A stretch of DNA of 64,000 bases. It comes from Ktedonobacteraceae bacterium (lineage in GTDB: Bacteria; Chloroflexota; Ktedonobacteria; Ktedonobacterales; Ktedonobacteraceae). Position 1 is the first letter of the stretch; the number at the start of each line of letters is the position of its first letter. Location of the stretch: assembly GCA_035653615.1 (NCBI GenBank), contig DASRBN010000030.1:248001-312000 (forward strand), written 5' to 3'. A program made the translations under genes and the position numbers. Shown here one piece after another: positions 1 through 64,000 of this stretch. The notes under the pieces were generated by a model, which saw only the letters and a program-made list of their open reading frames with translations, had not been told where the DNA came from and ran no database searches.

Positions 1-1
1 C

Positions 2-82
2 GAGGATACCGGGCGTGATTTCACGCACCTGGTCAAGAAAAAGCGCGTGCTGTATCGATTAGCAGCGGCATCGGCGGCGTAA
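2..82 (+). CDS. 3' end of an unidentified gene (partial)
   Basis: An open frame enters from the left edge and ends at a TAA, giving 26 residues rich in Lys, Arg and Ala (ending RLAAASAA). It lies 38 bases before the excisionase-like gene and in the same direction, so it is probably the last gene of the integrated element's module. In actinomycete-type elements a replication or transfer gene often occupies this place, but too little sequence is present to name it. It could also be a chance open frame. Confidence 0.4.
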   Translation, partial: EDTGRDFTHLVKKKRVLYRLAAASAA

Positions 83-120
83 ACTCGGCGTTGAAACGCT
101 GACTTTTAGGAGTGGAGAAC

Positions 121-312
121 ATGCAAGAGACAGTACAACCCTTGCTTATTACTATTGAGGAAGCAATGAGACTTCTACGCATTGGGCGTACTAAGCTGTA
201 CAGATTGATTAACCAAGAGGGCTTGCCGGTGCATCGCTTTGGGCGTCGGGTGCTGATTGATCCCAATGAGTTGAGGCCCTGGTTAGCACAGCGTAGACAG
301 CAAGCAAGCTAG
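121..312 (+). CDS. Excisionase-like helix-turn-helix protein
   Basis: A 63-residue MerR/excisionase-type (HTH_17) DNA-binding protein. The pattern runs from TIEEAMRLLRIGRTKLYRLI, the helix-turn-helix, to a short wing (RFGRRVLIDPNELRPWL). Such proteins bind near attachment sites and direct the integrase towards excision. The ATG is chosen because AGGAG lies 8 bases upstream; an in-frame GTG at 112 overlaps that site and is less likely. It precedes the integrase by about 100 bases, the usual xis-int order, with a hairpin terminator between them. Family assignment is good; the excision role is inferred from context. Confidence 0.8.
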   Translation: MQETVQPLLITIEEAMRLLRIGRTKLYRLINQEGLPVHRFGRRVLIDPNELRPWLAQRRQQAS

Positions 313-337
313 TTGATTTTGTTAGCTAGCTGTTTTT
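307..337 (+). terminator. Small hairpin with T-run after the excisionase-like gene
   Basis: AGCTAG (307-312) and CTAGCT (326-331) form a short stem, followed by TGTTTTT. It is a weak candidate terminator overlapping the stop codon of the excisionase-like gene. A stronger hairpin lies just downstream. Confidence 0.3.
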
Positions 338-353
338 AACATCTGTAGAATTG

Positions 354-389
354 AACCGCTTATCTTTTATCGGATAAGCGGTTTTATTT
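354..389 (+). terminator. Rho-independent terminator between xis-like and int genes
   Basis: A perfect 11-bp stem (AACCGCTTATC, 354-364, with GATAAGCGGTT, 373-383) with an 8-base loop is followed by TTTATTT. It would stop transcripts from the excisionase-like gene 20 bases before the integrase start, so the integrase either relies on read-through or on a promoter not obvious here. Confidence 0.75.
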
Positions 390-409
390 GCCTAAAGGAG
401 CTTATCGGT

Positions 410-1540
410 ATGGCAAAAAGAGGCAATGGCGCGGGTTCTGTCTATCGGCGTAAATCAGATGGCAAATGGGTAGGCAGCATTACCCTCGAGAATAGCAAGC
501 GCAAGGTGTTTTATGGTAAGACGCAAAAAGAGGTACAGGATAAAGTAAACGAGGCTCTCTACCAGCAACAAAAGGGAACGCTCGTAACTGCCCCTAATGA
601 GCCTCTAGAAGATTACTTGAGACGCTGGCTAGAGGACGTGTGTATGCCTCCTAATTTGCGGGTGAGTACATACGTGAAGTATAAGAAAACCATTGAAACG
701 TATATAATCCCTGCTCTTGGTAAAGTTCCGTTGCAGAAACTTGAGCCGCTCCATGTGAAGCGACTTTGCAATAATCAACAGAAACGGGGCCTTTCACCCA
801 AGATGGTCGGTGAGATACACGGTTTGCTGCATAAGGCGTTAGACGATGCTGTAAAGTGGGGATTGCTTGCGCGTAACGTTTGCGATTTGGTAGATCGTCC
901 ACGTGTCGAGAAAAAAGAGATACCTGTTTTAGATAAAAATCAGGCGCTTGCTCTATTAGAGTCGGTGAAGCAACATCGATTAGGCGTGCTGCTCCTGGTC
1001 GTTCTGACGACGGGTATGAGGCGAGGTGAACTGCTGGCGTTACGATGGGCGGATGTGAACCTGGAAAAGGGGGCACTATTCGTGAATAAGACAGTCGATT
1101 ATATCCCTCACTATGGATATGTTGAGAATGGGCCAAAGTCAAAATCAGGGCGGCGTACAATCAAGATCGCTGCGTTTGTTGTTGAGATACTCAAAGCACA
1201 TCGAGAGAAACAGCAGGTCTTGAAAGCGAAGGCAGGGTTGAGGTGGGTTGAGAAAGACTTGGTGTTCTGCGGGTTGACTGGCGATTATTTCAATCCGAAC
1301 TACCTGTTGAGGTTGTTTAAAGAGGTGCTAGTTGAGGCTGGTTTACCTCATATGCGTTTCCACGATTTGAGGCATAGTGCAGCAACCATCCTGTTAGCTA
1401 TGGGCATTCATCCCAAAGTGGTACAGGAACTTCTGGGGCATAGCTCGTTTCTGATTACGATGAACCTCTACGGCCACGTGTTCCCGTCGATGCTGGATGA
1501 GGTCGTAGAGAAGTGGAACAGAGAGTTTAATGCGGAGTAG
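410..1540 (+). CDS. int: Tyrosine site-specific integrase
   Basis: A 376-residue phage/ICE-type tyrosine recombinase. The N-terminus (GSVYRRKSDGKWVGSITL) is the AP2-like arm-site binding domain, residues about 60-165 are the SAM-like core-binding domain, and the catalytic domain follows. Visible catalytic residues are the Arg of TGMRRGELLALRW (about residue 204), HDLRHSAAT (H-x-x-R, about 317-320), the LGHSS block and the Tyr of NLYGHV (about 355). Length is normal and the set is complete, so it is probably active. AAAGGAG lies 9 bases before the ATG. The gene reads towards the 3' end of ssrA about 110 bases away, which indicates integration at the tmRNA gene, with the element extending leftwards out of the window. 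Confidence 0.95.
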   Translation: MAKRGNGAGSVYRRKSDGKWVGSITLENSKRKVFYGKTQKEVQDKVNEALYQQQKGTLVTAPNEPLEDYLRRWLEDVCMPPNLRVSTYVKYKKTIETYIIPALGKVPLQKLEPLHVKRLCNNQQKRGLSPKMVGEIHGLLHKALDDAVKWGLLARNVCDLVDRPRVEKKEIPVLDKNQALALLESVKQHRLGVLLLVVLTTGMRRGELLALRWADVNLEKGALFVNKTVDYIPHYGYVENGPKSKSGRRTIKIAAFVVEILKAHREKQQVLKAKAGLRWVEKDLVFCGLTGDYFNPNYLLRLFKEVLVEAGLPHMRFHDLRHSAATILLAMGIHPKVVQELLGHSSFLITMNLYGHVFPSMLDEVVEKWNREFNAE

Positions 1541-1547
1541 AAAAAGG

Positions 1548-1580
1548 CGGTTGTTAGACGGTTGCTACACAGTTGCTACA
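1548..1580 (+). repeat. Three tandem 11-bp repeats, possible integrase arm sites
   Basis: Immediately after the integrase stop codon three 11-base units lie head to tail: CGGTTGTTAGA, CGGTTGCTACA and CAGTTGCTACA. The second and third differ by one base. Their place between int and the ssrA end fits arm-type binding sites for the integrase N-terminal domain. The repeat is directly seen; the role is inferred. Confidence 0.55.
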
Positions 1581-1608
1581 TTTGGAGATATCGGAACAAA
1601 AGGGGGCT

Positions 1609-1644
1609 AAATAAAATGAGGCTATAGGCGCTTCTATAGCCTCA
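1609..1644 (-). terminator. Terminator of ssrA
   Basis: On the minus strand TGAGGCTATAG (1644-1634) pairs with CTATAGCCTCA (1627-1617) across a 6-base loop, an 11-bp perfect stem, followed by TTTTATTT. It begins 5 bases beyond the CCA end of the tmRNA. If the attachment core lies within the tmRNA 3' end, this terminator belongs to the integrated element. Confidence 0.8.
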
Positions 1645-1648
1645 TGAG

Positions 1649-2015
1649 TGGTGGAGATGGGGGAGAGTCGAACTCCCCGTCCAAACGGACCCATCGAAGA
1701 ATGTACTACAGGTTTAGTCAGTGTTTTTGCTTTGCGCTTCGGACTCCCACCGACCGGATTCCTCAGCGCTGGCCCTCTGGTCTTAGATGACGATTAGAAG
1801 GCGGTCCTCGTCATAGCGTCCCGCGTGTGTGACGCCCTGATCTGACCCCACGGGAAAAGGTCAGGAGGACGACGCTTTACTGTTTCTTAGGCAGCGAGAG
1901 CGTAAGCAGGTGCCTGTTTGGCATCTATTGTTTGTCGGTTGTTTAACGAGAGTGCATACCGACACCTCGACCTGCAATTCTCCAACCTGTTCGTCTGTCG
2001 AAACCCGACATCCCC
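1649..2015 (-). ncRNA. ssrA: Transfer-messenger RNA (tmRNA)
   Basis: One-piece tmRNA of 367 nt, which rescues stalled ribosomes and tags nascent proteins for proteolysis. The 5' end (GGGGATG) pairs with CATCTCC before the encoded 3' ACCA, forming the acceptor stem. The T-arm (GGGGAGTTCGACTCTCCCC type) is evident. The tag frame ends ..KQAPAYALAA followed by TAA at 1889-1887, the usual ALAA degron. The exact resume codon is not clear: the open frame runs upstream through QTIDA. The gene is intact although an integrase lies directly beyond its 3' end, as expected where an element regenerates its target. No convincing promoter was picked out upstream. Confidence 0.95.
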
Positions 2016-2439
2016 AGGTAAAATGGAGTTGCATCAAGCTCTATCCATGCCTTGACGCACCTTTATGATACCATATATCTTATCAGATAGCAAGGGAAAA
2101 TTGGCAGGTTCCGGGGCGATTGAATACCTTTCTGTATCAGTCTTTATTTGTTGTGATTCAAGCGTATTTCAGCTCCATTTCAGAGAGGCAGGTTATAGTT
2201 GCTGGAGAAAACAGGTAGGCCAATGATGGTCATCAAATATGGAGTCGTGCCATTGATGCCAGTCTTGATCAAACACCGCAGTTAGTCAATGGGATAATTT
2301 ACCTCATGACGACAGCGATCTCTTATGAAACTTCTAATACGCCGAGACCGGGAAACTCGCCACAATTCATGTCTATTGGAACACTTGTGTGGCACTACCT
2401 TACACAAATCAATTTCTGATCTTTGGATCGGGCTATGAG
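2016..2439. other. Intergenic region between ssrA and the GT87-like gene
   Basis: About 420 bases lie between the tmRNA 5' end and the hairpin after the GT87-like gene. It should contain the minus-strand ssrA promoter, but I could not pick a clear -35/-10 pair. The only other item is a possible 37-residue plus-strand ORF (2306-2419). Confidence 0.5.
2306..2419 (+). CDS. Possible small protein (37 aa), uncertain
   Basis: An ATG-initiated frame encodes 37 residues ending FMSIGTLVWHYLTQINF. It is followed 20 bases later by a plus-strand hairpin with T-run (2440-2473), which is the main reason to note it: no other plus-strand gene here would use that terminator. The ribosome binding site is weak (GGGAT about 12 bases upstream) and I see no clear promoter. 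It may be a chance frame. Confidence 0.2.
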   Translation: MTTAISYETSNTPRPGNSPQFMSIGTLVWHYLTQINF

Positions 2440-2473
2440 CGGGAGGATGCAAAACTGTGTGTCCTCCCGTTTT
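2440..2473. terminator. Hairpin terminator at end of GT87-like gene
   Basis: CGGGAGGA (2440-2447) and TCCTCCCG (2462-2469) form an 8-bp stem with a 14-base loop, followed on the plus strand by TTTT. It starts directly after the minus-strand stop codon at 2473, so it may act in both directions, but the T-run is only on the plus side. Confidence 0.5.
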
Positions 2474-3882
2474 CAATTCGCGGTAATTTTGAATGACCTG
2501 CGCGCGGCTATGAATAACAAGAGGCACGTAATCAACAGGATCAAAGCATCGCGTACCGCAATCACCCCGTAATATTTCTCGATATGCGGCAGGTCAACGT
2601 AGATGATGGGAAAATCAATTAGCGTCAGCAGGCAAACAACTCCCCAGCTAAGCAGCCAGCGCCAGTTAGCCTTGCCTACATAAGCGATCAGGGGCGTCAC
2701 CCACATCAGGTATTGAGGGCTGAACACCTTGCCCATCACCATCACTACCAGCAGCGTCATCAGGCTGGCGGTAAAAATATCCAATTTTCCGCGCCATTGC
2801 AACCACCATGTGAATAGCAAACCGGCAACTAAAAGACCCGTGCTCAGCAATGATACCTTACTTGATAACGAACTGGTAAAGTTAAGCGACTGGTAGATGA
2901 AGGTGTATTGCACCGGGCGACCCGCGAAATTGCCGAGCCACAACAAGACACCGGGCAACGACTCTACCTGAATGGGCCGGTTGAGAAAATAGCTGAAAGG
3001 AACCAGCGTATTGGCAACATTCAGCACAAGCGAAATGGCCGTTAGCAGCACGCAAATTCCTACAAATAGCCCCAAAGCCGACCACCTGCGCCAGGCTGTC
3101 CATTTTTCGCTGTATTGCACCTGTTGCGCGATGAGGAATGGGATAACAAGCACTACCGGGTAAAACTTGAGCATGGTCGCAAGAGCTAGCAGCGCGAAAG
3201 CCCAGTTCCATCTTGCTTTAGCCGCCAGGATCACTGCTCCTAAAGTCAATGCGGCAGTAATCAGATCGAAACGTGTTTCCGCCAGCGCCCAGCTACCGAG
3301 CGCCAGGTAAAAGGCGAACGCGATAGCGGCTCCTGTTGAGCGATTGAATTTGATGACGAAATAAATCAGACCTGCTACGAGCGCCATTAAGATTGCGAAG
3401 ACTACCTGGTACAATGAAAAGGGAGCAAGCAAGGGCAGAGAGAATGCGACCAGGGTAAGGAATGGGTATTCCGGTGGCAAGGCATGGAATGGCTGTGTGG
3501 TGGATTGCGATTTCACCAGTGTAATCAGGAAATTGGGGAAGTGCCTGGCCTGCAATTTTGCCGCGAGCGTGGCGGATGAACTATTATCGAGGAAGGCACA
3601 CTGGCTCTTTGAGTTGGCATCCAATCCCAGCGCGTCAATACCGGCCTTTCCCTGCCAGAAAGCGATGGCATAGCACTGGTAGCGCGTCGCATCGTTATAG
3701 TGGTTAGAGAACTGGCTGGTGGCGCCCCAGAATAAAATAGCCCCCATCACCACTACGATACCGATATCTAGCAAATACTTCCAGGAAAAATTTCCTATAG
3801 CCATAGGTCTGGCTGTCTGTTCAGTATGCTGCTTGAGTTTTTCCGCGTCCGAACGCGCATGGGCATCATTAATCTTAAACAT
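2473..3882 (-). CDS. GT87/DUF2029-like polytopic membrane glycosyltransferase
   Basis: A 469-residue membrane protein with about ten hydrophobic segments starting near residue 35. The first extracytoplasmic stretch carries an Asp-Ala-Thr-Arg-Tyr block (NDATRYQCYAIAFWQG), the position of the catalytic Asp in GT-C family 87 (PimE-like) enzymes, which move mannose or related sugars from polyprenyl-phosphate donors outside the membrane. Later blocks WNWAFALLALATMLKFYPVV and GKVFSPQYLMWVTPLIAYV are typical of the family. AGGA lies 7 bases before the ATG. It stands alone, convergent to nothing certain. The sugar and acceptor cannot be told. Confidence 0.7.
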   Translation of the reverse strand: MFKINDAHARSDAEKLKQHTEQTARPMAIGNFSWKYLLDIGIVVVMGAILFWGATSQFSNHYNDATRYQCYAIAFWQGKAGIDALGLDANSKSQCAFLDNSSSATLAAKLQARHFPNFLITLVKSQSTTQPFHALPPEYPFLTLVAFSLPLLAPFSLYQVVFAILMALVAGLIYFVIKFNRSTGAAIAFAFYLALGSWALAETRFDLITAALTLGAVILAAKARWNWAFALLALATMLKFYPVVLVIPFLIAQQVQYSEKWTAWRRWSALGLFVGICVLLTAISLVLNVANTLVPFSYFLNRPIQVESLPGVLLWLGNFAGRPVQYTFIYQSLNFTSSLSSKVSLLSTGLLVAGLLFTWWLQWRGKLDIFTASLMTLLVVMVMGKVFSPQYLMWVTPLIAYVGKANWRWLLSWGVVCLLTLIDFPIIYVDLPHIEKYYGVIAVRDALILLITCLLLFIAARRSFKITAN

Positions 3883-3921
3883 AGGTCATTCCTGAGATTG
3901 CATTCATTTCCTATCAAACAA

Positions 3922-4299
3922 TCAGGAGCCACTCTTCATAAAACGATCCAGGTTGACAATAAAGCGCTCGTGCAGACCTTCGCCGATTTTTCTCTTCTCG
4001 TCATAAGCTTCGACCTGAAAAACGAGGCGGCGTCCATCGATCTCAATCAACTTCGCGGTGGCACGCACCTGCTGACCGAGTGGTGTGGCGGCAAGGTGGC
4101 GCACGTTGACTAATGTCCCGACCGTCACATATCCCTCATCCAGGTGATCGGCAACTGCTCGCCAGGATGCGTTCTCCATCAAGGCAATCATCATGGGAGT
4201 CGCGAATACCTCGACTCCGCCCGCTCCTACATATGCCGCCGTGTTTTCATGCACGACCGTCGTCGTCATCTCTCCCGTCAAACCTAGCTCAAGTGCCAT
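3922..4299 (-). CDS. Hotdog-fold thioesterase, FlK-like
   Basis: A 125-residue single hotdog domain resembling the fluoroacetyl-CoA thioesterase family: VVHENTAAYVGAGGVEVFAT at the start, TPMMIALMENAS with the helix Glu, GYVTVGTLVNVRHLAATPLG, and GRRLVFQVEAYDE near the end. Members hydrolyse small acyl-CoAs. The ATG at 4299 is preferred (AGGA 10 bases upstream); a TTG two codons earlier sits too close to that site. The physiological substrate is unknown and fluoroacetyl-CoA specificity should not be assumed. Gene stands 39 bases before the start of the GT87-like gene and in the same direction, so the two may be cotranscribed. Confidence 0.75.
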   Translation of the reverse strand: MALELGLTGEMTTTVVHENTAAYVGAGGVEVFATPMMIALMENASWRAVADHLDEGYVTVGTLVNVRHLAATPLGQQVRATAKLIEIDGRRLVFQVEAYDEKRKIGEGLHERFIVNLDRFMKSGS

Positions 4300-4532
4300 G
4301 CTCAAATCATCCTTTCTGTTTTTGCTCGCTGCTTCCTGATGGCATACTATACTACAATGTGGCTTGCGTGGGAAGAAACGGGGTTCTCAGTACTAATGGT
4401 CAACCTGATGAGCAGGGGGAACTTTGCTATGATGATACAAATCGGGTTATAGTTTCGTTCAGTACTCAGGACGACGCGAACTTGCAATCGGATGCGGAAA
4501 TTCATAGTATTATCCAGCATTGAGGAGAACTT

Positions 4533-5330
4533 ATGGCTCGTCATATACAAAAGGTAGCACACCGTGGGGGTGCTGCACTTGCGCCGCAAAATACGTTAGC
4601 CGCATTTCGTAATGCCCTTAAGCTACCTATAGATACTATTGAACTTGATGTGCAGATGTCTCGCGATGGACACGTCATCGTATTTCACGATAACACTGTT
4701 GAGAAGCTTACCGATGGTTCCGGCAATATACTTGACCTCGATTTTGCCTACCTGCGCAATCTCAATGCGGCGGCTCATTTTCCTGGTGGTTGGCCGGAAC
4801 CACAGCAGATTCCAACACTGAGAGAAGTCCTCGATCTCGCGAAAGGCCATGTTGGAGTCTATATCGAAATCAAATTCAGTGAGCGAAATGGAGTGTATGG
4901 GCGCTATCCTGACATCGCGGAAGCAGTCGTGGGCGAGGTACGAGCCGCCGGTATGCTTGATCAGGTGCTGATCATCTCTTTTGACTGGAAGATACTACCC
5001 ATCGTCAAGGCGTTGGAACCGGCATTGCAGACCGGAGCCATCGTTTCAGACGATGTCTGGAATCCGCATGCCGAGCATGCGCTGCAAACCCTCATTAATG
5101 ATGTTTCTTCTCTTGGATGCAACTGGATCAATATGGATAGTCACCTCTTTATGCATGATATGTCCGGAGCCGCACACAAGTATGGATTGCAACTTGGTGT
5201 CTGGACGGTCAATTCCATCGCTGAGATGCGCAGTTTTGCAGCGGCAGGGGTAGACTCAATCACCAGCGACCGTCCTGACCTCTTTGCGCAACTGCCACTC
5301 CTGATGGATTTTGACGATCGGCTCGAGTAG
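4533..5330 (+). CDS. ugpQ: Glycerophosphodiester phosphodiesterase
   Basis: A 265-residue GDPD domain enzyme that hydrolyses glycerophosphodiesters to glycerol-3-phosphate and an alcohol. The signature is clear: HRGGAALAPQNTLAAFRNAL with the catalytic His and Arg, then IELDVQMSRDGHVIVFHDNT (metal ligands Glu and Asp, second catalytic His), KIEIKF-type block (VYIEIKF), and a closing VWTVNS..GVDSITSDRPDL. There is no signal peptide, so it is cytoplasmic. GAGGAG lies 6 bases upstream. It is a single gene followed by the GT2 operon. Confidence 0.92.
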   Translation: MARHIQKVAHRGGAALAPQNTLAAFRNALKLPIDTIELDVQMSRDGHVIVFHDNTVEKLTDGSGNILDLDFAYLRNLNAAAHFPGGWPEPQQIPTLREVLDLAKGHVGVYIEIKFSERNGVYGRYPDIAEAVVGEVRAAGMLDQVLIISFDWKILPIVKALEPALQTGAIVSDDVWNPHAEHALQTLINDVSSLGCNWINMDSHLFMHDMSGAAHKYGLQLGVWTVNSIAEMRSFAAAGVDSITSDRPDLFAQLPLLMDFDDRLE

Positions 5331-5332
5331 TC

Positions 5333-5346
5333 CTGTAGGGACAGCA
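5333..5346 (+). repeat. Partial copy of dispersed TGTAGGGACAG repeat
   Basis: CCTGTAGGGACAGC directly follows the GDPD stop codon. It matches the left half of the near-palindromic repeat whose fuller copies lie at 62001-62030 and 27375-27408; the right half is not recognisable here. Confidence 0.5.
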
Positions 5347-5547
5347 TTTCCAAAATCTTTACCAGGATGTTCCTCAAGTTTTGTTGACCCAAACTACCTA
5401 ATTCGTCCAAATTCGTGTCCCTTCGGGCATGTTGTGCGTTGTATTAGTGAGAAAGTAGATGCTTTCTCAATAAGGCGTGAGGTATCTACATGTCCTGCAT
5501 CAAGAGTATGATCTGGTACTATTTTGTGCTGTTCTCGAAGGAGAGTA

Positions 5548-5556
5548 TGCTATAAT
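5548..5556 (+). promoter_or_regulatory. Extended -10 promoter of GT2 operon
   Basis: TGCTATAAT gives a perfect -10 box with a TGn extension. No good -35 box is found at 17 bases, as is common for extended -10 promoters. The GT2 start follows about 70 bases downstream. Confidence 0.6.
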
Positions 5557-5627
5557 TGGCGGCAATTGAAGCCCTTAGGCGAATGGAGATATAAACGGCT
5601 CCGGTTACTGTATGGAGTATAGTGACA

Positions 5628-6665
5628 ATGTTACAGACGGAAATTTCATCATTACCTGCCCAGAGCGAATTACCAACTTCTGTTGAACCCGAAACTCTTC
5701 TAACCTCTTCCTCGCCGCAAGAGGTGGCGATTTCGTTCGTCATACCCGTTATGAACGAGGAAGAGAATATACGACCGTTATATGACAAGCTATCGTCGCA
5801 GCTCGATGCCCTTGATCAGAGCTATGAAGTCATATTTGTCGATGATGGCAGTACAGATAAAACGTTTCTTGAACTGAAGAAATTACATGCCGAGCATCCT
5901 GGCGTGGTGCGCGTGATTCGTTTCCGCAAGAACTTCGGCAAAACTCCGGCACTGGTGGCGGGCTTTAGCCGCTGCCGCGGTGAAATCATTTTCACCATGG
6001 ATGGCGACCTGCAAGACGATCCTGAAGAGATTCCGAATTTCCTGGCGAAGCTCGATGAGGGATATGATCTCGTGTCGGGTTGGAAATTCCCGCGCCTTGA
6101 TCCTATCTCGAAGACGTTCCCGTCGCGCATCTTCAATGGCATGGTCAGCAAAATGACCGGCGTGCATTTGCATGATATTAATAATGGCTTCAAGGCATAC
6201 CGGCGCGAGGTGATCGAGGATAGCCATATCAAACTGTATGGCGAATTTCATCGTTTTGTACCCGTCATGGCCCACTGGCGCGGGTACAGTGTCACGGAAA
6301 TCAAGGTAAAGCATCATCCACGCATCCATGGTGTCTCGAAATTCGGTGCTCGCCGTTTCGCACGAGGCCTGATAGACCTGTTGAACGTACTCTTCCTTAC
6401 TACCTTTTTGCGCATGCCCTTGCGACTCTTTGGGCCACTGGGGTTCTGGACGTTTTTGCTCGGTGTGATAGTAGACCTGTACGTGGTCATACGCAGCTAC
6501 TTTTTCACCTATGAGCCGATTCACAACCAGCCTATGCTCTTCGTGGGTATCCTGTTGATGATCTTTGGCGTCCAGTTTATTCTCACGGGCCTGCAAAGCG
6601 AGATGATACGGCACTATGCTTTCCGCTCGGATGAAGAATACAGTATTCGGCAGGAACTGGATTAA
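5628..6665 (+). CDS. GT2 family polyprenyl-phosphate glycosyltransferase
   Basis: A 345-residue DPM/GtrB-like enzyme that transfers a sugar from a nucleotide donor to a polyprenyl phosphate on the cytoplasmic membrane face. The GT2 domain starts with ISFVIPVMNEEENIRPLYDK, then IFVDDGSTDKTF, KNFGKTPALVAGF and the DxD block TMDGDLQDDPEEIP. Two transmembrane helices follow at about residues 262-285 and 293-318. The ATG at 5628 is preferred to a GTG six bases earlier because GGAG then lies 10 bases upstream. The stop overlaps the next start (TAATG), indicating translational coupling with the flippase-like membrane protein, and both suggest glycolipid or wall-polymer synthesis. Confidence 0.88.
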   Translation: MLQTEISSLPAQSELPTSVEPETLLTSSSPQEVAISFVIPVMNEEENIRPLYDKLSSQLDALDQSYEVIFVDDGSTDKTFLELKKLHAEHPGVVRVIRFRKNFGKTPALVAGFSRCRGEIIFTMDGDLQDDPEEIPNFLAKLDEGYDLVSGWKFPRLDPISKTFPSRIFNGMVSKMTGVHLHDINNGFKAYRREVIEDSHIKLYGEFHRFVPVMAHWRGYSVTEIKVKHHPRIHGVSKFGARRFARGLIDLLNVLFLTTFLRMPLRLFGPLGFWTFLLGVIVDLYVVIRSYFFTYEPIHNQPMLFVGILLMIFGVQFILTGLQSEMIRHYAFRSDEEYSIRQELD

Positions 6666-7753
6666 TGCAGAAGTCTACTCTGGTAAAAATCGGCAAGCGT
6701 GTATTGCAAATTGGTTTGCCCATCGTCGTTCTGGCCTCGCTCCTGTATAAATTGCGCGATTGGGGAAATTGGAATGCGCTGCTTGTCAGTGCTCACTCGT
6801 GGAATTACTGGCTGCTGGCCCTGGCATTTTTCGGTTTTGTGCTGCAAGAGTTATCCTTTGGCCTGATCTGGAAGGCAGTGCTGGCCCGTCTCGGTTTCAC
6901 CTTAGATCTGCGTGCCAGCCTGCGCATCTACCTGGCCTCAGAATTTGTGCGCTACATCCCGGGCAATGTCTGGCATGTTCTCACGCGAATTCTTTGGGTT
7001 GGTAAATATGGCGCCTCTCGCACGATTGCTTTTGCCAGCATGACTATCGAACTGATTACCAAGCTGGCTGCCGGAGCATTCATTTTCGCCTTGAGCCTGA
7101 TTTTCTGGGGAGATATCGGAGCCATTGGTTCTCTGTTCCACGGCTCCCTTTTCATCCTGGTTGGGGTTGCCATATTTCTGGCATTGCTCGTTCTCATCCA
7201 TCCTCGCATCCTCAACGGTTTGCTTAATCTTGCCTTGCGCGTGTTAAAGCGCGAACCGGTGGTATTGACCGTGAGCTACAGGGATATTCTGCTGGTCACG
7301 CTGGCGTGGTGTGGAAGCTGGTTTATCGCAGGCAGCGGATTTTTCGTGCTTTTATTAGCCCTCTGGCCGCACACAACCCTGGCGATGCTCCCTCTCTGTA
7401 TCGGTATCTACGCGATAGCCTGGGATTTTGGGTTTGTCACCTTTATCACGCCCAGCGGCCTGGGATTTCGAGAACTGGCGATTACCGCGCTCTTTGCCCT
7501 TTCTTTACCATCCGTGCCTGTTCCCCTGGTCGCTATCCTGGCGCTGCTCTCGCGCGCCGTCTCCACACTGGCCGAACTCCTCTGTGTCAGCGTCGCCTAT
7601 CTGAGTGGCGGCCGGGCTGCACGTTCGATACAGCAAGAACAAGAGGCAGATCAACCCCCGCTTGCGAAAGAGGCAAGGCAAGAACAGCAAGAGAATATTT
7701 CAGATGAGACTCCGGCAGGCGTCTCTGCTGAAGGAGGGAATGTGGGTGACTAG
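6665..7753 (+). CDS. LPG synthase-like (UPF0104) integral membrane protein
   Basis: A 362-residue protein of the lysylphosphatidylglycerol synthase transmembrane/AglD-related family, with about eight hydrophobic segments between residues 15 and 320. Family landmarks are RIYLASEFVRYIPGNVWHV and, near the end, TPSGLGFRELAI. The C-terminal 45 residues are soluble and Gln/Glu rich. The lipid-modifying catalytic domain of true MprF is absent, so aminoacyl transfer is not implied; homologues next to GT2 genes often act in glycolipid or polysaccharide export. It is coupled to the GT2 gene by a one-base overlap and overlaps the next start by 8 bases. Confidence 0.75.
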   Translation: MQKSTLVKIGKRVLQIGLPIVVLASLLYKLRDWGNWNALLVSAHSWNYWLLALAFFGFVLQELSFGLIWKAVLARLGFTLDLRASLRIYLASEFVRYIPGNVWHVLTRILWVGKYGASRTIAFASMTIELITKLAAGAFIFALSLIFWGDIGAIGSLFHGSLFILVGVAIFLALLVLIHPRILNGLLNLALRVLKREPVVLTVSYRDILLVTLAWCGSWFIAGSGFFVLLLALWPHTTLAMLPLCIGIYAIAWDFGFVTFITPSGLGFRELAITALFALSLPSVPVPLVAILALLSRAVSTLAELLCVSVAYLSGGRAARSIQQEQEADQPPLAKEARQEQQENISDETPAGVSAEGGNVGD

Positions 7754-9962
7754 CACGACCTGGCGTAAACGTTTCGCGGTATGGCGGAGTCGCCTCTATC
7801 TCTATCCGCCGCCCGAACCCATGCCCCGTACGCGCGTATTTTGGATTTCAATGGGGCTTGTCGCTCTTCTGGCGGCGGCGTTCTCCGCCTTTTTCATCGC
7901 ATTTCTCACCAGCCGTCATAATGCATTCCTGACCGGTGCCGAGGATATGGGCATCATGGATCAGGCGGTCTGGGGTATTTTACATGGGCAGCCGCTCCAC
8001 ATGTCTATTTGCAATATCGTAAGCGATACTAATTGTTATAGCTCTGCTGGAGTCTCGCGTTTTGCCATTCATTTCGAGCCGATTCTTTTTCCCATTTCGC
8101 TATTATATATTTTCTGGCCCGGCCCCAATACCCTGGTAATTTTTCAAACGTTGGTAGTGGCGAGTGGAGCTTTTCCAGCTTTCTGGCTGGCGCGTTTGCG
8201 TTTGCGCAGTAACCTGGCGGCGGTGCCTTTTGCTCTTCTCTACCTGCTTTACCCGGCGCAGCAACAGGCCACCATCTTTGAATTTCATGCTGTTGCCTTG
8301 ACTGCGGCGCTCCTGCTCTTTGCCCTTTATTTCATGTATACACGCAAAACGGTGTGGCTCTTCGTCTTTGCCATCCTCACTATGGCCTGCAAAGAGGAGC
8401 TTCCTGCCGTAATAGCTTTGCTCGGCCTGTGGATGATTCTCTTCCAGCAGCGCTGGCGTGCCGGCCTGGGATTGGTTGTGCTTGCGTTTGGCTGGCTGGG
8501 AATTACACTGCTCAGCTATCATTTCTCCAGTCCCACGGGGCATCCACTCCTGGTGTCACGCTATAGCTATCTTGGCAACAGCCCCGTGCAGATTGTGCTG
8601 CATGTGCTGCGGCATCCCATCAGCATGTTTAAACAGCATGTCTGGGAGATTCGCCACCGCGCTTATCTGGAGTTATTGCTTGCTCCCGCCGGTTATCTAC
8701 CGTTGCTTGCTCCCTGGGTACTGGTACTTGCCGTTCCTTCGCTGGCGCTTAACCTGTTTAGTTCTGATCCTAACCAGTATGTGGGCGTTTTCCAGTATAG
8801 CGCGGAGATTGTTCCCATTCTTATCTTTGCGACCATCGAAGCTATGGTATTTATCATCTGGCTGGTCCAATGGTATATCAATTATGTGCAAGAGATGCGT
8901 CCAAAGGTTCAAGCGACTGAAGCTGTAGCTACCACGGCTGGCCCTATTCGTTTGTTGCGTTCCTCGCGCTGGTTGCACCCTGTCTTGTTGACGGTCTTGA
9001 TCGTTTTCGCGCTGGCGAGTGTGGTGAATCAGGATTTCACCTATGGTTCGTTGCCGTTTTCACAGGGTTTTCAATGGCCGCAGGTCACCGATCATGACAA
9101 GGTGGCGCAGCAACTCATCGATATGATTCCTTCTTCGGCGTCGGTGTCGGCACAATCGAACCTTGTACCACATATCAGCGAGCGCTCGAATATCTATATG
9201 TTTCCTTATCAAGACAATTCAGCTGATTACATCTTCCTGGATGTGACCAACAATACGTATCCTCTCTATTCCGACCAGTATACTACGGATGTGAATACTA
9301 TTCTGCTGGGCGGGAATTATGGGATTGTAGCTGCACAAGATGGTTACCTGTTGCTCAAGCGGGGGCTACCTTCTCCAGGCATTGCTCCTTACTCACCGGC
9401 TCAGTCCGGTCCTAATGTTATACCGAATCTGCCGGATAGCTTCTGTTCTTTTACTCAAGTACCGCAACAGCAGGTGACAAACCCGCTGCAGGTCAATTTC
9501 ACCGCAACTGATGGTTCTAACGATAGCTTGAGCCTGGTTGGCTATAGTTTTTCGCCGCCGGATTCGTTTACTGCCAATGCCAATACCCGTTATATGCAGG
9601 TGAATACGTACTGGAGAGTGAATACACCGGTTCTGCCTGCTCTGCGGATACAGGTGCGGCTGGCGAATCAGTCCAACAAAGAAGAGTATTCCAGCACTGA
9701 TTTTCCGGCCCTGACGTGGTGTCCTACTACTACCTGGAAGCCGGGAACTATCATACTGGCGGCCAGCAGAATCCTCTACATTGGTAGTGTACCAACAGGG
9801 TTGGCACATGTATCGATAGCCCTCTTGCCTTTAACTGTTCCGTTAGGTACAATAGCAGCGCAACAGGATAGACTACCGTTACAAATTGTGAACGCTCCTG
9901 ACACTATTGTTCCTGCACCGGGGACAAATGCCGTGCAGATAGCCACATTCACGATTACCTGA
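7746..9962 (+). CDS. DUF2079 family membrane protein
   Basis: About 738 residues. The first 440 are membrane-spanning with about ten helices; the last 300 are largely extracytoplasmic. The DUF2079 hallmark is near the N-terminus (NAFLTGAEDMGIMDQAVWGI), followed by RFAIHFEPILF and TMACKEELPAVIALLGLW. Fold resembles GT-C enzymes, so a lipid-linked sugar transferase role is plausible but unproven. The GTG at 7746 is preferred: AGGAGG lies 8 bases upstream, whereas the ATG at 7740 is only 2 bases from it. Third gene of the GT2 operon, overlapping its neighbour by 8 bases. Confidence 0.75.
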   Translation: MTSTTWRKRFAVWRSRLYLYPPPEPMPRTRVFWISMGLVALLAAAFSAFFIAFLTSRHNAFLTGAEDMGIMDQAVWGILHGQPLHMSICNIVSDTNCYSSAGVSRFAIHFEPILFPISLLYIFWPGPNTLVIFQTLVVASGAFPAFWLARLRLRSNLAAVPFALLYLLYPAQQQATIFEFHAVALTAALLLFALYFMYTRKTVWLFVFAILTMACKEELPAVIALLGLWMILFQQRWRAGLGLVVLAFGWLGITLLSYHFSSPTGHPLLVSRYSYLGNSPVQIVLHVLRHPISMFKQHVWEIRHRAYLELLLAPAGYLPLLAPWVLVLAVPSLALNLFSSDPNQYVGVFQYSAEIVPILIFATIEAMVFIIWLVQWYINYVQEMRPKVQATEAVATTAGPIRLLRSSRWLHPVLLTVLIVFALASVVNQDFTYGSLPFSQGFQWPQVTDHDKVAQQLIDMIPSSASVSAQSNLVPHISERSNIYMFPYQDNSADYIFLDVTNNTYPLYSDQYTTDVNTILLGGNYGIVAAQDGYLLLKRGLPSPGIAPYSPAQSGPNVIPNLPDSFCSFTQVPQQQVTNPLQVNFTATDGSNDSLSLVGYSFSPPDSFTANANTRYMQVNTYWRVNTPVLPALRIQVRLANQSNKEEYSSTDFPALTWCPTTTWKPGTIILAASRILYIGSVPTGLAHVSIALLPLTVPLGTIAAQQDRLPLQIVNAPDTIVPAPGTNAVQIATFTIT

Positions 9963-10005
9963 AGATTTCTCCTGGAGAGAGGCCTGAAATGAAAGGGGTG
10001 TTGGT

Positions 10006-11442
10006 ATGGGCATTTATCTGAGTCAACTGCCGCCTGCCGAACTTGCGCGCCTGAAAGCTGAATTAGCGGAGACCCTGATAGCCAATTTTTGCTATCCCCG
10101 CTTTTTTGATTATCGCACAAATTCGCTGCGCATGCGACCGGTAGATCGCGCGAAACGCCAGGAGGTCTGGCTTTTCCTCGGTAACATGGATTTTACCGCC
10201 TGGAATCGCATAGACTTGCTCTCCCCAGAATTTCAGCGCCAGGTTGAGCGCCTGTTTATTCATTTCGTGCAGCGCAATCGGAATTTCTTTGGTGAGCAGG
10301 GTCGCAAGCGAATGGCAGATGTGAGGATGCTCATCAATATCTCTTCACAGGCAGTCACCGAAGGATTTCGCGGTCACCTGACCCGCCGTCAGACAACCAA
10401 TCCTCCTTTCGGCAGCCCGCGTCCTATTTCATCCTGGTCTACAACAAACGCAAGCGGCCAGGCGGAACTGAAATGGGAACAGATTGTCTCCAGCACCATG
10501 TTATTGCAGCAGCAATTACAAGAAGCGCGAGGGGAAATCAAACCATCTCTACCCGGCGAGGCGCACCCGGCTGTAGCTGCCCCCAAACGAACACCTCGCG
10601 GTGGAACGACGGCAAATGGCCATACAAGTCATGCAAATGGAAGTGTCGAATCTGAGGCGCGTCCTGCTACCGGCCAAAAAGCTGCCCATCTTCCCCAACC
10701 GCAGCAATCTCCGGTATCTCAGCTTGCCTCTTTGCAGAAAATCGAAGCACGAGCTGCGGAAGACAACAAAATTGTAACGCCAGCTGCTCCAGGTCCGAAA
10801 ACGACCAATCCTTTAACTCCGCCATCAGGACCTCTCCATGCAGCTCCTGCTATTCCTGATGTTCCGACTCGCCCGGCAGTTGAAAGTGTCGGGTCGCCGG
10901 TTGTAGCTGATCTTCAAAGTCCACCAAAGCAGCAAGACAATCACGTCATCGCGGTAGCCAATACTCCTCTACTAGATGCACCGGTACACAGTGTGGCAAG
11001 CGCAACTCCGCCTATTCCTCAGACCCGGCCGGTCGAGGCGTCGCATTCTCCTGCCACGCAAGAACAAGAAACGGTGCGTGAAGTCTCGCGGACGCTTCAA
11101 CCGGCGCCATCTTCCGTCGTAGAAGTACCCTCAAAACAACCTGAAAACGCTACAGTTATTTTGAGCGATGAGGATATCGTCATTTTTGAACAACTGAGCT
11201 ACCAGCTTCTTACATGGCTGCGTATTGAGGCAGTACATGCCGGTTTAGAAATCTCCGGTCAAGGGGCCGGCCAGCTTCTTGAGATGCTGAAAGAACAGGG
11301 CGAGTCGGATGATACGCACTTGCAAGTCGTCTCCACCTTATTAAATATCTGCAACCAGGTCATTGCCAATGGCCATGCCAGCCTTCTCGACTACAAGCAG
11401 GCGATGATGTTTTATTTGATGCACACTCGTCGTCACCACTGA
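10006..11442 (+). CDS. Unknown protein with conserved ends and Pro-rich linker
   Basis: I do not recognise this 478-residue protein. Residues 1-130 form a probably helical globular domain (FCYPRFFDYRTNSLRMRPVD, then WLFLGNMDFTAWNRIDLLSP). Residues 150-385 are a low-complexity linker rich in Pro, Ala, Ser, Thr and Gln. Residues 390-478 are a second helical domain (DEDIVIFEQLSYQLLTWLRI). No signal peptide or membrane segment is seen, so it is probably a cytosolic scaffold or signalling protein. AAAGGGG lies 7 bases before the ATG. It follows the DUF2079 gene by 43 bases and precedes the DUF4388 gene by 240. Confidence 0.7.
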   Translation: MGIYLSQLPPAELARLKAELAETLIANFCYPRFFDYRTNSLRMRPVDRAKRQEVWLFLGNMDFTAWNRIDLLSPEFQRQVERLFIHFVQRNRNFFGEQGRKRMADVRMLINISSQAVTEGFRGHLTRRQTTNPPFGSPRPISSWSTTNASGQAELKWEQIVSSTMLLQQQLQEARGEIKPSLPGEAHPAVAAPKRTPRGGTTANGHTSHANGSVESEARPATGQKAAHLPQPQQSPVSQLASLQKIEARAAEDNKIVTPAAPGPKTTNPLTPPSGPLHAAPAIPDVPTRPAVESVGSPVVADLQSPPKQQDNHVIAVANTPLLDAPVHSVASATPPIPQTRPVEASHSPATQEQETVREVSRTLQPAPSSVVEVPSKQPENATVILSDEDIVIFEQLSYQLLTWLRIEAVHAGLEISGQGAGQLLEMLKEQGESDDTHLQVVSTLLNICNQVIANGHASLLDYKQAMMFYLMHTRRHH

Positions 11443-11680
11443 TATATCGGTGCCTCTTAAAAATCCATTAAGAATAGTTGTAAGGGCCTAAATTGCCTTA
11501 CTAACTACTTCCAAACCTGTCTATAGGTATGATATAAACATAAATGTGAATCCGGCAGATTTCCTTCAATCACTTTTGGTTTTTATCTTAGCTAACCGGT
11601 TTAGTCTGTTTTGACCCCTTGGTGGATGAGTAGTGCTCAGAATAACAAAGCGTATCACAATTTAGGGGGTATATTGTGCA

Positions 11681-12283
11681 ATGGCAAAAGGCAGAGATTT
11701 AACTGCTGAAAGTCTAAAGGATGTACTTGAAGTGGTCCGAGCAAGGCGACAAAGTGGCTCGTTGAGCATAGAGCATATACAGGGAGGTCGGATTGAGGAG
11801 GGGGAGATATATTTCCAGAATGGACGTGCTATCCATGCGCAGGTTGGGCAATTAACCGGTCAGGATGCGATAAACTGGCTCCTGACCTGGCATAATGTAC
11901 GTTTCGCCTTTACAAATGACGCGCCAGAACCATCGGCCAGCGCTGCCCCTGTTACCGGGCCAATCACCACCCCATCGCGCCTCACTCGTCAAGACATAAG
12001 TGGTGTTCCTGAAGTGGTCAATGGCAGTTCTTCTAGCGCGGTTATACGCACCTCGCCCGCTCCTTTCCTTCCATCCGCGGGAATGGGACGTATCGTTCCA
12101 CAGAAGAGGCGGCTGGTGGAAGATGTGTCATCTCTGCCGCTTACCCGCCGCCAGCGCTATATCTACTTCCTGGTTGATGGGCGTCGTTCCATCGCAGACC
12201 TCTCTCGCACGACGGGCAAGAGTATTCAGGAAGTGGAGCTGATCCTGCGCGAATTGCAAGAACAGGGACTGATCGCCATTTAA
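11681..12283 (+). CDS. DUF4388/PATAN-type protein with C-terminal winged helix
   Basis: A 200-residue protein. The N-terminal 85 residues match the DUF4388 (PATAN) pattern: SGSLSIEHIQGGRIEEGEIY, FQNGRAIHAQVG and DAINWLLTWHNVRFAF. A Ser/Pro-rich linker follows, then about 50 residues (LPLTRRQRYIYFLVDGRRSI ... ILRELQEQGLI) like a small winged helix. Such proteins act in two-component and gliding/GTPase signalling elsewhere; the role here is unknown. It has the same architecture as the product of 28203-28925. It converges on mfd with a 17-base gap. Start has AGGGGG 11-12 bases upstream, which is rather far. Confidence 0.75.
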   Translation: MAKGRDLTAESLKDVLEVVRARRQSGSLSIEHIQGGRIEEGEIYFQNGRAIHAQVGQLTGQDAINWLLTWHNVRFAFTNDAPEPSASAAPVTGPITTPSRLTRQDISGVPEVVNGSSSSAVIRTSPAPFLPSAGMGRIVPQKRRLVEDVSSLPLTRRQRYIYFLVDGRRSIADLSRTTGKSIQEVELILRELQEQGLIAI

Positions 12284-12300
12284 TGCCTCGCTGTCAGCGT

Positions 12301-15300
12301 TCAAGCCGCCGTCGTAATCGCCGGCAGCAATTCGCGCAGTTGCTCCATCCAGTTGGTACCCAGCAAGCGCCGTGGGATGCGGATAACGCCTTGCTGAACG
12401 CGCGCCTCGTTGCGGAATCGCCTGTAGAGCACAATGCGATTGGGTACAATCGTGCGTCTCACTGTCAGCACGAATTCATTATCGCGCGCGGAGATGGCCT
12501 CGAAGCCAAGCCGAGCAGCTTCTACCTTGAGGCGTACCATCGCCAGCAAATTTCGCACCTGCAAGGGGGGGGGGCCGAATCTGTCTGTCATCTCTGCCTC
12601 CATCGCCTCGACCTGTTCAGGCGTACTGAGGTTGGCCAGTCGCTGGTAGAATTTCACTTTAAGCGTGCGATCTCCAACGTACTCGTCTGGCAGGTATGAA
12701 TCGAGCGGCAGGTCGATAGAGACCGTGGGTGTGACTGTTTCCACGCGCTTGCCCTGCATTTCCTCTACTGCCTCCGCGAGCAGCTTGCAATACAGGTCGA
12801 AGCCGACAGAATTCATAAAGCCGGATTGTTCCGCTCCCAGCAGATTGCCTGCGCCGCGTATCTCTAAATCCTTCATAGCGATGCGGAAGCCTGCCCCTAA
12901 TTCGGTCGCCTCAAAGATAGCGCGCAAACGCTTCTCTTGAGTGGGCGTCAGCTTCGTATCCTTGTTGTAAAGGAAGTAGGCATAGGCCTGGTGCGTGCCT
13001 CGTCCAACACGCCCGCGCAGCTGGTATAGTTGCGCCAGGCCGAACAGGGCAGCGTTATTCACGATAATGGTGTTGGCGTTTGTAATATCCAGCCCATTCT
13101 CAATAATTGTGGTCGAAACCAGCACATCGTACTCGCCGCTGGAAAAATCTAGCATTACCCGTTCCAACTGGTCTTCGGGCATCTGCCCGTGTCCGATGAC
13201 GATACGAGCTTCTGGCACGAGTTTTTGCAGCTTCTGCGCAATTACCTGGATGCCATGCACGCGGTTATGCACGAAAAACACCTGCCCGCCGCGATCAATT
13301 TCGCGCAGGATGGCCTCGCGAATCAGTTTCTCATCGTACTCGCGAATGGTAGTGCGAATCGGCAGGCGCTCCTGTGGCGGCGTCTCGATCACGCTCATAT
13401 CGCGTATATTGACCAGCGACATGTGCAGCGTGCGCGGGATAGGCGTGGCCGTCATCGTCAGCACATCGATCTCAGTGCGCAGTTCCTTGAGCCGTTCCTT
13501 ATGCACGACGCCGAAGCGCTGTTCCTCGTCCACGATCAGCAGGCCAAGATTGAGGAAGACGACATCTTTCTGCAACAGGCGATGCGTCCCGATCACAATA
13601 TCCACTCTGCCCAGGGCCAGGTCTTCCAATACCTGCTTCTGCTCTTTCTCTGAACGGAAGCGGCTTAATAGTTCAACCCGCACCGGGTAGGGCTTCAGAC
13701 GCTCTTTGAACGTATTGAAGTGCTGGAGCGCGAGGACGGTGGTGGGAACCAGGATAGCGACCTGGCACTGATCCAGCACAGCCTTGAACGCGGCCCGCAG
13801 CGCCACCTCAGTTTTGCCGTAACCAACATCTCCGCATACCAGTCGATCCATTGGCCGCGGGCGCTCCATATCGGCCTTGACTTCTTCAATGGCGCGAGCC
13901 TGGTCTGGTGTTTCTTCGTAGGGAAAAGCGTCTTCCAGTTCTTGCAGCCAGGGCTGTTCGGAATCGGGTGGGAACGCGTGCCCCTGGCTTGCCTCGCGCG
14001 CGCTATACAGGCGCAGCAGGTCGCGCGCGATGTCCTGCACATTCTCTTTGACCTTCGATTTGGCGCGTGTCCATTCCGACGTGCCTAATTTGCTGAGTGC
14101 CGGAATCGAGTCGCCCATGCCGATGTAGCGCGTCACCCGGTCAAGCTGGTCGGTTGGAATATAGAGCCTATCGGTGCCGGCGTAGTGGATCAGCAGGTAT
14201 TCACGCTCGACGCCCGTGCTGTTCAATTTGACAAGGCCCTCGAAGCGCCCGATACCGTATTCCTGGTGAACCACATAATCCCCTGGATTGACATCGGCCA
14301 GGAACGAGGCTGGTGTGACTACTTTACGTCTCTGCGCTCCTCGACGGCGCGACCAACCAAAGATCTCAGTATCCGTATAGACCTGCAATGCCAGTCCGTG
14401 CGATTGCCACCCCTCTGGCAGTTGTCCTTGAATGAGCGTCAGGCTACTGCTCTCCGGCAATTCATTGATGTTTGTCCCCGGGCTGACGTGGATCGTCGCC
14501 TTATTCAGAATGGATTCGTCACTGAGGACTTCGGCCAATCTGCGTGCCTGGACTGTGACGATGACGATCCGTTCGCGGTGATCCAGCGCCTTACGGCAGT
14601 CCAGCACAAATGCGCGTAGTCGACCGCCGTAGGAGTTACTGGCGGTGAAAGCTGGCACCAGGTGTTCCGTACCATGCTGCCCGGCATCGAAATCGCTTTC
14701 ATCTGCCGAAAGGATATCGGCGAAACGGAGCTGGCGGCGCTGGTGTAACTTTGGTTCCAGCTGATCCCAGCCAATATGCATGGCCCGCAACTGAGTGGGA
14801 TTCTCGCGTTCACGTTCAAAATGCTCTTTCATCTCCTGGGCCTGCGCGTCCAGTTCAAGGATGCGATTCTGGATGCCTTCGGGATTGTCGAGAACTACCA
14901 GCCCTTTTGAACGCAGGTAGTCCAGAATGCTGGCCTGCGCGTGCAGGTAGGGCAGGTAAAAAGTAATATCGTCAAACGAGTGCCGTCCTCGTAATGCTTC
15001 CAGGTCGCGATTCCAGCGCTCCTCGGCATCGCGATGCAGCATCGAACTGTTCAATTGGGCCAGTTCTTTCGCGGCCTCGGGTCCGCGCAGTGGCAATGCT
15101 TCGCGAGCGGGACTGACCACGCAGAAATCAATGGCATTCAGCGAACGCTGTGTCTCCGGGTCGAAGGTGCGCAATGATTCGATTTCATCGCCGAAGAATT
15201 CGATACGCACAGGGCGGGGCAACGTAGGTGGGAAGAGATCGACAATACCACCACGATGGCTGAACTGCCCCGGCTCCTCAACCTCAGTTACCGGCTCATA

Positions 15301-15795
15301 GCCCAGATTATAGAGGTGTTCGAGCATCAGCGTGAGATCGACTTCCTGCCCGGGTTTCAGGTCATAGAGTGAGGCCAGTAGTTCTTGTGGAGGGATGACA
15401 GGCTGGGTAAGTGCTCGCGCTGAACAGACAATAATGGCGTTACGTTCACGCTCGGCCAGGCAAATCAGAGCATTCATGCGCTGCTGGGTTGTTTCGGCAT
15501 CGCTAATCAAGCGTTCATAGGGTAGCGCGTCGCGGTCGGGCAATAAAAGTACATCCTTTGGATCTTCAACCAGTACCTTCAGCGTGTCTGCTATTTCGTT
15601 CGCCTGTTCCTCATTCGAGACAACCACCAGCAATGGCTGTTTGAGGCTCGAAGCCAGAGCCGCAAGCACATAGGGACGTGCTGACTCGGTGATTCCTGTC
15701 AGGGCAGGGACTCCTTCAGCATCACGCAGTCGTTGTATCAAGCGGCGAAACTCTGGCCGCTGTGTTAAAAGTGCAAGTAAACCCTTAAGTGTCAC
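12301..15795 (-). CDS. mfd: Transcription-repair coupling factor
   Basis: A full-length 1164-residue Mfd, the ATPase that displaces RNA polymerase stalled at DNA damage and recruits UvrA. In order: UvrB-like region (residues about 20-350), the CarD-like RNA polymerase interaction domain (NPGDYVVHQEYGIGRFEGL, about 500-570), the RecG-like helicase with Walker A GDVGYGKTEVALRAAF, DEEQ (LLIVDEEQRFGV), TATPIPRTLHMSL and the QLRGRVGRG motif VI, then the C-terminal TRCF domain. Start is GTG with GGAGG 5 bases upstream. A run of ten G (12565-12574; C in the coding sense) encodes the Pro of RFGPPPLQVRN and is a slippage hotspot near the C-terminus. Confidence 0.97.
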   Translation of the reverse strand: MTLKGLLALLTQRPEFRRLIQRLRDAEGVPALTGITESARPYVLAALASSLKQPLLVVVSNEEQANEIADTLKVLVEDPKDVLLLPDRDALPYERLISDAETTQQRMNALICLAERERNAIIVCSARALTQPVIPPQELLASLYDLKPGQEVDLTLMLEHLYNLGYEPVTEVEEPGQFSHRGGIVDLFPPTLPRPVRIEFFGDEIESLRTFDPETQRSLNAIDFCVVSPAREALPLRGPEAAKELAQLNSSMLHRDAEERWNRDLEALRGRHSFDDITFYLPYLHAQASILDYLRSKGLVVLDNPEGIQNRILELDAQAQEMKEHFERERENPTQLRAMHIGWDQLEPKLHQRRQLRFADILSADESDFDAGQHGTEHLVPAFTASNSYGGRLRAFVLDCRKALDHRERIVIVTVQARRLAEVLSDESILNKATIHVSPGTNINELPESSSLTLIQGQLPEGWQSHGLALQVYTDTEIFGWSRRRGAQRRKVVTPASFLADVNPGDYVVHQEYGIGRFEGLVKLNSTGVEREYLLIHYAGTDRLYIPTDQLDRVTRYIGMGDSIPALSKLGTSEWTRAKSKVKENVQDIARDLLRLYSAREASQGHAFPPDSEQPWLQELEDAFPYEETPDQARAIEEVKADMERPRPMDRLVCGDVGYGKTEVALRAAFKAVLDQCQVAILVPTTVLALQHFNTFKERLKPYPVRVELLSRFRSEKEQKQVLEDLALGRVDIVIGTHRLLQKDVVFLNLGLLIVDEEQRFGVVHKERLKELRTEIDVLTMTATPIPRTLHMSLVNIRDMSVIETPPQERLPIRTTIREYDEKLIREAILREIDRGGQVFFVHNRVHGIQVIAQKLQKLVPEARIVIGHGQMPEDQLERVMLDFSSGEYDVLVSTTIIENGLDITNANTIIVNNAALFGLAQLYQLRGRVGRGTHQAYAYFLYNKDTKLTPTQEKRLRAIFEATELGAGFRIAMKDLEIRGAGNLLGAEQSGFMNSVGFDLYCKLLAEAVEEMQGKRVETVTPTVSIDLPLDSYLPDEYVGDRTLKVKFYQRLANLSTPEQVEAMEAEMTDRFGPPPLQVRNLLAMVRLKVEAARLGFEAISARDNEFVLTVRRTIVPNRIVLYRRFRNEARVQQGVIRIPRRLLGTNWMEQLRELLPAITTAA

Positions 15796-15985
15796 TCAAT
15801 CCTCCAAAATGGGCATAACGAAGCGCCGCCTCTGGAACTGTACCCTCTACTGTCCAGGGTGGCACCCTTTAAATATACCCTTGCCCACAAACCATTGTCG
15901 CGATCTCTCGCGTCCTCATTCTGGCCTGTGCGTTTGTTATTCTACCGCATCCACACACTTACTTCAACACTTCGCACATATTTTC

Positions 15986-16312
15986 TTATTCCACCGAGAG
16001 GAAGGCAATAGCGGCAATACCCAGCGCCAGCCCAATTATTTGATACGGACTTACCTTTTCATGATACACGAACAACCCGATCACGACTGCTCCAATACCC
16101 GAAAGTACCGAGAACAGCACCGCACCGCGGCTTAACTCGGCACCAGTGCGCAAACTGATGAGCCAGGCAGTATTGGCGGCAATAAAGCCCAGGATGGAGA
16201 GAACCGCGAAGACAAATTTGCCACTTACCGCGAACTGTTTGGCCAGGATATCGGCCACCAGTTCGAACGCGACGAGTAGCAGCAAAAAATACAGCCATTT
16301 GGGAGGCAACAT
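15986..16312 (-). CDS. SMR/EamA-like small membrane transporter
   Basis: A 108-residue protein made of four hydrophobic helices, the length and layout of the drug/metabolite (DMT) superfamily's small multidrug resistance group. The first helix has a membrane Glu (LLLLVAFELVADILAK) where SMR proteins carry their essential Glu, and the last part (FVYHEKVSPYQIIGLALGIA) matches the family's Glu-Lys-hinge pattern. Substrate unknown. SMR transporters usually act as antiparallel dimers; no paired copy is next to it. Start has AAGGA about 11 bases upstream. Confidence 0.7.
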   Translation of the reverse strand: MLPPKWLYFLLLLVAFELVADILAKQFAVSGKFVFAVLSILGFIAANTAWLISLRTGAELSRGAVLFSVLSGIGAVVIGLFVYHEKVSPYQIIGLALGIAAIAFLSVE

Positions 16313-16369
16313 ACGTGTGATGATCCTTTTCCTGACAATTTTTTCGTGAGAGCAAAGTAATAGACGAAT

Positions 16370-16822
16370 TTACTTACGAGGGAGTTTTGCGCGCGCAAGT
16401 TTGAAGGTTACTTGATCCTGTTCACGAGACCACATGTAATCAAGATTGAGGGAGGCAGCAATTGGCGCGTAGATATCCCAGATGGCATCTACTTCATCCC
16501 TGCTGAGACCCAAAAATTTTAAGCGGTCAGAAGGGGGTAGGTGAGTAAATGTAGCATATGCCATCTCGTCATCTCCTTCCATCGCCACCAGGGTTGCTCC
16601 TAGCGAGACGGCATGCAGGGCAAGCATTTCTATAACCACTTTGGGTCCATGTCCTTTGAGATGTTGCCATTCAGGTACAAGAGTTTTGCCGACAAGAGCA
16701 AAGAACTGCTGAGGAGAACGGGCCTGCTGTTTGAAGAACACGACGGCGGCCAACAGATAACCAAGTGCGTTCTCCTGGGCTTGATGGCGAATCTGCTCAT
16801 AAGTGTATTTGGGTCCTGCCAC
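16370..16822 (-). CDS. Hypothetical protein, 150 aa
   Basis: I do not recognise this protein. It is soluble, mostly helical by composition, with an N-terminal segment KYTYEQIRHQAQENALGYLL, a central MLALHAVSLGATLVAMEGDD and the C-terminal MWSREQDQVTFKLARAKLP. No signal peptide or cofactor motif is evident. The start is GTG (VAGPKYT) with AAGGA 6 bases upstream. It lies 57 bases before the start of the SMR-like gene and in the same direction. Confidence 0.65.
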   Translation of the reverse strand: MAGPKYTYEQIRHQAQENALGYLLAAVVFFKQQARSPQQFFALVGKTLVPEWQHLKGHGPKVVIEMLALHAVSLGATLVAMEGDDEMAYATFTHLPPSDRLKFLGLSRDEVDAIWDIYAPIAASLNLDYMWSREQDQVTFKLARAKLPRK

Positions 16823-16947
16823 GTTTTTCCTTTTTAGTAGTCATGGTAAGTGAAAACGAACGCAATGTATCACTTCCAATTGTAAGCGCAAAATATCTCC
16901 GGTTCAAAGACATGAATTTACCGGGGATATTTTGCATAAACCGCCCG

Positions 16948-17577
16948 CTACCGTTCAAGTACCTTAAAAGCAAGGTGCCGTCCCTTTTTCTGTCCGATGG
17001 CAAGGGCAAACCATATTCCCGTGATACCATCGACAATGCCTACCTGACTAACTCCACCGAGGTAGACGGGCCGCAGCCCAACCGCGGAGATCAACTGCTC
17101 AACTATAGGGCGTGAGTCATCATCAGGCCCGCAGTAGAAGAGATCTGCCTGGACGCCATGAAATTCTGGGTTGGCGAAATTCTCGAAGCCATAGGTGTTG
17201 AAAGCACGATAAATATGAGCATTTGGGGTATGCTGCTGAAGCGCGGCAAAGCTGTTCATCGTGCTTGCACCCATTCTGTTTGCCGAATCGATAATGATCC
17301 TCCCATCAAGCTGGGAAGCGTACTGGGCAATTGTCGGCTCCATCGCTGTGCCAGGAATTGCCATCAGTACAACGGCCGGGTTGCTGTTCAAAGCATCGGC
17401 TATCGTGCCAATCTGCGCGCGATCACCCAGCTCGCCACGTAGAGCCTGGGCATTTTTGCCGTTCACGTCGTTTACTCCAAAGATGACCTCGTACCCAGCG
17501 TTGATCCATTTGCGTCCGATTGAGCCGCCGATATTACCCGCTCCGAGAACAGCGATAGTTGGTTTCTCTGTTGCCAT
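16948..17577 (-). CDS. NADPH-dependent F420 reductase-like oxidoreductase
   Basis: A 209-residue Rossmann protein of the F420-dependent NADP reductase / NADP-binding family. It begins with the dinucleotide motif TIAVLGAGNIGGSIGRKWIN, followed by VVLMAIPG and the family's YRAFNTYGFENF block and DSRPIVEQLISAVGLRPVYLG towards the end. The known family reaction is hydride transfer between F420 and NADP, but many short members have other substrates and no F420-binding evidence is visible. AGGAG lies 9 bases before the ATG. It appears to be a single gene. Confidence 0.75.
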   Translation of the reverse strand: MATEKPTIAVLGAGNIGGSIGRKWINAGYEVIFGVNDVNGKNAQALRGELGDRAQIGTIADALNSNPAVVLMAIPGTAMEPTIAQYASQLDGRIIIDSANRMGASTMNSFAALQQHTPNAHIYRAFNTYGFENFANPEFHGVQADLFYCGPDDDSRPIVEQLISAVGLRPVYLGGVSQVGIVDGITGIWFALAIGQKKGRHLAFKVLER

Positions 17578-18105
17578 GAGTTTTTTCTCCTGTCATTCTG
17601 AAATACTACGCCAGACTTTGTGCATAGCATATAAAATCTTCCGTTCTTGCTCATCACTTCGCCCAGGTTCTCAACGCCAACCAAAAAACCTGGTACCCGT
17701 GTTCACGCCGATTGCTCACCGGTCAATTTGGGAATGGCCTGCCTGTGTACCACCTGCTCGTGGGCGGGCCTTTTCACTGTATCTGCCTCGCTCGATGCCG
17801 GGTCATCACAGATCGACGTGTGCGAGGTAGGCACCGGCAGGGTGAACTGACATCTGATCAGTGGCCTGGAGAGCCTCCCAGGCATTGACCAATTCATTCT
17901 GTCATATGATCTGTTGCGCTTTCATTCTTCTTTCACCGTTGGAGAGTGTGAAGGATAAAGAAATCTTCCTGGATTGATGGACCTATAATGCAAAACGTAT
18001 GAAGCGCCTCGCTCATAACAGAGGCACACCCCAGCGAAAGCGATATGCCGGAGACAATATCACAGGTCCCCTTCCCACCGATTTATTTCTAACTCCTTTC
18101 CCAAT
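17578..18105. other. Intergenic region, no recognisable gene
   Basis: Over 500 bases lie between two divergent genes. A minus-strand frame (17703-17897) and overlapping plus-strand frames exist but match nothing I recognise and lack ribosome sites. A TATAAT occurs at 17984-17989 with no matching -35. The length and lack of coding character suggest eroded sequence. Confidence 0.5.
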
Positions 18106-18135
18106 TTGACATTTTGCCTTTTCATACATTAATAT
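18106..18135 (+). promoter_or_regulatory. Promoter of the ArsR-SdpI operon
   Basis: TTGACA (18106-18111) and TTAATA/TAATAT (from 18129/18130) are 17-18 bases apart. The downstream box overlaps the left arm of a perfect dyad, placing this promoter under probable repressor control. Confidence 0.65.
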
Positions 18136-18153
18136 TTCAATAGTTGTTGAAAT
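18134..18153. promoter_or_regulatory. Candidate ArsR-family operator
   Basis: ATTTCAA (18134-18140) and TTGAAAT (18147-18153) form a perfect 7-bp inverted repeat with a 6-base spacer, covering the -10/+1 area 25 bases before the ArsR start. Its position and symmetry fit autorepression by the adjacent regulator (inference). Confidence 0.6.
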
Positions 18154-18177
18154 GCTGATATGAATAGGAGGCTTGCA

Positions 18178-18513
18178 GTGCCTGGTATGCAAGAGGCGTA
18201 CAAAGCCATTGCCGATCCGACGCGGCGGCGCATCTTAAAATACCTGCGGGGAGGAGAACGTACAGCGGGTGAACTGGCTGAGTATGCGGGCGTTGGACGT
18301 ACCGCGCTCTCACATCACCTTCTGGTCTTGAAACTTGCCGATCTCGTGCGTGTTGAGCGCCGGGGTCAGTTCCAGGTTTATTCGCTCAATACGACCGTCT
18401 TTCAGGATTTGCTCACGGAAATTTTAGGCTGGCTTGGAGGAATGGACGATTCCTCTGTTCAAGAAGGCGCTCCTACACAAGAAAACTTGTCCGAAGAAAC
18501 ATTCAATGGCTGA
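18178..18513 (+). CDS. ArsR-family repressor (SdpR-like)
   Basis: A 111-residue winged-helix regulator. The family pattern is unmistakable: MQEAYKAIADPTRRRILKYL, ERTAGELAEYAGVGRTALSH for the recognition helix, LKLADLVRVERRGQFQVYSL for the wing. It lacks the metal-binding Cys of ArsR/SmtB, as in SdpR. The GTG at 18178 is preferred since AGGAGG lies 6 bases upstream; an ATG at 18160 lies upstream of that site. The next gene encodes an SdpI-like membrane protein. In Bacillus, SdpI sequesters SdpR when toxin is bound; a similar circuit is a reasonable inference here. Confidence 0.85.
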   Translation: MPGMQEAYKAIADPTRRRILKYLRGGERTAGELAEYAGVGRTALSHHLLVLKLADLVRVERRGQFQVYSLNTTVFQDLLTEILGWLGGMDDSSVQEGAPTQENLSEETFNG

Positions 18514-18526
18514 CTGGAGGGATATT

Positions 18527-19270
18527 ATGAATCCATCGGAGAGTAACAGCGATAAAATTACACCGCAGTCCACTTTTTTTACGCCCGCGACTCTTTTTGC
18601 GCTAGCTGTAATCGCAGCGCAGATTCTTATCTCGCTCATTACCTATCCTTTTCTGCCTGATACAGTACCCACTCATTGGAATTTGGCCGGGCAGGTTAAT
18701 AGCTATGCGCCTAAGTGGGTCAATGCCATTCTGTTTCCGCTTATCAGCATAGGCTTGTTTGTGCTGATACGATTCCTGATCGCGGTAGGTCCGAGGTTAG
18801 GCTCTCAGAATGCGCGACGAGCCAACCAGGAAGTTGTAAACCTCATTATTAATGGCGTGCTGCTACTGCTGCTGGTGTTGCAGTTGATGGTGACGGCAAT
18901 CTCCCTTGGAATGAAATTGGATATCAACTTTGTCATGATTCTAGCCGTCTCAATACTATTCATCTTCATCGGCAACTACATGGGCAAATTGCGCCGCAAC
19001 TTCTGGGCGGGCATACGTACTCCCTGGACTCTTACAAGCGATGTCGTATGGGAACGAACGCATCGTTTAGGGGGTTGGTTGTTCGTCATTGGAGGTCTAC
19101 TCGGTGTCATCGTAAGTTTTGTCCCATGGCTACGTATCTGGGGATTCATGGTCATCCTGGTTGTAATAATTGCCATTCCCGTCGTGTATTCCTACCTTGC
19201 TTATCAGCACTACACTGTCGAGGGACGCGAGCCGCTCTCTCCGCCATTCGACAATAGTGGTCGTGGGTAG
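18527..19270 (+). CDS. SdpI/DUF1648 family membrane protein
   Basis: A 247-residue membrane protein with seven likely helices. The N-terminal DUF1648 part shows LISLITYPFLPDTVPTHWNL and the C-terminal SdpI part shows KLRRNFWAGIRTPWTLTSDV followed by WERTHRLGGW, both hallmarks of the family. Bacillus SdpI gives immunity to a secreted toxin and signals to an ArsR-type repressor; the gene order repressor-SdpI is kept here. GGAGGG lies 6 bases before the ATG, and the gap to the regulator is 13 bases. No SdpC-like toxin gene is seen nearby, so the signal could be different. Confidence 0.85.
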   Translation: MNPSESNSDKITPQSTFFTPATLFALAVIAAQILISLITYPFLPDTVPTHWNLAGQVNSYAPKWVNAILFPLISIGLFVLIRFLIAVGPRLGSQNARRANQEVVNLIINGVLLLLLVLQLMVTAISLGMKLDINFVMILAVSILFIFIGNYMGKLRRNFWAGIRTPWTLTSDVVWERTHRLGGWLFVIGGLLGVIVSFVPWLRIWGFMVILVVIIAIPVVYSYLAYQHYTVEGREPLSPPFDNSGRG

Positions 19271-19307
19271 TGAAATGTAAAAAATACGAGGAAAAAAGGA
19301 TTAAAAA

Positions 19308-19570
19308 ATGCCAAAGTTAGTTGGAAGTACTTTGCTTTTGGTCTGTTGATTTTCCTGATCTTCCAGGTACTGACGCGCGTGCCAGCAGTAACCGTTCTTG
19401 GGCGAGTACTTGCGCCCGAACTCAACGCTTCAACTGCTTTCCTCTATACCTGGCTGGCAATCCTGGCGTTGACAGCGGGATTGTTTGAAGAAATTGGGCG
19501 CTACCTTGGATATCGCTGGTTCATGGGGAAAGAGGAGAAGACCTGGAGCCCTGCTCAAGCTTCCAATTGA
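19308..19570 (+). pseudogene. Remnant of a YhfC-like membrane protease gene
   Basis: An ATG with a good ribosome site (AAAGGA) opens a frame that stops after 13 codons, but a neighbouring frame continues with WKYFAFGLLIFLIFQVLTRV and then LFEEIGRYLGYRWF, the Glu-Glu-x-x-Arg block of YhfC intramembrane proteins. So a shift near 19320 separates start and body. After the conserved block the protein ends within ten residues, while the family is roughly 250 residues long. The cut falls at about 19548, where the convergent methyltransferase gene is also cut. It is therefore a frameshifted and 3'-truncated remnant following the SdpI gene. Confidence 0.65.
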
Positions 19571-20012
19571 GTGTTGGTGGCCAATCATAGTCATAAGCAG
19601 CAAAGAGTCCGCCTGGTCGCAGGATACGTGCAATCTCGGTCAGGGTCGAAGTCGGTTCCATCCAGTGAAATGATTGCGCGCAGGTGACGATATCGGCACA
19701 CCCGCCGGGCAGACCAGTCCGGTGGGCAGCTCCCTCTCGATATTCGATATGTGCCGCGTGTGGATGATGCTCGATCTTGCGTATAGCCTGGGTACGCATG
19801 TCTGTATTGGGTTCGATCCCAATCACGCGCTCGGCCCGCTCGCCCCAAATTGCGGTTGACAGCCCGGTACCACTGCCCAGATCCACCAGCAGCGTGGGAT
19901 GCGGCATGCCAATCAACTGTGTCAGTAGATCGAGCAAAGCCGCTGGTGGTGTGGGGCGGGCCTGGTCGTACCTGGTGGCTTCACCGGTCCAGATTTCACT
20001 GGCTTCTGTCAT
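19521..20012 (-). CDS. SAM-dependent methyltransferase, C-terminally truncated
   Basis: A class I methyltransferase of 163 residues. Motif I is LLVDLGSGTGLSTAIWGERA, then VIGIEPNTDM, CADIVTCAQSFHWMEP and RILRPGGLFAAYDYDWPP. Homologues of this type run to about 250 residues; here the sequence leaves the family after NWKLE (about residue 154) and ends in nine residues read from the opposite strand of the YhfC remnant. The SAM-binding core is intact, but loss of the C-terminal subdomain probably inactivates it. Its start overlaps the pth stop (ATGA), so it is the third gene of the phosphoesterase-pth operon. Confidence 0.7.
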   Translation of the reverse strand: MTEASEIWTGEATRYDQARPTPPAALLDLLTQLIGMPHPTLLVDLGSGTGLSTAIWGERAERVIGIEPNTDMRTQAIRKIEHHPHAAHIEYREGAAHRTGLPGGCADIVTCAQSFHWMEPTSTLTEIARILRPGGLFAAYDYDWPPTLNWKLEQGSRSSPLSP

Positions 20013-20701
20013 GTTGTTTCTCCGTCGCCCTGTTCCACTTGCCGACGTTCCTCTTCTTCGCGGCGCAAGCGTTCGCGTTCCTGGCGCTCTTGCAGGTGGC
20101 GCAGGCGTGCGGCTTCCTTGCGTGCGGCCTCTTCCGGGTCAGTATTGGCCGCGTTCATCGCCCGTTCCAGACCCTGGGTGATCGCCATCTCTATCGCTTC
20201 TACAGCTCTATCTTCGCCTGTTTCGAGCAAGATGCGCTCATCTCCAGATGGAGCGCTTAACACGTGGTCTCGTCCCTGTATACGGCTACTTTTAGGATGA
20301 CCAATACCAACGCGCAGGCGTGGAAATTCTTCAGTATGCAGGTGGCCGATGATATCTCGCAGCCCATTGTGTCCGGCAGCGCTGCCCCTGGCACGCAGGC
20401 GTATTTTACCAGTTGGAAGATCAAGTTCGTCGTACACGACCAGAATGTCCTGTGGCGATAGCTTGTACCAGCGCATGAGTTCGCCTGCGGACTGGCCGCT
20501 GAGGTTCATGAAGGTGAGTGGTTTAGCGAGTACAACTCTCTCGGAGCCTATCATGCCGCTGGCAAGCACAGCGCGACTACGCCGTTCATTCCACTTCCAA
20601 CCGTGCTTTGCCGCCAATTTGTCTACTACGCGGAAACCAACATTATGTCGTGTGCGTTCATATTCAACGCCTGGATTGCCCAGGCCAATTACTAATTTCA
20701 T
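20009..20701 (-). CDS. pth: Peptidyl-tRNA hydrolase with charged C-terminal tail
   Basis: A 230-residue Pth, which frees tRNA from prematurely released peptidyl-tRNA. KLVIGLGNPGVEYERTRHNV contains the catalytic His and Asn; LAKPLTFMNLSGQSAGELM and VVYDELDLPTGKIRLRARGS (catalytic Asp) follow, then GHNGLRDIIGHL. The domain ends near residue 188. The last 40 residues are almost all Arg, Glu, Gln and Ala and predict a long helix or coiled coil, absent from the about 194-residue E. coli enzyme. It is 12 bases downstream of the phosphoesterase gene and overlaps the methyltransferase by 4. No strong ribosome site precedes it, suggesting coupling. Confidence 0.93.
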   Translation of the reverse strand: MKLVIGLGNPGVEYERTRHNVGFRVVDKLAAKHGWKWNERRSRAVLASGMIGSERVVLAKPLTFMNLSGQSAGELMRWYKLSPQDILVVYDELDLPTGKIRLRARGSAAGHNGLRDIIGHLHTEEFPRLRVGIGHPKSSRIQGRDHVLSAPSGDERILLETGEDRAVEAIEMAITQGLERAMNAANTDPEEAARKEAARLRHLQERQERERLRREEEERRQVEQGDGETT

Positions 20702-20713
20702 AACAAAGACCGG

Positions 20714-22216
20714 TTAGCGACCATAAGCCAGGCGCACCGCCAGGTAGTGTGGCAGGCCCGCTTTTATGATCTTCTCCTGTGTTTTCTCGATTGCGTAGGG
20801 GACACGATAAAATTCAAAACCGCGTTCGGTGTCATAGATCATAAACGCAGCTCGCGGATCGTTGTCGCGGGGCTGGCCAACTCCTCCCGGATTAATAATG
20901 GCCCGGTAGCCGTGCGGAGCTTCCCAGTGACCCTCCGGCGGCGTAAGCATCTCGTTTGTCACCTGAATCATGCTCTGGCTCAAACCGAGCAGCGCCAGCA
21001 GTTCCTCGATCTCGCTGTTCAGACGATCTTCATCAATAACGGCAGATTCTGGCGTAATCTCGCCACCTTCTTCCTCTTCAGGGCCACCATCTTTCTTATA
21101 GCCAGAATTATCAGCATCTTGCTGGTCGTCCGAGGCTTCTTCGTCGAGATGGATGTCTTCTTCTTCAACGTTTGTCTCTGTTACTGCGGTCAGCTCTGCT
21201 TCTGTGGGCGTTTCATCTTCATTGGATGTATCATGCTCATTTGTAGGATGGTCTATGATGTTAGCGCCTTTTGATGTGGGTGGCTCAGCTTCGGATGCTG
21301 TCATTTCTTCGTTGTTCGCGGGTGCATCAATCGGAGCTGTTCCTGAATCAGCCAGGATGTGGTTCTCATTCTCCGGTGTATTCACTTCAGATGGGCTGCT
21401 GATCCTGGTTTCATGGTCTGCTTCATTTGCGGTGGTATCTACGGCAGAACCTGTTGCATCTGGAGTGTTCAGATGGCTTTCTATGATTGCGTTTGCCTCT
21501 GCCTCGGAGACCGTCAAACCGCTTTCGGGGTCTCTGTAGGCGCTGGGTGCTTCTTGCACCAGTTGAGCGGCAAGCATGGATTGTTGGGGAGAAGGATGGA
21601 CGGTTACTGTTTTTTCTCCCTCATCGTCCTGGTCAGCAGTATGGTTTTCAACGCCGTTAGACTGGATGGGGAGAACTACGTTCTGTTCTGTGTCTGCCAG
21701 GGGAAGAGTTGGTGTGTTAGCGATAGTATCCGGTTGTTGAAAAATTACCGGGACATGCGTATGTCCGACAAAACAGTAACGGGTGCTAAAGTATTGAAAG
21801 CTGCGTTCCGCCAGCACTTCGGAAGTTAGATATTCCCAGAGCGGACCGAAAGGGCTGCCGTGTACCAGCGTGACCTCGCCTTTGATCAGGCGTTCGGGCA
21901 GATTCGCCAGAAATTCGCGGTGTTCAGGTGTGAGCCGTTCCGCCGTCCATTCTGCCGAGATGCGGGCGTGCGCGCTGAAATCTTCCAGGTCGATCTTGCC
22001 TACGGCTGCCCAGTCATGATTTCCGGCAATGATGACACCGGTACGTTCGCGGAGTTTGAGGATGCATTCATTCGGGTTCGGCCCGTAGCCTACGAGGTCA
22101 CCGAGGAACCAGATTTCGTCAATTGGTTCTGTCTGGGCAATCTCGTCTATTTTTGCAAGGACTGCCTCTAGAGCTTCCAGATTGGCATGTATATCGGTAA
22201 AAACGGCGTAACGCAT
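20714..22216 (-). CDS. Metallophosphoesterase with large acidic insertion
   Basis: A 500-residue calcineurin-like (YfcE/MJ0936-type) phosphoesterase. Metal-binding motifs are in order: FTDIHANLEAL (D-x-H), WFLGDLVGYGP (GD), IIAGNHDWAA (GNHD), TLVHGSPFG and CFVGHTHVPVIF (GHTH). After about residue 175 comes roughly 220 residues of Asp/Glu/Thr/Asn/Ala-rich low-complexity sequence, and only then the final beta strands of the fold (YRAIINPGGVGQPRDNDPRA). Usual members are about 240 residues without such an insertion. Substrate unknown. First gene of the operon with pth. Confidence 0.85.
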   Translation of the reverse strand: MRYAVFTDIHANLEALEAVLAKIDEIAQTEPIDEIWFLGDLVGYGPNPNECILKLRERTGVIIAGNHDWAAVGKIDLEDFSAHARISAEWTAERLTPEHREFLANLPERLIKGEVTLVHGSPFGPLWEYLTSEVLAERSFQYFSTRYCFVGHTHVPVIFQQPDTIANTPTLPLADTEQNVVLPIQSNGVENHTADQDDEGEKTVTVHPSPQQSMLAAQLVQEAPSAYRDPESGLTVSEAEANAIIESHLNTPDATGSAVDTTANEADHETRISSPSEVNTPENENHILADSGTAPIDAPANNEEMTASEAEPPTSKGANIIDHPTNEHDTSNEDETPTEAELTAVTETNVEEEDIHLDEEASDDQQDADNSGYKKDGGPEEEEGGEITPESAVIDEDRLNSEIEELLALLGLSQSMIQVTNEMLTPPEGHWEAPHGYRAIINPGGVGQPRDNDPRAAFMIYDTERGFEFYRVPYAIEKTQEKIIKAGLPHYLAVRLAYGR

Positions 22217-22391
22217 ATGTTATTAATCCACTCAATTCATACGAAAATGCATTCAGGTTAGTGTGGCTATTCTATCATGTTTATGCTAAGGTTGCTAGTA
22301 GGATGAGACGAGAATTGCTTTCAGGTGATTTTTCCTTTCCCACGTAGTATACTGAGTAGCATAGATAATAACAAGAAGGAGCAAAAAGACT

Positions 22392-22871
22392 ATGGCAGCA
22401 CCACGTGAGGAATTTCCTATAGAGCAGCGCCTGCGTAAAGATATTCAAGATGCGCAGCGCGCGCGTGACCAACTTCGCCTGGATACCCTGCGGATGGCGC
22501 TCGGAGCGATCCACAATCTGGAGGTTGCCAGAACCGACCGCAAAAATGCTGAATACGGGCAGCCCTTGACCGAGGCAGATGCATATAAGGTGTTGGAGCA
22601 GGAAGTAAAAAAGCGCACCCAGGCTATTGAACTGTATAAAAAGGGTGGGCGCAACGACCTTGCAGAAAAAGAACAGAAAGAAATGGATATCCTGCAAGCC
22701 TATATCCAGGGTGCGCAGATGAGCGATGACGAACTGCGCTCTGTGGTATCGAGGCTGATTGCGGAGAACGGTAAAGATTTCCGGCGTGTTATGCCTCTTG
22801 CTATCAAGGAGACCAGGGGGCGTGCCGATGGAGCGCGCGTGCAGCGCGTTGTGAGGGAGATGACAGAGTAG
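22392..22871 (+). CDS. yqeY: GatB/YqeY domain protein
   Basis: A 159-residue YqeY-like protein, related to the tRNA-interacting tail of the GatB amidotransferase subunit. Typical blocks are IEQRLRKDIQDAQRARDQLR, LRMALGAIHNLEVA, QEVKKRTQAIELYKKGGRND and the C-terminal RRVMPLAIKETRGRADGARV. The biochemical role of stand-alone YqeY is not settled. AAGGAG lies 10 bases before the ATG. It is followed by cysS, which has its own promoter. Confidence 0.9.
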   Translation: MAAPREEFPIEQRLRKDIQDAQRARDQLRLDTLRMALGAIHNLEVARTDRKNAEYGQPLTEADAYKVLEQEVKKRTQAIELYKKGGRNDLAEKEQKEMDILQAYIQGAQMSDDELRSVVSRLIAENGKDFRRVMPLAIKETRGRADGARVQRVVREMTE

Positions 22872-22963
22872 TGAGCCGGTGCCATTTTCAGGATGATCTG
22901 GCTCAATCCGAAAATGACCCCGGTTCGCATTCCTACAAAATTAGTGACTCAGCTATATTCGCC

Positions 22964-22999
22964 TTGACAAAAGCTGATATTGTCTCATACGATATGAGA
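22964..22999 (+). promoter_or_regulatory. cysS promoter with perfect dyad over the -10
   Basis: TTGACA (22964-22969) and TACGAT (22988-22993) are 18 bases apart. A perfect inverted repeat, TCTCATA-CGA-TATGAGA (22983-22999), covers the -10 box completely, as expected of an operator. The cysS start is about 50 bases downstream. No T-box motif is seen in this leader, so regulation by a DNA-binding protein is inferred. Confidence 0.65.
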
Positions 23000-23046
23000 T
23001 AGAATGCTTGTTCTTTCAACAAGTTGCTGAGGACGAAAAAGCTGCG

Positions 23047-25494
23047 ATGAAGATCTACAATACCCTGACCAGAACAGTTGAAGAGATTATCCCCATCGAG
23101 CCTGGCAAGATCAAGATGTATTCGTGCGGTCCTACCGTCTATCGTTATATTCACATTGGCAACCTGCGTACCTTTACGATGGCCGATTGGATACGACGCG
23201 CTTTTGAGTATCGTGGTTATGAAGTGCTGCACGTCAAAAATATCACCGATGTCGGTCATATGCGCCAGGAGATGGTTGATCGTGGCGAGGATAAGATACT
23301 GGCCCAGGCCCGCAAAGAAGGCAAGACCTCGGCACAGATCGCCCAGTTCTATACTGAGGCATTTCATGCCGACGAGCGCAAGCTCAATATCGAACCTGCG
23401 ACTATCTTTCCCCAGGCCACTCAGCATATTCCGGAGATGATCGAGATCATTCAGGGCTTGCTGGAAAAAGGTATCGCCTATGAAGTCAACGGCAATGTGT
23501 ACTTCGATATCAAACGCTTCCCCGATTATGGCAAGCTTTCGGGCAATCAGCTTGAAAACATGCTGGCGGGCGTGCGCGAAGGAGTAGTGGCCGACCGGCG
23601 TAATCCTGAAGATTTTCCCTTATGGAAAGTGGCTGAACCGGGACGCGAGATGGCATGGGATAGCCCCTGGGGCCGTGGATTCCCCGGCTGGCATATTGAG
23701 TGCAGCGCTATGTCTATGAAGTATCTGGGGCCACATTTCGATATCCATACCGGCGGCGTCGATAACATCTTTCCCCATCATGAGGACGAGATCGCACAGA
23801 GCGAGGGATACACAGGTGAGCCTTTTGCCAATTACTGGGTTCACGCGCAGCATCTATTGGCCGATGGGCAGAAGATGGCTAAGTCCACTGGCAATGCCTA
23901 TACCTGTTCCGAGATTGAGGCGCGTGGCTTCGATCCCATGGCTCTGCGGTATTTTTATACCACGGCGCTCTATCGCAGCCGCCTGAATTTCACCTTCCGC
24001 GCCCTGCAAGCTGCTCAAACTTCGCTCGAGCGCCTACGAGACTATGCCTACCTGCTTTACATGCAGGCCGATAAATCGGCGATGGCCGCGATCAATCGGG
24101 CCCTACAGAGTACCGGTGAAGGAGATAGTCTTCCACAAGAGGCTCTGGTTCGTTCCTGGCAGGAAGCGTTTCTAGCAGAGGTTGAAAACGATCTCAATAT
24201 TCCACGCGCCATGGCGGTTGTGTGGGACATGCTACGCGATGGTGAGCTTGAGCCAACGACCAGAGTAGCGCTCCTGCTCGATTTTGACCGTATCCTGGGC
24301 TTTGATCTCAAGGGCTATCTTGAAAGTGATCGCCCGCGGCGAAAAGCCGATGCCCAGACCTACCTGGCCGCGGTTCCTGCCGATATTGCTGAGAAAGTGC
24401 GCGAACGCGAATCACTTCGCAATCGCGGTGAATATGCCCAGGCCGATTCTCTGCGCGAAGCAATCGAGGCAGCGGGGTATACGATTCAAGACACTGATCA
24501 TGGGTCGCTGGTGCAGCCGCGCCGCCTGGAAGACGAATTCACCGTGCTTTCAAGTTCCAGCGATGCACCTGATAACACACGTGCTCCTGATCTATATGAG
24601 TTTTCGGTCAATCTGCTGGCGCATAATAGCCGTGGCGACCTGGAACGTTGCATCTTGAGCATTTGTCGCCACACCTACCAGCGCTCAATCGAACTGGTCA
24701 TCGTCGATAACGGTTCGACAGATGAGACGTTGCCCTATCTGCAGGAACTGGCGCGTCATGGCGACCTGACGGGTGAAAGTGGCCAGCCCATCGGACTGCA
24801 GGTCCTGTTTGCCGATCATAATATGGGATTCGCTGCCGGTCGCAACGCCACCATGCGTACCAGCCGCGGCCACTATGTCGTTCTTATGGATACGTCGATT
24901 GAGGTCAAGGGCAATGTCTGGGAACCCTTAGCATTGGCTCTGGCAGATCGCAACAATGGTGTAGTGGGCCCTTATGGGTTGGTGACCGAAGACCTGCGCG
25001 AGTTTGCAGAAGCCGCAGGGCCAGACGTGGATGCCATCGAGGGCTATCTCATGGCGTTCCGCCGCGAACTGCTGTCAGAAGTGGGCTGGATCGATGAGCG
25101 CTTCCGGTTCTATCGCCTGATGGATATCCATTACAGCTTTTTCTTCAAGACCTCTGGCTATCGTGTCCTGACTGTTCCAGAGGTTGCTGAACGCGTCGAA
25201 AAGCACCCGCATCGCGAATGGTTCAGCCTGAGCGAGGATGAACGCGCCACGAAAAGTAAGAAGAACTACGATATCTTCCGTGATCGCTGGCACCACGGTC
25301 AGAGCCTGCTCGTCGCCAACTATCGTGCCGAGAACATGTGGCGGGGTCACGATCACCCACACCATCTGGAAGGAACGCATACCCATGCCCCGGATGAACT
25401 ACCTCCTGCTGGCGCCATGCATACCCATATCCACCAGCACTGGCCCGATCACTCGCATGAACATCCTCACTATCATGAGATCCGGCCAGCGTAA
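23047..25494 (+). CDS. cysS: Cysteinyl-tRNA synthetase fused to GT2-like domain and His-rich tail
   Basis: An 815-residue protein. Residues 1-490 are a full class I cysteinyl-tRNA synthetase: SCGPTVYRYIHIGN (zinc Cys and HIGH-type motif), ECSAMS (second zinc Cys), FPHHEDEIAQSE (zinc His and Glu), KMAKSTGN (KMSKS), and the C-terminal anticodon region ending GYTIQDTDHG. Residues about 518-750 form a GT2-like domain (IELVIVDNGSTDETLPYLQE, HNMGFAAGRNATM), but the expected DxD reads MDTSIEV, so catalysis is doubtful. The last about 45 residues contain 15 His. CysRS alone is about 460-490 residues. The start is ATG at 23047, matching the family N-terminus (MKIYNTLTR). The frame is continuous without shift. 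Confidence 0.93.
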   Translation: MKIYNTLTRTVEEIIPIEPGKIKMYSCGPTVYRYIHIGNLRTFTMADWIRRAFEYRGYEVLHVKNITDVGHMRQEMVDRGEDKILAQARKEGKTSAQIAQFYTEAFHADERKLNIEPATIFPQATQHIPEMIEIIQGLLEKGIAYEVNGNVYFDIKRFPDYGKLSGNQLENMLAGVREGVVADRRNPEDFPLWKVAEPGREMAWDSPWGRGFPGWHIECSAMSMKYLGPHFDIHTGGVDNIFPHHEDEIAQSEGYTGEPFANYWVHAQHLLADGQKMAKSTGNAYTCSEIEARGFDPMALRYFYTTALYRSRLNFTFRALQAAQTSLERLRDYAYLLYMQADKSAMAAINRALQSTGEGDSLPQEALVRSWQEAFLAEVENDLNIPRAMAVVWDMLRDGELEPTTRVALLLDFDRILGFDLKGYLESDRPRRKADAQTYLAAVPADIAEKVRERESLRNRGEYAQADSLREAIEAAGYTIQDTDHGSLVQPRRLEDEFTVLSSSSDAPDNTRAPDLYEFSVNLLAHNSRGDLERCILSICRHTYQRSIELVIVDNGSTDETLPYLQELARHGDLTGESGQPIGLQVLFADHNMGFAAGRNATMRTSRGHYVVLMDTSIEVKGNVWEPLALALADRNNGVVGPYGLVTEDLREFAEAAGPDVDAIEGYLMAFRRELLSEVGWIDERFRFYRLMDIHYSFFFKTSGYRVLTVPEVAERVEKHPHREWFSLSEDERATKSKKNYDIFRDRWHHGQSLLVANYRAENMWRGHDHPHHLEGTHTHAPDELPPAGAMHTHIHQHWPDHSHEHPHYHEIRPA

Positions 25495-25717
25495 GCAAGC
25501 AGTTCATCTATTCATCATAAACTCACGTATCCTAAATAGGGTGGTGCGGATGTGTGTTCACAAAGTGATCAGGGAAACAAACTGAGTGCAGGGAAGGCGC
25601 TCATAGCTATTGAGTGGCCCGATTTGTTTGCCTGTGTCGTCATACTTGAAATAGCTCATCATAGTCATCAGGAAAAGCACGAGTGCGAACCATGGCACTC
25701 GCAACAGGAGACACAAC

Positions 25718-27322
25718 TTGCTCGAAGACGTACAATTGTTCACCACTTCGGACCTACAGCGATTGCACCACCTCGCATCGGATCGTGTCGTCGTGCTGAA
25801 TGGAGATATTGGACCGCTCACTATTGAACAAGAAGAGGCTCTCTGTGCATTCATCGCGCAGGGAGGTGGGCTGGTGTGTGTAGGTGATGCGGCAGAAGCT
25901 TACCATGAAAACCCGCTACTGGGCGAGGTATTAGGCCATATTCATGGGTTCTGCACGCCGCGTACCGAGATTATTGCTCGCGTAGCCACATCCGATCACT
26001 ACCTGACCCGTCGTTTTGACCCATCCTTCACCGTATTTGAAGCAGTCTACATGCTGGATAGTGTTCCGCCGGATGCCGAGATTCTCTGGCGTAGCTCCTG
26101 GCACTATGCGACACACGTCCTGGCCTATGCCCGTACATATGGCCGGGGACGTGTTTTTTGCACCACGCTGGGCAGCGCTCGTGAAACGCAGGAACTGCCA
26201 ATTTTCCAGCAGATGCTTAACCGGGCGATGCGTTATGCCTCTGGCGTGGAGACGGAGGAGCAGGTCAAACGCGTAGCGATGATCGGCTACGGCGCGATTG
26301 GCTTCGAACACGGCACCGCCATCAGCGAAGTACCAGGATTAGCATATACCCTGATCTGTGATCGCAATGAGGAGCGTTTAGAGGCAGCGCGAAAGGCTTT
26401 TCCGGGCGTGAGTACCTGCACCGATCTATCCCAGGTGGCGGCAGACCCCAGTATCGATGTGGTCATCATTTCCACGCCGCCCAATACACACGCCGAAATA
26501 TCCATGCAGATGCTACGAGCGGGCAAGCATGTGGTTTCAGAAAAGCCATTTTGTTTAACAACGTCCGAGGCCGATGCAATGATTCAACTGGCGCAGGAGA
26601 AGCAGCTGGCTCTGACAGTGTACCAGTGCCGGCGCTGGGACCCGGACTACCTGGCAATTCAGAAGGTACTCAAGCAGGGAACGATTGGCCCCGTGTTTCA
26701 CATGGAAACATTCATCGGTGGCTATGCCCATCCTTGTGATTACTGGCATTCACACGAGCCGATCTCTGGCGGCGTGTTCTATGATTGGGGGTCGCATTAC
26801 CTGGACTGGATTCTGCAGCTGATTCCTGATAACGTGGTGAGCGTGCGTGGCATCGAACACAAGCGTGTCTGGCACGATATCACTAATGCAGACCATTCGG
26901 TCGTCTACCTGCGCTTTGCGGGTGGGCAGGAAGCGGAATTTATGCACTCGGATATCGCAGCTGCGATGAAGCCGAAGTGGTATATCCTGGGCGAACGGGG
27001 AGCGATTGTAGGACACTGGCGGCAGGAAATCGTGAAAACACGACGCTGGTCCGGTGATCTGATCGAAGAGCGACTGGCGCCATCGGAGGCGTTACCTGAA
27101 GTGTTTGTCTATACCCGTGAAACGAGCGGAGCAATCCACGAGCAGCGCCTGATGTTGTCCGAAGCGCCCCGTTATGCCTTTCATCGCAACCTGGCAAACC
27201 ACCTGCATTGTGGTGAGCCGCTGGCCGTGCTGCCAGAAGAATCGCGCCGCAATATTGCGGTAATGGAGGCGGCCAAGAGGTCAGCTGAGCGCGGCGGGGA
27301 GACAATTGCCCTGGAGTGCTAA
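25718..27322 (+). CDS. ThuA-like domain fused to Gfo/Idh/MocA oxidoreductase
   Basis: A 534-residue two-domain protein. Residues 1-185 resemble the ThuA/glutamine-amidotransferase-like fold (VVVLNGDIGPLTIEQEEALC, FIAQGGGLVCVGDAAEAYHE, GRGRVFCTTLG). Residues about 188-534 are a Gfo/Idh/MocA dehydrogenase with the NAD motif MIGYGAIGFEHG, VVIISTPPNTHAEI and the catalytic EKPF (VVSEKPFCLT). Both families act on sugars and are often neighbours, so an NAD-dependent sugar or polyol oxidation is likely; substrate unknown. The start is TTG, chosen because AGGAG lies 7 bases upstream; the ThuA fold appears to lack its first strand. Confidence 0.8.
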   Translation: MLEDVQLFTTSDLQRLHHLASDRVVVLNGDIGPLTIEQEEALCAFIAQGGGLVCVGDAAEAYHENPLLGEVLGHIHGFCTPRTEIIARVATSDHYLTRRFDPSFTVFEAVYMLDSVPPDAEILWRSSWHYATHVLAYARTYGRGRVFCTTLGSARETQELPIFQQMLNRAMRYASGVETEEQVKRVAMIGYGAIGFEHGTAISEVPGLAYTLICDRNEERLEAARKAFPGVSTCTDLSQVAADPSIDVVIISTPPNTHAEISMQMLRAGKHVVSEKPFCLTTSEADAMIQLAQEKQLALTVYQCRRWDPDYLAIQKVLKQGTIGPVFHMETFIGGYAHPCDYWHSHEPISGGVFYDWGSHYLDWILQLIPDNVVSVRGIEHKRVWHDITNADHSVVYLRFAGGQEAEFMHSDIAAAMKPKWYILGERGAIVGHWRQEIVKTRRWSGDLIEERLAPSEALPEVFVYTRETSGAIHEQRLMLSEAPRYAFHRNLANHLHCGEPLAVLPEESRRNIAVMEAAKRSAERGGETIALEC

Positions 27323-27374
27323 CCCTTCGCTTACTTGTTCGATCTTCATTTTTTCGTTAAGCTATGGTAAGAGA

Positions 27375-27408
27375 TCTGTAGGGACAGCGACTCGTCCTTG
27401 TCCTGGTG
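27375..27408 (+). repeat. Copy of dispersed TGTAGGGACAG repeat
   Basis: TCTGTAGGGACAGCGACTCG continues to GTCCTTGTCCTGGTG, matching the overall form of the repeat at 62001-62030 (left arm TGTAGGGACAG, right arm CTTGTxCCTGTCC) with several changes. It lies in the 200-base gap before the LON-domain gene. Confidence 0.5.
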
Positions 27409-27501
27409 CAGTTGATATAAAAGGGAAGTGTGTGCCGTAGAAGTAACGTTCGATGTAGAAGTAGGATGATGTTCTTCGTTGCGATAAGCCTCAAGATGGG
27501 T

Positions 27502-27514
27502 CCTAATCATTAGG
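27502..27514. promoter_or_regulatory. Palindrome overlapping the ribosome site of the LON-domain gene
   Basis: CCTAAT-C-ATTAGG is a perfect 13-base palindrome whose right end provides the first bases of the ribosome site TAGGAGG, 10 bases before the ATG. It could be an operator or could fold in RNA and mask the ribosome site. Confidence 0.4.
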
Positions 27515-27523
27515 AGGTAGATT

Positions 27524-28183
27524 ATGGCACTTGAGTTACCCTTGTTCCCGCTGAATGTTGTACTCTTCCCCGGTGCAGAACTTCCCTTGCATATCTTCGA
27601 GCCGCGCTATCGACAGATGATTAACGAGTGCTACGAAAAGGCAAAACCCTTTGGAGTAGTGCTGGTGCAGCCGGAGAGTACGCTTTACGAGGAGGAGCCG
27701 TATACTGTCGGCACGATGGCCGAGATAGAGGCCCTTGATCGATTACAGGATGGGCGCATGAACCTCATTGCTAAAGGTACGCAGCGCTTCCGTATCCTGA
27801 GGCAGCACCGCGAGAAGCCCTATCTTTCAGGGATCGTAGAACTCTATAGAGATGTGGCCGAACCGGAGCAAACATTGCTCAGATATGCTAACTATGCGCG
27901 CAATCTTTTCGAATCCTACCTGCAAATTTTGCTTGAAGTGGTTGGTAAGGAGGATATAGAGTTCAATCTTCCTGCCGAGCCAGAAGAGCTTTCGCATTTC
28001 ATTGCCTACTTTCTTGATGTGCAGGATGAGCAAAAGCAGCGCTTCCTGGAATTGACTTCGACAGTGCAGCGTTTACAAGAGGAAGTACATGTTTTGCGCA
28101 AAGAGGTAGCATTCATGCGTGAGATACTGACCATGAGCAACCGCTTCCATACTGATGCTCCCGATCGCAGCATGTTAAATTGA
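27524..28183 (+). CDS. LON substrate-binding domain protein
   Basis: A 219-residue protein made of the N-terminal domain of Lon protease without ATPase or peptidase parts. It opens with LPLFPLNVVLFPGAELPLHI followed by FEPRYRQMINE, the diagnostic start, and contains GVVLVQPES and GRMNLIAKGTQRFRILRQ. The last 60 residues predict a coiled coil (TVQRLQEEVHVLRKEVAFM). Such stand-alone proteins are common, with a role in protein quality control suggested but unproven. AGGAGG precedes the ATG. It converges with the DUF4388-type gene 19 bases away. Confidence 0.88.
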   Translation: MALELPLFPLNVVLFPGAELPLHIFEPRYRQMINECYEKAKPFGVVLVQPESTLYEEEPYTVGTMAEIEALDRLQDGRMNLIAKGTQRFRILRQHREKPYLSGIVELYRDVAEPEQTLLRYANYARNLFESYLQILLEVVGKEDIEFNLPAEPEELSHFIAYFLDVQDEQKQRFLELTSTVQRLQEEVHVLRKEVAFMREILTMSNRFHTDAPDRSMLN

Positions 28184-28202
28184 AGCTGTCTCTATTACGC
28201 CA

Positions 28203-28925
28203 TCAGATTTCGATCAATTGCAACTCCTTGAGCCTCTGGAGTGACATGTAGACTTCGGTCAGAGAACGCCGTGTAAGCTGGATCAAATCGGCAACTGTGC
28301 GCTTATCGTTGATGAGAAGGAAGATGGTTCGATCATAGCGGGTAAGGTTCGTGATTGGGTAGTTCCTTGCCTGTTTGGTGAGAAAGGGGATATGTTTTTC
28401 AGGCCCGGCGCTGGCGAGATCGTTCGCCCCTGGAGCCTCTGCTGGCGGCTGTTTAGCGATATCTGAAGAGGGAACGGTGTATGCAATGCCATCCTCATGC
28501 ACGCTCTGTGTGTAGGGGCTCTCTTCTGGCAGTGGTTTTCTAGTGATAGAACTGGTTGGCATGCTCGCCCGGATAGCGGGAATTGGCCGTGTTATTGAGG
28601 ATGATGGAATTTGAGCATGAGCCTGTGGATTCTGGTTGCCAGACGGGGTATTTCTGGGAGGTGGTAACTGCCGTTGAGCTTCTTTGGCATAAAATATAAA
28701 ATGAATCTCGCCCCAACCATTCATCCACCTCAAGATAGATTCGTTCGCATCATCCTCGTAGGTTCCCCAACGCACCCGCACAGGCTGGCCATGCACGATA
28801 GCCAGACTCGCTTCTTCTTTACGCGTGCTGCTGGCCCGTCGCACTATGAGTACCCCCGTGAGCCGGTACATCATCAGGTGCCTGATGACAGCTGCCAGTG
28901 AGGGTGCAGAATAGATATGGGCCAT
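28203..28925 (-). CDS. DUF4388-like protein with C-terminal winged helix
   Basis: A 240-residue protein with the same plan as the product of 11681-12283: an N-terminal DUF4388-like domain (IRHLMMYRLTGVLIVRRASS, LAIVHGQPVRVRWG, SILRWMNGWGEIHFIF), a Pro/Ser-rich linker (residues about 90-170) and a C-terminal 55-residue winged-helix-like part (LTRYDRTIFLLINDKRTVAD ... LQRLKELQLIEI). The final parts of the two proteins are clearly alike. Function unknown, signalling is inferred. AGGAG lies 9 bases before the ATG. Confidence 0.7.
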   Translation of the reverse strand: MAHIYSAPSLAAVIRHLMMYRLTGVLIVRRASSTRKEEASLAIVHGQPVRVRWGTYEDDANESILRWMNGWGEIHFIFYAKEAQRQLPPPRNTPSGNQNPQAHAQIPSSSITRPIPAIRASMPTSSITRKPLPEESPYTQSVHEDGIAYTVPSSDIAKQPPAEAPGANDLASAGPEKHIPFLTKQARNYPITNLTRYDRTIFLLINDKRTVADLIQLTRRSLTEVYMSLQRLKELQLIEI

Positions 28926-29186
28926 GGCTTAGGACTCCTCGTCTAGTGTATTTGCACTTGACGTTTTCGGTTTTGGCACCTATACTACTCCCATCAGAGG
29001 CGGCAGGGGCCATATCGTTTTCCTTAGCCCGTATAGGGGATTGAAACCTGATTACATCCTGCAACAGACTTGCCGCCCCATATTACCTGAATATGATACA
29101 CAAGTATATCCTACTGAATTGTATGCATCTACTGCCCATCTGTCAAGAACCGGCTGCTTGAAGATGACTCTTGGGTAATTGCAAAA

Positions 29187-29636
29187 TTAGCTCTGCTCCT
29201 CTTCGGAGAGGCTATACATCCCTGGCTCAAGAACATCGGGTCTGTAAATCTCAGTTTCCTCTTCGTTCGGGTCTATAAGTCCTACAGTGTAGGTATCGGA
29301 GAGATAGCCCTCTTTAGCAAGCGCCGAAAGCGCCGGAAACAGCGTTGTGAGCGTCTGTTTGAAGTGTTCGGTATCCGTACAACTCCATTCCAGGCCTATA
29401 TCTGTTCCTGCCTTACTGCTTGCCGGTGTGTATATCTCAACAATGCAAGCGTAGTTTTTGCTCCCATCATCGGAAACGATAATTTTAGGATTAAAGGTCA
29501 TCGTTCCGCTCCGTTTGCCTTGATTCATCATGCTTTTACCTGCCGTGGCATTGAGTCGCTGTACAACTTTGAAGACTTCCGCGAACATCAGTTCACCTGC
29601 CGCGCGATCATTGATAGGTTTTTGAGGAGTTGCCAT
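29187..29636 (-). CDS. Hypothetical protein, 149 aa
   Basis: I do not recognise this soluble acidic protein. It has a mixed alpha/beta composition: NDRAAGELMFAEVFKVVQRL, then SGTMTFNPKIIVSDDGSKNY, FKQTLTTLFPALSALAKEGY and an acidic C-terminus (LIDPNEEETEIYRPD). No signal peptide, membrane segment or catalytic motif is visible. The ATG at 29636 with AAGGA 10 bases upstream is preferred to one nine codons earlier that lacks a good ribosome site. It stands alone. Confidence 0.65.
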   Translation of the reverse strand: MATPQKPINDRAAGELMFAEVFKVVQRLNATAGKSMMNQGKRSGTMTFNPKIIVSDDGSKNYACIVEIYTPASSKAGTDIGLEWSCTDTEHFKQTLTTLFPALSALAKEGYLSDTYTVGLIDPNEEETEIYRPDVLEPGMYSLSEEEQS

Positions 29637-29714
29637 AGTTTGAATATCCTTTCTCTGTGACATATTTACTTTCTACTTCATATCACATGCAAGCAAACCG
29701 GAGCGCAGGTGTAG

Positions 29715-29852
29715 GGAATTCTCCCTAGACAGGGGTTCGGCCTGGTTGGCTCGCACACCTATGCCCAAACGGGAACCTATACCGTGACCCTGCTGGTAAG
29801 CGATCAGGGCGGTAGCCAGGTAAGCAAAACGGTGAGCGTCACTGTCAACTAA
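29715..29852 (+). pseudogene. Remnant of a PKD-domain protein (C-terminal fragment)
   Basis: A 45-codon frame with no start codon reads FGLVGSHTYAQTGTYTVTLL followed by VSDQGGSQVSKTVSVTVN and a stop. This is the closing half of a PKD domain (H-T-Y ... G-x-Y-T-V-T-L), normally found in large secreted proteins. Nothing upstream continues it, so it is the leftover 3' end of a deleted or decayed gene. Confidence 0.65.
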
Positions 29853-30149
29853 TGCAAGACCTGGCAGATCGCCATCCGGCCTTTCCATAGAAATGCAGGG
29901 TGGCGTCTGCCAGGAGCGAACAGCAGAGCGACATGGAGAAACTATAGAGAAGTGTACACCAGAGGTCATATTGCTGCCGCGTGAAAGAGGATATACTATG
30001 GAAGTTGAACAAATGCGATGGGCGCCAGGCAACGGCTGGGAACGTACTCTACAATGAAACGGCAAGCAAAACGATTCAGCCGCTGAAATGTAGAGGCACT
30101 CCTTGCGGTGTCATTAGCATACATACATGCGACCTACAGGAGAAAAACG
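29853..30149. other. Intergenic region before the acyl-CoA ligase
   Basis: About 300 bases without a convincing gene. No clear -35/-10 pair was identified, although the promoter of the acyl-CoA ligase operon should lie here. Confidence 0.4.
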
Positions 30150-31895
30150 ATGGGAATCAGCAACGATGGCCTGTCCTACTGGCAGGCCGAAAGCGGGGGA
30201 ATTGATCTTCTTGACATGACGATTGGGGATCTGCTTGATCGTCGCGCAAACGAGCATCCTTCGCAGGAGGCGGTCGTCTTTTCGTGTCAAACTGGATTTG
30301 AGGGAAGCTCTGAGCTACGCTGGACTTACCAGGAGTACCGCGAACGAGCTAACCAGGTCGCTCGCGGCCTGATGGCCCTGGGACTGGACAAAGGCGAGCA
30401 TATCGCGGTATGGGCTACCAACCTGCCCGAATGGCTCTTACTGGAAATGGGCGCAGCCAAAGCGGGCCTTGTGTTGGTCACGATCAATCCCGCCTACCGG
30501 GCGCAGGAACTGGAGTACGTACTCAAGCAAGGTGATGTGTGTGCGCTCTTCTTGATGGCAAGCGTGCGCGACCATAATTGCCTGGCGACACTGCGCGCAC
30601 TGGTGACTCCTGGTGAGCAGAACGGCCAGGTGAGTAGCACGCGCTTGCCCATGCTGCGTTCGGTCTGCCTGCTCGGTCCAACCCCAGAAGATGCATTCGG
30701 TCAGGAGAAGTGGCGTCCACTTCTCTTTGAGGAGATGGTTGCTGCCGGTTCGCAGATCGACGAGGATGTACTGCGTGCGCGGCAGGTCTCAGTTAATCCG
30801 CGGGACGCGGCTCAGATTCAGTATACCTCTGGCACGACCGGTTTCCCCAAGGGTGCGATGCTGCGGCACCACAGCATTCTCAATAATGCCATGATCGTGG
30901 CGCGAGAGTGGGGGCTTGACCAGGGTGATCGCTATTGTAATCCCATGCCTTTCTTTCATACCGGTGGTTGCGTCATCAGTGTGTTGGGACCACTGGCGGC
31001 TGGCGCAGTTGTGCATCCCCTGCTGTCCTTCCATCCCCTGACTGCATTACAGGTCATCAGTCGCGAACGCTGCACAACCCTGCTTGCCGTTCCTACTATG
31101 CTGCTCGCCATGTTGCAACATCCTGACTTTGAGCGGTACGATCTCTCCTCGCTTGTGCGGATCGGTACGGGTGGCGCGTCTGTGCCCGTTTCCCTGATCG
31201 AACAGGTGACTGAGCGCATAGGGGCCAGCGTCTGTAACTTCTATGGCCAGACCGAGGCGAGTCCGTTTATTACCAAAACGTTACCGGATGATCCGTTTGA
31301 ATTGCAAGCCACGACGGTCGGTCTACCGCTGCCACATAGCGAGGTCAAGCTGGTCAGTCCGGCGAACGGCGGAACTGTACCGCTTGGAGCGCGCGGCGAA
31401 TGCTGCTGCCGGGGTTACCAAGTCATGGCCGGTTACTACCAGATGTCGGAGCAGACCAGGGCGGCCATTGATAGCGAGGGCTGGCTGCATACGGGTGACC
31501 TGGCGACCATGGATGCCCGCGGCTACCTCAGCATCGTGGGGCGCCTCAAAGAGATGGTCATTCGCGGCGGCGAAAATATCTTTCCGCGCGAAATCGAGGA
31601 GTTTTTGCTGCGCCATCCCCAGGTAGGCGAGGTCTATGTCGTCGGTGTGCCTGACGCCTTCTTTGGCGAGGAGCTACTGGCCGTGGTGCGTCTCAAGGAA
31701 GGAGTAGCAGTCACGGAGCAAGATCTGCGTGCCTTCTGTAAAGGGCAGATCAGCCACCAGAAGGTGCCGCGCTACTTCCAGTTCGTGGACGCCTTCCCAA
31801 TGACGGCCAGCGGAAAGGTGCAAAAATTCATCCTGCGCGAGCGGGCTATTCAGGCCCTGGGATTGCAAGAGGTCGCAAACAACACAAAGGCATAG
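30150..31895 (+). CDS. AMP-forming acyl-CoA synthetase
   Basis: A 581-residue member of the adenylate-forming family, which activates a carboxylic acid as acyl-AMP and transfers it to CoA. The P-loop is YTSGTTGFPKGAMLRHHS; later come FYGQTEASPF, the hinge block WLHTGDLATMDARGYLSIVG and the C-terminal FPMTASGKVQKF with the catalytic Lys. The closest recognised type is a medium/long-chain fatty acyl-CoA ligase. The ATG at 30150 has AGGAG 8 bases upstream. A crotonase gene follows 34 bases later, pointing to fatty-acid degradation or use of a related acid. Confidence 0.9.
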   Translation: MGISNDGLSYWQAESGGIDLLDMTIGDLLDRRANEHPSQEAVVFSCQTGFEGSSELRWTYQEYRERANQVARGLMALGLDKGEHIAVWATNLPEWLLLEMGAAKAGLVLVTINPAYRAQELEYVLKQGDVCALFLMASVRDHNCLATLRALVTPGEQNGQVSSTRLPMLRSVCLLGPTPEDAFGQEKWRPLLFEEMVAAGSQIDEDVLRARQVSVNPRDAAQIQYTSGTTGFPKGAMLRHHSILNNAMIVAREWGLDQGDRYCNPMPFFHTGGCVISVLGPLAAGAVVHPLLSFHPLTALQVISRERCTTLLAVPTMLLAMLQHPDFERYDLSSLVRIGTGGASVPVSLIEQVTERIGASVCNFYGQTEASPFITKTLPDDPFELQATTVGLPLPHSEVKLVSPANGGTVPLGARGECCCRGYQVMAGYYQMSEQTRAAIDSEGWLHTGDLATMDARGYLSIVGRLKEMVIRGGENIFPREIEEFLLRHPQVGEVYVVGVPDAFFGEELLAVVRLKEGVAVTEQDLRAFCKGQISHQKVPRYFQFVDAFPMTASGKVQKFILRERAIQALGLQEVANNTKA

Positions 31896-31929
31896 CGATA
31901 GACTGATATTGAAAGGGACAGGTGATGCG

Positions 31930-32697
31930 ATGTCAACACTAGAACTAGAGACGATGCGTTGTGAAGTCAATGGCCTGCTGGCAAGGCTACGACTCAATCG
32001 ACCGGAGGTACTCAATGCTGCCAACCGTGCCTGGGTTCAGGACCTGGTCACGGTGACCGATTTTTTGACCCACGATGTCCAGGCGCGGGTGGTGCTAGTG
32101 AGTGGAGAAGGGCGGGCCTTTAGCAGTGGGATGGATACGAAAGAACTGGCCCGCGAAAACATCACGATCGATTGGTTCGAGACCTGGGAGCGCGGCGTGA
32201 CGGCACTGGCCGAACTGAATGCCATCACTATAGCAGCCATTCAGGGCTATTGCCTGGGCGGCGGGCTACAACTGGCGCTGGCGTGTGACCTGCGTATTGC
32301 CAGCAGCGATGCTATTTTCAGTATTCCTGCCGTTAAAGAGGGTGTAGCGGCCTACATTGCCACAGTGCGCTTAGCTCGATTGATTGGGGCAGCCGCTGCC
32401 AAAGAGCTGTGCCTGCTGGGTCGCCGTTTTAGCGCCGAGGAAGCCCGGGCGCTACGACTTGTCACGGAAGTGGTTCCTCTCACCATGCTGGAAGAACGGG
32501 CGCTTGCTATGGCGCAAGAACTGCTCAGCATTCCTTTCCCGGCACTTCTCTATACCAAACGCCAGATCGATCGCGCGTTTAGCCAGGATATCGCACTGTT
32601 TCAGCACGAGATGACTGCTGTATATGAGGACTGCCTGCGTTCAACCGAACATGCCGCTGTTAAGGCGGAACTAAAGGCGCGTGAGAAAACCCCATAG
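31930..32697 (+). CDS. Enoyl-CoA hydratase/isomerase family protein
   Basis: A 255-residue crotonase-fold enzyme acting on acyl-CoA thioesters. The oxyanion-hole blocks are GRAFSSGMDTKELA and IQGYCLGGGLQLALACDLRI. The region of the usual catalytic Glu reads FSIPAVKEGVAAYIATVRLA, so one Glu is present but the context differs from classical hydratase, and dehydratase, isomerase or hydrolase activity is equally possible. It follows the acyl-CoA ligase by 34 bases in a probable two-gene operon. The ATG at 31930 fits the family N-terminus better than an in-frame TTG at 31909. Confidence 0.85.
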   Translation: MSTLELETMRCEVNGLLARLRLNRPEVLNAANRAWVQDLVTVTDFLTHDVQARVVLVSGEGRAFSSGMDTKELARENITIDWFETWERGVTALAELNAITIAAIQGYCLGGGLQLALACDLRIASSDAIFSIPAVKEGVAAYIATVRLARLIGAAAAKELCLLGRRFSAEEARALRLVTEVVPLTMLEERALAMAQELLSIPFPALLYTKRQIDRAFSQDIALFQHEMTAVYEDCLRSTEHAAVKAELKAREKTP

Positions 32698-33031
32698 CCA
32701 TTTAGTAGAAAGGGGCACTTGTTATCATGCCAGCAAACATTTTTGTATTGCTACACAAGATATCCGCTTCCATATAGAACTTTCTTCCTATATTCCTATT
32801 CCGTTTTCCTGTTCCAACTATGGGTAACTCCAGGTTCAATTGATACGATTGTGAGACTGGTAACGCATCCTGATACAGGGATATCTCCTTGCCCGGAGTA
32901 TTCTCATGCGTGGTATATTGGACATTGGAAGCGGTGATTTCAGACATCTCGCTTCATAATTTAAATTAATGTATATAACAATAATGATTGCCAACAGTAG
33001 AAAATACTTTTGGCTCAAGGAGAGACAACCT
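32698..33031. other. Intergenic region, nothing recognised
   Basis: About 330 AT-rich bases separate the crotonase gene from the COG4705-type gene. I see no gene, terminator with a T-run, or clear promoter pair, only AT-rich sequence just before the next ribosome site. Confidence 0.4.
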
Positions 33032-33862
33032 ATGAGCAAATTTATACCAGGGCGCCAGTTGGATAATAATCCTGGCGATCTCAGCGTTCTTGATACCCGG
33101 CCTATGCCTCGTGTAGTTCAGGGCTTGAGGAAGGTTCCGGAAATTACGATCTATTTCTGGATCATCAAATTGTTGACTACCGCCATGGGCGAATCAACCT
33201 CTGATTATCTGGTTCATGCAATCGATCCGGTGATTGCTGTGGGACTCGGAGGTATTGGCCTGCTGATCGCTCTGATACTACAGTTCTACGTGCGTCGATA
33301 TGTCGCATGGATCTACTGGTTAGCGGCTCTTATGGTCGCTGTATTCGGCACCATGGCTGCCGACGCTGTGCATATTGTGCTGGGAGTGCCATATGTAGTC
33401 TCGACTGTTTTCTTTGCGATTGTACTGGCCATTATCTTCGTTGTCTGGTATAGGAGCGAGAAAACGTTGTCCATCCACAGCATCACTACGCGCCGCCGCG
33501 AGCTGTTTTACTGGGCTGCGATCATGGCGACCTTCGCGCTGGGTACCGCTACCGGTGATTTGACTGCCTTTACTTTCAACCTGGGCTTCTTCCCTTCAGC
33601 CGTGCTGTTTATGATAGTGATCGCTATACCCGCGATTGGCTACTTTCTGTTCGGCCTGAACGAGATTTTTGCTTTCTGGTTTGCCTATATCATCACGCGC
33701 CCGCTCGGCGCTTCATTTGCCGACTGGTTTGGGAAACCGCGCGACGTGCGTGGGCTTGGCCTGGGCGATGGAGTGGTTAGTGTAGTGCTTGCAATTTTGA
33801 TCATCATCTTTGTAGGCTACCTGACAGTCACTCGTAAGGATATAAAAAGCGACCAGCAATAG
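33032..33862 (+). CDS. COG4705-type polytopic membrane protein
   Basis: A 276-residue membrane protein with about eight helices. The recognisable block is KVPEITIYFWIIKLLTTAMG followed by ESTSDYLVH, repeated in weaker form in the second half (FALGTATGDLTAFTFNLGFF, and YIITRPLGASFADWFGKPRD). This pattern is typical of an uncharacterised family sometimes linked to manganese or acid tolerance; function here unknown. AAGGAGAG lies before the ATG at 33032, and the N-terminal 35 residues are soluble. Confidence 0.75.
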   Translation: MSKFIPGRQLDNNPGDLSVLDTRPMPRVVQGLRKVPEITIYFWIIKLLTTAMGESTSDYLVHAIDPVIAVGLGGIGLLIALILQFYVRRYVAWIYWLAALMVAVFGTMAADAVHIVLGVPYVVSTVFFAIVLAIIFVVWYRSEKTLSIHSITTRRRELFYWAAIMATFALGTATGDLTAFTFNLGFFPSAVLFMIVIAIPAIGYFLFGLNEIFAFWFAYIITRPLGASFADWFGKPRDVRGLGLGDGVVSVVLAILIIIFVGYLTVTRKDIKSDQQ

Positions 33863-33874
33863 CCTCCCATAGCA

Positions 33875-33883
33875 TGGTATAAT
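33875..33883 (+). promoter_or_regulatory. Extended -10 promoter
   Basis: TGGTATAAT provides a perfect -10 with TGn extension, 59 bases before the next gene's ATG. No matching -35 box is evident. Confidence 0.5.
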
Positions 33884-33941
33884 CTAATCCATAAATTACA
33901 GCATGGTTGATAAATAGTGACTTGCACGGGGGAGTTGTTTT

Positions 33942-35780
33942 ATGAAAAACACCTATGCAGCGGCATTAGTGTTCATGGCCATCATTGTACCCATCCCTCT
34001 ACTCGCAGCGTTCGTTACAGCCATCTCTTATATCATCCTGGGCCAGCAATTCGGTTCGACTACCTGGCTCAACTGGGTAGCATTAGTATCTGGCCTGGGC
34101 ATAACGCTCCTTGTCTGGCTTATCGCTGCTATCTTCTGTAGAAGGCGTGCCACGGCTCAATATTCAAATAGAATCAGCTATGATGCGATTGTGCAGGAAT
34201 TAACGCGACTGAAAATCAACTACGACCATATTGACATGAACAACGTCGATGAAGAGCTTGAGGGGAAAGAAATTGTCGAAGCTCTTGTAGCCGGTCAGGC
34301 CGTTGAAGTTGTCGATGCTGTGAATGCTGGAGAAACGGCCATAGTTGCACCTGCCGTTGGATCTGCTGGAGTTGCCAGGGCGAACGGAGCGACCGAATCT
34401 CCGCAACAGAATAGTGACAACGCGGCGCTTGAGAGGGCCTATGCCGATCTGTATGGTGAGCAGGATGACGATAGTATTGAGGGCCAATTAAAAAAGAATG
34501 GCATACAATGGGTACTTGGCAGTGGCTACATCGACATATGGAACAGGCTCCAGGCCGCCGATCAAGAAATGATTGCCGTGCTTCCCAAAGAGACGCTTGT
34601 GGCCGATGCAGACTATGATCTGCTGCGCCTGGATGGCTCAACCATTCCCAATAGCCAGCACTGGATTGACGTTATCAATAAGGCAAAAGCAACGCTTGAA
34701 AGGGTCGATAAGCAAAAAAAGGCGCAAAAAAAGCCTGCTGACCATACCCAGCAAGTTGCGTCAGAGCAACAACTATTGGGGCAGGCGTTGCTGGATTTGA
34801 TCAAGGCTACCGTTTCCTCGTCCAAATTGCCACTGGACGATGCCAATATTCCCACAAGTTTGGGGCCGGCGCTCTTCTCACTCCTCAAAAACGCTTTTAC
34901 GGACCCACAGCCAGAAGTGCAAGAGACTGAGGCACAGGCGCGGGAAGGTCTCCGCCAGGCGCGCATCGCCATCAACTCGTATATTACGAATCGCTGGGCC
35001 GGGTTGATAGAGTCCCGTAACCGGCTCATGGGAAGCTCGTTTTTCGCCTCGACCTTCATTTTGATCTTATTTGTTATCGCCATTCTTGGTAATGCGCCGG
35101 CGTCATCGCTACTTGCCGGCCTGGTCTTCTTTTTTGTCGGCGCAGTGGCAGGACTTTTTCCACGCCTTACCCCCCAGATGGTTGTGAGTCGTCAACCTTC
35201 TGGGAATAATAAATTGTCTTCCAAAGCTAACAATGCATCTGGTAGTGCCGGTGCCCACTCGGCTAAAGCTGCCGGTCAGTCCAACGGCGCCAGGGCCAAT
35301 GGCAATGGAAAATCAGCGGCTCAAAATGGAAGTGCGCGTTCGAACGGCTCATCGAGCGATGACAGGCCGCCAAGCGATGATTATGGACTGACCATAGCAA
35401 GGGTTCTAGTCACCCCCGTTTTCTCCGGCCTTGCGGCTCTGATTGGTGTGGTGCTGGCCAGTATGCTTTCAATTGCGCTCGTTTCCCTCACACCTGTGCA
35501 ATCAAGCAATAATGCGGTGACCCCAACCCGTTCGGCTGTTGTCGCTACCGCTACTCCGACAGCAGCGTTGGGACCGGCTACGGCCCCGGTTAATCGTGTA
35601 GTTCCGAATTATCCCTCACTCGATCAGGTATACAGCCTCACTACGAACGTGCAGGGAGTGATTTTCGCGGCGATCTTTGGCTTTTTACCAAGTCTTGTGA
35701 TAAACGCGCTGCAAAAGGAGGCAGCACTGATCATGGGCCAGTTGAAGAGTACCGATCCGGGCGAGGATGGTCACGGCTGA
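33942..35780 (+). CDS. Large membrane protein of unknown function
   Basis: I do not recognise this 612-residue protein. Two helices at about residues 5-30 and 40-66 are followed by a soluble region (70-360) with an acidic helical segment (ALERAYADLYGEQDDDSIEG). Two helices at about 368-410 precede a low-complexity stretch rich in Ala, Ser, Asn and Gly (about 425-475), then two more helices at about 485-515 and 570-595. GGGAG lies before the ATG. The layout suggests a membrane-anchored scaffold or sensor. Confidence 0.65.
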   Translation: MKNTYAAALVFMAIIVPIPLLAAFVTAISYIILGQQFGSTTWLNWVALVSGLGITLLVWLIAAIFCRRRATAQYSNRISYDAIVQELTRLKINYDHIDMNNVDEELEGKEIVEALVAGQAVEVVDAVNAGETAIVAPAVGSAGVARANGATESPQQNSDNAALERAYADLYGEQDDDSIEGQLKKNGIQWVLGSGYIDIWNRLQAADQEMIAVLPKETLVADADYDLLRLDGSTIPNSQHWIDVINKAKATLERVDKQKKAQKKPADHTQQVASEQQLLGQALLDLIKATVSSSKLPLDDANIPTSLGPALFSLLKNAFTDPQPEVQETEAQAREGLRQARIAINSYITNRWAGLIESRNRLMGSSFFASTFILILFVIAILGNAPASSLLAGLVFFFVGAVAGLFPRLTPQMVVSRQPSGNNKLSSKANNASGSAGAHSAKAAGQSNGARANGNGKSAAQNGSARSNGSSSDDRPPSDDYGLTIARVLVTPVFSGLAALIGVVLASMLSIALVSLTPVQSSNNAVTPTRSAVVATATPTAALGPATAPVNRVVPNYPSLDQVYSLTTNVQGVIFAAIFGFLPSLVINALQKEAALIMGQLKSTDPGEDGHG

Positions 35781-35959
35781 TACATCCAATAATTTCCGTA
35801 AGTTCACGTTTTGGCCTTTATACCGCTTTAAGTTGCTAAGACCCCATTGAAAAATCGTTGCAATCGTCGTTCTTAGTAGGAAGTCGATGAAGAGTGAGTT
35901 CCATCGAACTTGCTGATTCTGATCGTCCAATATTAAGAGTGTGAAAAAGGGGTCTTTTT

Positions 35960-36349
35960 ATGAGTATGCCGGGGTATCCATCGGGCCGCTCTGCCAGTCC
36001 TGCTATAAGAGGTCGCGTTCTCTCTTTCATCGCAGTATTACTTATCATCGTGCAAATTATCTTCTCGGTGATAACCTACTTTCTTTTTCCTGGCATAGTA
36101 CCTTCTCATTGGAATGCAGCCGGGCAAGTCGATAGCTCTATACCAAAATTGGGCTTTATACTTATATTCCTGGGCATCAGTCTTGGAATGTATATCCTGT
36201 TGCAACTCATTAAGGCCTTAACCATGCTGGACAACGACCCGCAAAAAAGGCAGGCAGCAGCTCTCATTCTTGGTCTCATCAGCATCTTTGTGGTACTTGT
36301 TGGGCTGGTTACTCAAGTTATCACAACATCGGTAATCCTTCACTGGTAA
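35960..36349 (+). CDS. DUF1648 (SdpI N-terminal-like) membrane protein
   Basis: A 129-residue protein with three helices. The DUF1648 signature is FSVITYFLFPGIVPSHWNAA followed by GQVDSSIPK, closely like the start of the SdpI-like product of 18527-19270, but the SdpI domain itself is missing. It may be a short paralogue or a naturally small family member. AAGGGG precedes the ATG by about 9 bases. It converges with the HAD gene 7 bases away. Confidence 0.75.
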   Translation: MSMPGYPSGRSASPAIRGRVLSFIAVLLIIVQIIFSVITYFLFPGIVPSHWNAAGQVDSSIPKLGFILIFLGISLGMYILLQLIKALTMLDNDPQKRQAAALILGLISIFVVLVGLVTQVITTSVILHW

Positions 36350-36356
36350 TAGCCTG

Positions 36357-37046
36357 TTAAAGGTCGCTGGCTACTCCTTTGACAAGATATGCCAGCGTCC
36401 TCATATCCCCTACCATAAAGGTCTCTTTCACTCGACTGGGGCGTCCCCAGCCCTGTCGATTCACCCACACCGTCGTGTATCCCAGCTTCTTTGCAGGCAC
36501 AATATCGTACTTGAAGCCGAATCCGGCGTGCCATATCTCCTTTACCTTCAATCCTAATCGTTCCCTCGCCAACAGAAAACCCTCGTAGGCCGGCTTATAA
36601 GCTTTTGCCTGCTCTGCTGTGATGATATCATCGAACTTGACCCCGATGGTTTGTTCTGTCTGCGCGATAATCTCATCATCTGTATTCGTAATCAGCACAA
36701 CTTTGACCAGTTTCTGTAGCTCGATGATTGCCTCTCTCGTATCGGGAAATGGTTTCCAATAGCCCATTGATTCGACGAACTCGTCGACTTCTTCCGGGCT
36801 GGTGGGGATAGAGTATTGCGCGAATGTCATTCGTAATGTATCGGCCAGCACCTGGCGGTAGGGGCGATATTTCTCTTGAATATAACGAAACTGGATTTCC
36901 TCCCAGTCCTCCTGTAGCGTTCGCGGGCTGACAGTGCCATATCCTTTCATACTCAGACTCTCGGCGAAAAACTGCTGAATACCTTTTTCCCAATCGATCA
37001 GCGTGCCGTAGCAATCGAAGGTGATGGCTTTGGGAAGTGCAATCAT
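36357..37046 (-). CDS. HAD-family hydrolase, haloacid dehalogenase type II-like
   Basis: A 229-residue HAD phosphatase/dehalogenase. Motif I AITFDCYGTLIDW gives the nucleophile Asp; motif II is VVLITNTDD; motif III Lys lies in AKAYKPAYEGF; motif IV is near MVGDMRTLAYLVKG, preceded by WHAGFGFKYDIVPAKKLGYT. The type II dehalogenase group includes many enzymes acting on phosphate esters, so the substrate is open. GGAGG lies 6 bases before the ATG. It appears to be monocistronic, divergent from the fusA2-type gene. Confidence 0.85.
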   Translation of the reverse strand: MIALPKAITFDCYGTLIDWEKGIQQFFAESLSMKGYGTVSPRTLQEDWEEIQFRYIQEKYRPYRQVLADTLRMTFAQYSIPTSPEEVDEFVESMGYWKPFPDTREAIIELQKLVKVVLITNTDDEIIAQTEQTIGVKFDDIITAEQAKAYKPAYEGFLLARERLGLKVKEIWHAGFGFKYDIVPAKKLGYTTVWVNRQGWGRPSRVKETFMVGDMRTLAYLVKGVASDL

Positions 37047-37076
37047 TGAGAACCTCCAGACCTCAAGAAATGTGTG

Positions 37077-37105
37077 TTGAACAAAACGTCGAATACTGAT
37101 ATACT
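37077..37105 (+). promoter_or_regulatory. Promoter upstream of the EF-G-like gene
   Basis: TTGAAC (37077-37082) and TATACT (37100-37105) are exactly 17 bases apart. The leader to the start codon is about 235 bases and includes a 9-bp inverted repeat (GATGATTCG 37194-37202 with CGAATCATC 37229-37237). Confidence 0.65.
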
Positions 37106-37345
37106 ACACCATACCAACGAAGCAGGATGGGCGTATTGCATAGCTTTTCAGCCTGAAATAGCATAAATACCCTTTAATTTGCGTGGGGTTGCAGATGATT
37201 CGTTTCGCTACCTGTTATTTGCACGGATCGAATCATCGCTCGCGTGCTCCTAATCATCTTCCTGAGCGTAGTCGGATGCGACAAAACGCAATAGGCTTAG
37301 AGAAGATGGATAGGTGCTAAGATTATCAGGAGGATAGAAGGTTTT

Positions 37346-39400
37346 ATGAAGGTCTATACCGCGGAACACATTCGCAATGTCGCATTGATTTCCCATGTTG
37401 GAGCAGGCAAAACGTCTCTGGTGGATGCAGCTCTCTACGATAGCAGCGCTGTCACACGACAGGGTAAGGTAGATGAGGGCACCTCGATCTCCGATTACGA
37501 CCCTGATGAATTAAAACGCCACATGTCGCTGAATGCCAAAGTTCTCCCCGTTGAATGGAAGAATACCAAGATTAATTTTATCGATACCCCAGGCTATGCT
37601 GATTTTGTGGGTGAGGTGAAGGCTGGGCTGCGTGTAGCCGATGCAGCGCTGGTCGTTGTGACGGCTGAAAAAGGCGTGGAGGTTGGCACCGAACTGACCT
37701 GGCAATATGCAGATGAGCGCAAATTGCCACGCATGGTCTTCGTCAACAAACTTGATCGTGAGAATACCTCGTTCGATAATGCCCTGGAGTCGCTGCGCAA
37801 ACAATTCGGCCTCAAGGTCGTTCCCCTGCAGCTTCCCATCGGCGAACAATCCGCCTTTCGAGGCGTCGTCGACCTCGTATCTCAGAAGGCATATACCTTT
37901 GAGGGCGGCAACAAGGTACAGGAGATTCCCGTTCCTGCCGAATTGAAAGATCGCATCAGCACCTATCGCGAACAACTGATTGAGTCAGCCGTTGAAAGCG
38001 ATGACGCGGTGATGGAGAAGTTTCTTGAGGGTGAAGAGCTGAGTGACGAAGAGATACTCTCCGTGATCAAACAGGGAACGCGTACCGGCCAGCTGATTCC
38101 GGTGTTATGCGGAGCTGGCAGCAAAAATATCGGCGTGCAGACGCTGCTCGATGCCATCGTCGACTACCTGCCGAGCGCGGCGGAAGCGCTACCTGAAGAT
38201 GCGAAGGCTTTCGGCGATAATCTCTCGTTGTTCGTCTTCAAGACCGCGGCTGCGCAGGTGGGTATAATCAGCACATTCAGGGTCTACTCTGGAACACTGA
38301 AGCCCGATAGTCATGTGTATAACGTCCAGACAAAAGCAGATGAGCGCATAGGGCAGTTGATTATTCCACGCGGCAAGATGCAGGATACGGCAACGGAACT
38401 TCCTGCCGGCGATATTGGCGCGGCAGCAAAGTTCTCCAATACGCATACGGGCGATACTCTTGCCGGCAGCAAGGATATTAGCGAGGCACTGGCCCCGATT
38501 AACTTTCCGGAGCCGTGTTATACTGTGGCTGTCTTCCCCAAGAGCCAGGCTGACCTCGATAAGATGAGCAATGCCCTGGCGCGAGTCGTTGAAGAAGATC
38601 GCACGCTGCGTGTCACGCGTGATCCAGAAACGGCGGAAGTGCTGCTTTCCGGTATGGGTGAGTCGCATATTCAGATCACTATCGAAGGTATCAAGCGCAA
38701 GTACGGCGTTGATCTTGAAGCGCGCGATCCACGCATCTCCTATCGTGAGACTATTCGTAAGAAGGCGCGTGCTAATGGGCGCCATAAGCGTCAAAGTGGT
38801 GGCCATGGGCAGTTCGGCGATGTATGGCTGGAGATTGAGCCACTGCCGATGGATAGCGAGGAAACCTTCGTCTTCGAAGACAAAATTGTTGGCGGTGTGG
38901 TGCCAGGCCAGTATATTCCGGGTGTTGAAAAAGGCGTGCGCGACTCGCTGAAGCGCGGTTTCATCTCCGGCAATCCAATGGTGTATGTCAAGGTGGCCCT
39001 GGTCGATGGCAAATATCACCCGGTTGACTCTTCCGCGCAATCCTTCGAAATTGCTGCTTCGCTCGGTATGCAAGAAGCTGTGCCGCTGGCCAGCCCTACC
39101 ATTCTGGAACCCATTATGACGGTCACTATAACGGTGCCCGAGGGCAACATGGGTGACGTGATGAGCGATATCAACACCAAACGCGGGCGAGTTCTTGGTA
39201 TGGCTTCCCTTGGAAACGGTATGCAGCAGATTACTGCCAACGTGCCGCAAGCCGAGATGCTGCATTATGCCACCGACCTGCGTTCTATCACGCAGGGGCG
39301 CGGCTCGTTCAAGATGGAGTTCTATCAATACGAAGAGGTGCCTGCCAACATACAGCAGGAGATTATTGCCCAGTATAAGAAGTCTCAGTCTGAAAAGTAA
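37346..39400 (+). CDS. EF-G-like translation GTPase (FusA2 type)
   Basis: A 684-residue five-domain GTPase. The P-loop reads SHVGAGKTSLVDAAL instead of the canonical AHIDAGKT of EF-G; G3 is FIDTPGYADF and G4 VNKLDRE instead of NKMDR. These variants mark the FusA2/EF-G-like branch rather than the main EF-G. Domains II-V are present, ending PANIQQEIIAQYKK. Such paralogues have been tied to recycling, stress translation or have no known role, and the main fusA is not in this window. AGGAGG lies before the ATG; the gene has its own promoter about 240 bases upstream. Confidence 0.88.
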   Translation: MKVYTAEHIRNVALISHVGAGKTSLVDAALYDSSAVTRQGKVDEGTSISDYDPDELKRHMSLNAKVLPVEWKNTKINFIDTPGYADFVGEVKAGLRVADAALVVVTAEKGVEVGTELTWQYADERKLPRMVFVNKLDRENTSFDNALESLRKQFGLKVVPLQLPIGEQSAFRGVVDLVSQKAYTFEGGNKVQEIPVPAELKDRISTYREQLIESAVESDDAVMEKFLEGEELSDEEILSVIKQGTRTGQLIPVLCGAGSKNIGVQTLLDAIVDYLPSAAEALPEDAKAFGDNLSLFVFKTAAAQVGIISTFRVYSGTLKPDSHVYNVQTKADERIGQLIIPRGKMQDTATELPAGDIGAAAKFSNTHTGDTLAGSKDISEALAPINFPEPCYTVAVFPKSQADLDKMSNALARVVEEDRTLRVTRDPETAEVLLSGMGESHIQITIEGIKRKYGVDLEARDPRISYRETIRKKARANGRHKRQSGGHGQFGDVWLEIEPLPMDSEETFVFEDKIVGGVVPGQYIPGVEKGVRDSLKRGFISGNPMVYVKVALVDGKYHPVDSSAQSFEIAASLGMQEAVPLASPTILEPIMTVTITVPEGNMGDVMSDINTKRGRVLGMASLGNGMQQITANVPQAEMLHYATDLRSITQGRGSFKMEFYQYEEVPANIQQEIIAQYKKSQSEK

Positions 39401-39408
39401 GCGGAAAA

Positions 39409-39493
39409 GGGCGGCCACAAGGGTGCGCCCCTACCCTACACGAGCTTATCAAGCCACTATGTGTAGGGTAGGGGCGCACCCTTGTGGCCGCCC
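39409..39493. repeat. 33-bp perfect inverted repeat
   Basis: The left arm 39409-39441 (starting GGGCGGCCACAAGGGTGCGC) is the exact reverse complement of 39461-39493, with a 19-base loop. The inner end reads CCCTACAC/GTGTAGGG. Seven further related-looking but not symmetrical GC-rich words follow to about 39560. It lies directly after the EF-G-like stop codon and would form a very strong hairpin, without a T-run. This has the look of a mobile miniature element or REP-like unit. Confidence 0.8.
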
Positions 39494-39603
39494 TCCCATC
39501 ATGGTAAGGGCGTACCACGTGCTGGACCAATCCGCACCCTACCGGTCGCCCTGGTTCCTCTTCCATCGCCTTTTGTTAAGAATTCAATAATGCATCCCAG
39601 TGT

Positions 39604-41064
39604 TCATGAGCCTGCCGAAGCAGCCTCTTCCGGCGCTACATTAATACCTGTTCGCTGCGGGAAAAATGGGCGCAGGATGAGGAAGATGATGATGCTCACT
39701 ACTGCCCCAAGCAAGTAGCCCAGGCTGGTGCTGGCAAAGATGCCGGTTGCCAGTGGGCCTGTGAAGAAAGAGGATTGCGTAAAGAGCAAACCTACGACGA
39801 CTCCAACCAGCCAGGCGATACAGGCGGGAATATTGAATCCGCCAGTATAGTAGTAGATGCTGTTGGGACTCAGGTCGACCAGGCTCCGGCTATCATAGCT
39901 GCGTCGCCAGATCATATCGACCAGGAAGATCGCGGCCCATACGGTCAAACCGTCGGCCAGTACCAGTAAGAAACTGGTCAGCGCGCCCTGGAAATCATTG
40001 CGGATAAGCAACACATAGATGGAGCCTGCGACCATCAGCACGCCATCGATCAGCACAGCATACTGGCGCTTGAGACGGACTCCCATAGCGAGCAGATTCA
40101 GGCCGGAAGAATAAATGTCGAGGGCAGCTCCGGCCAGCAGGCCACCAATAGCCGTCAGTAGGTAAGGAACAGCAAGCCAGGCCGGTAGAGCCTCTCGAAT
40201 GGGTGCCAGCGGGTCGGAAGCCGTCAGCACGTTGGGTTTGAACGAGGCCAGCAGGACACCTACAATCATCAGGATATAGAGGGGGAAAGTACCGCCAAAG
40301 ACGGTCCAGAATGTAATAGCACGCCCGGAGCTGCGACGCGGCAGATAGCGGGCGTAATCCGCGCCGGAGTTAATCCAGCCGATTCCGGTACCGGCCATGA
40401 TAATGACAAAAGCAGTGATGACTCCAGTATCCCATGCTGTTGGGGGCTGGCTCACGAGCTTAGCCCAGTTGGTCTGCGGCAACAGAAAAGCGATGATGAC
40501 AATGGTTAGCAGACCAAAGACCCAGGTTGCGGCGCGTTGAATCCAGACCAACGTGGCGTGTCCCCAGTATCCGCAGGTCACTACCAGCGCCGCCAGGAAC
40601 AGGATGCTGATAACCGTCCAGGCGGGATTCGCGGATACACCGAATACCTGCAAGAGTTCCAAAAAGGCGCCGGTAGAGGCGATGACCAGGATAGTTTCCC
40701 AGCCTACCAGGCTAATCCAGCTAATAAAGGTTGGGCCAAGATTGCCACGTGTGCCAAAAACTGCTCTCGAGAGAGTCAGCATGGGCGCGCCTCCCCAGAC
40801 CCCCGGTAGGCTCAAGAGACCCACAAAGAGAAAAGAAACTCCGGTTGCCACCAATCCAACTATGAGACTCTGCCACAGGTTCAGGCCGTTACCCGTCAAA
40901 TAGCCTGCGCCATAGACAATGCCCAGAATGCTCACGTTGCTGGCGAACCAAATCCAGAATAGTTCAAACGGGTGCCCATGACGCTGCTCCTGGCCGATAG
41001 GATTGATGCCATTCATCTCAATAGACCAGACTCGATCACTTTCTGGCTGTGTGATACTGCTCAT
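39604..41064 (-). CDS. NCS1-family nucleobase/cation symporter
   Basis: A 486-residue permease with about 12 helices. NCS1 features are HPFELFWIWFASNVSILGIV (helix 1 Asn), GVWGGAPMLTLSRAVFGTRG and WINSGADYARYLPRRSSGRA. Known members import cytosine, purines, thiamine, allantoin or hydantoins; the substrate cannot be read from sequence here and no catabolic genes are adjacent. The ATG at 41064 is preferred since AGGAG lies 9 bases upstream; a longer frame begins 25 codons earlier but without a ribosome site. Confidence 0.85.
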   Translation of the reverse strand: MSSITQPESDRVWSIEMNGINPIGQEQRHGHPFELFWIWFASNVSILGIVYGAGYLTGNGLNLWQSLIVGLVATGVSFLFVGLLSLPGVWGGAPMLTLSRAVFGTRGNLGPTFISWISLVGWETILVIASTGAFLELLQVFGVSANPAWTVISILFLAALVVTCGYWGHATLVWIQRAATWVFGLLTIVIIAFLLPQTNWAKLVSQPPTAWDTGVITAFVIIMAGTGIGWINSGADYARYLPRRSSGRAITFWTVFGGTFPLYILMIVGVLLASFKPNVLTASDPLAPIREALPAWLAVPYLLTAIGGLLAGAALDIYSSGLNLLAMGVRLKRQYAVLIDGVLMVAGSIYVLLIRNDFQGALTSFLLVLADGLTVWAAIFLVDMIWRRSYDSRSLVDLSPNSIYYYTGGFNIPACIAWLVGVVVGLLFTQSSFFTGPLATGIFASTSLGYLLGAVVSIIIFLILRPFFPQRTGINVAPEEAASAGS

Positions 41065-41254
41065 TTGCTTGCACTCCTGTCTCGCTATGAATGACTGCCC
41101 AAAAGAGGATAGCAAGAAACAAAATACTGCCTGCATCAAGCAGCAACAATGCTCAGGAACAGATTATTCCTCTTGAGCTTGTTCTCAAAGAGGCAGCTAG
41201 CTCAATGGTAAATCTGCCTGCATCTCGCAAACGTTAAGGCAGGCAGCATGTCAG

Positions 41255-43174
41255 TTACCCATGCGACTCACCAAATGTATCGAGTGCCGAGTGGCCGTAG
41301 GCTCTATTGAGCATCTGATCGATGTTATAGCAGGCCGTAATCAATGAAAGATGGGTGAAAGCCTGCGGATAGTTGCCGAGAGCTTCTCCGGTGGGACCAA
41401 TTTCTTCGGCATAGAGACCTACATGGTTGCTGTAAGTCATGATCTTTTCAAGGATTAAACGGGACTGATCCAGGCGACCGGCGCGAGCGAGGCTTTCCGC
41501 CAGCCAGAAACTACATGCCGTGAAGGTACCCTCGACGCTACCAAGCCCATCGGCAGCTGCCTTTTTAGGATTGTAGCGATGCACAAGCGAATCACTCGTC
41601 AATTCTTTTTCAATACGGTCGATGGTGGCCAGCATACGTGGATCAGTTGCGCCGGTAAAATTTGTCAGCACCATGAGAAGGGAACTGGCGTCGATGGCAT
41701 CGCTGCCATAGTACTGAACAAAACTGTTCACTTTATCGTTCCATCCTGCGTACATGATCTGCTCGTAAATCTCCGCGCTTTTTTGCATCCAATCGGCCAT
41801 AGGAGCCGGTAAACCACGGTGGCGCGTCAGGCGGAGTGCGCGGTCGAAAGCTACCCAGCTCATCAGGCGTGAATGGACGAAGCGTTTGGGGCCACCGCGT
41901 ACTTCCCATATGCCTTCGTCGGGTTCCTGCCAGTGATCGCTCAACCATTCCAGCAGGCGGCGCAAATTTTGCCAGAGATCGTAGGAGATAGTGTCGTAAC
42001 GGTTATAAATGTAGATCGCGTCCATCAACTCACCGTAGATATCAAGCTGGTTCTGTGTGTATGCTCCGTTGCCGATACGCACCGGCCTGCTGTGGCGATA
42101 GCCATCCAGGTGATCCAGCGTATATTCGGCCAGGTCGTGTTCGCCTTCGATTCCATACATGGGCTGTAGTGTGCCACTTTCGCCGAGTTCGTGGCAGCGG
42201 GCGTCGAGCCAGCCCATAAAGGCCTGTGCTTCCTCCGTAAATCCAAGCGTGAGCAGGCTATAGAGTGAGAATGATGCATCGCGTAGCCAGGTATAACGAT
42301 AATCCCAGTTGCGTGCTCCGCCTATCGTCTCCGGCAGGCTGGTGGTTGGCGCGGCAACAATAGCTCCGGTCGGGGCATAGGTCAGCAATTTCAGGACGAG
42401 GGCAGAACGATGTACGGTTTCTCGCCAGCGGCCATGATACTTACATTGTGAGAGCCAGCGACGCCAGTATTTTATCGTACCCTGAAACGCTGCATCGTAC
42501 TCACTGTGCGAGCAACGACGGGGTGTTAGATCATTGTCTTTTGCGCTTTCAAGGATGAAATATACTCTTTGATTCGCGTGTAATGTAAAATGAGCGCGTA
42601 CCCCACCCTGACCATCTTCTTCAAGCGGTACAGAAGACGCTAATCCTAAAGATAGGCTTTTGCTATGGAAGATGGCTCCTTCTTTTGACAGGTGAACTTC
42701 ATGGTCATCTCGCGCATAATTAAATGCTGGCCGGCAGGTCAAATCAAACGAGAGCGAACCGCGTACTACGGCGACCGAACGAATAATATGGTGTTGATGG
42801 CGCGAGCTGCCTTCGCGCTTGATGGGCATGAAATCCGTGATTTCTCCTACTCCGTCAACGGTCAGGAAGCGTGTGATGAGGATGTTTGTCTCCGGTAAAT
42901 ACAGTTGTTTGCGGCCCATGCCCGGCGTATCAGGTGGAGCGATACGGAAGAAGCCGCCTTTTTCCGCGTCGAGAATGGCCCCGAAGACGCTGGGGGAGTC
43001 GAAACGCGGTATGCAGCACCAGTCAATCGAGCCATTTTTCCCGACTAATGCAACCGTGTGCAGGTCGCCGATCAGCGCATAGTCCTCGATTGGCTGGTAG
43101 ACTGATGAATGCTTTGGTGATTCTTCTACTTTTGCGTGGGTCTGTTTCTCATCTTCATGTTCTGTTTGTGCCAT
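41255..43174 (-). CDS. Glycoside hydrolase family 15 (glucoamylase/trehalase-like)
   Basis: A 639-residue GH15 enzyme with an N-terminal beta domain (IEDYALIGDLHTVALVGKNG, SIDWCCIPRFDSPSVFGAIL) and a C-terminal alpha/alpha barrel. Key blocks are GARNWDYRYTWLRDASFSLY, DEGIWEVRGGPKRF (general acid Glu) and YAEEIGPTGEALGNYPQAFT (general base Glu). Bacterial cytoplasmic GH15 enzymes cleave maltooligosaccharides or trehalose. No signal peptide is present. GGAG precedes the ATG at 43174; the longer in-frame start adds 15 basic residues and is less likely. Confidence 0.93.
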   Translation of the reverse strand: MAQTEHEDEKQTHAKVEESPKHSSVYQPIEDYALIGDLHTVALVGKNGSIDWCCIPRFDSPSVFGAILDAEKGGFFRIAPPDTPGMGRKQLYLPETNILITRFLTVDGVGEITDFMPIKREGSSRHQHHIIRSVAVVRGSLSFDLTCRPAFNYARDDHEVHLSKEGAIFHSKSLSLGLASSVPLEEDGQGGVRAHFTLHANQRVYFILESAKDNDLTPRRCSHSEYDAAFQGTIKYWRRWLSQCKYHGRWRETVHRSALVLKLLTYAPTGAIVAAPTTSLPETIGGARNWDYRYTWLRDASFSLYSLLTLGFTEEAQAFMGWLDARCHELGESGTLQPMYGIEGEHDLAEYTLDHLDGYRHSRPVRIGNGAYTQNQLDIYGELMDAIYIYNRYDTISYDLWQNLRRLLEWLSDHWQEPDEGIWEVRGGPKRFVHSRLMSWVAFDRALRLTRHRGLPAPMADWMQKSAEIYEQIMYAGWNDKVNSFVQYYGSDAIDASSLLMVLTNFTGATDPRMLATIDRIEKELTSDSLVHRYNPKKAAADGLGSVEGTFTACSFWLAESLARAGRLDQSRLILEKIMTYSNHVGLYAEEIGPTGEALGNYPQAFTHLSLITACYNIDQMLNRAYGHSALDTFGESHG

Positions 43175-43306
43175 GTTTTTTCTCCGTCGTGAAATAGCAG
43201 TTTCTTTTCTTAGAAACACGCGCGACAGTGACTGATTGGAGATAGAAAGAGCGGTCGCACAATTATCTTATCAGACTCGGGTTACTGCTGTATAGTGTTG
43301 CGGAGG

Positions 43307-43315
43307 TGCTATAAT
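43307..43315 (+). promoter_or_regulatory. Orphan extended -10 motif
   Basis: TGCTATAAT matches the extended -10 seen before the GT2 operon. It lies at the 5' edge of the methyltransferase remnant and may now serve the DUF1786 gene 375 bases downstream, or nothing. Confidence 0.35.
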
Positions 43316-43316
43316 A

Positions 43317-43607
43317 GGGGTTCAGACATATGCCTGGCATCAACGTCATCTCCTCTTAGAAGCTGGTTTCATTCGTAGTGAGGGATATGCACATTGTGTC
43401 AGTCATGGCACAGTAGAAAGGACGCAAATTGCTGCCAGGTCGCATATTGCTCTCTTGTGCAGTCAGTCGTTCCGTGAGGTCGTGAAAATACAGAACTGGG
43501 CTGATGAAGCGAAACTGGATGCAATGTGTGCTGAACTACAAGTCTGGGGAGAGCGCCCAGATGCTTTTGAATGGTTATTATGGAGAGCAGCGGTCGGATG
43601 GGTATAA
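43317..43607 (+). pseudogene. Remnant of a methyltransferase gene (C-terminal part)
   Basis: A start-less frame reads YAWHQRHLLLEAGFIRSEGY, then VSHGTVERTQIAARSH, and ends QVWGERPDAFEWLLWRAAVG plus two residues and a stop. The Leu-Leu-x-x-Ala-Gly-Phe block, His/Tyr-Gly-Thr and W-G-x-x-P-D-A-F ending are those of the C-terminal part of a class I methyltransferase subfamily. The SAM-binding half is missing. It is unrelated to the missing end of the methyltransferase at 19521-20012. Likely a decayed gene. Confidence 0.5.
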
Positions 43608-43689
43608 GATTCCCGATGATATTTATAACTATGAAGTCCATAGGTGATATACTCCAAAGGAGCTATTATATTCATGCAGGAGTACATCC

Positions 43690-44844
43690 ATGCCCAGGCC
43701 AATCCGTATCTTAGCCGTTGATGTCGGCACCGGAACACAGGATATTCTGCTCTTCGAGAGCGGCAAAACGATAGAGAATTGTTTTAAGATGGTCATGCCA
43801 TCGCCAACCGTCATTGTTGCCGAACGCATCAAACAGGCGACTGAGCGAGGTCAGCCCATTTTGTTGACAGGTGTGACGATGGGTGGTGGGCCATCGCATT
43901 GGGCCGCGCGGGATCATGCGCTGGCCGGTTATGCCGTCGTCGTAACACCCCCGGCAGCACGCACCTTTGACGATGACCTCTCGATGGTCGAGCAGATGGG
44001 TTTCGAGATCATTGACGAGGATGAGGCGGCGAGGCGCCTTGAAGATAAGGGGATAGTGCATGTCGAACTGCGAGACTTCGATGCCCAGGCCATTATTCAC
44101 GCTTTGCGCGCATTCGATGTTGATCCATCCGTTGATGCCCTGGCTATCGCGGCTTTTGATCATGGCGCCGCGCCGCCAGGAGTGAGCGACCGGCGTTTTC
44201 GCTTTGACTTTATTGCGCGGACTGTACATGCTAATCCGGTTCCGAGCGCTTTTGCCTATGCTGCACAGGATACGCCCGCGGATCTGACGCGATTGCGTTC
44301 GATAGCTACCAGTGCCGCACGTTATCGCGAGTTGAGCGGCTCGAGTCTGCAAGCCCCCTTATTGTTGATGGACACCGGTTCGGCGGCAGTGCTTGGCGCG
44401 CTGGAAGACCCGCTTGTGCGAAAGCAGCAAAATAGTCTGCTCTGCAATATCGGCAATTTCCACACGCTTGCCTTTCATCTTGTGCATGGACGCATTGTGG
44501 GCATCTTTGAACATCATACAGGCGAGATAGATCGGACGCAGCTTGAACAAATGCTGGTGAAGCTGGCAGAGGGTACGCTGACAAATGAAGAAGTGTTCAA
44601 TACGAGCGGTCATGGGGCGTTAGTATTACATGATTCGGGGCCTGATGCCAATGTAGGGAACTTCCCTTTTCTGGCCGTTACCGGACCGCGGCGGGAATTG
44701 CTACGCGGCTCGCATCTTCATCCCTATGAAGCGGTTCCGCATGGCGATATGATGCTGGCGGGCTGTTTTGGATTGCTGCGTGCTTTTGCCGATCATGATC
44801 CGCAGATGGCATCATTTATCGAACCATCCTTATTATCCAGTTGA
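43690..44844 (+). CDS. DUF1786 family protein (actin-like ATPase fold)
   Basis: A 384-residue DUF1786 protein. It opens with IRILAVDVGTGTQDILLFES, an ASKHA-type phosphate-binding strand-turn, followed by MVMPSPTVIVAERIKQAT and TGVTMGGGPSHWAARDHALA, all typical of the family. Some annotations call it pyruvate formate-lyase activating enzyme-like, but there is no radical SAM Cys motif here, so that name is not supported. An FGGY/ASKHA ATPase-like role is the safest inference. AGGAG lies 8 bases before the ATG. Confidence 0.8.
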   Translation: MPRPIRILAVDVGTGTQDILLFESGKTIENCFKMVMPSPTVIVAERIKQATERGQPILLTGVTMGGGPSHWAARDHALAGYAVVVTPPAARTFDDDLSMVEQMGFEIIDEDEAARRLEDKGIVHVELRDFDAQAIIHALRAFDVDPSVDALAIAAFDHGAAPPGVSDRRFRFDFIARTVHANPVPSAFAYAAQDTPADLTRLRSIATSAARYRELSGSSLQAPLLLMDTGSAAVLGALEDPLVRKQQNSLLCNIGNFHTLAFHLVHGRIVGIFEHHTGEIDRTQLEQMLVKLAEGTLTNEEVFNTSGHGALVLHDSGPDANVGNFPFLAVTGPRRELLRGSHLHPYEAVPHGDMMLAGCFGLLRAFADHDPQMASFIEPSLLSS

Positions 44845-45296
44845 GATTGCTCATAAATCAAAATCTGTATGACCTGGCTGAATCGGCCTGGCATAGCATT
44901 TTAAGCACAGACATAAGCTTTTCTATTTGTGCATGAAGCATTTATTTGAAACTCTTGACAGTCATATCTTTTCATGCTACTGTTAACGAGGGGCCAACCA
45001 TTCGGTTTATTCCGTTGTATATTTTTTTTCAAGAGCTATGGCAGGGGGCGTAGCGAAATATATCAACAGGTTGATTGCTGCTTTGTATACCTATCACACG
45101 ATTCACAATCATGAGCGATTATTCACGTGTGATTTGTGTGCAAGCGATGCGTGAAAGAGACGTACTTCCCGGTTGAACACAAATATTTTGTCTCGTGAGT
45201 TGCCTGATGTGGGGAATGGCAATCATCTTTTTGTGTTTTTGTGCGCTTCGTAACTTGCCCGGCTCTTCTCGTGTTCGCGAGAAAGGAGCCTGCTTC
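44845..45296. other. Long leader region before sedolisin gene
   Basis: About 450 bases. A promoter lies at 44955-44983 and a 300-base leader follows. Short frames occur but none has a good ribosome site. No riboswitch motif was recognised. Confidence 0.45.
44955..44983 (+). promoter_or_regulatory. Promoter upstream of the sedolisin gene
   Basis: TTGACA (44955-44960) and TACTGT (44978-44983) with a 17-base spacer. The start codon lies about 310 bases downstream, so the transcript would have a long untranslated leader. Confidence 0.55.
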
Positions 45297-46685
45297 ATGA
45301 AGCAGTTCGTGACGCATCGTCCGCGATGGCAGCTTGCACTTACCTTCTTCGCCATCGCCCTGGTGTTTGCTGTGGTACCGGTTCTGAGTGTGATTACTCA
45401 GGCCAGGGCTGCGGGGCTTAACAGCGAATCGGTCGCAAGCCCAATTAGTATTACCTTCAAAGGCAAAAACTACGACCTGGTTAGCAGCACACCCAAGCCG
45501 CCGACGGATCAGCAGTGTCGACAACAATTTCATCATCCCTGTTATAGTCCGCAGGAGATACGCCATGCCTATAACCTGGACCCCGTGCTTAACGCGGGCT
45601 ATGATGGTACCGGCCAGTCAATTGTGATTATTGATTCGTTTGGCAGCCCCACTATCCAGAAAGACCTGCATATCTTCGACGTCGGCTATGGCCTGCCCGA
45701 TCCACCCTCCCTTAAGGTCTATGCCCCTTTGGGGAAGGTGAAATTTGATCCCAGCAATAGTGATATGGTTGGCTGGGCTGTTGAAACCTCGCTCGACGTG
45801 GAATGGGCGCATGCGATGGCGCCCGGCGCGAACATCGTGCTGATGACCAGCCCGGTCTCTGAGACGCAGGGCGATCAGGGCATGCCGGAGTTCCTGTATC
45901 TTGAGCAGTATGCCGTGAAGCACAATTATGGCAAGATTATCTCACAAAGTTGGGCTACTACGGAAAACACGCTCTTCAATCATCCAGGCGGCAGGCAGAT
46001 TCTCAAGAACTTTGAGACGTTCTACCAGCAGGCGGATGCGCAGGGCGAAACCATCTTTGGCTCATCGGGCGATGGTGGTGTTGGCAATCCTAACGTAAAC
46101 GGCCAGATTTATCCTTTCCCCACCGTCAATTTCCCGGCCTCTTCACCCTACATCACGGCGGTTGGTGGTACCAGCCTGATGGCTACTATTCACGGCCAGT
46201 ACCAGTCTGAGGTTGGATGGAGCGGCAGTGGTGGCGGGATCAGCCAGTACTTCCCGGAGCCTGCCTACCAGCAAGCGTACCTGCCCTCCTCTGATCAGCA
46301 GTTGCTGAATGGATATCGCGGTTTGCCGGATATCTCATCTAACGCTGATCCAGCCACACCTGTTCTGATCTACTTCAGCTTCCTGGGCCCCAGTAAGGCG
46401 GGATACTATGGGATCGGCGGCACGAGCGAGGCCTCACCTACGTGGGCGGGTATCATCGCCGATGGCAACCAGATGGCCGGTCGCCCACTTGGTTTCATCA
46501 ACCAGGCGCTGTACCAGATTGGGGCCAGTAAACAATATGGTGCATCGCTGCATGATGTGACTAAGGGCAATAATAGCTCACATGGCATCCAGGGTTATAA
46601 TGCTGGTCCTGGATGGGATGCGGTTACCGGTCTGGGCACGCCTGATGCGGCGAAACTCTTGCAGCAGTTGATCTTGCACACGTAA
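45297..46685 (+). CDS. Secreted sedolisin (S53) peptidase without usual propeptide
   Basis: A 462-residue serine-carboxyl peptidase. An N-terminal signal sequence (basic PRWQL, then a hydrophobic stretch ending near VITQARA) indicates secretion. The catalytic residues are in VETSLDVEWAHAMAP (Glu and Asp, about 162 and 166), the oxyanion Asp in GSSGDGGVGN, and the Ser in GGTSEASPTWAG (about 376). The C-terminal Ca-site region is AGPGWDAVTGLGTPD. Sedolisins normally carry a 150-190-residue propeptide; here only about 70 residues separate the signal from the catalytic domain. AAAGGAG precedes the ATG. A strong terminator follows. Confidence 0.92.
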   Translation: MKQFVTHRPRWQLALTFFAIALVFAVVPVLSVITQARAAGLNSESVASPISITFKGKNYDLVSSTPKPPTDQQCRQQFHHPCYSPQEIRHAYNLDPVLNAGYDGTGQSIVIIDSFGSPTIQKDLHIFDVGYGLPDPPSLKVYAPLGKVKFDPSNSDMVGWAVETSLDVEWAHAMAPGANIVLMTSPVSETQGDQGMPEFLYLEQYAVKHNYGKIISQSWATTENTLFNHPGGRQILKNFETFYQQADAQGETIFGSSGDGGVGNPNVNGQIYPFPTVNFPASSPYITAVGGTSLMATIHGQYQSEVGWSGSGGGISQYFPEPAYQQAYLPSSDQQLLNGYRGLPDISSNADPATPVLIYFSFLGPSKAGYYGIGGTSEASPTWAGIIADGNQMAGRPLGFINQALYQIGASKQYGASLHDVTKGNNSSHGIQGYNAGPGWDAVTGLGTPDAAKLLQQLILHT

Positions 46686-46710
46686 GATGGATTCACTTGC
46701 ATGAATGAAG

Positions 46711-46745
46711 AGAGGGGCGCATTTGTGGCGCCCCTCTCTTTTGTT
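46711..46745 (+). terminator. Terminator of the sedolisin gene
   Basis: AGAGGGGCGC (46711-46720) and GCGCCCCTCT (46728-46737) form a perfect 10-bp stem with a 7-base loop, followed by CTTTTGTTTG. It lies 26 bases after the stop codon. Confidence 0.9.
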
Positions 46746-46768
46746 TGTTTTCAAGTTGAAATAAAGAT

Positions 46769-47266
46769 TTATGACTTGCCTGGTTTAGGTGGACGGAACG
46801 GGATAGGCCCGGTTTTTTTATGGGATCGATTGGAAGCCTCGTGGCTGGCTGAGCCGGGTGCTTTTTTGGGTTGGATGCGGGAGACCTTTTCACGGATCAG
46901 ACTGATCTGGGAGTGTACTGCCTGGCGCGATTGTTTGAGTTTACGGGCGATTTCGGAGGGACGTTCGCTGTTGACAAGATGGCGGCAGATAATCTCTTGC
47001 TTCTCTGTCAGATCAACTGCTGGATGCTCAAGGGCTGCCCGAGCCATATCCTCCAGTTCACCATAGCGGCTGCGTCTATATGCGTCGAGATCACTGGGAG
47101 AGAAGAGCCAGCGGTCAACAATGCGAATTCCGGGGATACGTCCTGCTTCTACAAGGTGCATAAAATGCCAGTAACTGAGGTCTAGCTGTTTGGCCGCTTC
47201 GTGCGTTGTTAACATGCCATTAAGGTGCTGCAAGTTGCGGTGTAATTCATCGCTCCTTAGAGCCAT
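46769..47266 (-). CDS. Double helix-turn-helix DNA-binding protein
   Basis: A 165-residue protein. Residues about 17-65 are an excisionase/MerR-type HTH (MLTTHEAAKQLDLSYWHFMH, then RIPGIRIVDRWLFSPSDLDA). A second HTH follows at about 85-125 (LTEKQEIICRHLVNSERPSE, IARKLKQSRQAVHSQISLIR), like the region 4/LuxR type. The C-terminus is a basic Pro/Lys tail. Probably a transcription regulator. The ATG at 47266 has AAAGG 8 bases upstream and is preferred to one 12 codons earlier. It converges with the sedolisin gene. Confidence 0.75.
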   Translation of the reverse strand: MALRSDELHRNLQHLNGMLTTHEAAKQLDLSYWHFMHLVEAGRIPGIRIVDRWLFSPSDLDAYRRSRYGELEDMARAALEHPAVDLTEKQEIICRHLVNSERPSEIARKLKQSRQAVHSQISLIREKVSRIQPKKAPGSASHEASNRSHKKTGPIPFRPPKPGKS

Positions 47267-47468
47267 AGCGGACACCTTTCTACGGATTGCCGTAATGTAC
47301 AAGTGTCAAGCAAACTCATAGTCAATCATCGTGAGTATAACATAGAAGGCAGAGCGAAGGCAAGTGTAGTAGAACTCATCAATTCATGCGAGTAGAGACA
47401 AATGAAATGAGCCAGGCGAGTATCTGTAAGATGCTTGCCTGGCTGCTTGTAGTGGATAATTGAAGGTC

Positions 47469-47792
47469 TCACCTGTTTGTTGGAAATAGCTGCTGTAGCT
47501 TCATTGCAAGCATCATATCGCCAGATACGCGAAGTTTGCCGGTCATGAAGGCGTTCATCGGATCTAGCTTGCCCTCTGTGATGGCAATCCAGTCTTTGTC
47601 GCTGACGGTGAAGGTGATATCGGGTTTTTCAACGCCGCCGGGGATAACCTCTCCAGTTCCGTTGTTAACGCGAAATGCCCATTTCCCGGCCTGATCTCCG
47701 GTGATATTCCACTGGAAAGTCTTGTTCATACCCGCGGCAGCGGCAGGATTCATGGCGTTAGGCATTTGCTCGAAAATTTCCGCGATTGTCAT
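47469..47792 (-). CDS. SCP2 sterol-carrier domain protein
   Basis: A 107-residue single SCP2 domain. The family pattern is MTIAEIFEQMPNAMNPAAAA, then FQWNITGDQAGKWAFRVNNG, KPDITFTVSDKDWIAITEGK and LDPMNAFMTGKLRVSGDMML. SCP2 domains bind lipids or acyl-CoAs. AAGGAG lies 8 bases before the ATG at 47792. It stands alone, downstream of the APH-like gene end (convergent region absent, same strand order 47904 gene then this gene), so cotranscription with the phosphotransferase is possible over a 111-base gap. Confidence 0.88.
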   Translation of the reverse strand: MTIAEIFEQMPNAMNPAAAAGMNKTFQWNITGDQAGKWAFRVNNGTGEVIPGGVEKPDITFTVSDKDWIAITEGKLDPMNAFMTGKLRVSGDMMLAMKLQQLFPTNR

Positions 47793-47903
47793 TACTGTTT
47801 TCTCCTTACTAATACTTGCAGGAAAAATTCCTGTTGGCACAATCATAGTATAGCACGAAGTTTTTCGTGTCGCTATGGTTTGTTTGCTTGCCGGAACTCA
47901 ACG

Positions 47904-49253
47904 TTATTCCTCGGTGCCGAGAAACACACGCAGGTAGTACAGCGCCATATCTGCGTGCATCCAGCGCATACCCGGTTCAAGCCGCGAGATGACATCATAC
48001 CAGCTGAGTGCCTTGTAGAGGCTGCCCAGGCGATGAGCAAGCTCGAATATGCGTCGCAAATGCTCCATTGGCTCATAGCGCGTCCATGGCTCCAGGTATG
48101 CCTGGACCAGTCGCCCAAGCATCTGCTCATCATACTCCAGGATATACCTGGCTACTCGCAATACAATAAACATCGTGCTGAAAGGGTGCCCCAGGCAGTA
48201 TTCACCTGCGTCGATGACGACATACGTCTCGCCATTGTACAGGATGTTGCCGTTGTGCAGGTCGAAATGATGCAAGGATTCAGGAACCCTATAGCTCGCC
48301 AGCTCATGGCATATTTCCTGAAACTGGGGAGCGAAAGCCAGCAGTTGTTCATGCTCGCTGCGAGGCAATCCATTGGGCTCATCGATCAACAGAAATGGCG
48401 TCGCCGCCAGTATCTCTTGATAGAGGTGTGGCAACAAATGTAACCGCCGATCCGGGCAACCGGTTGCCTTTAGCGTCTCCATGTGTTCCGCCAGTTCGAT
48501 TTGCATCTCGGCAAAGCGTCTTAATGCAATCTCCAGGCGTTCGAGAGTCGGTGGCATGTCCCGCAGCGGTATTCCTGCATCCTGCATCAACATCCAGTTG
48601 CGCTGCCTGCCACGAACGAGCAATCCCGGCACAAACGTGGGAACGAGCCGGTGCAGTGTCTCTGTCAAGGCAGGCTCGAAGGCAAACACTGGAGATGGGA
48701 CTTTGAAGTACAGGTGGCCTTGCGATGTTGGCACGCGCAGTACCGCGGCCCATGGTCTGGAGACAAGCTGCTCTATAGGGGCAATTTGGGTATAACCCAG
48801 CCGCTCAAGCTGCTCGCCTATCCAGGCAATGACATTGTCGAACCATCCTATGCGCATCCATGGTACCCGCAGTTCTGAAATCCGTCCATCCTCGACTTCG
48901 GCGAACCAGGTTTCGAGAACCGGGCGATGCTCTGGAACAGCTAGAGAGAGATCTGCCAGTTCTGACCGCTCAATCCAGTGTCCATTCGCGGGCAGCGATA
49001 CTTCCGGGCTATGGTTGTCCAGGGCAAAGACGAGATGCTCGTCATCTCGTTCCTCACCTGGGTAGCGGTCATATGCGCAAAAGAGAACAGTGGTAGTGAG
49101 TCCGAACTGCTCTTTCATAGCGGCGTTGATACCTATTGGGTCTGAACAATGATGGTGCGGCAGCGACCAGCCTTGCTCCTCTTGCAAAAGAAGAACAAGG
49201 GGCAGGCGGGTATGAGGAATGATGCTGTAGTTGTCGATATGTTCGCCGGGCAT
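47904..49253 (-). CDS. Aminoglycoside phosphotransferase-like kinase
   Basis: A 449-residue protein. The C-terminal half (about 160-400) is APH/choline-kinase-like: the Brenner motif reads LHHFDLHNGNILYN (H-x-D-x-x-x-x-N) and the metal-binding block VVIDAGEYCLGHPF. The upstream region has the nucleotide-binding Lys area LYFKVPSP. The N-terminal 130 residues (LPLVLLLQEEQGWSLPHHHC) are NUDIX-like in appearance but lack a NUDIX box. Antibiotic phosphorylation is not shown; many such kinases have other small-molecule substrates. AAGGAAGGA precedes the ATG. A terminator and small ORF lie just upstream in the same orientation. Confidence 0.8.
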   Translation of the reverse strand: MPGEHIDNYSIIPHTRLPLVLLLQEEQGWSLPHHHCSDPIGINAAMKEQFGLTTTVLFCAYDRYPGEERDDEHLVFALDNHSPEVSLPANGHWIERSELADLSLAVPEHRPVLETWFAEVEDGRISELRVPWMRIGWFDNVIAWIGEQLERLGYTQIAPIEQLVSRPWAAVLRVPTSQGHLYFKVPSPVFAFEPALTETLHRLVPTFVPGLLVRGRQRNWMLMQDAGIPLRDMPPTLERLEIALRRFAEMQIELAEHMETLKATGCPDRRLHLLPHLYQEILAATPFLLIDEPNGLPRSEHEQLLAFAPQFQEICHELASYRVPESLHHFDLHNGNILYNGETYVVIDAGEYCLGHPFSTMFIVLRVARYILEYDEQMLGRLVQAYLEPWTRYEPMEHLRRIFELAHRLGSLYKALSWYDVISRLEPGMRWMHADMALYYLRVFLGTEE

Positions 49254-49289
49254 AATTTAATCCTTCCTTGTCAATTTTGTCTGTTCCAA

Positions 49290-49332
49290 AACACAAAAAG
49301 GCCGCGAGCGTTTATAAATTCGCTCACGGCCT
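49290..49332 (-). terminator. Strong terminator between small ORF and APH-like gene
   Basis: On the minus strand AGGCCGTGAGCG (49332-49321) pairs over 12 bp (one G-U) with CGCTCGCGGCCT (49310-49299) across a 10-base loop, followed by TTTTTGTGTTTT. It lies 28 bases after the small ORF and 37 bases before the kinase start, so it either ends the small gene's transcript or acts as an attenuator of the kinase gene. Confidence 0.85.
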
Positions 49333-49360
49333 GGTTTCTGTCAGGGTTATCTACGCGATT

Positions 49361-49474
49361 TTATGTCTGGGTAGAGCGGCGAGATGTCCTGAAAATGGGC
49401 ATAATACGGCCATGGGCGACGGGGCGCAGATTCGCAAGCCGAGCCTGCATGCGCGGACACATCCCATGTGCCAT
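49361..49474 (-). CDS. Small Arg-rich ORF (37 aa), leader peptide or small protein
   Basis: ATG-initiated, with AAGGAG 10 bases upstream and a strong promoter 58 bases further up. The product begins MAHGMCPRMQARLANLRPVA and is basic (seven Arg). It ends 28 bases before a strong terminator. I do not recognise the peptide. Two readings fit: an independent small protein gene, or a translated leader controlling read-through into the phosphotransferase gene. Too short for the usual gene-length cut-offs, but promoter, ribosome site and terminator are all in register. Confidence 0.55.
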   Translation of the reverse strand: MAHGMCPRMQARLANLRPVAHGRIMPIFRTSRRSTQT

Positions 49475-49531
49475 ATTCGTCTCACTCCTTTTTGTCTCAT
49501 CAGGCTGGAATGCCAATGAATTGATGTTAAC

Positions 49532-49560
49532 AGGATAGCATGGCAGGGTTGAGTTGTCAA
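49532..49560 (-). promoter_or_regulatory. Minus-strand promoter of small ORF / APH-like gene
   Basis: On the minus strand TTGACA (49560-49555) and TATCCT (49537-49532) are exactly 17 bases apart. Transcription would start near 49525 and run through the small ORF towards the phosphotransferase. Confidence 0.75.
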
Positions 49561-49574
49561 ATGGAAATTCCCAC

Positions 49575-49604
49575 TTGACAAATTGCTCTATTATGGTTTA
49601 CTAT
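49575..49604 (+). promoter_or_regulatory. Promoter of the GntR-ABC operon
   Basis: TTGACA (49575-49580) and TACTAT (49599-49604) with an 18-base spacer. Its -35 lies 14 bases from the -35 of the divergent minus-strand promoter, so the two may influence each other. Confidence 0.7.
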
Positions 49605-49608
49605 AGTG

Positions 49609-49620
49609 CTATGTACATAG
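49609..49620. promoter_or_regulatory. Candidate GntR (YtrA-type) operator
   Basis: CTATGTACATAG is a perfect 12-base palindrome at the expected transcription start of the operon, about 30 bases before the regulator's start. YtrA-subfamily regulators bind such short palindromes and repress their own operons; assignment is by position. Confidence 0.55.
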
Positions 49621-49649
49621 TTATTTAGAAGCTTAGGTAAGTGAAAGAA

Positions 49650-50075
49650 ATGAAGGGACAGATGGATACTGAGAAACCGGCAATTGAATTCTATCTTGAC
49701 CAGCGATCAGGCGTTTCTCCTTACATGCAACTTGTTCAGCAGGTCAAGCATGCTTTACGCCTGGGCTATCTCAAAGAAGGTGACCAGCTACCGACGATGC
49801 GTATGGTCGTTTCAAAACTGGCAATTAACCCTAACACTGTCTTTAAAGCGTATCGAGAGTTGGAGTATGAGGGCCTGGTTGAAAGTCGTCCGGGGCAGGG
49901 GACTTTTGTGCGCAAAACGCTGGCCGATGCCTCGTTAGCGAGTCATGGTGAGCTGCGTCAGAGCCTTATCAAGTGGCTGCAAGAAGCCGAAGCGGCTGGA
50001 TTAGGCGAAGAGAGCATCGCAGCCCTCTTTGCCTCTACATTTCAACAGTTTCATAAAAGGGAGGAAATTGCATGA
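49650..50075 (+). CDS. GntR-family regulator, YtrA subfamily
   Basis: About 141 residues: a winged-helix domain (YMQLVQQVKHALRLGYLKEG, DQLPTMRMVVSKLAINPNTV, FKAYRELEYEGLVESRPGQG) and a short C-terminal helix pair instead of a large effector domain, as in YtrA. Start is uncertain: ATG at 49650, GTG at 49641 and ATG at 49662 are all in frame and none has an ideal ribosome site. Its stop overlaps the ABC ATPase start (ATGA). In Bacillus, YtrA represses an ABC operon induced by cell-wall antibiotics; the same wiring is likely. Confidence 0.88.
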   Translation: MKGQMDTEKPAIEFYLDQRSGVSPYMQLVQQVKHALRLGYLKEGDQLPTMRMVVSKLAINPNTVFKAYRELEYEGLVESRPGQGTFVRKTLADASLASHGELRQSLIKWLQEAEAAGLGEESIAALFASTFQQFHKREEIA

Positions 50076-50977
50076 TCCAGGCATTAGAGGCGACTGATCT
50101 TGGGAAACGCTATGGAAAAGAATGGGCGCTGCGTGATTGTACCCTCAAACTTCCTATTGGGCGTGTTGCCGGGCTCGTTGGCCCGAATGGGGCAGGCAAG
50201 ACAACTTTACTCCATCTTGCTATGGGCCTGCTTGAGCCGAGTACCGGCAGCGTTCAGGTGTTGGGTATATCCCCGCGTCAGAACTCATCCTCCATCTTAC
50301 CACGCATCGGGTTCGTGGCCCAGGACCGACCCCTTTATCGCACTTTTAGCGTGAAAGATATGCTGACACTCGGACAGAAGCTGAATCCACATTGGGATAT
50401 GGCTCTTGCCCAGGAGCGCCTGGCAAATCTTAGCATCCCTCTCAATCGCACGACCGGGAAACTTTCAGGTGGTCAACAAGCGCAGGTTGCGCTCGTCATG
50501 GCCCTGGCAAAGCGGCCAGAGATGCTCATTCTGGATGAACCTATCGCGAATCTTGATCCACTTGCGCGTTATGAGTTTCAACAGACGCTGATGGATGCTG
50601 TTGCCCAGGATGGTTTGACCGTCCTCTTCTCATCTCATCTCATCGCGGACCTTGATCGCATCTGTGATTACCTGATCATTCTCTCGGCCTCCAGGGTGCA
50701 GGTCGCCAGCGATATCGATTCTCTGCTCAGAACGCACAAACGCTTGATCGGCCCACGCGAGCGGCAAGCGTCCATAGCCAGGACGCATACGGTTCTCCGG
50801 GAGCAATCGAGTGAACGCCAAAGTAATTTATTGATACGGGTGAATGGACCCGTTCTTGATCCGGCCTGGGAAGTGCAAGAAGCTTCCCTTGAAGACATTG
50901 TTCTCGCCTATCTCGCTCTACAGACAGGCGTTACTTTCTCAGTGCAGCATAAAGATACCCAGGAGGTTCCATTATGA
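50072..50977 (+). CDS. ABC transporter ATP-binding protein
   Basis: A 301-residue ATPase. Walker A GLVGPNGAGKTTLLHLAMGL, Q-loop FVAQDRPLYRTFSVKD, signature KLSGGQQAQVALVMALAKRP, Walker B MLILDEPIANLDPLA and the switch His in LFSSHLIADLDRI are all present. About 85 extra C-terminal residues follow the core, as in drug-export ABC systems. Overlaps the regulator before it and the permease after it by 4 bases each, so the three are translationally coupled. Confidence 0.94.
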   Translation: MIQALEATDLGKRYGKEWALRDCTLKLPIGRVAGLVGPNGAGKTTLLHLAMGLLEPSTGSVQVLGISPRQNSSSILPRIGFVAQDRPLYRTFSVKDMLTLGQKLNPHWDMALAQERLANLSIPLNRTTGKLSGGQQAQVALVMALAKRPEMLILDEPIANLDPLARYEFQQTLMDAVAQDGLTVLFSSHLIADLDRICDYLIILSASRVQVASDIDSLLRTHKRLIGPRERQASIARTHTVLREQSSERQSNLLIRVNGPVLDPAWEVQEASLEDIVLAYLALQTGVTFSVQHKDTQEVPL

Positions 50978-51927
50978 TTTGGGTCACATGGCGACAGCAT
51001 CGCCTCGAAGCCTTGATTGCAGCGATAATTCTGGCAACCCTGATACTCATCTTGCTTATCACCGGCGTCGATATGCTCTCCACTTACCAGAGTACTGGAC
51101 TCGCTAGTTGTGTGACGCCACAGCCCACATGTGGTGAACTCGAAGGAAATTTTATCAATCAATTTAGCGGCAGTGTCTCACTTCTATCAATCGCGCTCAG
51201 CTGTTTGCCGCTGTTGGCCGGAATGTTCATTGGAGCTCCGCTGGTGGCGCGTGAACTAGAACAACGAACGTATCGCCTGGTCTGGACCCAGAGTATTACT
51301 CGCGTACGCTGGTTCGGAACGAAGCTGATCCTGCTTATCGGTATCAGTCTTCTGGCTTTCATTGCGCTCGCCATCCTTACCTCATGGTGGAGTAGTCCAT
51401 GGAACGCAGTGATACCCTGGTCGACGTATGATATACGAGGAATCGTATTGCCCGCGTATGCTCTTTTCGCGCTTGCGCTCGGAGTCGCCGCTGGTGTCCT
51501 TGTACGCAAATCAGTGCCTGCGATTGGTATCACGATTGTAGTGTTTCTACTGCTGAGATTAGCAATCGCGTTTTTGCTCCGCCCATACTTTCTTCCACCA
51601 CTTAGTTATACCGGTTCTGTGGATAACCCTGGCCCGCCATCGCCTACCGATTGGACGATTCATGTTGGCACAAGCGACCGGTATGGACATGAACTTTCAG
51701 ACAGCCAGATCGGCCAGATATGTCCACAACTTAAGGGGAATGGGAGCGCCAGCGCCTTTTTGGCATTTAGAAATTGCGAACACGCGCAAGGCTTCCACTC
51801 TTTAAGTTTCTACCAACCAATCGATCGATTCTGGCTATTCCAGTCCTTAGAAGCCGCGATCTTCTTGCTATTAGCAATAGCTCTGCTCGCGCCTGCGATC
51901 TGGCTCGTGAGCAAAAAGATTACCTGA
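50974..51927 (+). CDS. ABC transporter permease
   Basis: A 317-residue membrane protein with six likely helices (about 15-37, 70-90, 115-137, 155-178, 185-203 and 290-312) and a soluble extracytoplasmic stretch at about 205-285. The block AGMFIGAPLVARELEQRTYR followed by LVWTQSITR is typical of ABC-2 permeases of this GntR-ABC-permease class. Together with the ATPase it probably exports or removes an antimicrobial or lipid from the membrane. Substrate unknown. Confidence 0.85.
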   Translation: MIWVTWRQHRLEALIAAIILATLILILLITGVDMLSTYQSTGLASCVTPQPTCGELEGNFINQFSGSVSLLSIALSCLPLLAGMFIGAPLVARELEQRTYRLVWTQSITRVRWFGTKLILLIGISLLAFIALAILTSWWSSPWNAVIPWSTYDIRGIVLPAYALFALALGVAAGVLVRKSVPAIGITIVVFLLLRLAIAFLLRPYFLPPLSYTGSVDNPGPPSPTDWTIHVGTSDRYGHELSDSQIGQICPQLKGNGSASAFLAFRNCEHAQGFHSLSFYQPIDRFWLFQSLEAAIFLLLAIALLAPAIWLVSKKIT

Positions 51928-52054
51928 AAAAGTTATGGATGTATAGAGAGCCTTTTTTCTCTTTCACTTGTATATGCTTTGCTTCGATGGTATGCTGATT
52001 TACGCATTGGTTTTATGTATATCGCTATACATTTCAATCGCATGAGGCTGAGCA

Positions 52055-52561
52055 ATGGGAAATGAACAGATTCTGCGCAGGGTGAGAGTAGAGGGTGGAA
52101 ACCTGAAATTTAGTGCCGCCCACTTCATCACCTATGGTGGCAAATGTGAACGGTTGCATGGCCATAATTATGGCGTGCTGGTTGAGATCGAGGGATCATT
52201 GAACGAAGATAAACTGGTCTTCGATTTCACCATACTCAAGCGACTTGTGCGTGAAGTGTGCCAAGAACTCAATCAACGCTTTTTGCTGCCAGTGCGTAAT
52301 CCGCATCTTGAGATAAACGAGCTTGCCGATGCCTGGGAAGTACGTTTTGAGGAGAGACGCTATCAGCTCCCGCGCGCCGATGTTGTCGCGCTGCCCATCG
52401 ATAACTCCACCGCCGAACGGCTGGCGGAATATATCTGCGGCGAATTACGACGCAAACTCGCCGCGTATGATATCTCCAATTTGCACACTATCATGGTCGG
52501 CGTGGCGGAGGCGCCCACCCAGATGGCCTATTATCGCGAATCGCTGCATGAGGCAGAGTAG
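52055..52561 (+). CDS. 6-pyruvoyltetrahydropterin synthase / QueD family enzyme
   Basis: A 168-residue T-fold enzyme. Zinc ligands and catalytic Cys are in FSAAHFITYGGKCERLHGHN followed by YGVLVEIEG; EVRFEERRYQLPRADVVALP and NSTAERLAEYICGEL follow, and a Glu near the end (MVGVAEAPTQMAYYRE) binds the pterin. Either 6-carboxytetrahydropterin synthase for queuosine or a pterin synthase is possible; no queC or queE lies nearby. The C-x3-HGH spacing fits QueD-type activity. Start ATG has GAGG upstream. Confidence 0.88.
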   Translation: MGNEQILRRVRVEGGNLKFSAAHFITYGGKCERLHGHNYGVLVEIEGSLNEDKLVFDFTILKRLVREVCQELNQRFLLPVRNPHLEINELADAWEVRFEERRYQLPRADVVALPIDNSTAERLAEYICGELRRKLAAYDISNLHTIMVGVAEAPTQMAYYRESLHEAE

Positions 52562-52569
52562 GCCTGTTC

Positions 52570-53652
52570 CTAACTTGCCTGAGCCAGTGGCTTCGTCATA
52601 CGTTTGATCTGCCGCATTTGTTCATGCAGGCGCTCACGCCGGCCTTTTTCCGGTAAGCCGCTGCGATAAGCACTTTTATATGCCTCGAAGTCCCAGGTCG
52701 AGAAGAATTGCTCGGCAGCGGTTCTACCGTTCTGATACAACAGATCGGTCTGCTCTTTGCTCAAATTGAAGCTGGTGCCGCTGATGCCGTTTACCGGTAT
52801 CACAATTGTGCGCACAAAGGTATGGTCGTCCATGTAGAGCCTGTCGTGAGCGGTGAGCATGGTATTCAAGAGCGCCTGCCCGACCTGTAAGACATTCCCG
52901 GTCGGGTTAACAGGCCATGCATTGGTGCTGGTAGGCAGTGAATCCACCAGGTGGAAGCCAAACGTCGGATGACGCGGCTCGCCCGGCACGTCGAAGAGCG
53001 ATACCGGAAAGTTGCTGAGCAATCCGCCATCAACGATGCGAGAGTTTGTCCCATCCTGATTCTGCTGGTTCACGGGTATAAAGAAAAAAGGAATGCTCGC
53101 GCTCATACGTACTGCCAGCGCAATATTGAGATCGTCGGGATCGATGCCATATTGAAGCGCATCTTGTGGCAAGCGCAGCATGCTGCCAGATGTAATATCA
53201 GAGGCAATCACTGTGAGACGATAGCGAAAGCGGGAATCCTTTGGCTCATTCTCTCGGCCTGGAATGACCAGGTCTCCGAACTTGCTTTTTTTCTTTGCTT
53301 GCAAATGCTCACTCATGAACTCCTCGATGTAACTTCCGCTGTGGATGCCACAGCGCGTGAGCAGATTGAAAGCTTCTCTCAGAAAGAACCAGTTGAAACC
53401 GCGATCTTTAGCGAAGCGCCGAAAATCCAGGCTGCTCATGATCGTATATAGTTCACCGGCTGAATAATCAGCGGCCATCAGCGCTGCCACAAATGCGCCT
53501 GCTGATGTACCGGCAATATTGCGCCAGCGGTAGCCTTTTTCCTCGGCTACCGAGAGAGCTCCTACGTGGGCGATCCCACGTACGCCTCCGCCTTCGAGGA
53601 CGGCATCGGCAAATTGTGATTGGTTATTGCCTGGTTGTACTGGATGTAACAT
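52570..53652 (-). CDS. Patatin-like phospholipase
   Basis: A 360-residue acyl hydrolase. The oxyanion hole is VLEGGGVRGIAHVGAL, the nucleophile elbow IAGTSAGAFVAAL (G-x-S-x-G) and the catalytic Asp lies in RIVDGGLLSNFPVSLFD (D-G-G). No signal peptide, so it acts inside on membrane lipids or acyl esters. The ATG at 53652 has AGGAG 8 bases upstream. It converges with the QueD-like gene, 8 bases apart. Confidence 0.9.
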   Translation of the reverse strand: MLHPVQPGNNQSQFADAVLEGGGVRGIAHVGALSVAEEKGYRWRNIAGTSAGAFVAALMAADYSAGELYTIMSSLDFRRFAKDRGFNWFFLREAFNLLTRCGIHSGSYIEEFMSEHLQAKKKSKFGDLVIPGRENEPKDSRFRYRLTVIASDITSGSMLRLPQDALQYGIDPDDLNIALAVRMSASIPFFFIPVNQQNQDGTNSRIVDGGLLSNFPVSLFDVPGEPRHPTFGFHLVDSLPTSTNAWPVNPTGNVLQVGQALLNTMLTAHDRLYMDDHTFVRTIVIPVNGISGTSFNLSKEQTDLLYQNGRTAAEQFFSTWDFEAYKSAYRSGLPEKGRRERLHEQMRQIKRMTKPLAQAS

Positions 53653-53774
53653 AGAAATGTCTCCTGTATGCCTGGGGAGTTCTGCCAAAACTCTCCCAAT
53701 TCATTTCAACGGTTGTACGAGTTAAACAAGAGATTTTTGTCGATAAAATCTCTTATCTGGAAGCTTTCTTTAAA

Positions 53775-54755
53775 TCAGTATGAGGACGTGCAGGCTTTCA
53801 ATTTAGCCTCAAGCGCGGCTATTTCTGCCTGAAGTGCAGTGTTATCGCTGCGAATCTTCAGGAATTCCTGGCCAATCCAGGCGATAAAGACGCCTCGTGA
53901 TGGTGTCCATTCGAGCATTGTCCAGCGAAAGACCTGCTGCGTTCCTGCTCCCAGGGATGGGTTAGATTCTTCGAGAGGATTGCGACCGATCTCTTCCTGA
54001 AGTGGCATGTTCGCGGGAGGCCAGTTGTTTTTCAGGACATATTCGCGAAAACCATGCACCACTTTATGACCGTTGGGAGCGGTCAACGTATTGCCGTCAT
54101 CGTGCCAGCCGGCAGGAATAATGGGCACAAATTGCTCCTTTGTTGGGTCGAAACCGGCCGGTGGTACCGGCAACCATGGCGGGACTACGGCTGTCGCACT
54201 GACCAGGCGCATCCTGGCAGTATCATATTTGCGCGGCCCTGGGCGCAGCGTGGTTGGATTGTAGAGATTGGTCACGTTGGCCGAATCGCGCACCAGGAAA
54301 TTACCATCGGCTGCAACGCCTGTCAGCACAATGATGTGGTTGCCGGAGGGTTGCCAGGGATACGGCACGACATCTCCAAGTCCCATATCATAAAAGCTGG
54401 TTTCAAGCCCTGCTACAAGAATAGGATAACCAAGGCGCAGCCATGCTCGTAGTGCAGCGACATCGAGACTTGCGGGTACGAAGTGCAGTCCAATTTGCGC
54501 GAGCAGCTCATACAACTGCTCTAGGGTCATACCATTAGTATTGGAGATTGAGTTATTGCCGTCGTATTGAGCATACCACTGCTCGGCCTCGGCAATCATC
54601 TGTGCGGGTGTTTGGGTGGGAGCATGACCGACCGGAGCCATTGATTTCACAACCGCGCAGGCAAAGAATCCGCAGGCGAATTGTGTTTTTGCTGGCTGGA
54701 ACTGGTCTACATCCTGGAAACTGGCAATTTCGCCGGTTGAGGATAAAGGAATCAC
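53775..54755 (-). CDS. C39-like (papain-fold) cysteine peptidase domain protein
   Basis: A 326-residue protein. The catalytic Cys is in TQFACGFFACAVV preceded by the oxyanion Gln (DQFQPAKTQ), and the His in SGNHIIVLTGVAADGNFLVR with Asp/Asn close behind (DSANVTN), the C39_2 arrangement. The middle helices lie in QLYELLAQIGLHFVP. Residues 235-300 are a separate Trp-rich part and the end is a short coiled coil (LQAEIAALEAKLKA). Start is GTG at 54755, with AAGGAGG 7 bases upstream. No signal peptide is seen, so an extracellular role is uncertain. Confidence 0.75.
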   Translation of the reverse strand: MIPLSSTGEIASFQDVDQFQPAKTQFACGFFACAVVKSMAPVGHAPTQTPAQMIAEAEQWYAQYDGNNSISNTNGMTLEQLYELLAQIGLHFVPASLDVAALRAWLRLGYPILVAGLETSFYDMGLGDVVPYPWQPSGNHIIVLTGVAADGNFLVRDSANVTNLYNPTTLRPGPRKYDTARMRLVSATAVVPPWLPVPPAGFDPTKEQFVPIIPAGWHDDGNTLTAPNGHKVVHGFREYVLKNNWPPANMPLQEEIGRNPLEESNPSLGAGTQQVFRWTMLEWTPSRGVFIAWIGQEFLKIRSDNTALQAEIAALEAKLKACTSSY

Positions 54756-54952
54756 GGGGAAACCTCCTTGGGGTATTCTCATTCGAGAGGATGAATGAGT
54801 TCGAAGAAACATCGAGGGTGAATAAGGGGACGACAAAACGCTAAGAGGAGCAAACGCCGCACGCTTGCTTAGTGACAAGTATAACTGAGAAATGGAGATT
54901 TGTCTAGAGGTATGGCGCTCGTCTTAAAAGACTGGCAACCTGTTTCTCGCCT

Positions 54953-55819
54953 TCATTCGCCAGTGTTCCTCAGTAGATTCTCAATATAGCACTTCACGGC
55001 CTGAACTTGCTCGCTTTCATCGTGCTGATCGATGATCTTCACAAGGGCGCTGCCCACAACGGCGCCATCAGCAAAGCGAAACACCTCTGCGATATGTTCA
55101 GGTGTAGAAAGTCCGAAACCCACCGCGACAGGCAACGGTTTGCCTTTCATATAGCCATAGACTCTAGCCACGAAGCTACGTAAGTGGGGTGGTAAAGTTG
55201 TGCGAGCGCCGGTGACGCCACTCAGGGAAACGCAGTAGATGAAACTACTCGTATCACTGGCTGCCTGAAGAATCTGAAAAATGCGCTCGCCAGAAGCGGT
55301 GGGTGGGATCAAGAAATTGAGAGAAATTCCATATTTTTGGGCCGAATCTTGCAATGGAGCGGCTTCTTCGGGAGGCAGGTCGGGAATGATCAGGCCGCAG
55401 ATACCGCTAGCTGTGGCATGTTGGCAGAAACGTTCGATGCCATATGCCAGGATAGGATTGTAATAGCCCATGAAGATCAGGGACGTATCGCATTGAGCGG
55501 AAATCTGGCGCGCAATTTCCATACAGCCCTGGATGGTCATGCCACCTTCGAGAGCTACGTGACCTGCATGCTGGATGGTCGCTCCATCGGCGAGCGGATC
55601 GCTGAATGGTATGCCCAGCTCGATGATATCCGCGCCTCCCCGAACTGCTGCTAGCACCAGTTCGATGCTCTGTGCTGCCGATGGATAGCCGCACATGAAA
55701 TATGGTATGAGGACTCCTCGTCCTTCATGCCTGGCTTTTTGAAAAGCCTTGCTGATACGGGAAGCGGGCATTGTTGTATCGAAGCCGGTGTTTTGCGGAT
55801 TCTGATTTGCGGTTTGCAT
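54953..55819 (-). CDS. trpA: Tryptophan synthase alpha subunit
   Basis: A 288-residue TIM barrel that cleaves indole-3-glycerol phosphate to indole. The catalytic Glu and Asp are in IIELGIPFSDPLADG; IQHAGHVALEGGM, FMGYYNPILAYG, LIIPDLPPEE and YCVSLSGVTGART follow, and the phosphate loop is AVGFGLSTPEH. The ATG at 55819 has AGGAG 6 bases upstream. It is the last gene of the trp operon, 70 bases after trpB; no clear terminator is seen beyond its stop. Confidence 0.96.
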   Translation of the reverse strand: MQTANQNPQNTGFDTTMPASRISKAFQKARHEGRGVLIPYFMCGYPSAAQSIELVLAAVRGGADIIELGIPFSDPLADGATIQHAGHVALEGGMTIQGCMEIARQISAQCDTSLIFMGYYNPILAYGIERFCQHATASGICGLIIPDLPPEEAAPLQDSAQKYGISLNFLIPPTASGERIFQILQAASDTSSFIYCVSLSGVTGARTTLPPHLRSFVARVYGYMKGKPLPVAVGFGLSTPEHIAEVFRFADGAVVGSALVKIIDQHDESEQVQAVKCYIENLLRNTGE

Positions 55820-55889
55820 GTTTATCTCCTGAGTAAGTTGGGTTTGTAGCACTGGGCACGGTGTTGAAATTGTTGCGACGGCTCCCAGA

Positions 55890-57125
55890 TCACAACGTCA
55901 CATCCAAAGCGTTGGCAACGGTGAGCATGTCCTTGTCGCCGCGCCCGGACAGGTTCACTATAAGGAGTGATCCTGGTGGAATATTGCCCTGCTCGCCCAG
56001 CTCCAGCAAGTATCCAAGCGCGTGAGCCGGCTCTAAAGCGGGAATAATGCCTTCGCTCCTGCTCAGCGCTTGCAAACCTCGCAACGCGGCTGCATCACCA
56101 GCAGAAACATAGGTTGCTCGGTGTGTTTCTTTCAGATAGCTATGTTCGGGTCCAACGCCAGGATAATCGAGTCCCGCCGAGATGCTATGCGTATCGAGTA
56201 CCTGCCCATCCTCATTTTGCAGGAGGTAGCTGTATGCGCCGTGCAATACGCCGGGCCTGCCTGCTACCAGGGTTGCCGCATGCTGGCCCGGTTGCAGTTC
56301 CTTGCCTCCAGCCTCGACGCCGATCAAATGTACTTCAGGATCACCGGCAAAAGGGTAGAAAATGCCGATGGCGTTGCTGCCACCGCCGACGCAGGCAACC
56401 ACCATATCAGGCAGGTGCCCCTCCTGAACGAGAATTTGTTCGCGGGCCTCAGTGCCGATCACGGATTGGAAATCGCGCACGATGCGCGGATAGGGATGCG
56501 GGCCGACCGCCGAGCCAATCAGGTAAAAGGTTGTCTCTACGTTTGTTACCCAGTCGCGGATGGCTTCATTGATGGCATCTTTTAATGTGCGGCTACCGCT
56601 GTTGACCGGGCGCACCTCGGCGCCCAACAATTTCATGCGAAAGACGTTGAGCGACTGGCGTTGAATATCCTCTTCTCCCATGTAGACGATGCATTCCAGT
56701 CCGAGCATGGCACAGACGGTAGCGGTGGCAACGCCATGCTGTCCCGCGCCTGTTTCCGCGATGATGCGCTGTTTGCCCATGCGTTTTGCCAGTAGTCCCT
56801 GGCCAAGCGCGTTATTGATCTTGTGCGCGCCGGTATGCGCCAGGTCTTCGCGTTTGAGGTAGATTTTTACTCCTGGCGCTACCAATTGGGAGAAACGCGG
56901 CACATAATGCAGCGTTGTTGGGCGACCGACGAAGCTGGCAAGCAGTGCTTGTAATTCTTTCGTGAAACCGGCATCGTTTTGGGCCTCTTCATAGGCCTGC
57001 TCTAATTCTGAAAGAGGGGCCAGCAGGCTTTCGGGAACGAATTTGCCGCCGAAAGCGCCGAAGCGTCCATGCTCATCGGGATAGCGATGATACTGATATG
57101 TTTGAGTCGAAATGGGTATTTGCAT
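55890..57125 (-). CDS. trpB: Tryptophan synthase beta subunit
   Basis: A 411-residue PLP enzyme joining indole and serine. The PLP Lys is in [20 protein letters not shown], the catalytic Glu in [20 protein letters not shown], the phosphate loop in [17 protein letters not shown]. It is of the TrpB1 type that works with TrpA. It begins 3 bases after the trpCF stop and is translationally close-coupled. Confidence 0.97.
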
Positions 57126-57128
57126 GGG

Positions 57129-58574
57129 TTATTTCTCTTCTCTCTTGGTCTTCTCTGAAGAATATCTGGCGGCAACATTACGCGCTTGCTGGATAAAGGC
57201 ACGTATCTTCGAGTCATCTTTCTCTCCAGCAGTCTCAACACCGCTGCTGACATCGATACCCCAGGGCCTTACCTGAGAAATTGCCTCGCCAACGTTCTCC
57301 GGGGTCAATCCACCGGCAAGCAATACGGGTATTTCTTGCGCTACCTGGCGAGCGAGGCTCCAGTTATGGGTCAGACCTGAGCCGCCCCATTGAGATGAAG
57401 GCGTGTCGAGCAGAATGCGCCACATTGCCCCGCGATACGTGGATATCAGTCCGAGGTCATCTCGACTATGCAGGCGTAATCCCTTGATAACGGGGCACTT
57501 TATCTGCTGGCAGAACTCTGGAAGTTCGCTGCCATGCAATTGAACAAAATCCAGGCCAAGCTGTTCAACGATATCGTTAATGAAGTTTGCCTCCCTGTTA
57601 ACGAAGACACCTACGATATCAGGCGCTACTGGCCGATTTTCCATTGTGTTAAGCAGTTCCCTGGCCTGGCAAGGGTCGATATAACGCGGGCTTGGCTCAT
57701 AGAACATCAGGCCAATCATATCCGCGCCTGCTTCGATGGCGGTTTGCAGGTGATGAGGAGCGCGCAGACCGCATATTTTGACCTGTACATCCCTGTTTGC
57801 CCCTTGTAATAACGCGCGCATCTGAGCAGGTATGTCGCTTGATGTGACAAGCGATTCGCCAACCAGCATGGCCTGTACATTATAGCGCGCGAGCCTGCGG
57901 GTATCGGCCGCCGTATGAATACCACTTTCGGCCACGATGACGCGATCTTTAGGGATAAGCCTGCTCAATTCGCGAATGAGGTTGGGATGCAACTCGAATG
58001 TTGCGAGGTCGCGGCTGTTGACGCCGACAATGGCTGCTCCTGCGCTGACTGCTCGCAGTGTTTCCTCCATACTATGAACTTCGACCAGGCATTGCATATG
58101 TAGCTCCTGCGCAATTCTGAGCAGATGCTTGAGCTGGGTATCATCTAAAATGGCGCAGATGAGCAGGATGGCATCTGCACCCCATGAGCGTGCTTCATAT
58201 ACCTGGTACTCATCGAAGATGAAATCTTTACGCAGAACGGGGATATTTACAGCCCGCTTGATTGCTGTGAGATAAGCTGGCGAGCCAAGAAAAAAGTGCG
58301 GCTCGGTCAATACTGAAATTGCAGCCGCGCCGTTGGCTTCGTAAGTTCGTGCCAGTGCGACAGGATCGAGATCAGGTGCGAGTAGCCCTTTTGATGGCGA
58401 AGCCTGTTTCACCTCCGCAATCAAACGTATGTTTGAGCCAACCCTGAGAGCCTGCCACAAATCTCGCGGTGCGGGCTGGGCAGCAGCAAGGCGTTTTACG
58501 TCCTCCAGCGGGATTTCTCGCTTGCGCTGTTCAAGATCGACGCGTGTTTGAGTGATGATGCGGTCGAGAAACAT
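57129..58574 (-). CDS. trpCF: Fused indole-3-glycerol-phosphate synthase / PRA isomerase
   Basis: A 481-residue fusion. Residues 1-258 are TrpC (LIAEVKQASPSKGLLAPDLD, VLRKDFIFDEYQVYEARSWG, CLVEVHSMEE, GVNSRDLATFELH). Residues 265-475 are TrpF (VQVKICGLRAPHHLQTAIEA with catalytic Cys, FVQLHGSE, LLDTPSSQWGGSG with catalytic Asp, LLAGGLTPENV, GIDVSSGVE). The two catalyse consecutive but reversed-order steps of the pathway. This C-F fusion also occurs in enterobacteria. Starts 3 bases after trpD. Confidence 0.96.
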   Translation of the reverse strand: MFLDRIITQTRVDLEQRKREIPLEDVKRLAAAQPAPRDLWQALRVGSNIRLIAEVKQASPSKGLLAPDLDPVALARTYEANGAAAISVLTEPHFFLGSPAYLTAIKRAVNIPVLRKDFIFDEYQVYEARSWGADAILLICAILDDTQLKHLLRIAQELHMQCLVEVHSMEETLRAVSAGAAIVGVNSRDLATFELHPNLIRELSRLIPKDRVIVAESGIHTAADTRRLARYNVQAMLVGESLVTSSDIPAQMRALLQGANRDVQVKICGLRAPHHLQTAIEAGADMIGLMFYEPSPRYIDPCQARELLNTMENRPVAPDIVGVFVNREANFINDIVEQLGLDFVQLHGSELPEFCQQIKCPVIKGLRLHSRDDLGLISTYRGAMWRILLDTPSSQWGGSGLTHNWSLARQVAQEIPVLLAGGLTPENVGEAISQVRPWGIDVSSGVETAGEKDDSKIRAFIQQARNVAARYSSEKTKREEK

Positions 58575-58577
58575 AGT

Positions 58578-59617
58578 TCACCTTGCCAGAGAACGGGAAG
58601 AGTCGATAACATCGACCAGTTTGTGTTTCGCTTTACCTGTGCGCAACGTTTCACGGGCGAGTTTGACTCCATCGGGTAAAGATGCTACCTTTTCGTTTGC
58701 CAGCAGCGCGGCCCCCGCGTTCAGGCAGAGCATATCAGCTGCCGGTCCGTTGGACTCTCCGCTCAGGAGATTACGCAGCATTTCGGCGTTGTAGGCCGGG
58801 TCACCGCCCTGAAACGGCTGGCGATCTGTGACGCGGGTGAGTCCAACATCTTCCGGTGTGAGGGTGTACTCGCGTAATTCCTGCCCCTTGCGTACCTCGC
58901 AGATGCGTGTGGGAGCGCTCATCGAGCATTCATCAATACCATCTTCGCCGTGAATGATGAGCGCGTGTTCGCTGCCCATGCGCAGCAATACCTCGCCCAT
59001 CTTTCGCAAAAGCGAGCCGTCGGCCACGCCCAGCACCTGGTAACGGGTATGGGCGGGATTGGTCAGCGGGCCAAGAATGTTGAATACGGTGCGGATGCCG
59101 ATTTCACGGCGTGTCGGGCCAACATGCTTCATGGCGGGGTGGTAGGCGGGAGCAAACATGAAGCCGAATCCGACCTCCTTTACGCAGCGAGCGACCTCTT
59201 CAGGACCCAGGTCGATGCGCACGTTCAGAGCTTCCAGCACATCCGCGCTGCCACAGCGGCTGGTGGCGGAACGGTTGCCATGTTTTGCCACACACGCGCC
59301 TGCAGCGGCGGCGAGAATTCCTGCCGCTGTGGAAACATTGAATGTTCCTGCTCCATCGCCTCCTGTCCCGCATGTATCTATAGCGCGAGAGGCGATATTT
59401 TCATCCAGGAACACCTGCACGGCCTTAGCGCGCATGACAGAGGCCATGCCTGCGATTTCTTCGACCGTTTCACCCCCTGGACGTAAGCGCAGTGCTGTCA
59501 GGAACGCACCCATTTGCGCCGGAGTTGCTACTCCGGTCATAATTTCTTCCATCGCCGCCGCGGCTTCGCTCTCGCCGAGTGTAGCTCCGGCAGTGATATG
59601 CGCAATTGCTTCACGAA

Positions 59618-59621
<4 letters not shown>
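58578..59621 (-). CDS. trpD: Anthranilate phosphoribosyltransferase
   Basis: A 347-residue enzyme transferring ribose phosphate from PRPP to anthranilate. The PRPP loop is [20 protein letters not shown], followed by [40 protein letters not shown] and GEDGIDE. Length is normal. Its ATG overlaps the trpG stop (ATGA). Confidence 0.97.
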
Positions 59622-60173
<552 letters not shown>

Positions 60174-60190
<17 letters not shown>

Positions 60191-61883
60191 GGGAGCCTCC
60201 AATCTGGGAATGGGAACGCCGGGAATTCGCAATCAGTTCTGCTTCGTCCAGGGCGCGTAAGAGGGCTTTAGCTTTGTTCATACTCTCCTGGTATTCCTGG
60301 GCGGGTACAGAGTCGGCGACGATGCCGCCACCGGCTTGAATATAGGCTTTGCCATTCTGTATTACCATGGTGCGTAGGGCGATGGCCGTATCCAGGTTAC
60401 CTGAGTAACCGAAGTAGCCTACGGCTCCCGCATAAACGCCTCGTTGCTCGCCCTCCAATTCGCAGATAATCTCCATAGCGCGAATTTTAGGCGCGCCTGA
60501 AACTGTTCCGGCTGGAAAACCGGAGCGCAAGGCGTTGTAGGGGGTAACATCCTGCCGCAGCTGGCCGGTGACGTTTGAAACCAGGTGCATTACATGCGAG
60601 TAGCGCTCGATTTCCATGAACTGGCTGACACGGACGCTGCCGGGTACACTGACCCGTCCAACATCGTTGCGGCCCAGGTCAACCAGCATGACATGCTCGG
60701 CCCGCTCCTTGGGATCATTTCTCAGCTCTTCCTCGAGCTTTTGATCGCTTTCCGGGTCGATCCCGCGTGGGCGGGTTCCGGCAATGGGATGGATGGTCAC
60801 AATACCATCCTCGACGCGCACTAATAATTCTGGCGAGGCACCGATGATTTGAAAGTCCTGCAAGTCGAGAAAGAACATATAGGGGGCGGGATTAATGGCA
60901 CGAAGCGCGCGATAGACGGTGAATGGCGCCGCATTGACGTGACGGCTGAGGCGCTGGGAGAGTACAACCTGAAAGATATCGCCCTCACGAATATACTCTT
61001 GCGCTCGCAGTACCATGGCCTCGAACTCCTCTGCTGTGCGGTTTGAGCTAATCCGCGTTGCTGCCATATCAGTGATAGGCGATGGTTCATCGGGCAAATG
61101 TGGTGATTGCTGTAATTGCTGCTCTATCCTGTCAAGTATCGCCTGAACCCTGGTATATTCGCTTTCCAGATCGAGAGTGTCCAGGTGCAGGTGTGTGACG
61201 ATTCTGACGCGATGTTTGAGGTGATCGAAGACAACTACTGTTTCGGTGAAGCAAAAGATCGCCAGTGGCAAACCGAGTTCGTCCCGCGATGGAACAGGCA
61301 AATGTTCGAAGTGCGTCACAGCCTCATAGGCCAGGTAGCCGACGGCGCCGCCATGAAAACGCGGCAGTTCATCACAGCTGCTATCAATGGGCGCAACCAA
61401 TCGATATTGACCTAGTTCGGACTCAACGAACTTCAATGGATCATGGCAGGAAATCTCTTCGATTTTTCCTGTGTCATCTTGTTTCTCGGATACGCCATAA
61501 CCCCCTGGCATCCACCGGAGCATTGCCTTATCGCCGCGCTGTGTCATAACCAGGTATGGATCGATGCCTATGAATGAGTAGCGAGCAATATGCTCTCCAC
61601 CTTCTACACTTTCAAGTAAAAAGCTGTAAGCAGGGACAGAGCCTGGAGCCTGTCCATATTTGACTTTGCAATAGGCCGAAACAGGCGTTTCCATATCGGC
61701 CAGGATATCGCGGCAAATTGGCAACAATGGGCGCCGGGTATCTTCAAGCACTGCCATTTCAGCATCACGTTTGCGGCGAATGTCTTCGACTGTTGGGCGA
61801 TTGTTCATGGTTGTACCCGGATAGGCTCCAGGCATTGTCCCTACAGAATGCGGTGGTTGTCTTACCACATTTTCGATAGGCAT
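60174..61883 (-). CDS. trpE: Anthranilate synthase component I carrying repeat-derived insertions
   Basis: A 569-residue chorismate-utilising enzyme. The tryptophan feedback motif is [20 protein letters not shown]; catalytic blocks are [48 protein letters not shown] and [16 protein letters not shown]. The ATG at 61883 is used (GAGAG upstream); an inner ATG at 61808 (MNNRPTVED) lies closer to where homology begins. Two copies of the dispersed TGTAGGGACAG repeat lie in frame: one encodes about residues 13-22, the other GQAPGSVPA (77-85), just before the feedback motif. Expressed under the T-box leader. Confidence 0.95.
61631..61655. repeat. Dispersed repeat copy inside trpE (codons 77-85)
   Basis: CAGGGACAGAGCCTGGAGCC plus TGTCC matches 21 of 25 bases of the repeat copy at 62003-62027 in the T-box leader. 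It is read in frame in trpE on the opposite strand as GQAPGSVPA, between [10 protein letters not shown] and the feedback block YSFLLES. The match is directly seen; insertion is inferred. Confidence 0.6.
61821..61846. repeat. Dispersed repeat copy at the 5' end of trpE
   Basis: On the minus strand CTGTAGGGACAATGCCTGGA continues GCCTATCC, matching the repeat form TGTAGGGACA-TGCCT----CCT-TCC with changes in the centre. It encodes residues about 13-22 of TrpE ([10 protein letters not shown]), upstream of the family-typical start of the protein. Confidence 0.55.
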
Positions 61884-61913
61884 CGTTACATCTCTCTTCC
61901 ATTGAAAATTGTC

Positions 61914-61957
61914 ATAAAAAAACGCCACTCTTCCCTTGCCAGGGACGAGAGGCGTAA
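61914..61957 (-). terminator. Terminator of the trp T-box leader
   Basis: A 15-bp stem with one mismatch (ACGCCTCTCGTCCCT / AGGGAAGAGTGGCGT) and a 4-base loop precedes a run of T. It competes with the antiterminator that contains the conserved AGGGTGGCACC. Confidence 0.88.
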
Positions 61958-62000
61958 AGCTTTCGTGGTGCCACCCTAATTCAGATCATCCATGTCAATT

Positions 62001-62030
62001 CCTGTAGGGACAGTGCCTTGTGCCTGTCCT
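62001..62030. repeat. Dispersed near-palindromic repeat inside the T-box leader
   Basis: CCTGTAGGGACAGTGCCTTG followed by TGCCTGTCCT is the clearest copy of the repeat. Its arms GGGACAG and CTGTCC can pair. Related copies lie at 5333, 27375, 61631 and 61821. It sits about 25 bases upstream of the antiterminator region. Confidence 0.7.
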
Positions 62031-62293
62031 GAGTCAGATGGATAATCCCTCTTTGCCGGATACGAGATCTTTCCATGCTACAATGGTAAGGATATATATC
62101 CTGTCCTCAGTAACGGGGGACATTCCGAAAGAGTCCTACTAATTCTTCGCGAGAAGAATGTTCGCTCTTTGCTCGCAGGCCCATTCAACGACTGCATCGG
62201 GTCGGGTTCCACCGGTGCCGACTCTCTGTGACCTTTGCGGGGTCGTTTACTTCTCCTGTTCGTCGCTTTTGGTATGCTGTTGTGTATGGTGAA

Positions 62294-62322
62294 AGTATAC
62301 TGATGGTTATATGGTTTGTCAA
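62294..62322 (-). promoter_or_regulatory. trp operon promoter
   Basis: On the minus strand TTGACA (62322-62317) and TATACT (62299-62294) are exactly 17 bases apart, a near-consensus promoter. The start of transcription near 62287 matches the beginning of the T-box leader. Confidence 0.85.
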
Positions 62323-62446
62323 GGATTTTACGACTTTCGAAAAAGCTTTATGCTTGATTAGCGATGTGTTATTATTTACCAGGCTGCTTTTATGGAATCT
62401 GTTGTTGAGAGTGTTTCTCTTGCATATGAGAAAGTAGGCTCTGGCA

Positions 62447-64000
62447 CATGAGAAAATCTACCCATCCAGGTCCCAATCTACGTTTAAAGAAAGAGCGCGA
62501 GCTGCGGGGCTGGTCGCAAAAATATGTAGCCGACCAGATTGGAGCTGATCACTACTATTTGAGCAGGTGGGAACGGGGCACTGCCTCTCCCAGTCCATAT
62601 TATCGACGCAAGCTGTGTACTCTCTTTGGGAAAGATGCCAGGGAATTGGGCCTGATCCCCGGTGACCGTGATGAGCCTGAAGATTCCAGCGCAGCCAGCT
62701 CGCAGCAGGTCGTTCCTGCACAACCCTTAGCCGCTCCGCCCATTCCAGATACGATATATGATCCCCCTATTCCTCTTCCGGCGGCAGGAGCGGTAGGACT
62801 GGTCGGGCGTCATGACATGCTGCGCCGGCTCAAGCAGCGCTTATGCAATCATACGAGTGTGGTGCTTACGGCGTTGAATGGTTTGCCGGGTGTTGGTAAG
62901 ACGACTCTGGCGGTCATGCTGGCTCATGATCAGGATGTACGCGATCATTTCTCCGATGGTGTTCTCTGGTCGGGCTTAGGACCACATCCAAATGTGCCGG
63001 CGCTTCTTGGGCGTTGGGGTACATTGCTTGGCCTGGCATCAACAGAAGTGAACAGTTTAACCAGCATCGAATCCTGGGTTCGAGCCTTACACACACTGAT
63101 TGGGGACCGCCGCGTGCTGCTCGTGATTGACGATGCCTGGGAAATCGATGACGCGCTCGCCTTCAAAATCGGCGGCCCTCATTGCGCCTACCTGTTGACG
63201 ACCCGCTTTCCGCATATCGCGCTGCAGTTCGCGGCTGAGGGCGCTACGCTTGTTCGAGAGCTCAGCGAAGACGAGGGTGTTGAGTTATTAACGCGGCTTG
63301 CGCCGGAAGTTGTTGCTCAAGAGCCTGAGGCCGCGCGAGTGCTGGTACAATCGGTCGGCGGCCTACCCCTTGCCTTGACCATTATGGGCAAATATTTGCT
63401 GCTGCAATCGCATAGTGGCCAGCCCAGGCGCATACGTGCTGCTATAGAGAGGCTGCAAAATGTCGAGGAGCGTCTGCGACTCGTCGAACCACAGGCGTTC
63501 CTGGAAAAATCACCCAGTTTGCCAGTAGAAACGCCCATGTCTCTATCCGCAGTAATCGAGGTTGGCGATCAATATCTTGATGAGCAGGCGCGCGCGGGAC
63601 TGCGTGCGCTTGCCGTTTTTCCGGCCAAACCCAATAGCTTCTCCGAGGAAGCTGCATTAGCCATAAGCAACGCGCCTGTTGAGATGCTAGACCGTTTGAC
63701 CGATGCAGGAATGCTCGAGGGCAGCGGTCCCGAGCGCTATACCCTGCATCAGACAATCGCTGATTACGCGAGATCCCATCTGAATGACGTGAGTGCCTCT
63801 CATCGTATGGTTGCGTATTTTGTTCAATATGTTGAACTACATGAGAAAGATTATGATGCACTGGAGCAGGAGAGCAATAATATCTTCGCGGCCCTGCAAA
63901 TAGCCTTCGAATTTGATCTACCGCGTGAGCTGGTGCGAGGGGTAAATGCTTTCTATCAATTCTTAGAGACGCAGGGATTGTACAGCCAGGCAGAGGAACA
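62447..64000 (+). CDS. HTH-STAND ATPase (NB-ARC/NACHT type), 3' partial
   Basis: An open frame of 518 codons runs off the right edge. Residues about 8-65 are an XRE-type helix-turn-helix (NLRLKKERELRGWSQKYVAD, then DHYYLSRWERGTASP). After a Pro-rich linker the STAND ATPase begins near residue 125: Walker A ALNGLPGVGKTTLAVMLA, Walker B VLLVIDDAWEIDD, sensor block AYLLTTRF, and GGLPLALTIMG as the GLPL motif. The winged-helix part follows (about 360-450) and repeats (probably TPR) should come beyond the window. Such proteins are abundant in Ktedonobacteria and actinomycetes as regulators or possible defence sensors. The ATG has only a weak ribosome site (TAGG). Confidence 0.85.

Follow-up and report, generated by a model that had tools for sequence, protein, structure and literature searches.

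A cysteinyl-tRNA synthetase fused to a glycosyltransferase-fold domain in Ktedonobacteraceae and other Chloroflexota

We describe a Ktedonobacteraceae gene that encodes a cysteinyl-tRNA synthetase (CysRS) continued in frame by a glycosyltransferase (GT) domain and a His-rich tail. The gene lies in a 64,000-nucleotide stretch of genomic DNA that was analyzed at its full length and is referred to below as the window. The CysRS-GT fusion is a real architecture, and a probably ancient one in Chloroflexota. As an account of the whole protein, we tentatively favor (probability of about 0.45) an auxiliary CysRS carrying a GT-A module that would be anchored on tRNA-Cys, with charging, tRNA-anchored action of the GT domain, and ligand and metal binding as its predicted activities. 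The fusion is a widespread and unexplained translation-linked component in Chloroflexota, including ocean SAR202 and soil bacteria, and it raises the question of whether tRNA-Cys is sugar-modified or specially handled in the bacteria that bear it. Aminoacyl-tRNA synthetases with fused extra domains are a known kind of protein. In the open-access literature, we found no role described for this fusion, as the original prediction had supposed, and no report of any aminoacyl-tRNA synthetase fused to a glycosyltransferase fold.

Results

Organization of the fusion gene

The originally proposed succession of CysRS, GT2-like domain and His-rich tail was borne out along one uninterrupted frame (Table 1), whose ATG agrees with the conserved start in Ktedonobacteraceae homologues. 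The CysRS half matched TIGR00435 (cysS) with 449 bits against a cut-off of 340, and PF01406 with 341.6 bits over residues 16-324. An alignment of 56 family sequences shows no variation at the Zn-ligand positions C27, C219, H244 and E248, and with HIGN, KMAKS and all four Zn ligands in place the synthetase is predicted to be catalytically complete, as first suggested. The whole-protein AF2 model (mean pLDDT 88.5, pTM 0.86) had as its top structural match the E. coli CysRS-tRNACys complex (1u0b_B, TMt 0.86). The CysS_C domain of this protein scored 17 bits, under the Pfam cut-off of 23; its residues R454, R458, D467 and D482 align with E. coli R423, R427, D436 and D451, of which we take the last three to be anticodon-reading residues.

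Table 1. Window positions of the fusion gene, its promoter and the parts of its product.
Feature	Position	Strand	Evidence
CysRS-GT fusion gene, ATG start, 815 aa	23047..25494	+	one unbroken ORF
Sigma-70-like promoter of the fusion gene, TTGACA-18-TACGAT	22964..22993	+	form recurs in relatives
CysRS, residues 1-489 (catalytic, stem-contact and anticodon domains)	23047..24513	+	TIGR00435, AF2 model
HIGH motif, here HIGN, residues 36-39	23152..23163	+	H36, G38 and N39 invariant in family alignment
KMSKS motif, here KMAKS, residues 276-280	23872..23886	+	family alignment
CysS_C anticodon-binding domain, residues 444-489, with R454, R458, D467 and D482	24376..24513	+	Pfam, conservation
GT-A fold, GT2-like domain, residues 517-755	24595..25311	+	PF00535, AF2, Foldseek
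Altered DxD, D615-T616-S617	24889..24897	+	alignment, n=110
xED aspartate D693, candidate catalytic base	25123..25125	+	alignment
C-His, H720	25204..25206	+	alignment; C-His as defined in PMC7185993
His-rich tail, residues 768-815	25348..25491	+	signature in relatives
Predicted His-faced beta-hairpin around WPDH, residues 792-808	25420..25470	+	two AF2 models

The promoter begins 83 bases 5' of the ATG, and its form TTGACA-18-TAC[GC]AT was found 5' of five Ktedonobacteraceae fusions, the window's included. Since close relatives have this form in common, the fusion gene need not depend on yqeY, which lies in front of it. A perfect palindrome, TCTCATAcgaTATGAGA (window 22983-22999), covers the -10 element; it was rejected as an operator, since it occurs only once in the genome and is not preserved among relatives.

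The fusion resembles the CysRS with a GH insertion (NF011108/PRK14536-like; Borrelia 3sp1) in that the synthetase is full-length, keeps all motifs and contains the GHMxxExxDxGEDK insertion. It differs from them by its C-terminal GT-A domain and tail and by its presence beside another CysRS.

Conservation of the fusion among Chloroflexota

Among 84,980 species genomes scanned, 95 relatives were found, of which 80 were kept. Nearly all of the relatives found in this way were in-frame CysRS-GT fusions, and those kept came almost entirely from Chloroflexota: Ktedonobacteria (Thermogemmatispora, Dictyobacter, Ktedonobacteraceae), Chloroheliaceae and SAR202/Dehalococcoidia. Thermogemmatispora and Dictyobacter are cultured hosts. 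Furthermore, the fusion, or a copy of it cut by a contig end, was found in 25 of the 61 kin genomes sampled (the window's own included), and the CysS_C-GT module in 65 of 251 genomes drawn evenly across the phylum, both figures being lower bounds, with many of the genomes fragmented metagenome-assembled genomes (MAGs). The fusions of the kin genomes share 43-77% identity in the GT-tail part and have frames of similar length. The original prediction had called for a search for the same architecture in other Ktedonobacteria, where separate cysS and GT genes at this place would have spoken for a local error or a chance fusion; the relatives are fused instead.

The 73 non-redundant fusions formed one side of a branch with a support of 95 in a tree built from 115 CysRS-type proteins, and this clade was placed among the CysRS with the GH insertion. 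For pairs without saturated dS, dN/dS was 0.05-0.07 in the CysRS, 0.04-0.09 in the GT domain and 0.03-0.19 in the tail; all three parts are under purifying selection. Together, the fused relatives, the single clade and the purifying selection rule out a sequencing error or a local chance fusion. An in-frame stop reported for one sequence (G019) is the normal terminal stop, and the other in-frame stops reported were assumed to be alike.

The fusion or the module also occurred in L106, L115 and L146, which come from MAGs whose labels are Proteobacteria, Nitrospinota and Actinobacteria. L106 sits inside the Ktedonobacterial fusions and is probably mis-binned; for the other two, mis-binning and transfer are both possible.

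Other CysRS and tRNA-Cys genes

A search with PF01406 revealed a further CysRS in 16 of 16 genomes, complete SAR202 chromosomes included. The fusion is therefore an auxiliary CysRS, and its being the sole or housekeeping enzyme is ruled out. The window's genome, for which the presence of another cysS had originally been raised as a check, holds three CysRS-type genes: besides the fusion, one for a CysRS of 484 aa and one for an MshC-like protein of 409 aa. Of 14 genomes searched by pattern matching, 13 had one tRNA-Cys gene and the other had two; five of these genes were confirmed as GCA by ARAGORN. Given one tRNA-Cys and a separate CysRS, the fusion most likely shares its tRNA with the second enzyme, and its N-terminal 489 residues most likely charge tRNA-Cys with cysteine alongside it.

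A special tRNA partner or an RNA leader was considered and rejected, as there was no Rfam match at 20-28 kb of the window and no tRNA-Cys gene beside the fusions; just one tRNA-Lys and one tRNA-Ala were found, near two of the scanned relatives. The 64-kb window contains no tRNA gene, only a tmRNA gene (1649-2015, minus strand; tag AKQAPAYALAA). In the CysRS*/SelC* pair of Desulfobacterales, too, an additional CysRS has a special role (PMC9437257). That enzyme, however, is without an anticodon domain and is tied to a tRNA of its own, whereas the anticodon domain of the fusion is intact and no tRNA-Cys gene is nearby.

Ordinary CysRS from several Chloroflexota families (L175, L195, L197-L203) have KMAHS or KVAHS for KMSKS, the second Lys being replaced by His. 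Some of these genomes have no other CysRS apart from a shorter MshC-like match.

The original prediction had also raised a possible link of the fusion to a nucleotide sugar, for example in the synthesis of low-molecular-weight thiols. A mycothiol-like enzyme would accord with the CysRS ancestry of MshC and with the MshC-like gene elsewhere in the genome, where MshA- and MshB-like genes scoring under curated cut-offs are found too. However, MshA is a GT4 enzyme of GT-B fold and MshC has no anticodon domain, whereas the fusion combines a GT-A fold with an intact anticodon domain, and its CysRS half scored 221.3 bits with the MshC model, far under the cut-off of 485.1. Furthermore, the MshC-like gene of this genome is separate from the fusion, and in the fusion-bearing SAR202 genomes no MshC-type gene scores above the CysRS family cut-off; these genomes show only one other CysRS-type gene, which clusters with ordinary CysRS. 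These observations make a thiol enzyme very improbable.

Active site of the GT-A domain

PF00535 matched residues 523-653 with 62.3 bits (cut-off 23.3). A construct comprising CysS_C, GT and tail was modeled by AF2 with a mean pLDDT of 90.1, and Foldseek matched the GT domain to GT-A enzymes (E 4e-12), with GalNAc-Ts and the GT2 enzyme 6p61 on top.

The active-site elements of GT-A enzymes, namely the DxD, the xED aspartate and the C-His, have been described (PMC7185993). In our alignment, the second DxD position (617) is Asp in 0 of 110 sequences. The first Asp, D615, is present in 106 of the 110 (79/80 fusions), the xED aspartate D693 in 108 (80/80 fusions), with the Glu of xED replaced, and H720 in 102 (77/80 fusions). 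The pocket residues R673, Y689 and R690 are nearly invariant in fusions. The altered DxD noted originally is thus present, D615-T-S617 standing at that position. The label of a degenerate GT holds for the lost second Asp and not for the xED aspartate and the C-His, which are kept. Judging from the alignment, DxS is a fixed feature of the family rather than a product of random degeneration. Activity is neither proved nor excluded by the lost second Asp, since some GT-A enzymes are metal-independent and others have DxH. Compared with GT2 enzymes (6p61; K4CP, 2z86/2z87) and GT27 GalNAc-Ts, the family has the same fold, xED aspartate and C-His, as well as sequence similarity, but differs by DxS in place of DxD or DxH nearly throughout and by the fused tRNA-binding domain.

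Standalone CysS_C-GT proteins

A second protein of the window's genome (L076:9502-10449; 315 aa) starts with a CysRS-type CysS_C domain, continues into a GT domain of the same family as that of the fusion and has no synthetase part. Such standalone proteins recur in many other Chloroflexota genomes, and CysS_C scored above the Pfam cut-off in several of them. CysS_C directly precedes the GT domain in all copies that a contig end does not truncate, 30 standalone ones among them, and the positions of R454, R458, D467 and D482 are intact in 30 of 30 standalone copies. In the GT tree, the standalone copies do not form a single group; they sit at two or more points on the side where the Ktedonobacterial fusions are also found, suggesting that the synthetase part was likely lost once or more. 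In one genome, a standalone gene lies tail-to-tail with a fusion-type CysRS gene (L236:4823-7555). We found no report in the open-access literature of the CysRS anticodon domain as a portable tRNA-targeting module.

Even where charging is impossible, the GT has been kept together with a tRNA-contact domain, and this is our strongest reason for thinking that it acts on tRNA-Cys or by way of it. The same retention weighs against an active glycosyltransferase with a lipid, polysaccharide or protein acceptor, for which fusion would merely mean co-expression or co-localization. GT2 homology is clear and GT2 enzymes usually act on such acceptors, but the tRNA-contact positions are intact even without a synthetase and no polysaccharide gene cluster was recognized at the fusion loci. 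We regard a non-tRNA acceptor as improbable.

The standalone copies also bear on whether the GT-A domain is catalytic. D554, in its nucleotide-binding strand, is lost in half of them, and some lineages (L237-L239) have lost the xED aspartate and the C-His, as would fit a non-catalytic module. A pseudo-glycosyltransferase, in which catalysis is lost and the GT-A domain serves an auxiliary CysRS as an extra tRNA-Cys-binding, dimerization or scaffold domain, is consistent with this erosion of the active site while anticodon residues stay intact, with the canonical DxD absent throughout and with the precedent of COSMC, a GT-A pseudo-enzyme (PMC7185993). Conversely, a scaffold has no obvious need of D615, D693, H720, R673, Y689 and R690, which are near-invariant in fusions. 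Although we consider such a domain unlikely, it is the alternative that we take most seriously.

Proposed role of the fusion

In the auxiliary CysRS that we favor, the CysRS half would charge tRNA-Cys as described above, and CysS_C and GT would form a working unit, with CysS_C recognizing tRNA-Cys by its anticodon region and bringing the GT-A domain there. Judging from the domain order, the latter would lie on the anticodon side of the bound tRNA, far from the charging site. Its site, non-canonical and presumably still ligand-binding, would act on tRNA-Cys itself, either by modifying it or by gating its use upon a nucleotide-sugar-like ligand. The absent second Asp, the loss of D554 and the erosion in L237-L239 all argue against this reading, as does the lack, at the fusion and standalone loci inspected, of a neighbor shared across classes that would suggest tRNA modification. 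We consider a module that binds a ligand and is directed at tRNA-Cys somewhat more probable than one that is purely a pseudo-enzyme.

A more specific proposal is a tRNA-Cys glycosyltransferase, made of the CysRS anticodon domain and a GT-A domain without canonical DxD, fused or alone, that would add a sugar to the tRNA and couple this modification to charging. This proposal is doubtful. By analogy only, QTGAL/QTMAN and Glu-Q-RS (YadB) illustrate sugar transfer to, and aminoacyl-tRNA synthetase-type modification of, the tRNA anticodon region (PMC12518689, PMC9437257); they act on queuosine tRNAs with GUN anticodons, whereas that of tRNA-Cys is GCA.

The His-rich tail

The tail comprises the last 48 residues (HDHPHHLEGTHTHAPDELPPAGAMHTHIHQHWPDHSHEHPHYHEIRPA) and is a two-stranded hairpin in both AF2 models, with pLDDT of about 60-75. 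Its signature HxHxHxH(W/L)(P/S)(D/E)HxH was found in 24 relatives, on genome contigs from the Ktedonobacteria-Chloroheliaceae side. In SAR202, the fusions stop soon after the GT domain and the signature is absent; a few (L130, L131, L134, L149) have short His-rich ends unrelated to the tail. The tail is an accessory feature of the Ktedonobacteria-side clade, and metal sensing or binding cannot be the common role of the family. The metal sensing originally suggested is therefore not supported as a core function and would be conceivable solely as an addition in Ktedonobacteria, while metal binding by the Ktedonobacterial tail, as an accessory hairpin, is plausible by analogy with His-stretch metallochaperones (PMC2770081).

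This distribution also bears on a zinc-stress paralogue, a back-up CysRS whose tail would store Zn or supply it to the synthetase. Zur-regulated CysRS paralogues that keep their Zn ligands have been predicted in Proteobacteria (PMC2770081), and Zn ligands and tail are conserved here. However, those paralogues have no GT described and are linked to zinc genes, whereas no zinc genes were recognized beside the fusions, the promoter palindrome is unique in its genome, the tail is missing from most non-Ktedonobacterial fusions and the GT would be left unexplained. A zinc-stress role thus appears highly unlikely.

Gene neighborhoods

In Ktedonobacteraceae, yqeY lies upstream of the fusions and ThuA-Gfo/Idh or Lon-substrate-like genes lie downstream. 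In SAR202, the neighbors are a MeaB-like gene in some cases and pyruvate kinase together with a cation-exchanger-like gene in others. Standalone copies have a PepF-like neighbor in Ktedonobacteraceae and different ones elsewhere. Names other than yqeY and ThuA-Gfo/Idh are our reading of the sequences.

In the window, a calcineurin-like phosphoesterase (20714-22216, minus strand) has an acidic low-complexity stretch of more than 200 residues in its C-terminal half. At 25718-27322, one gene joins an N-terminal ThuA domain to a Gfo/Idh/MocA oxidoreductase, and in four relatives a homologue likewise lies 3' of the CysRS-GT gene.
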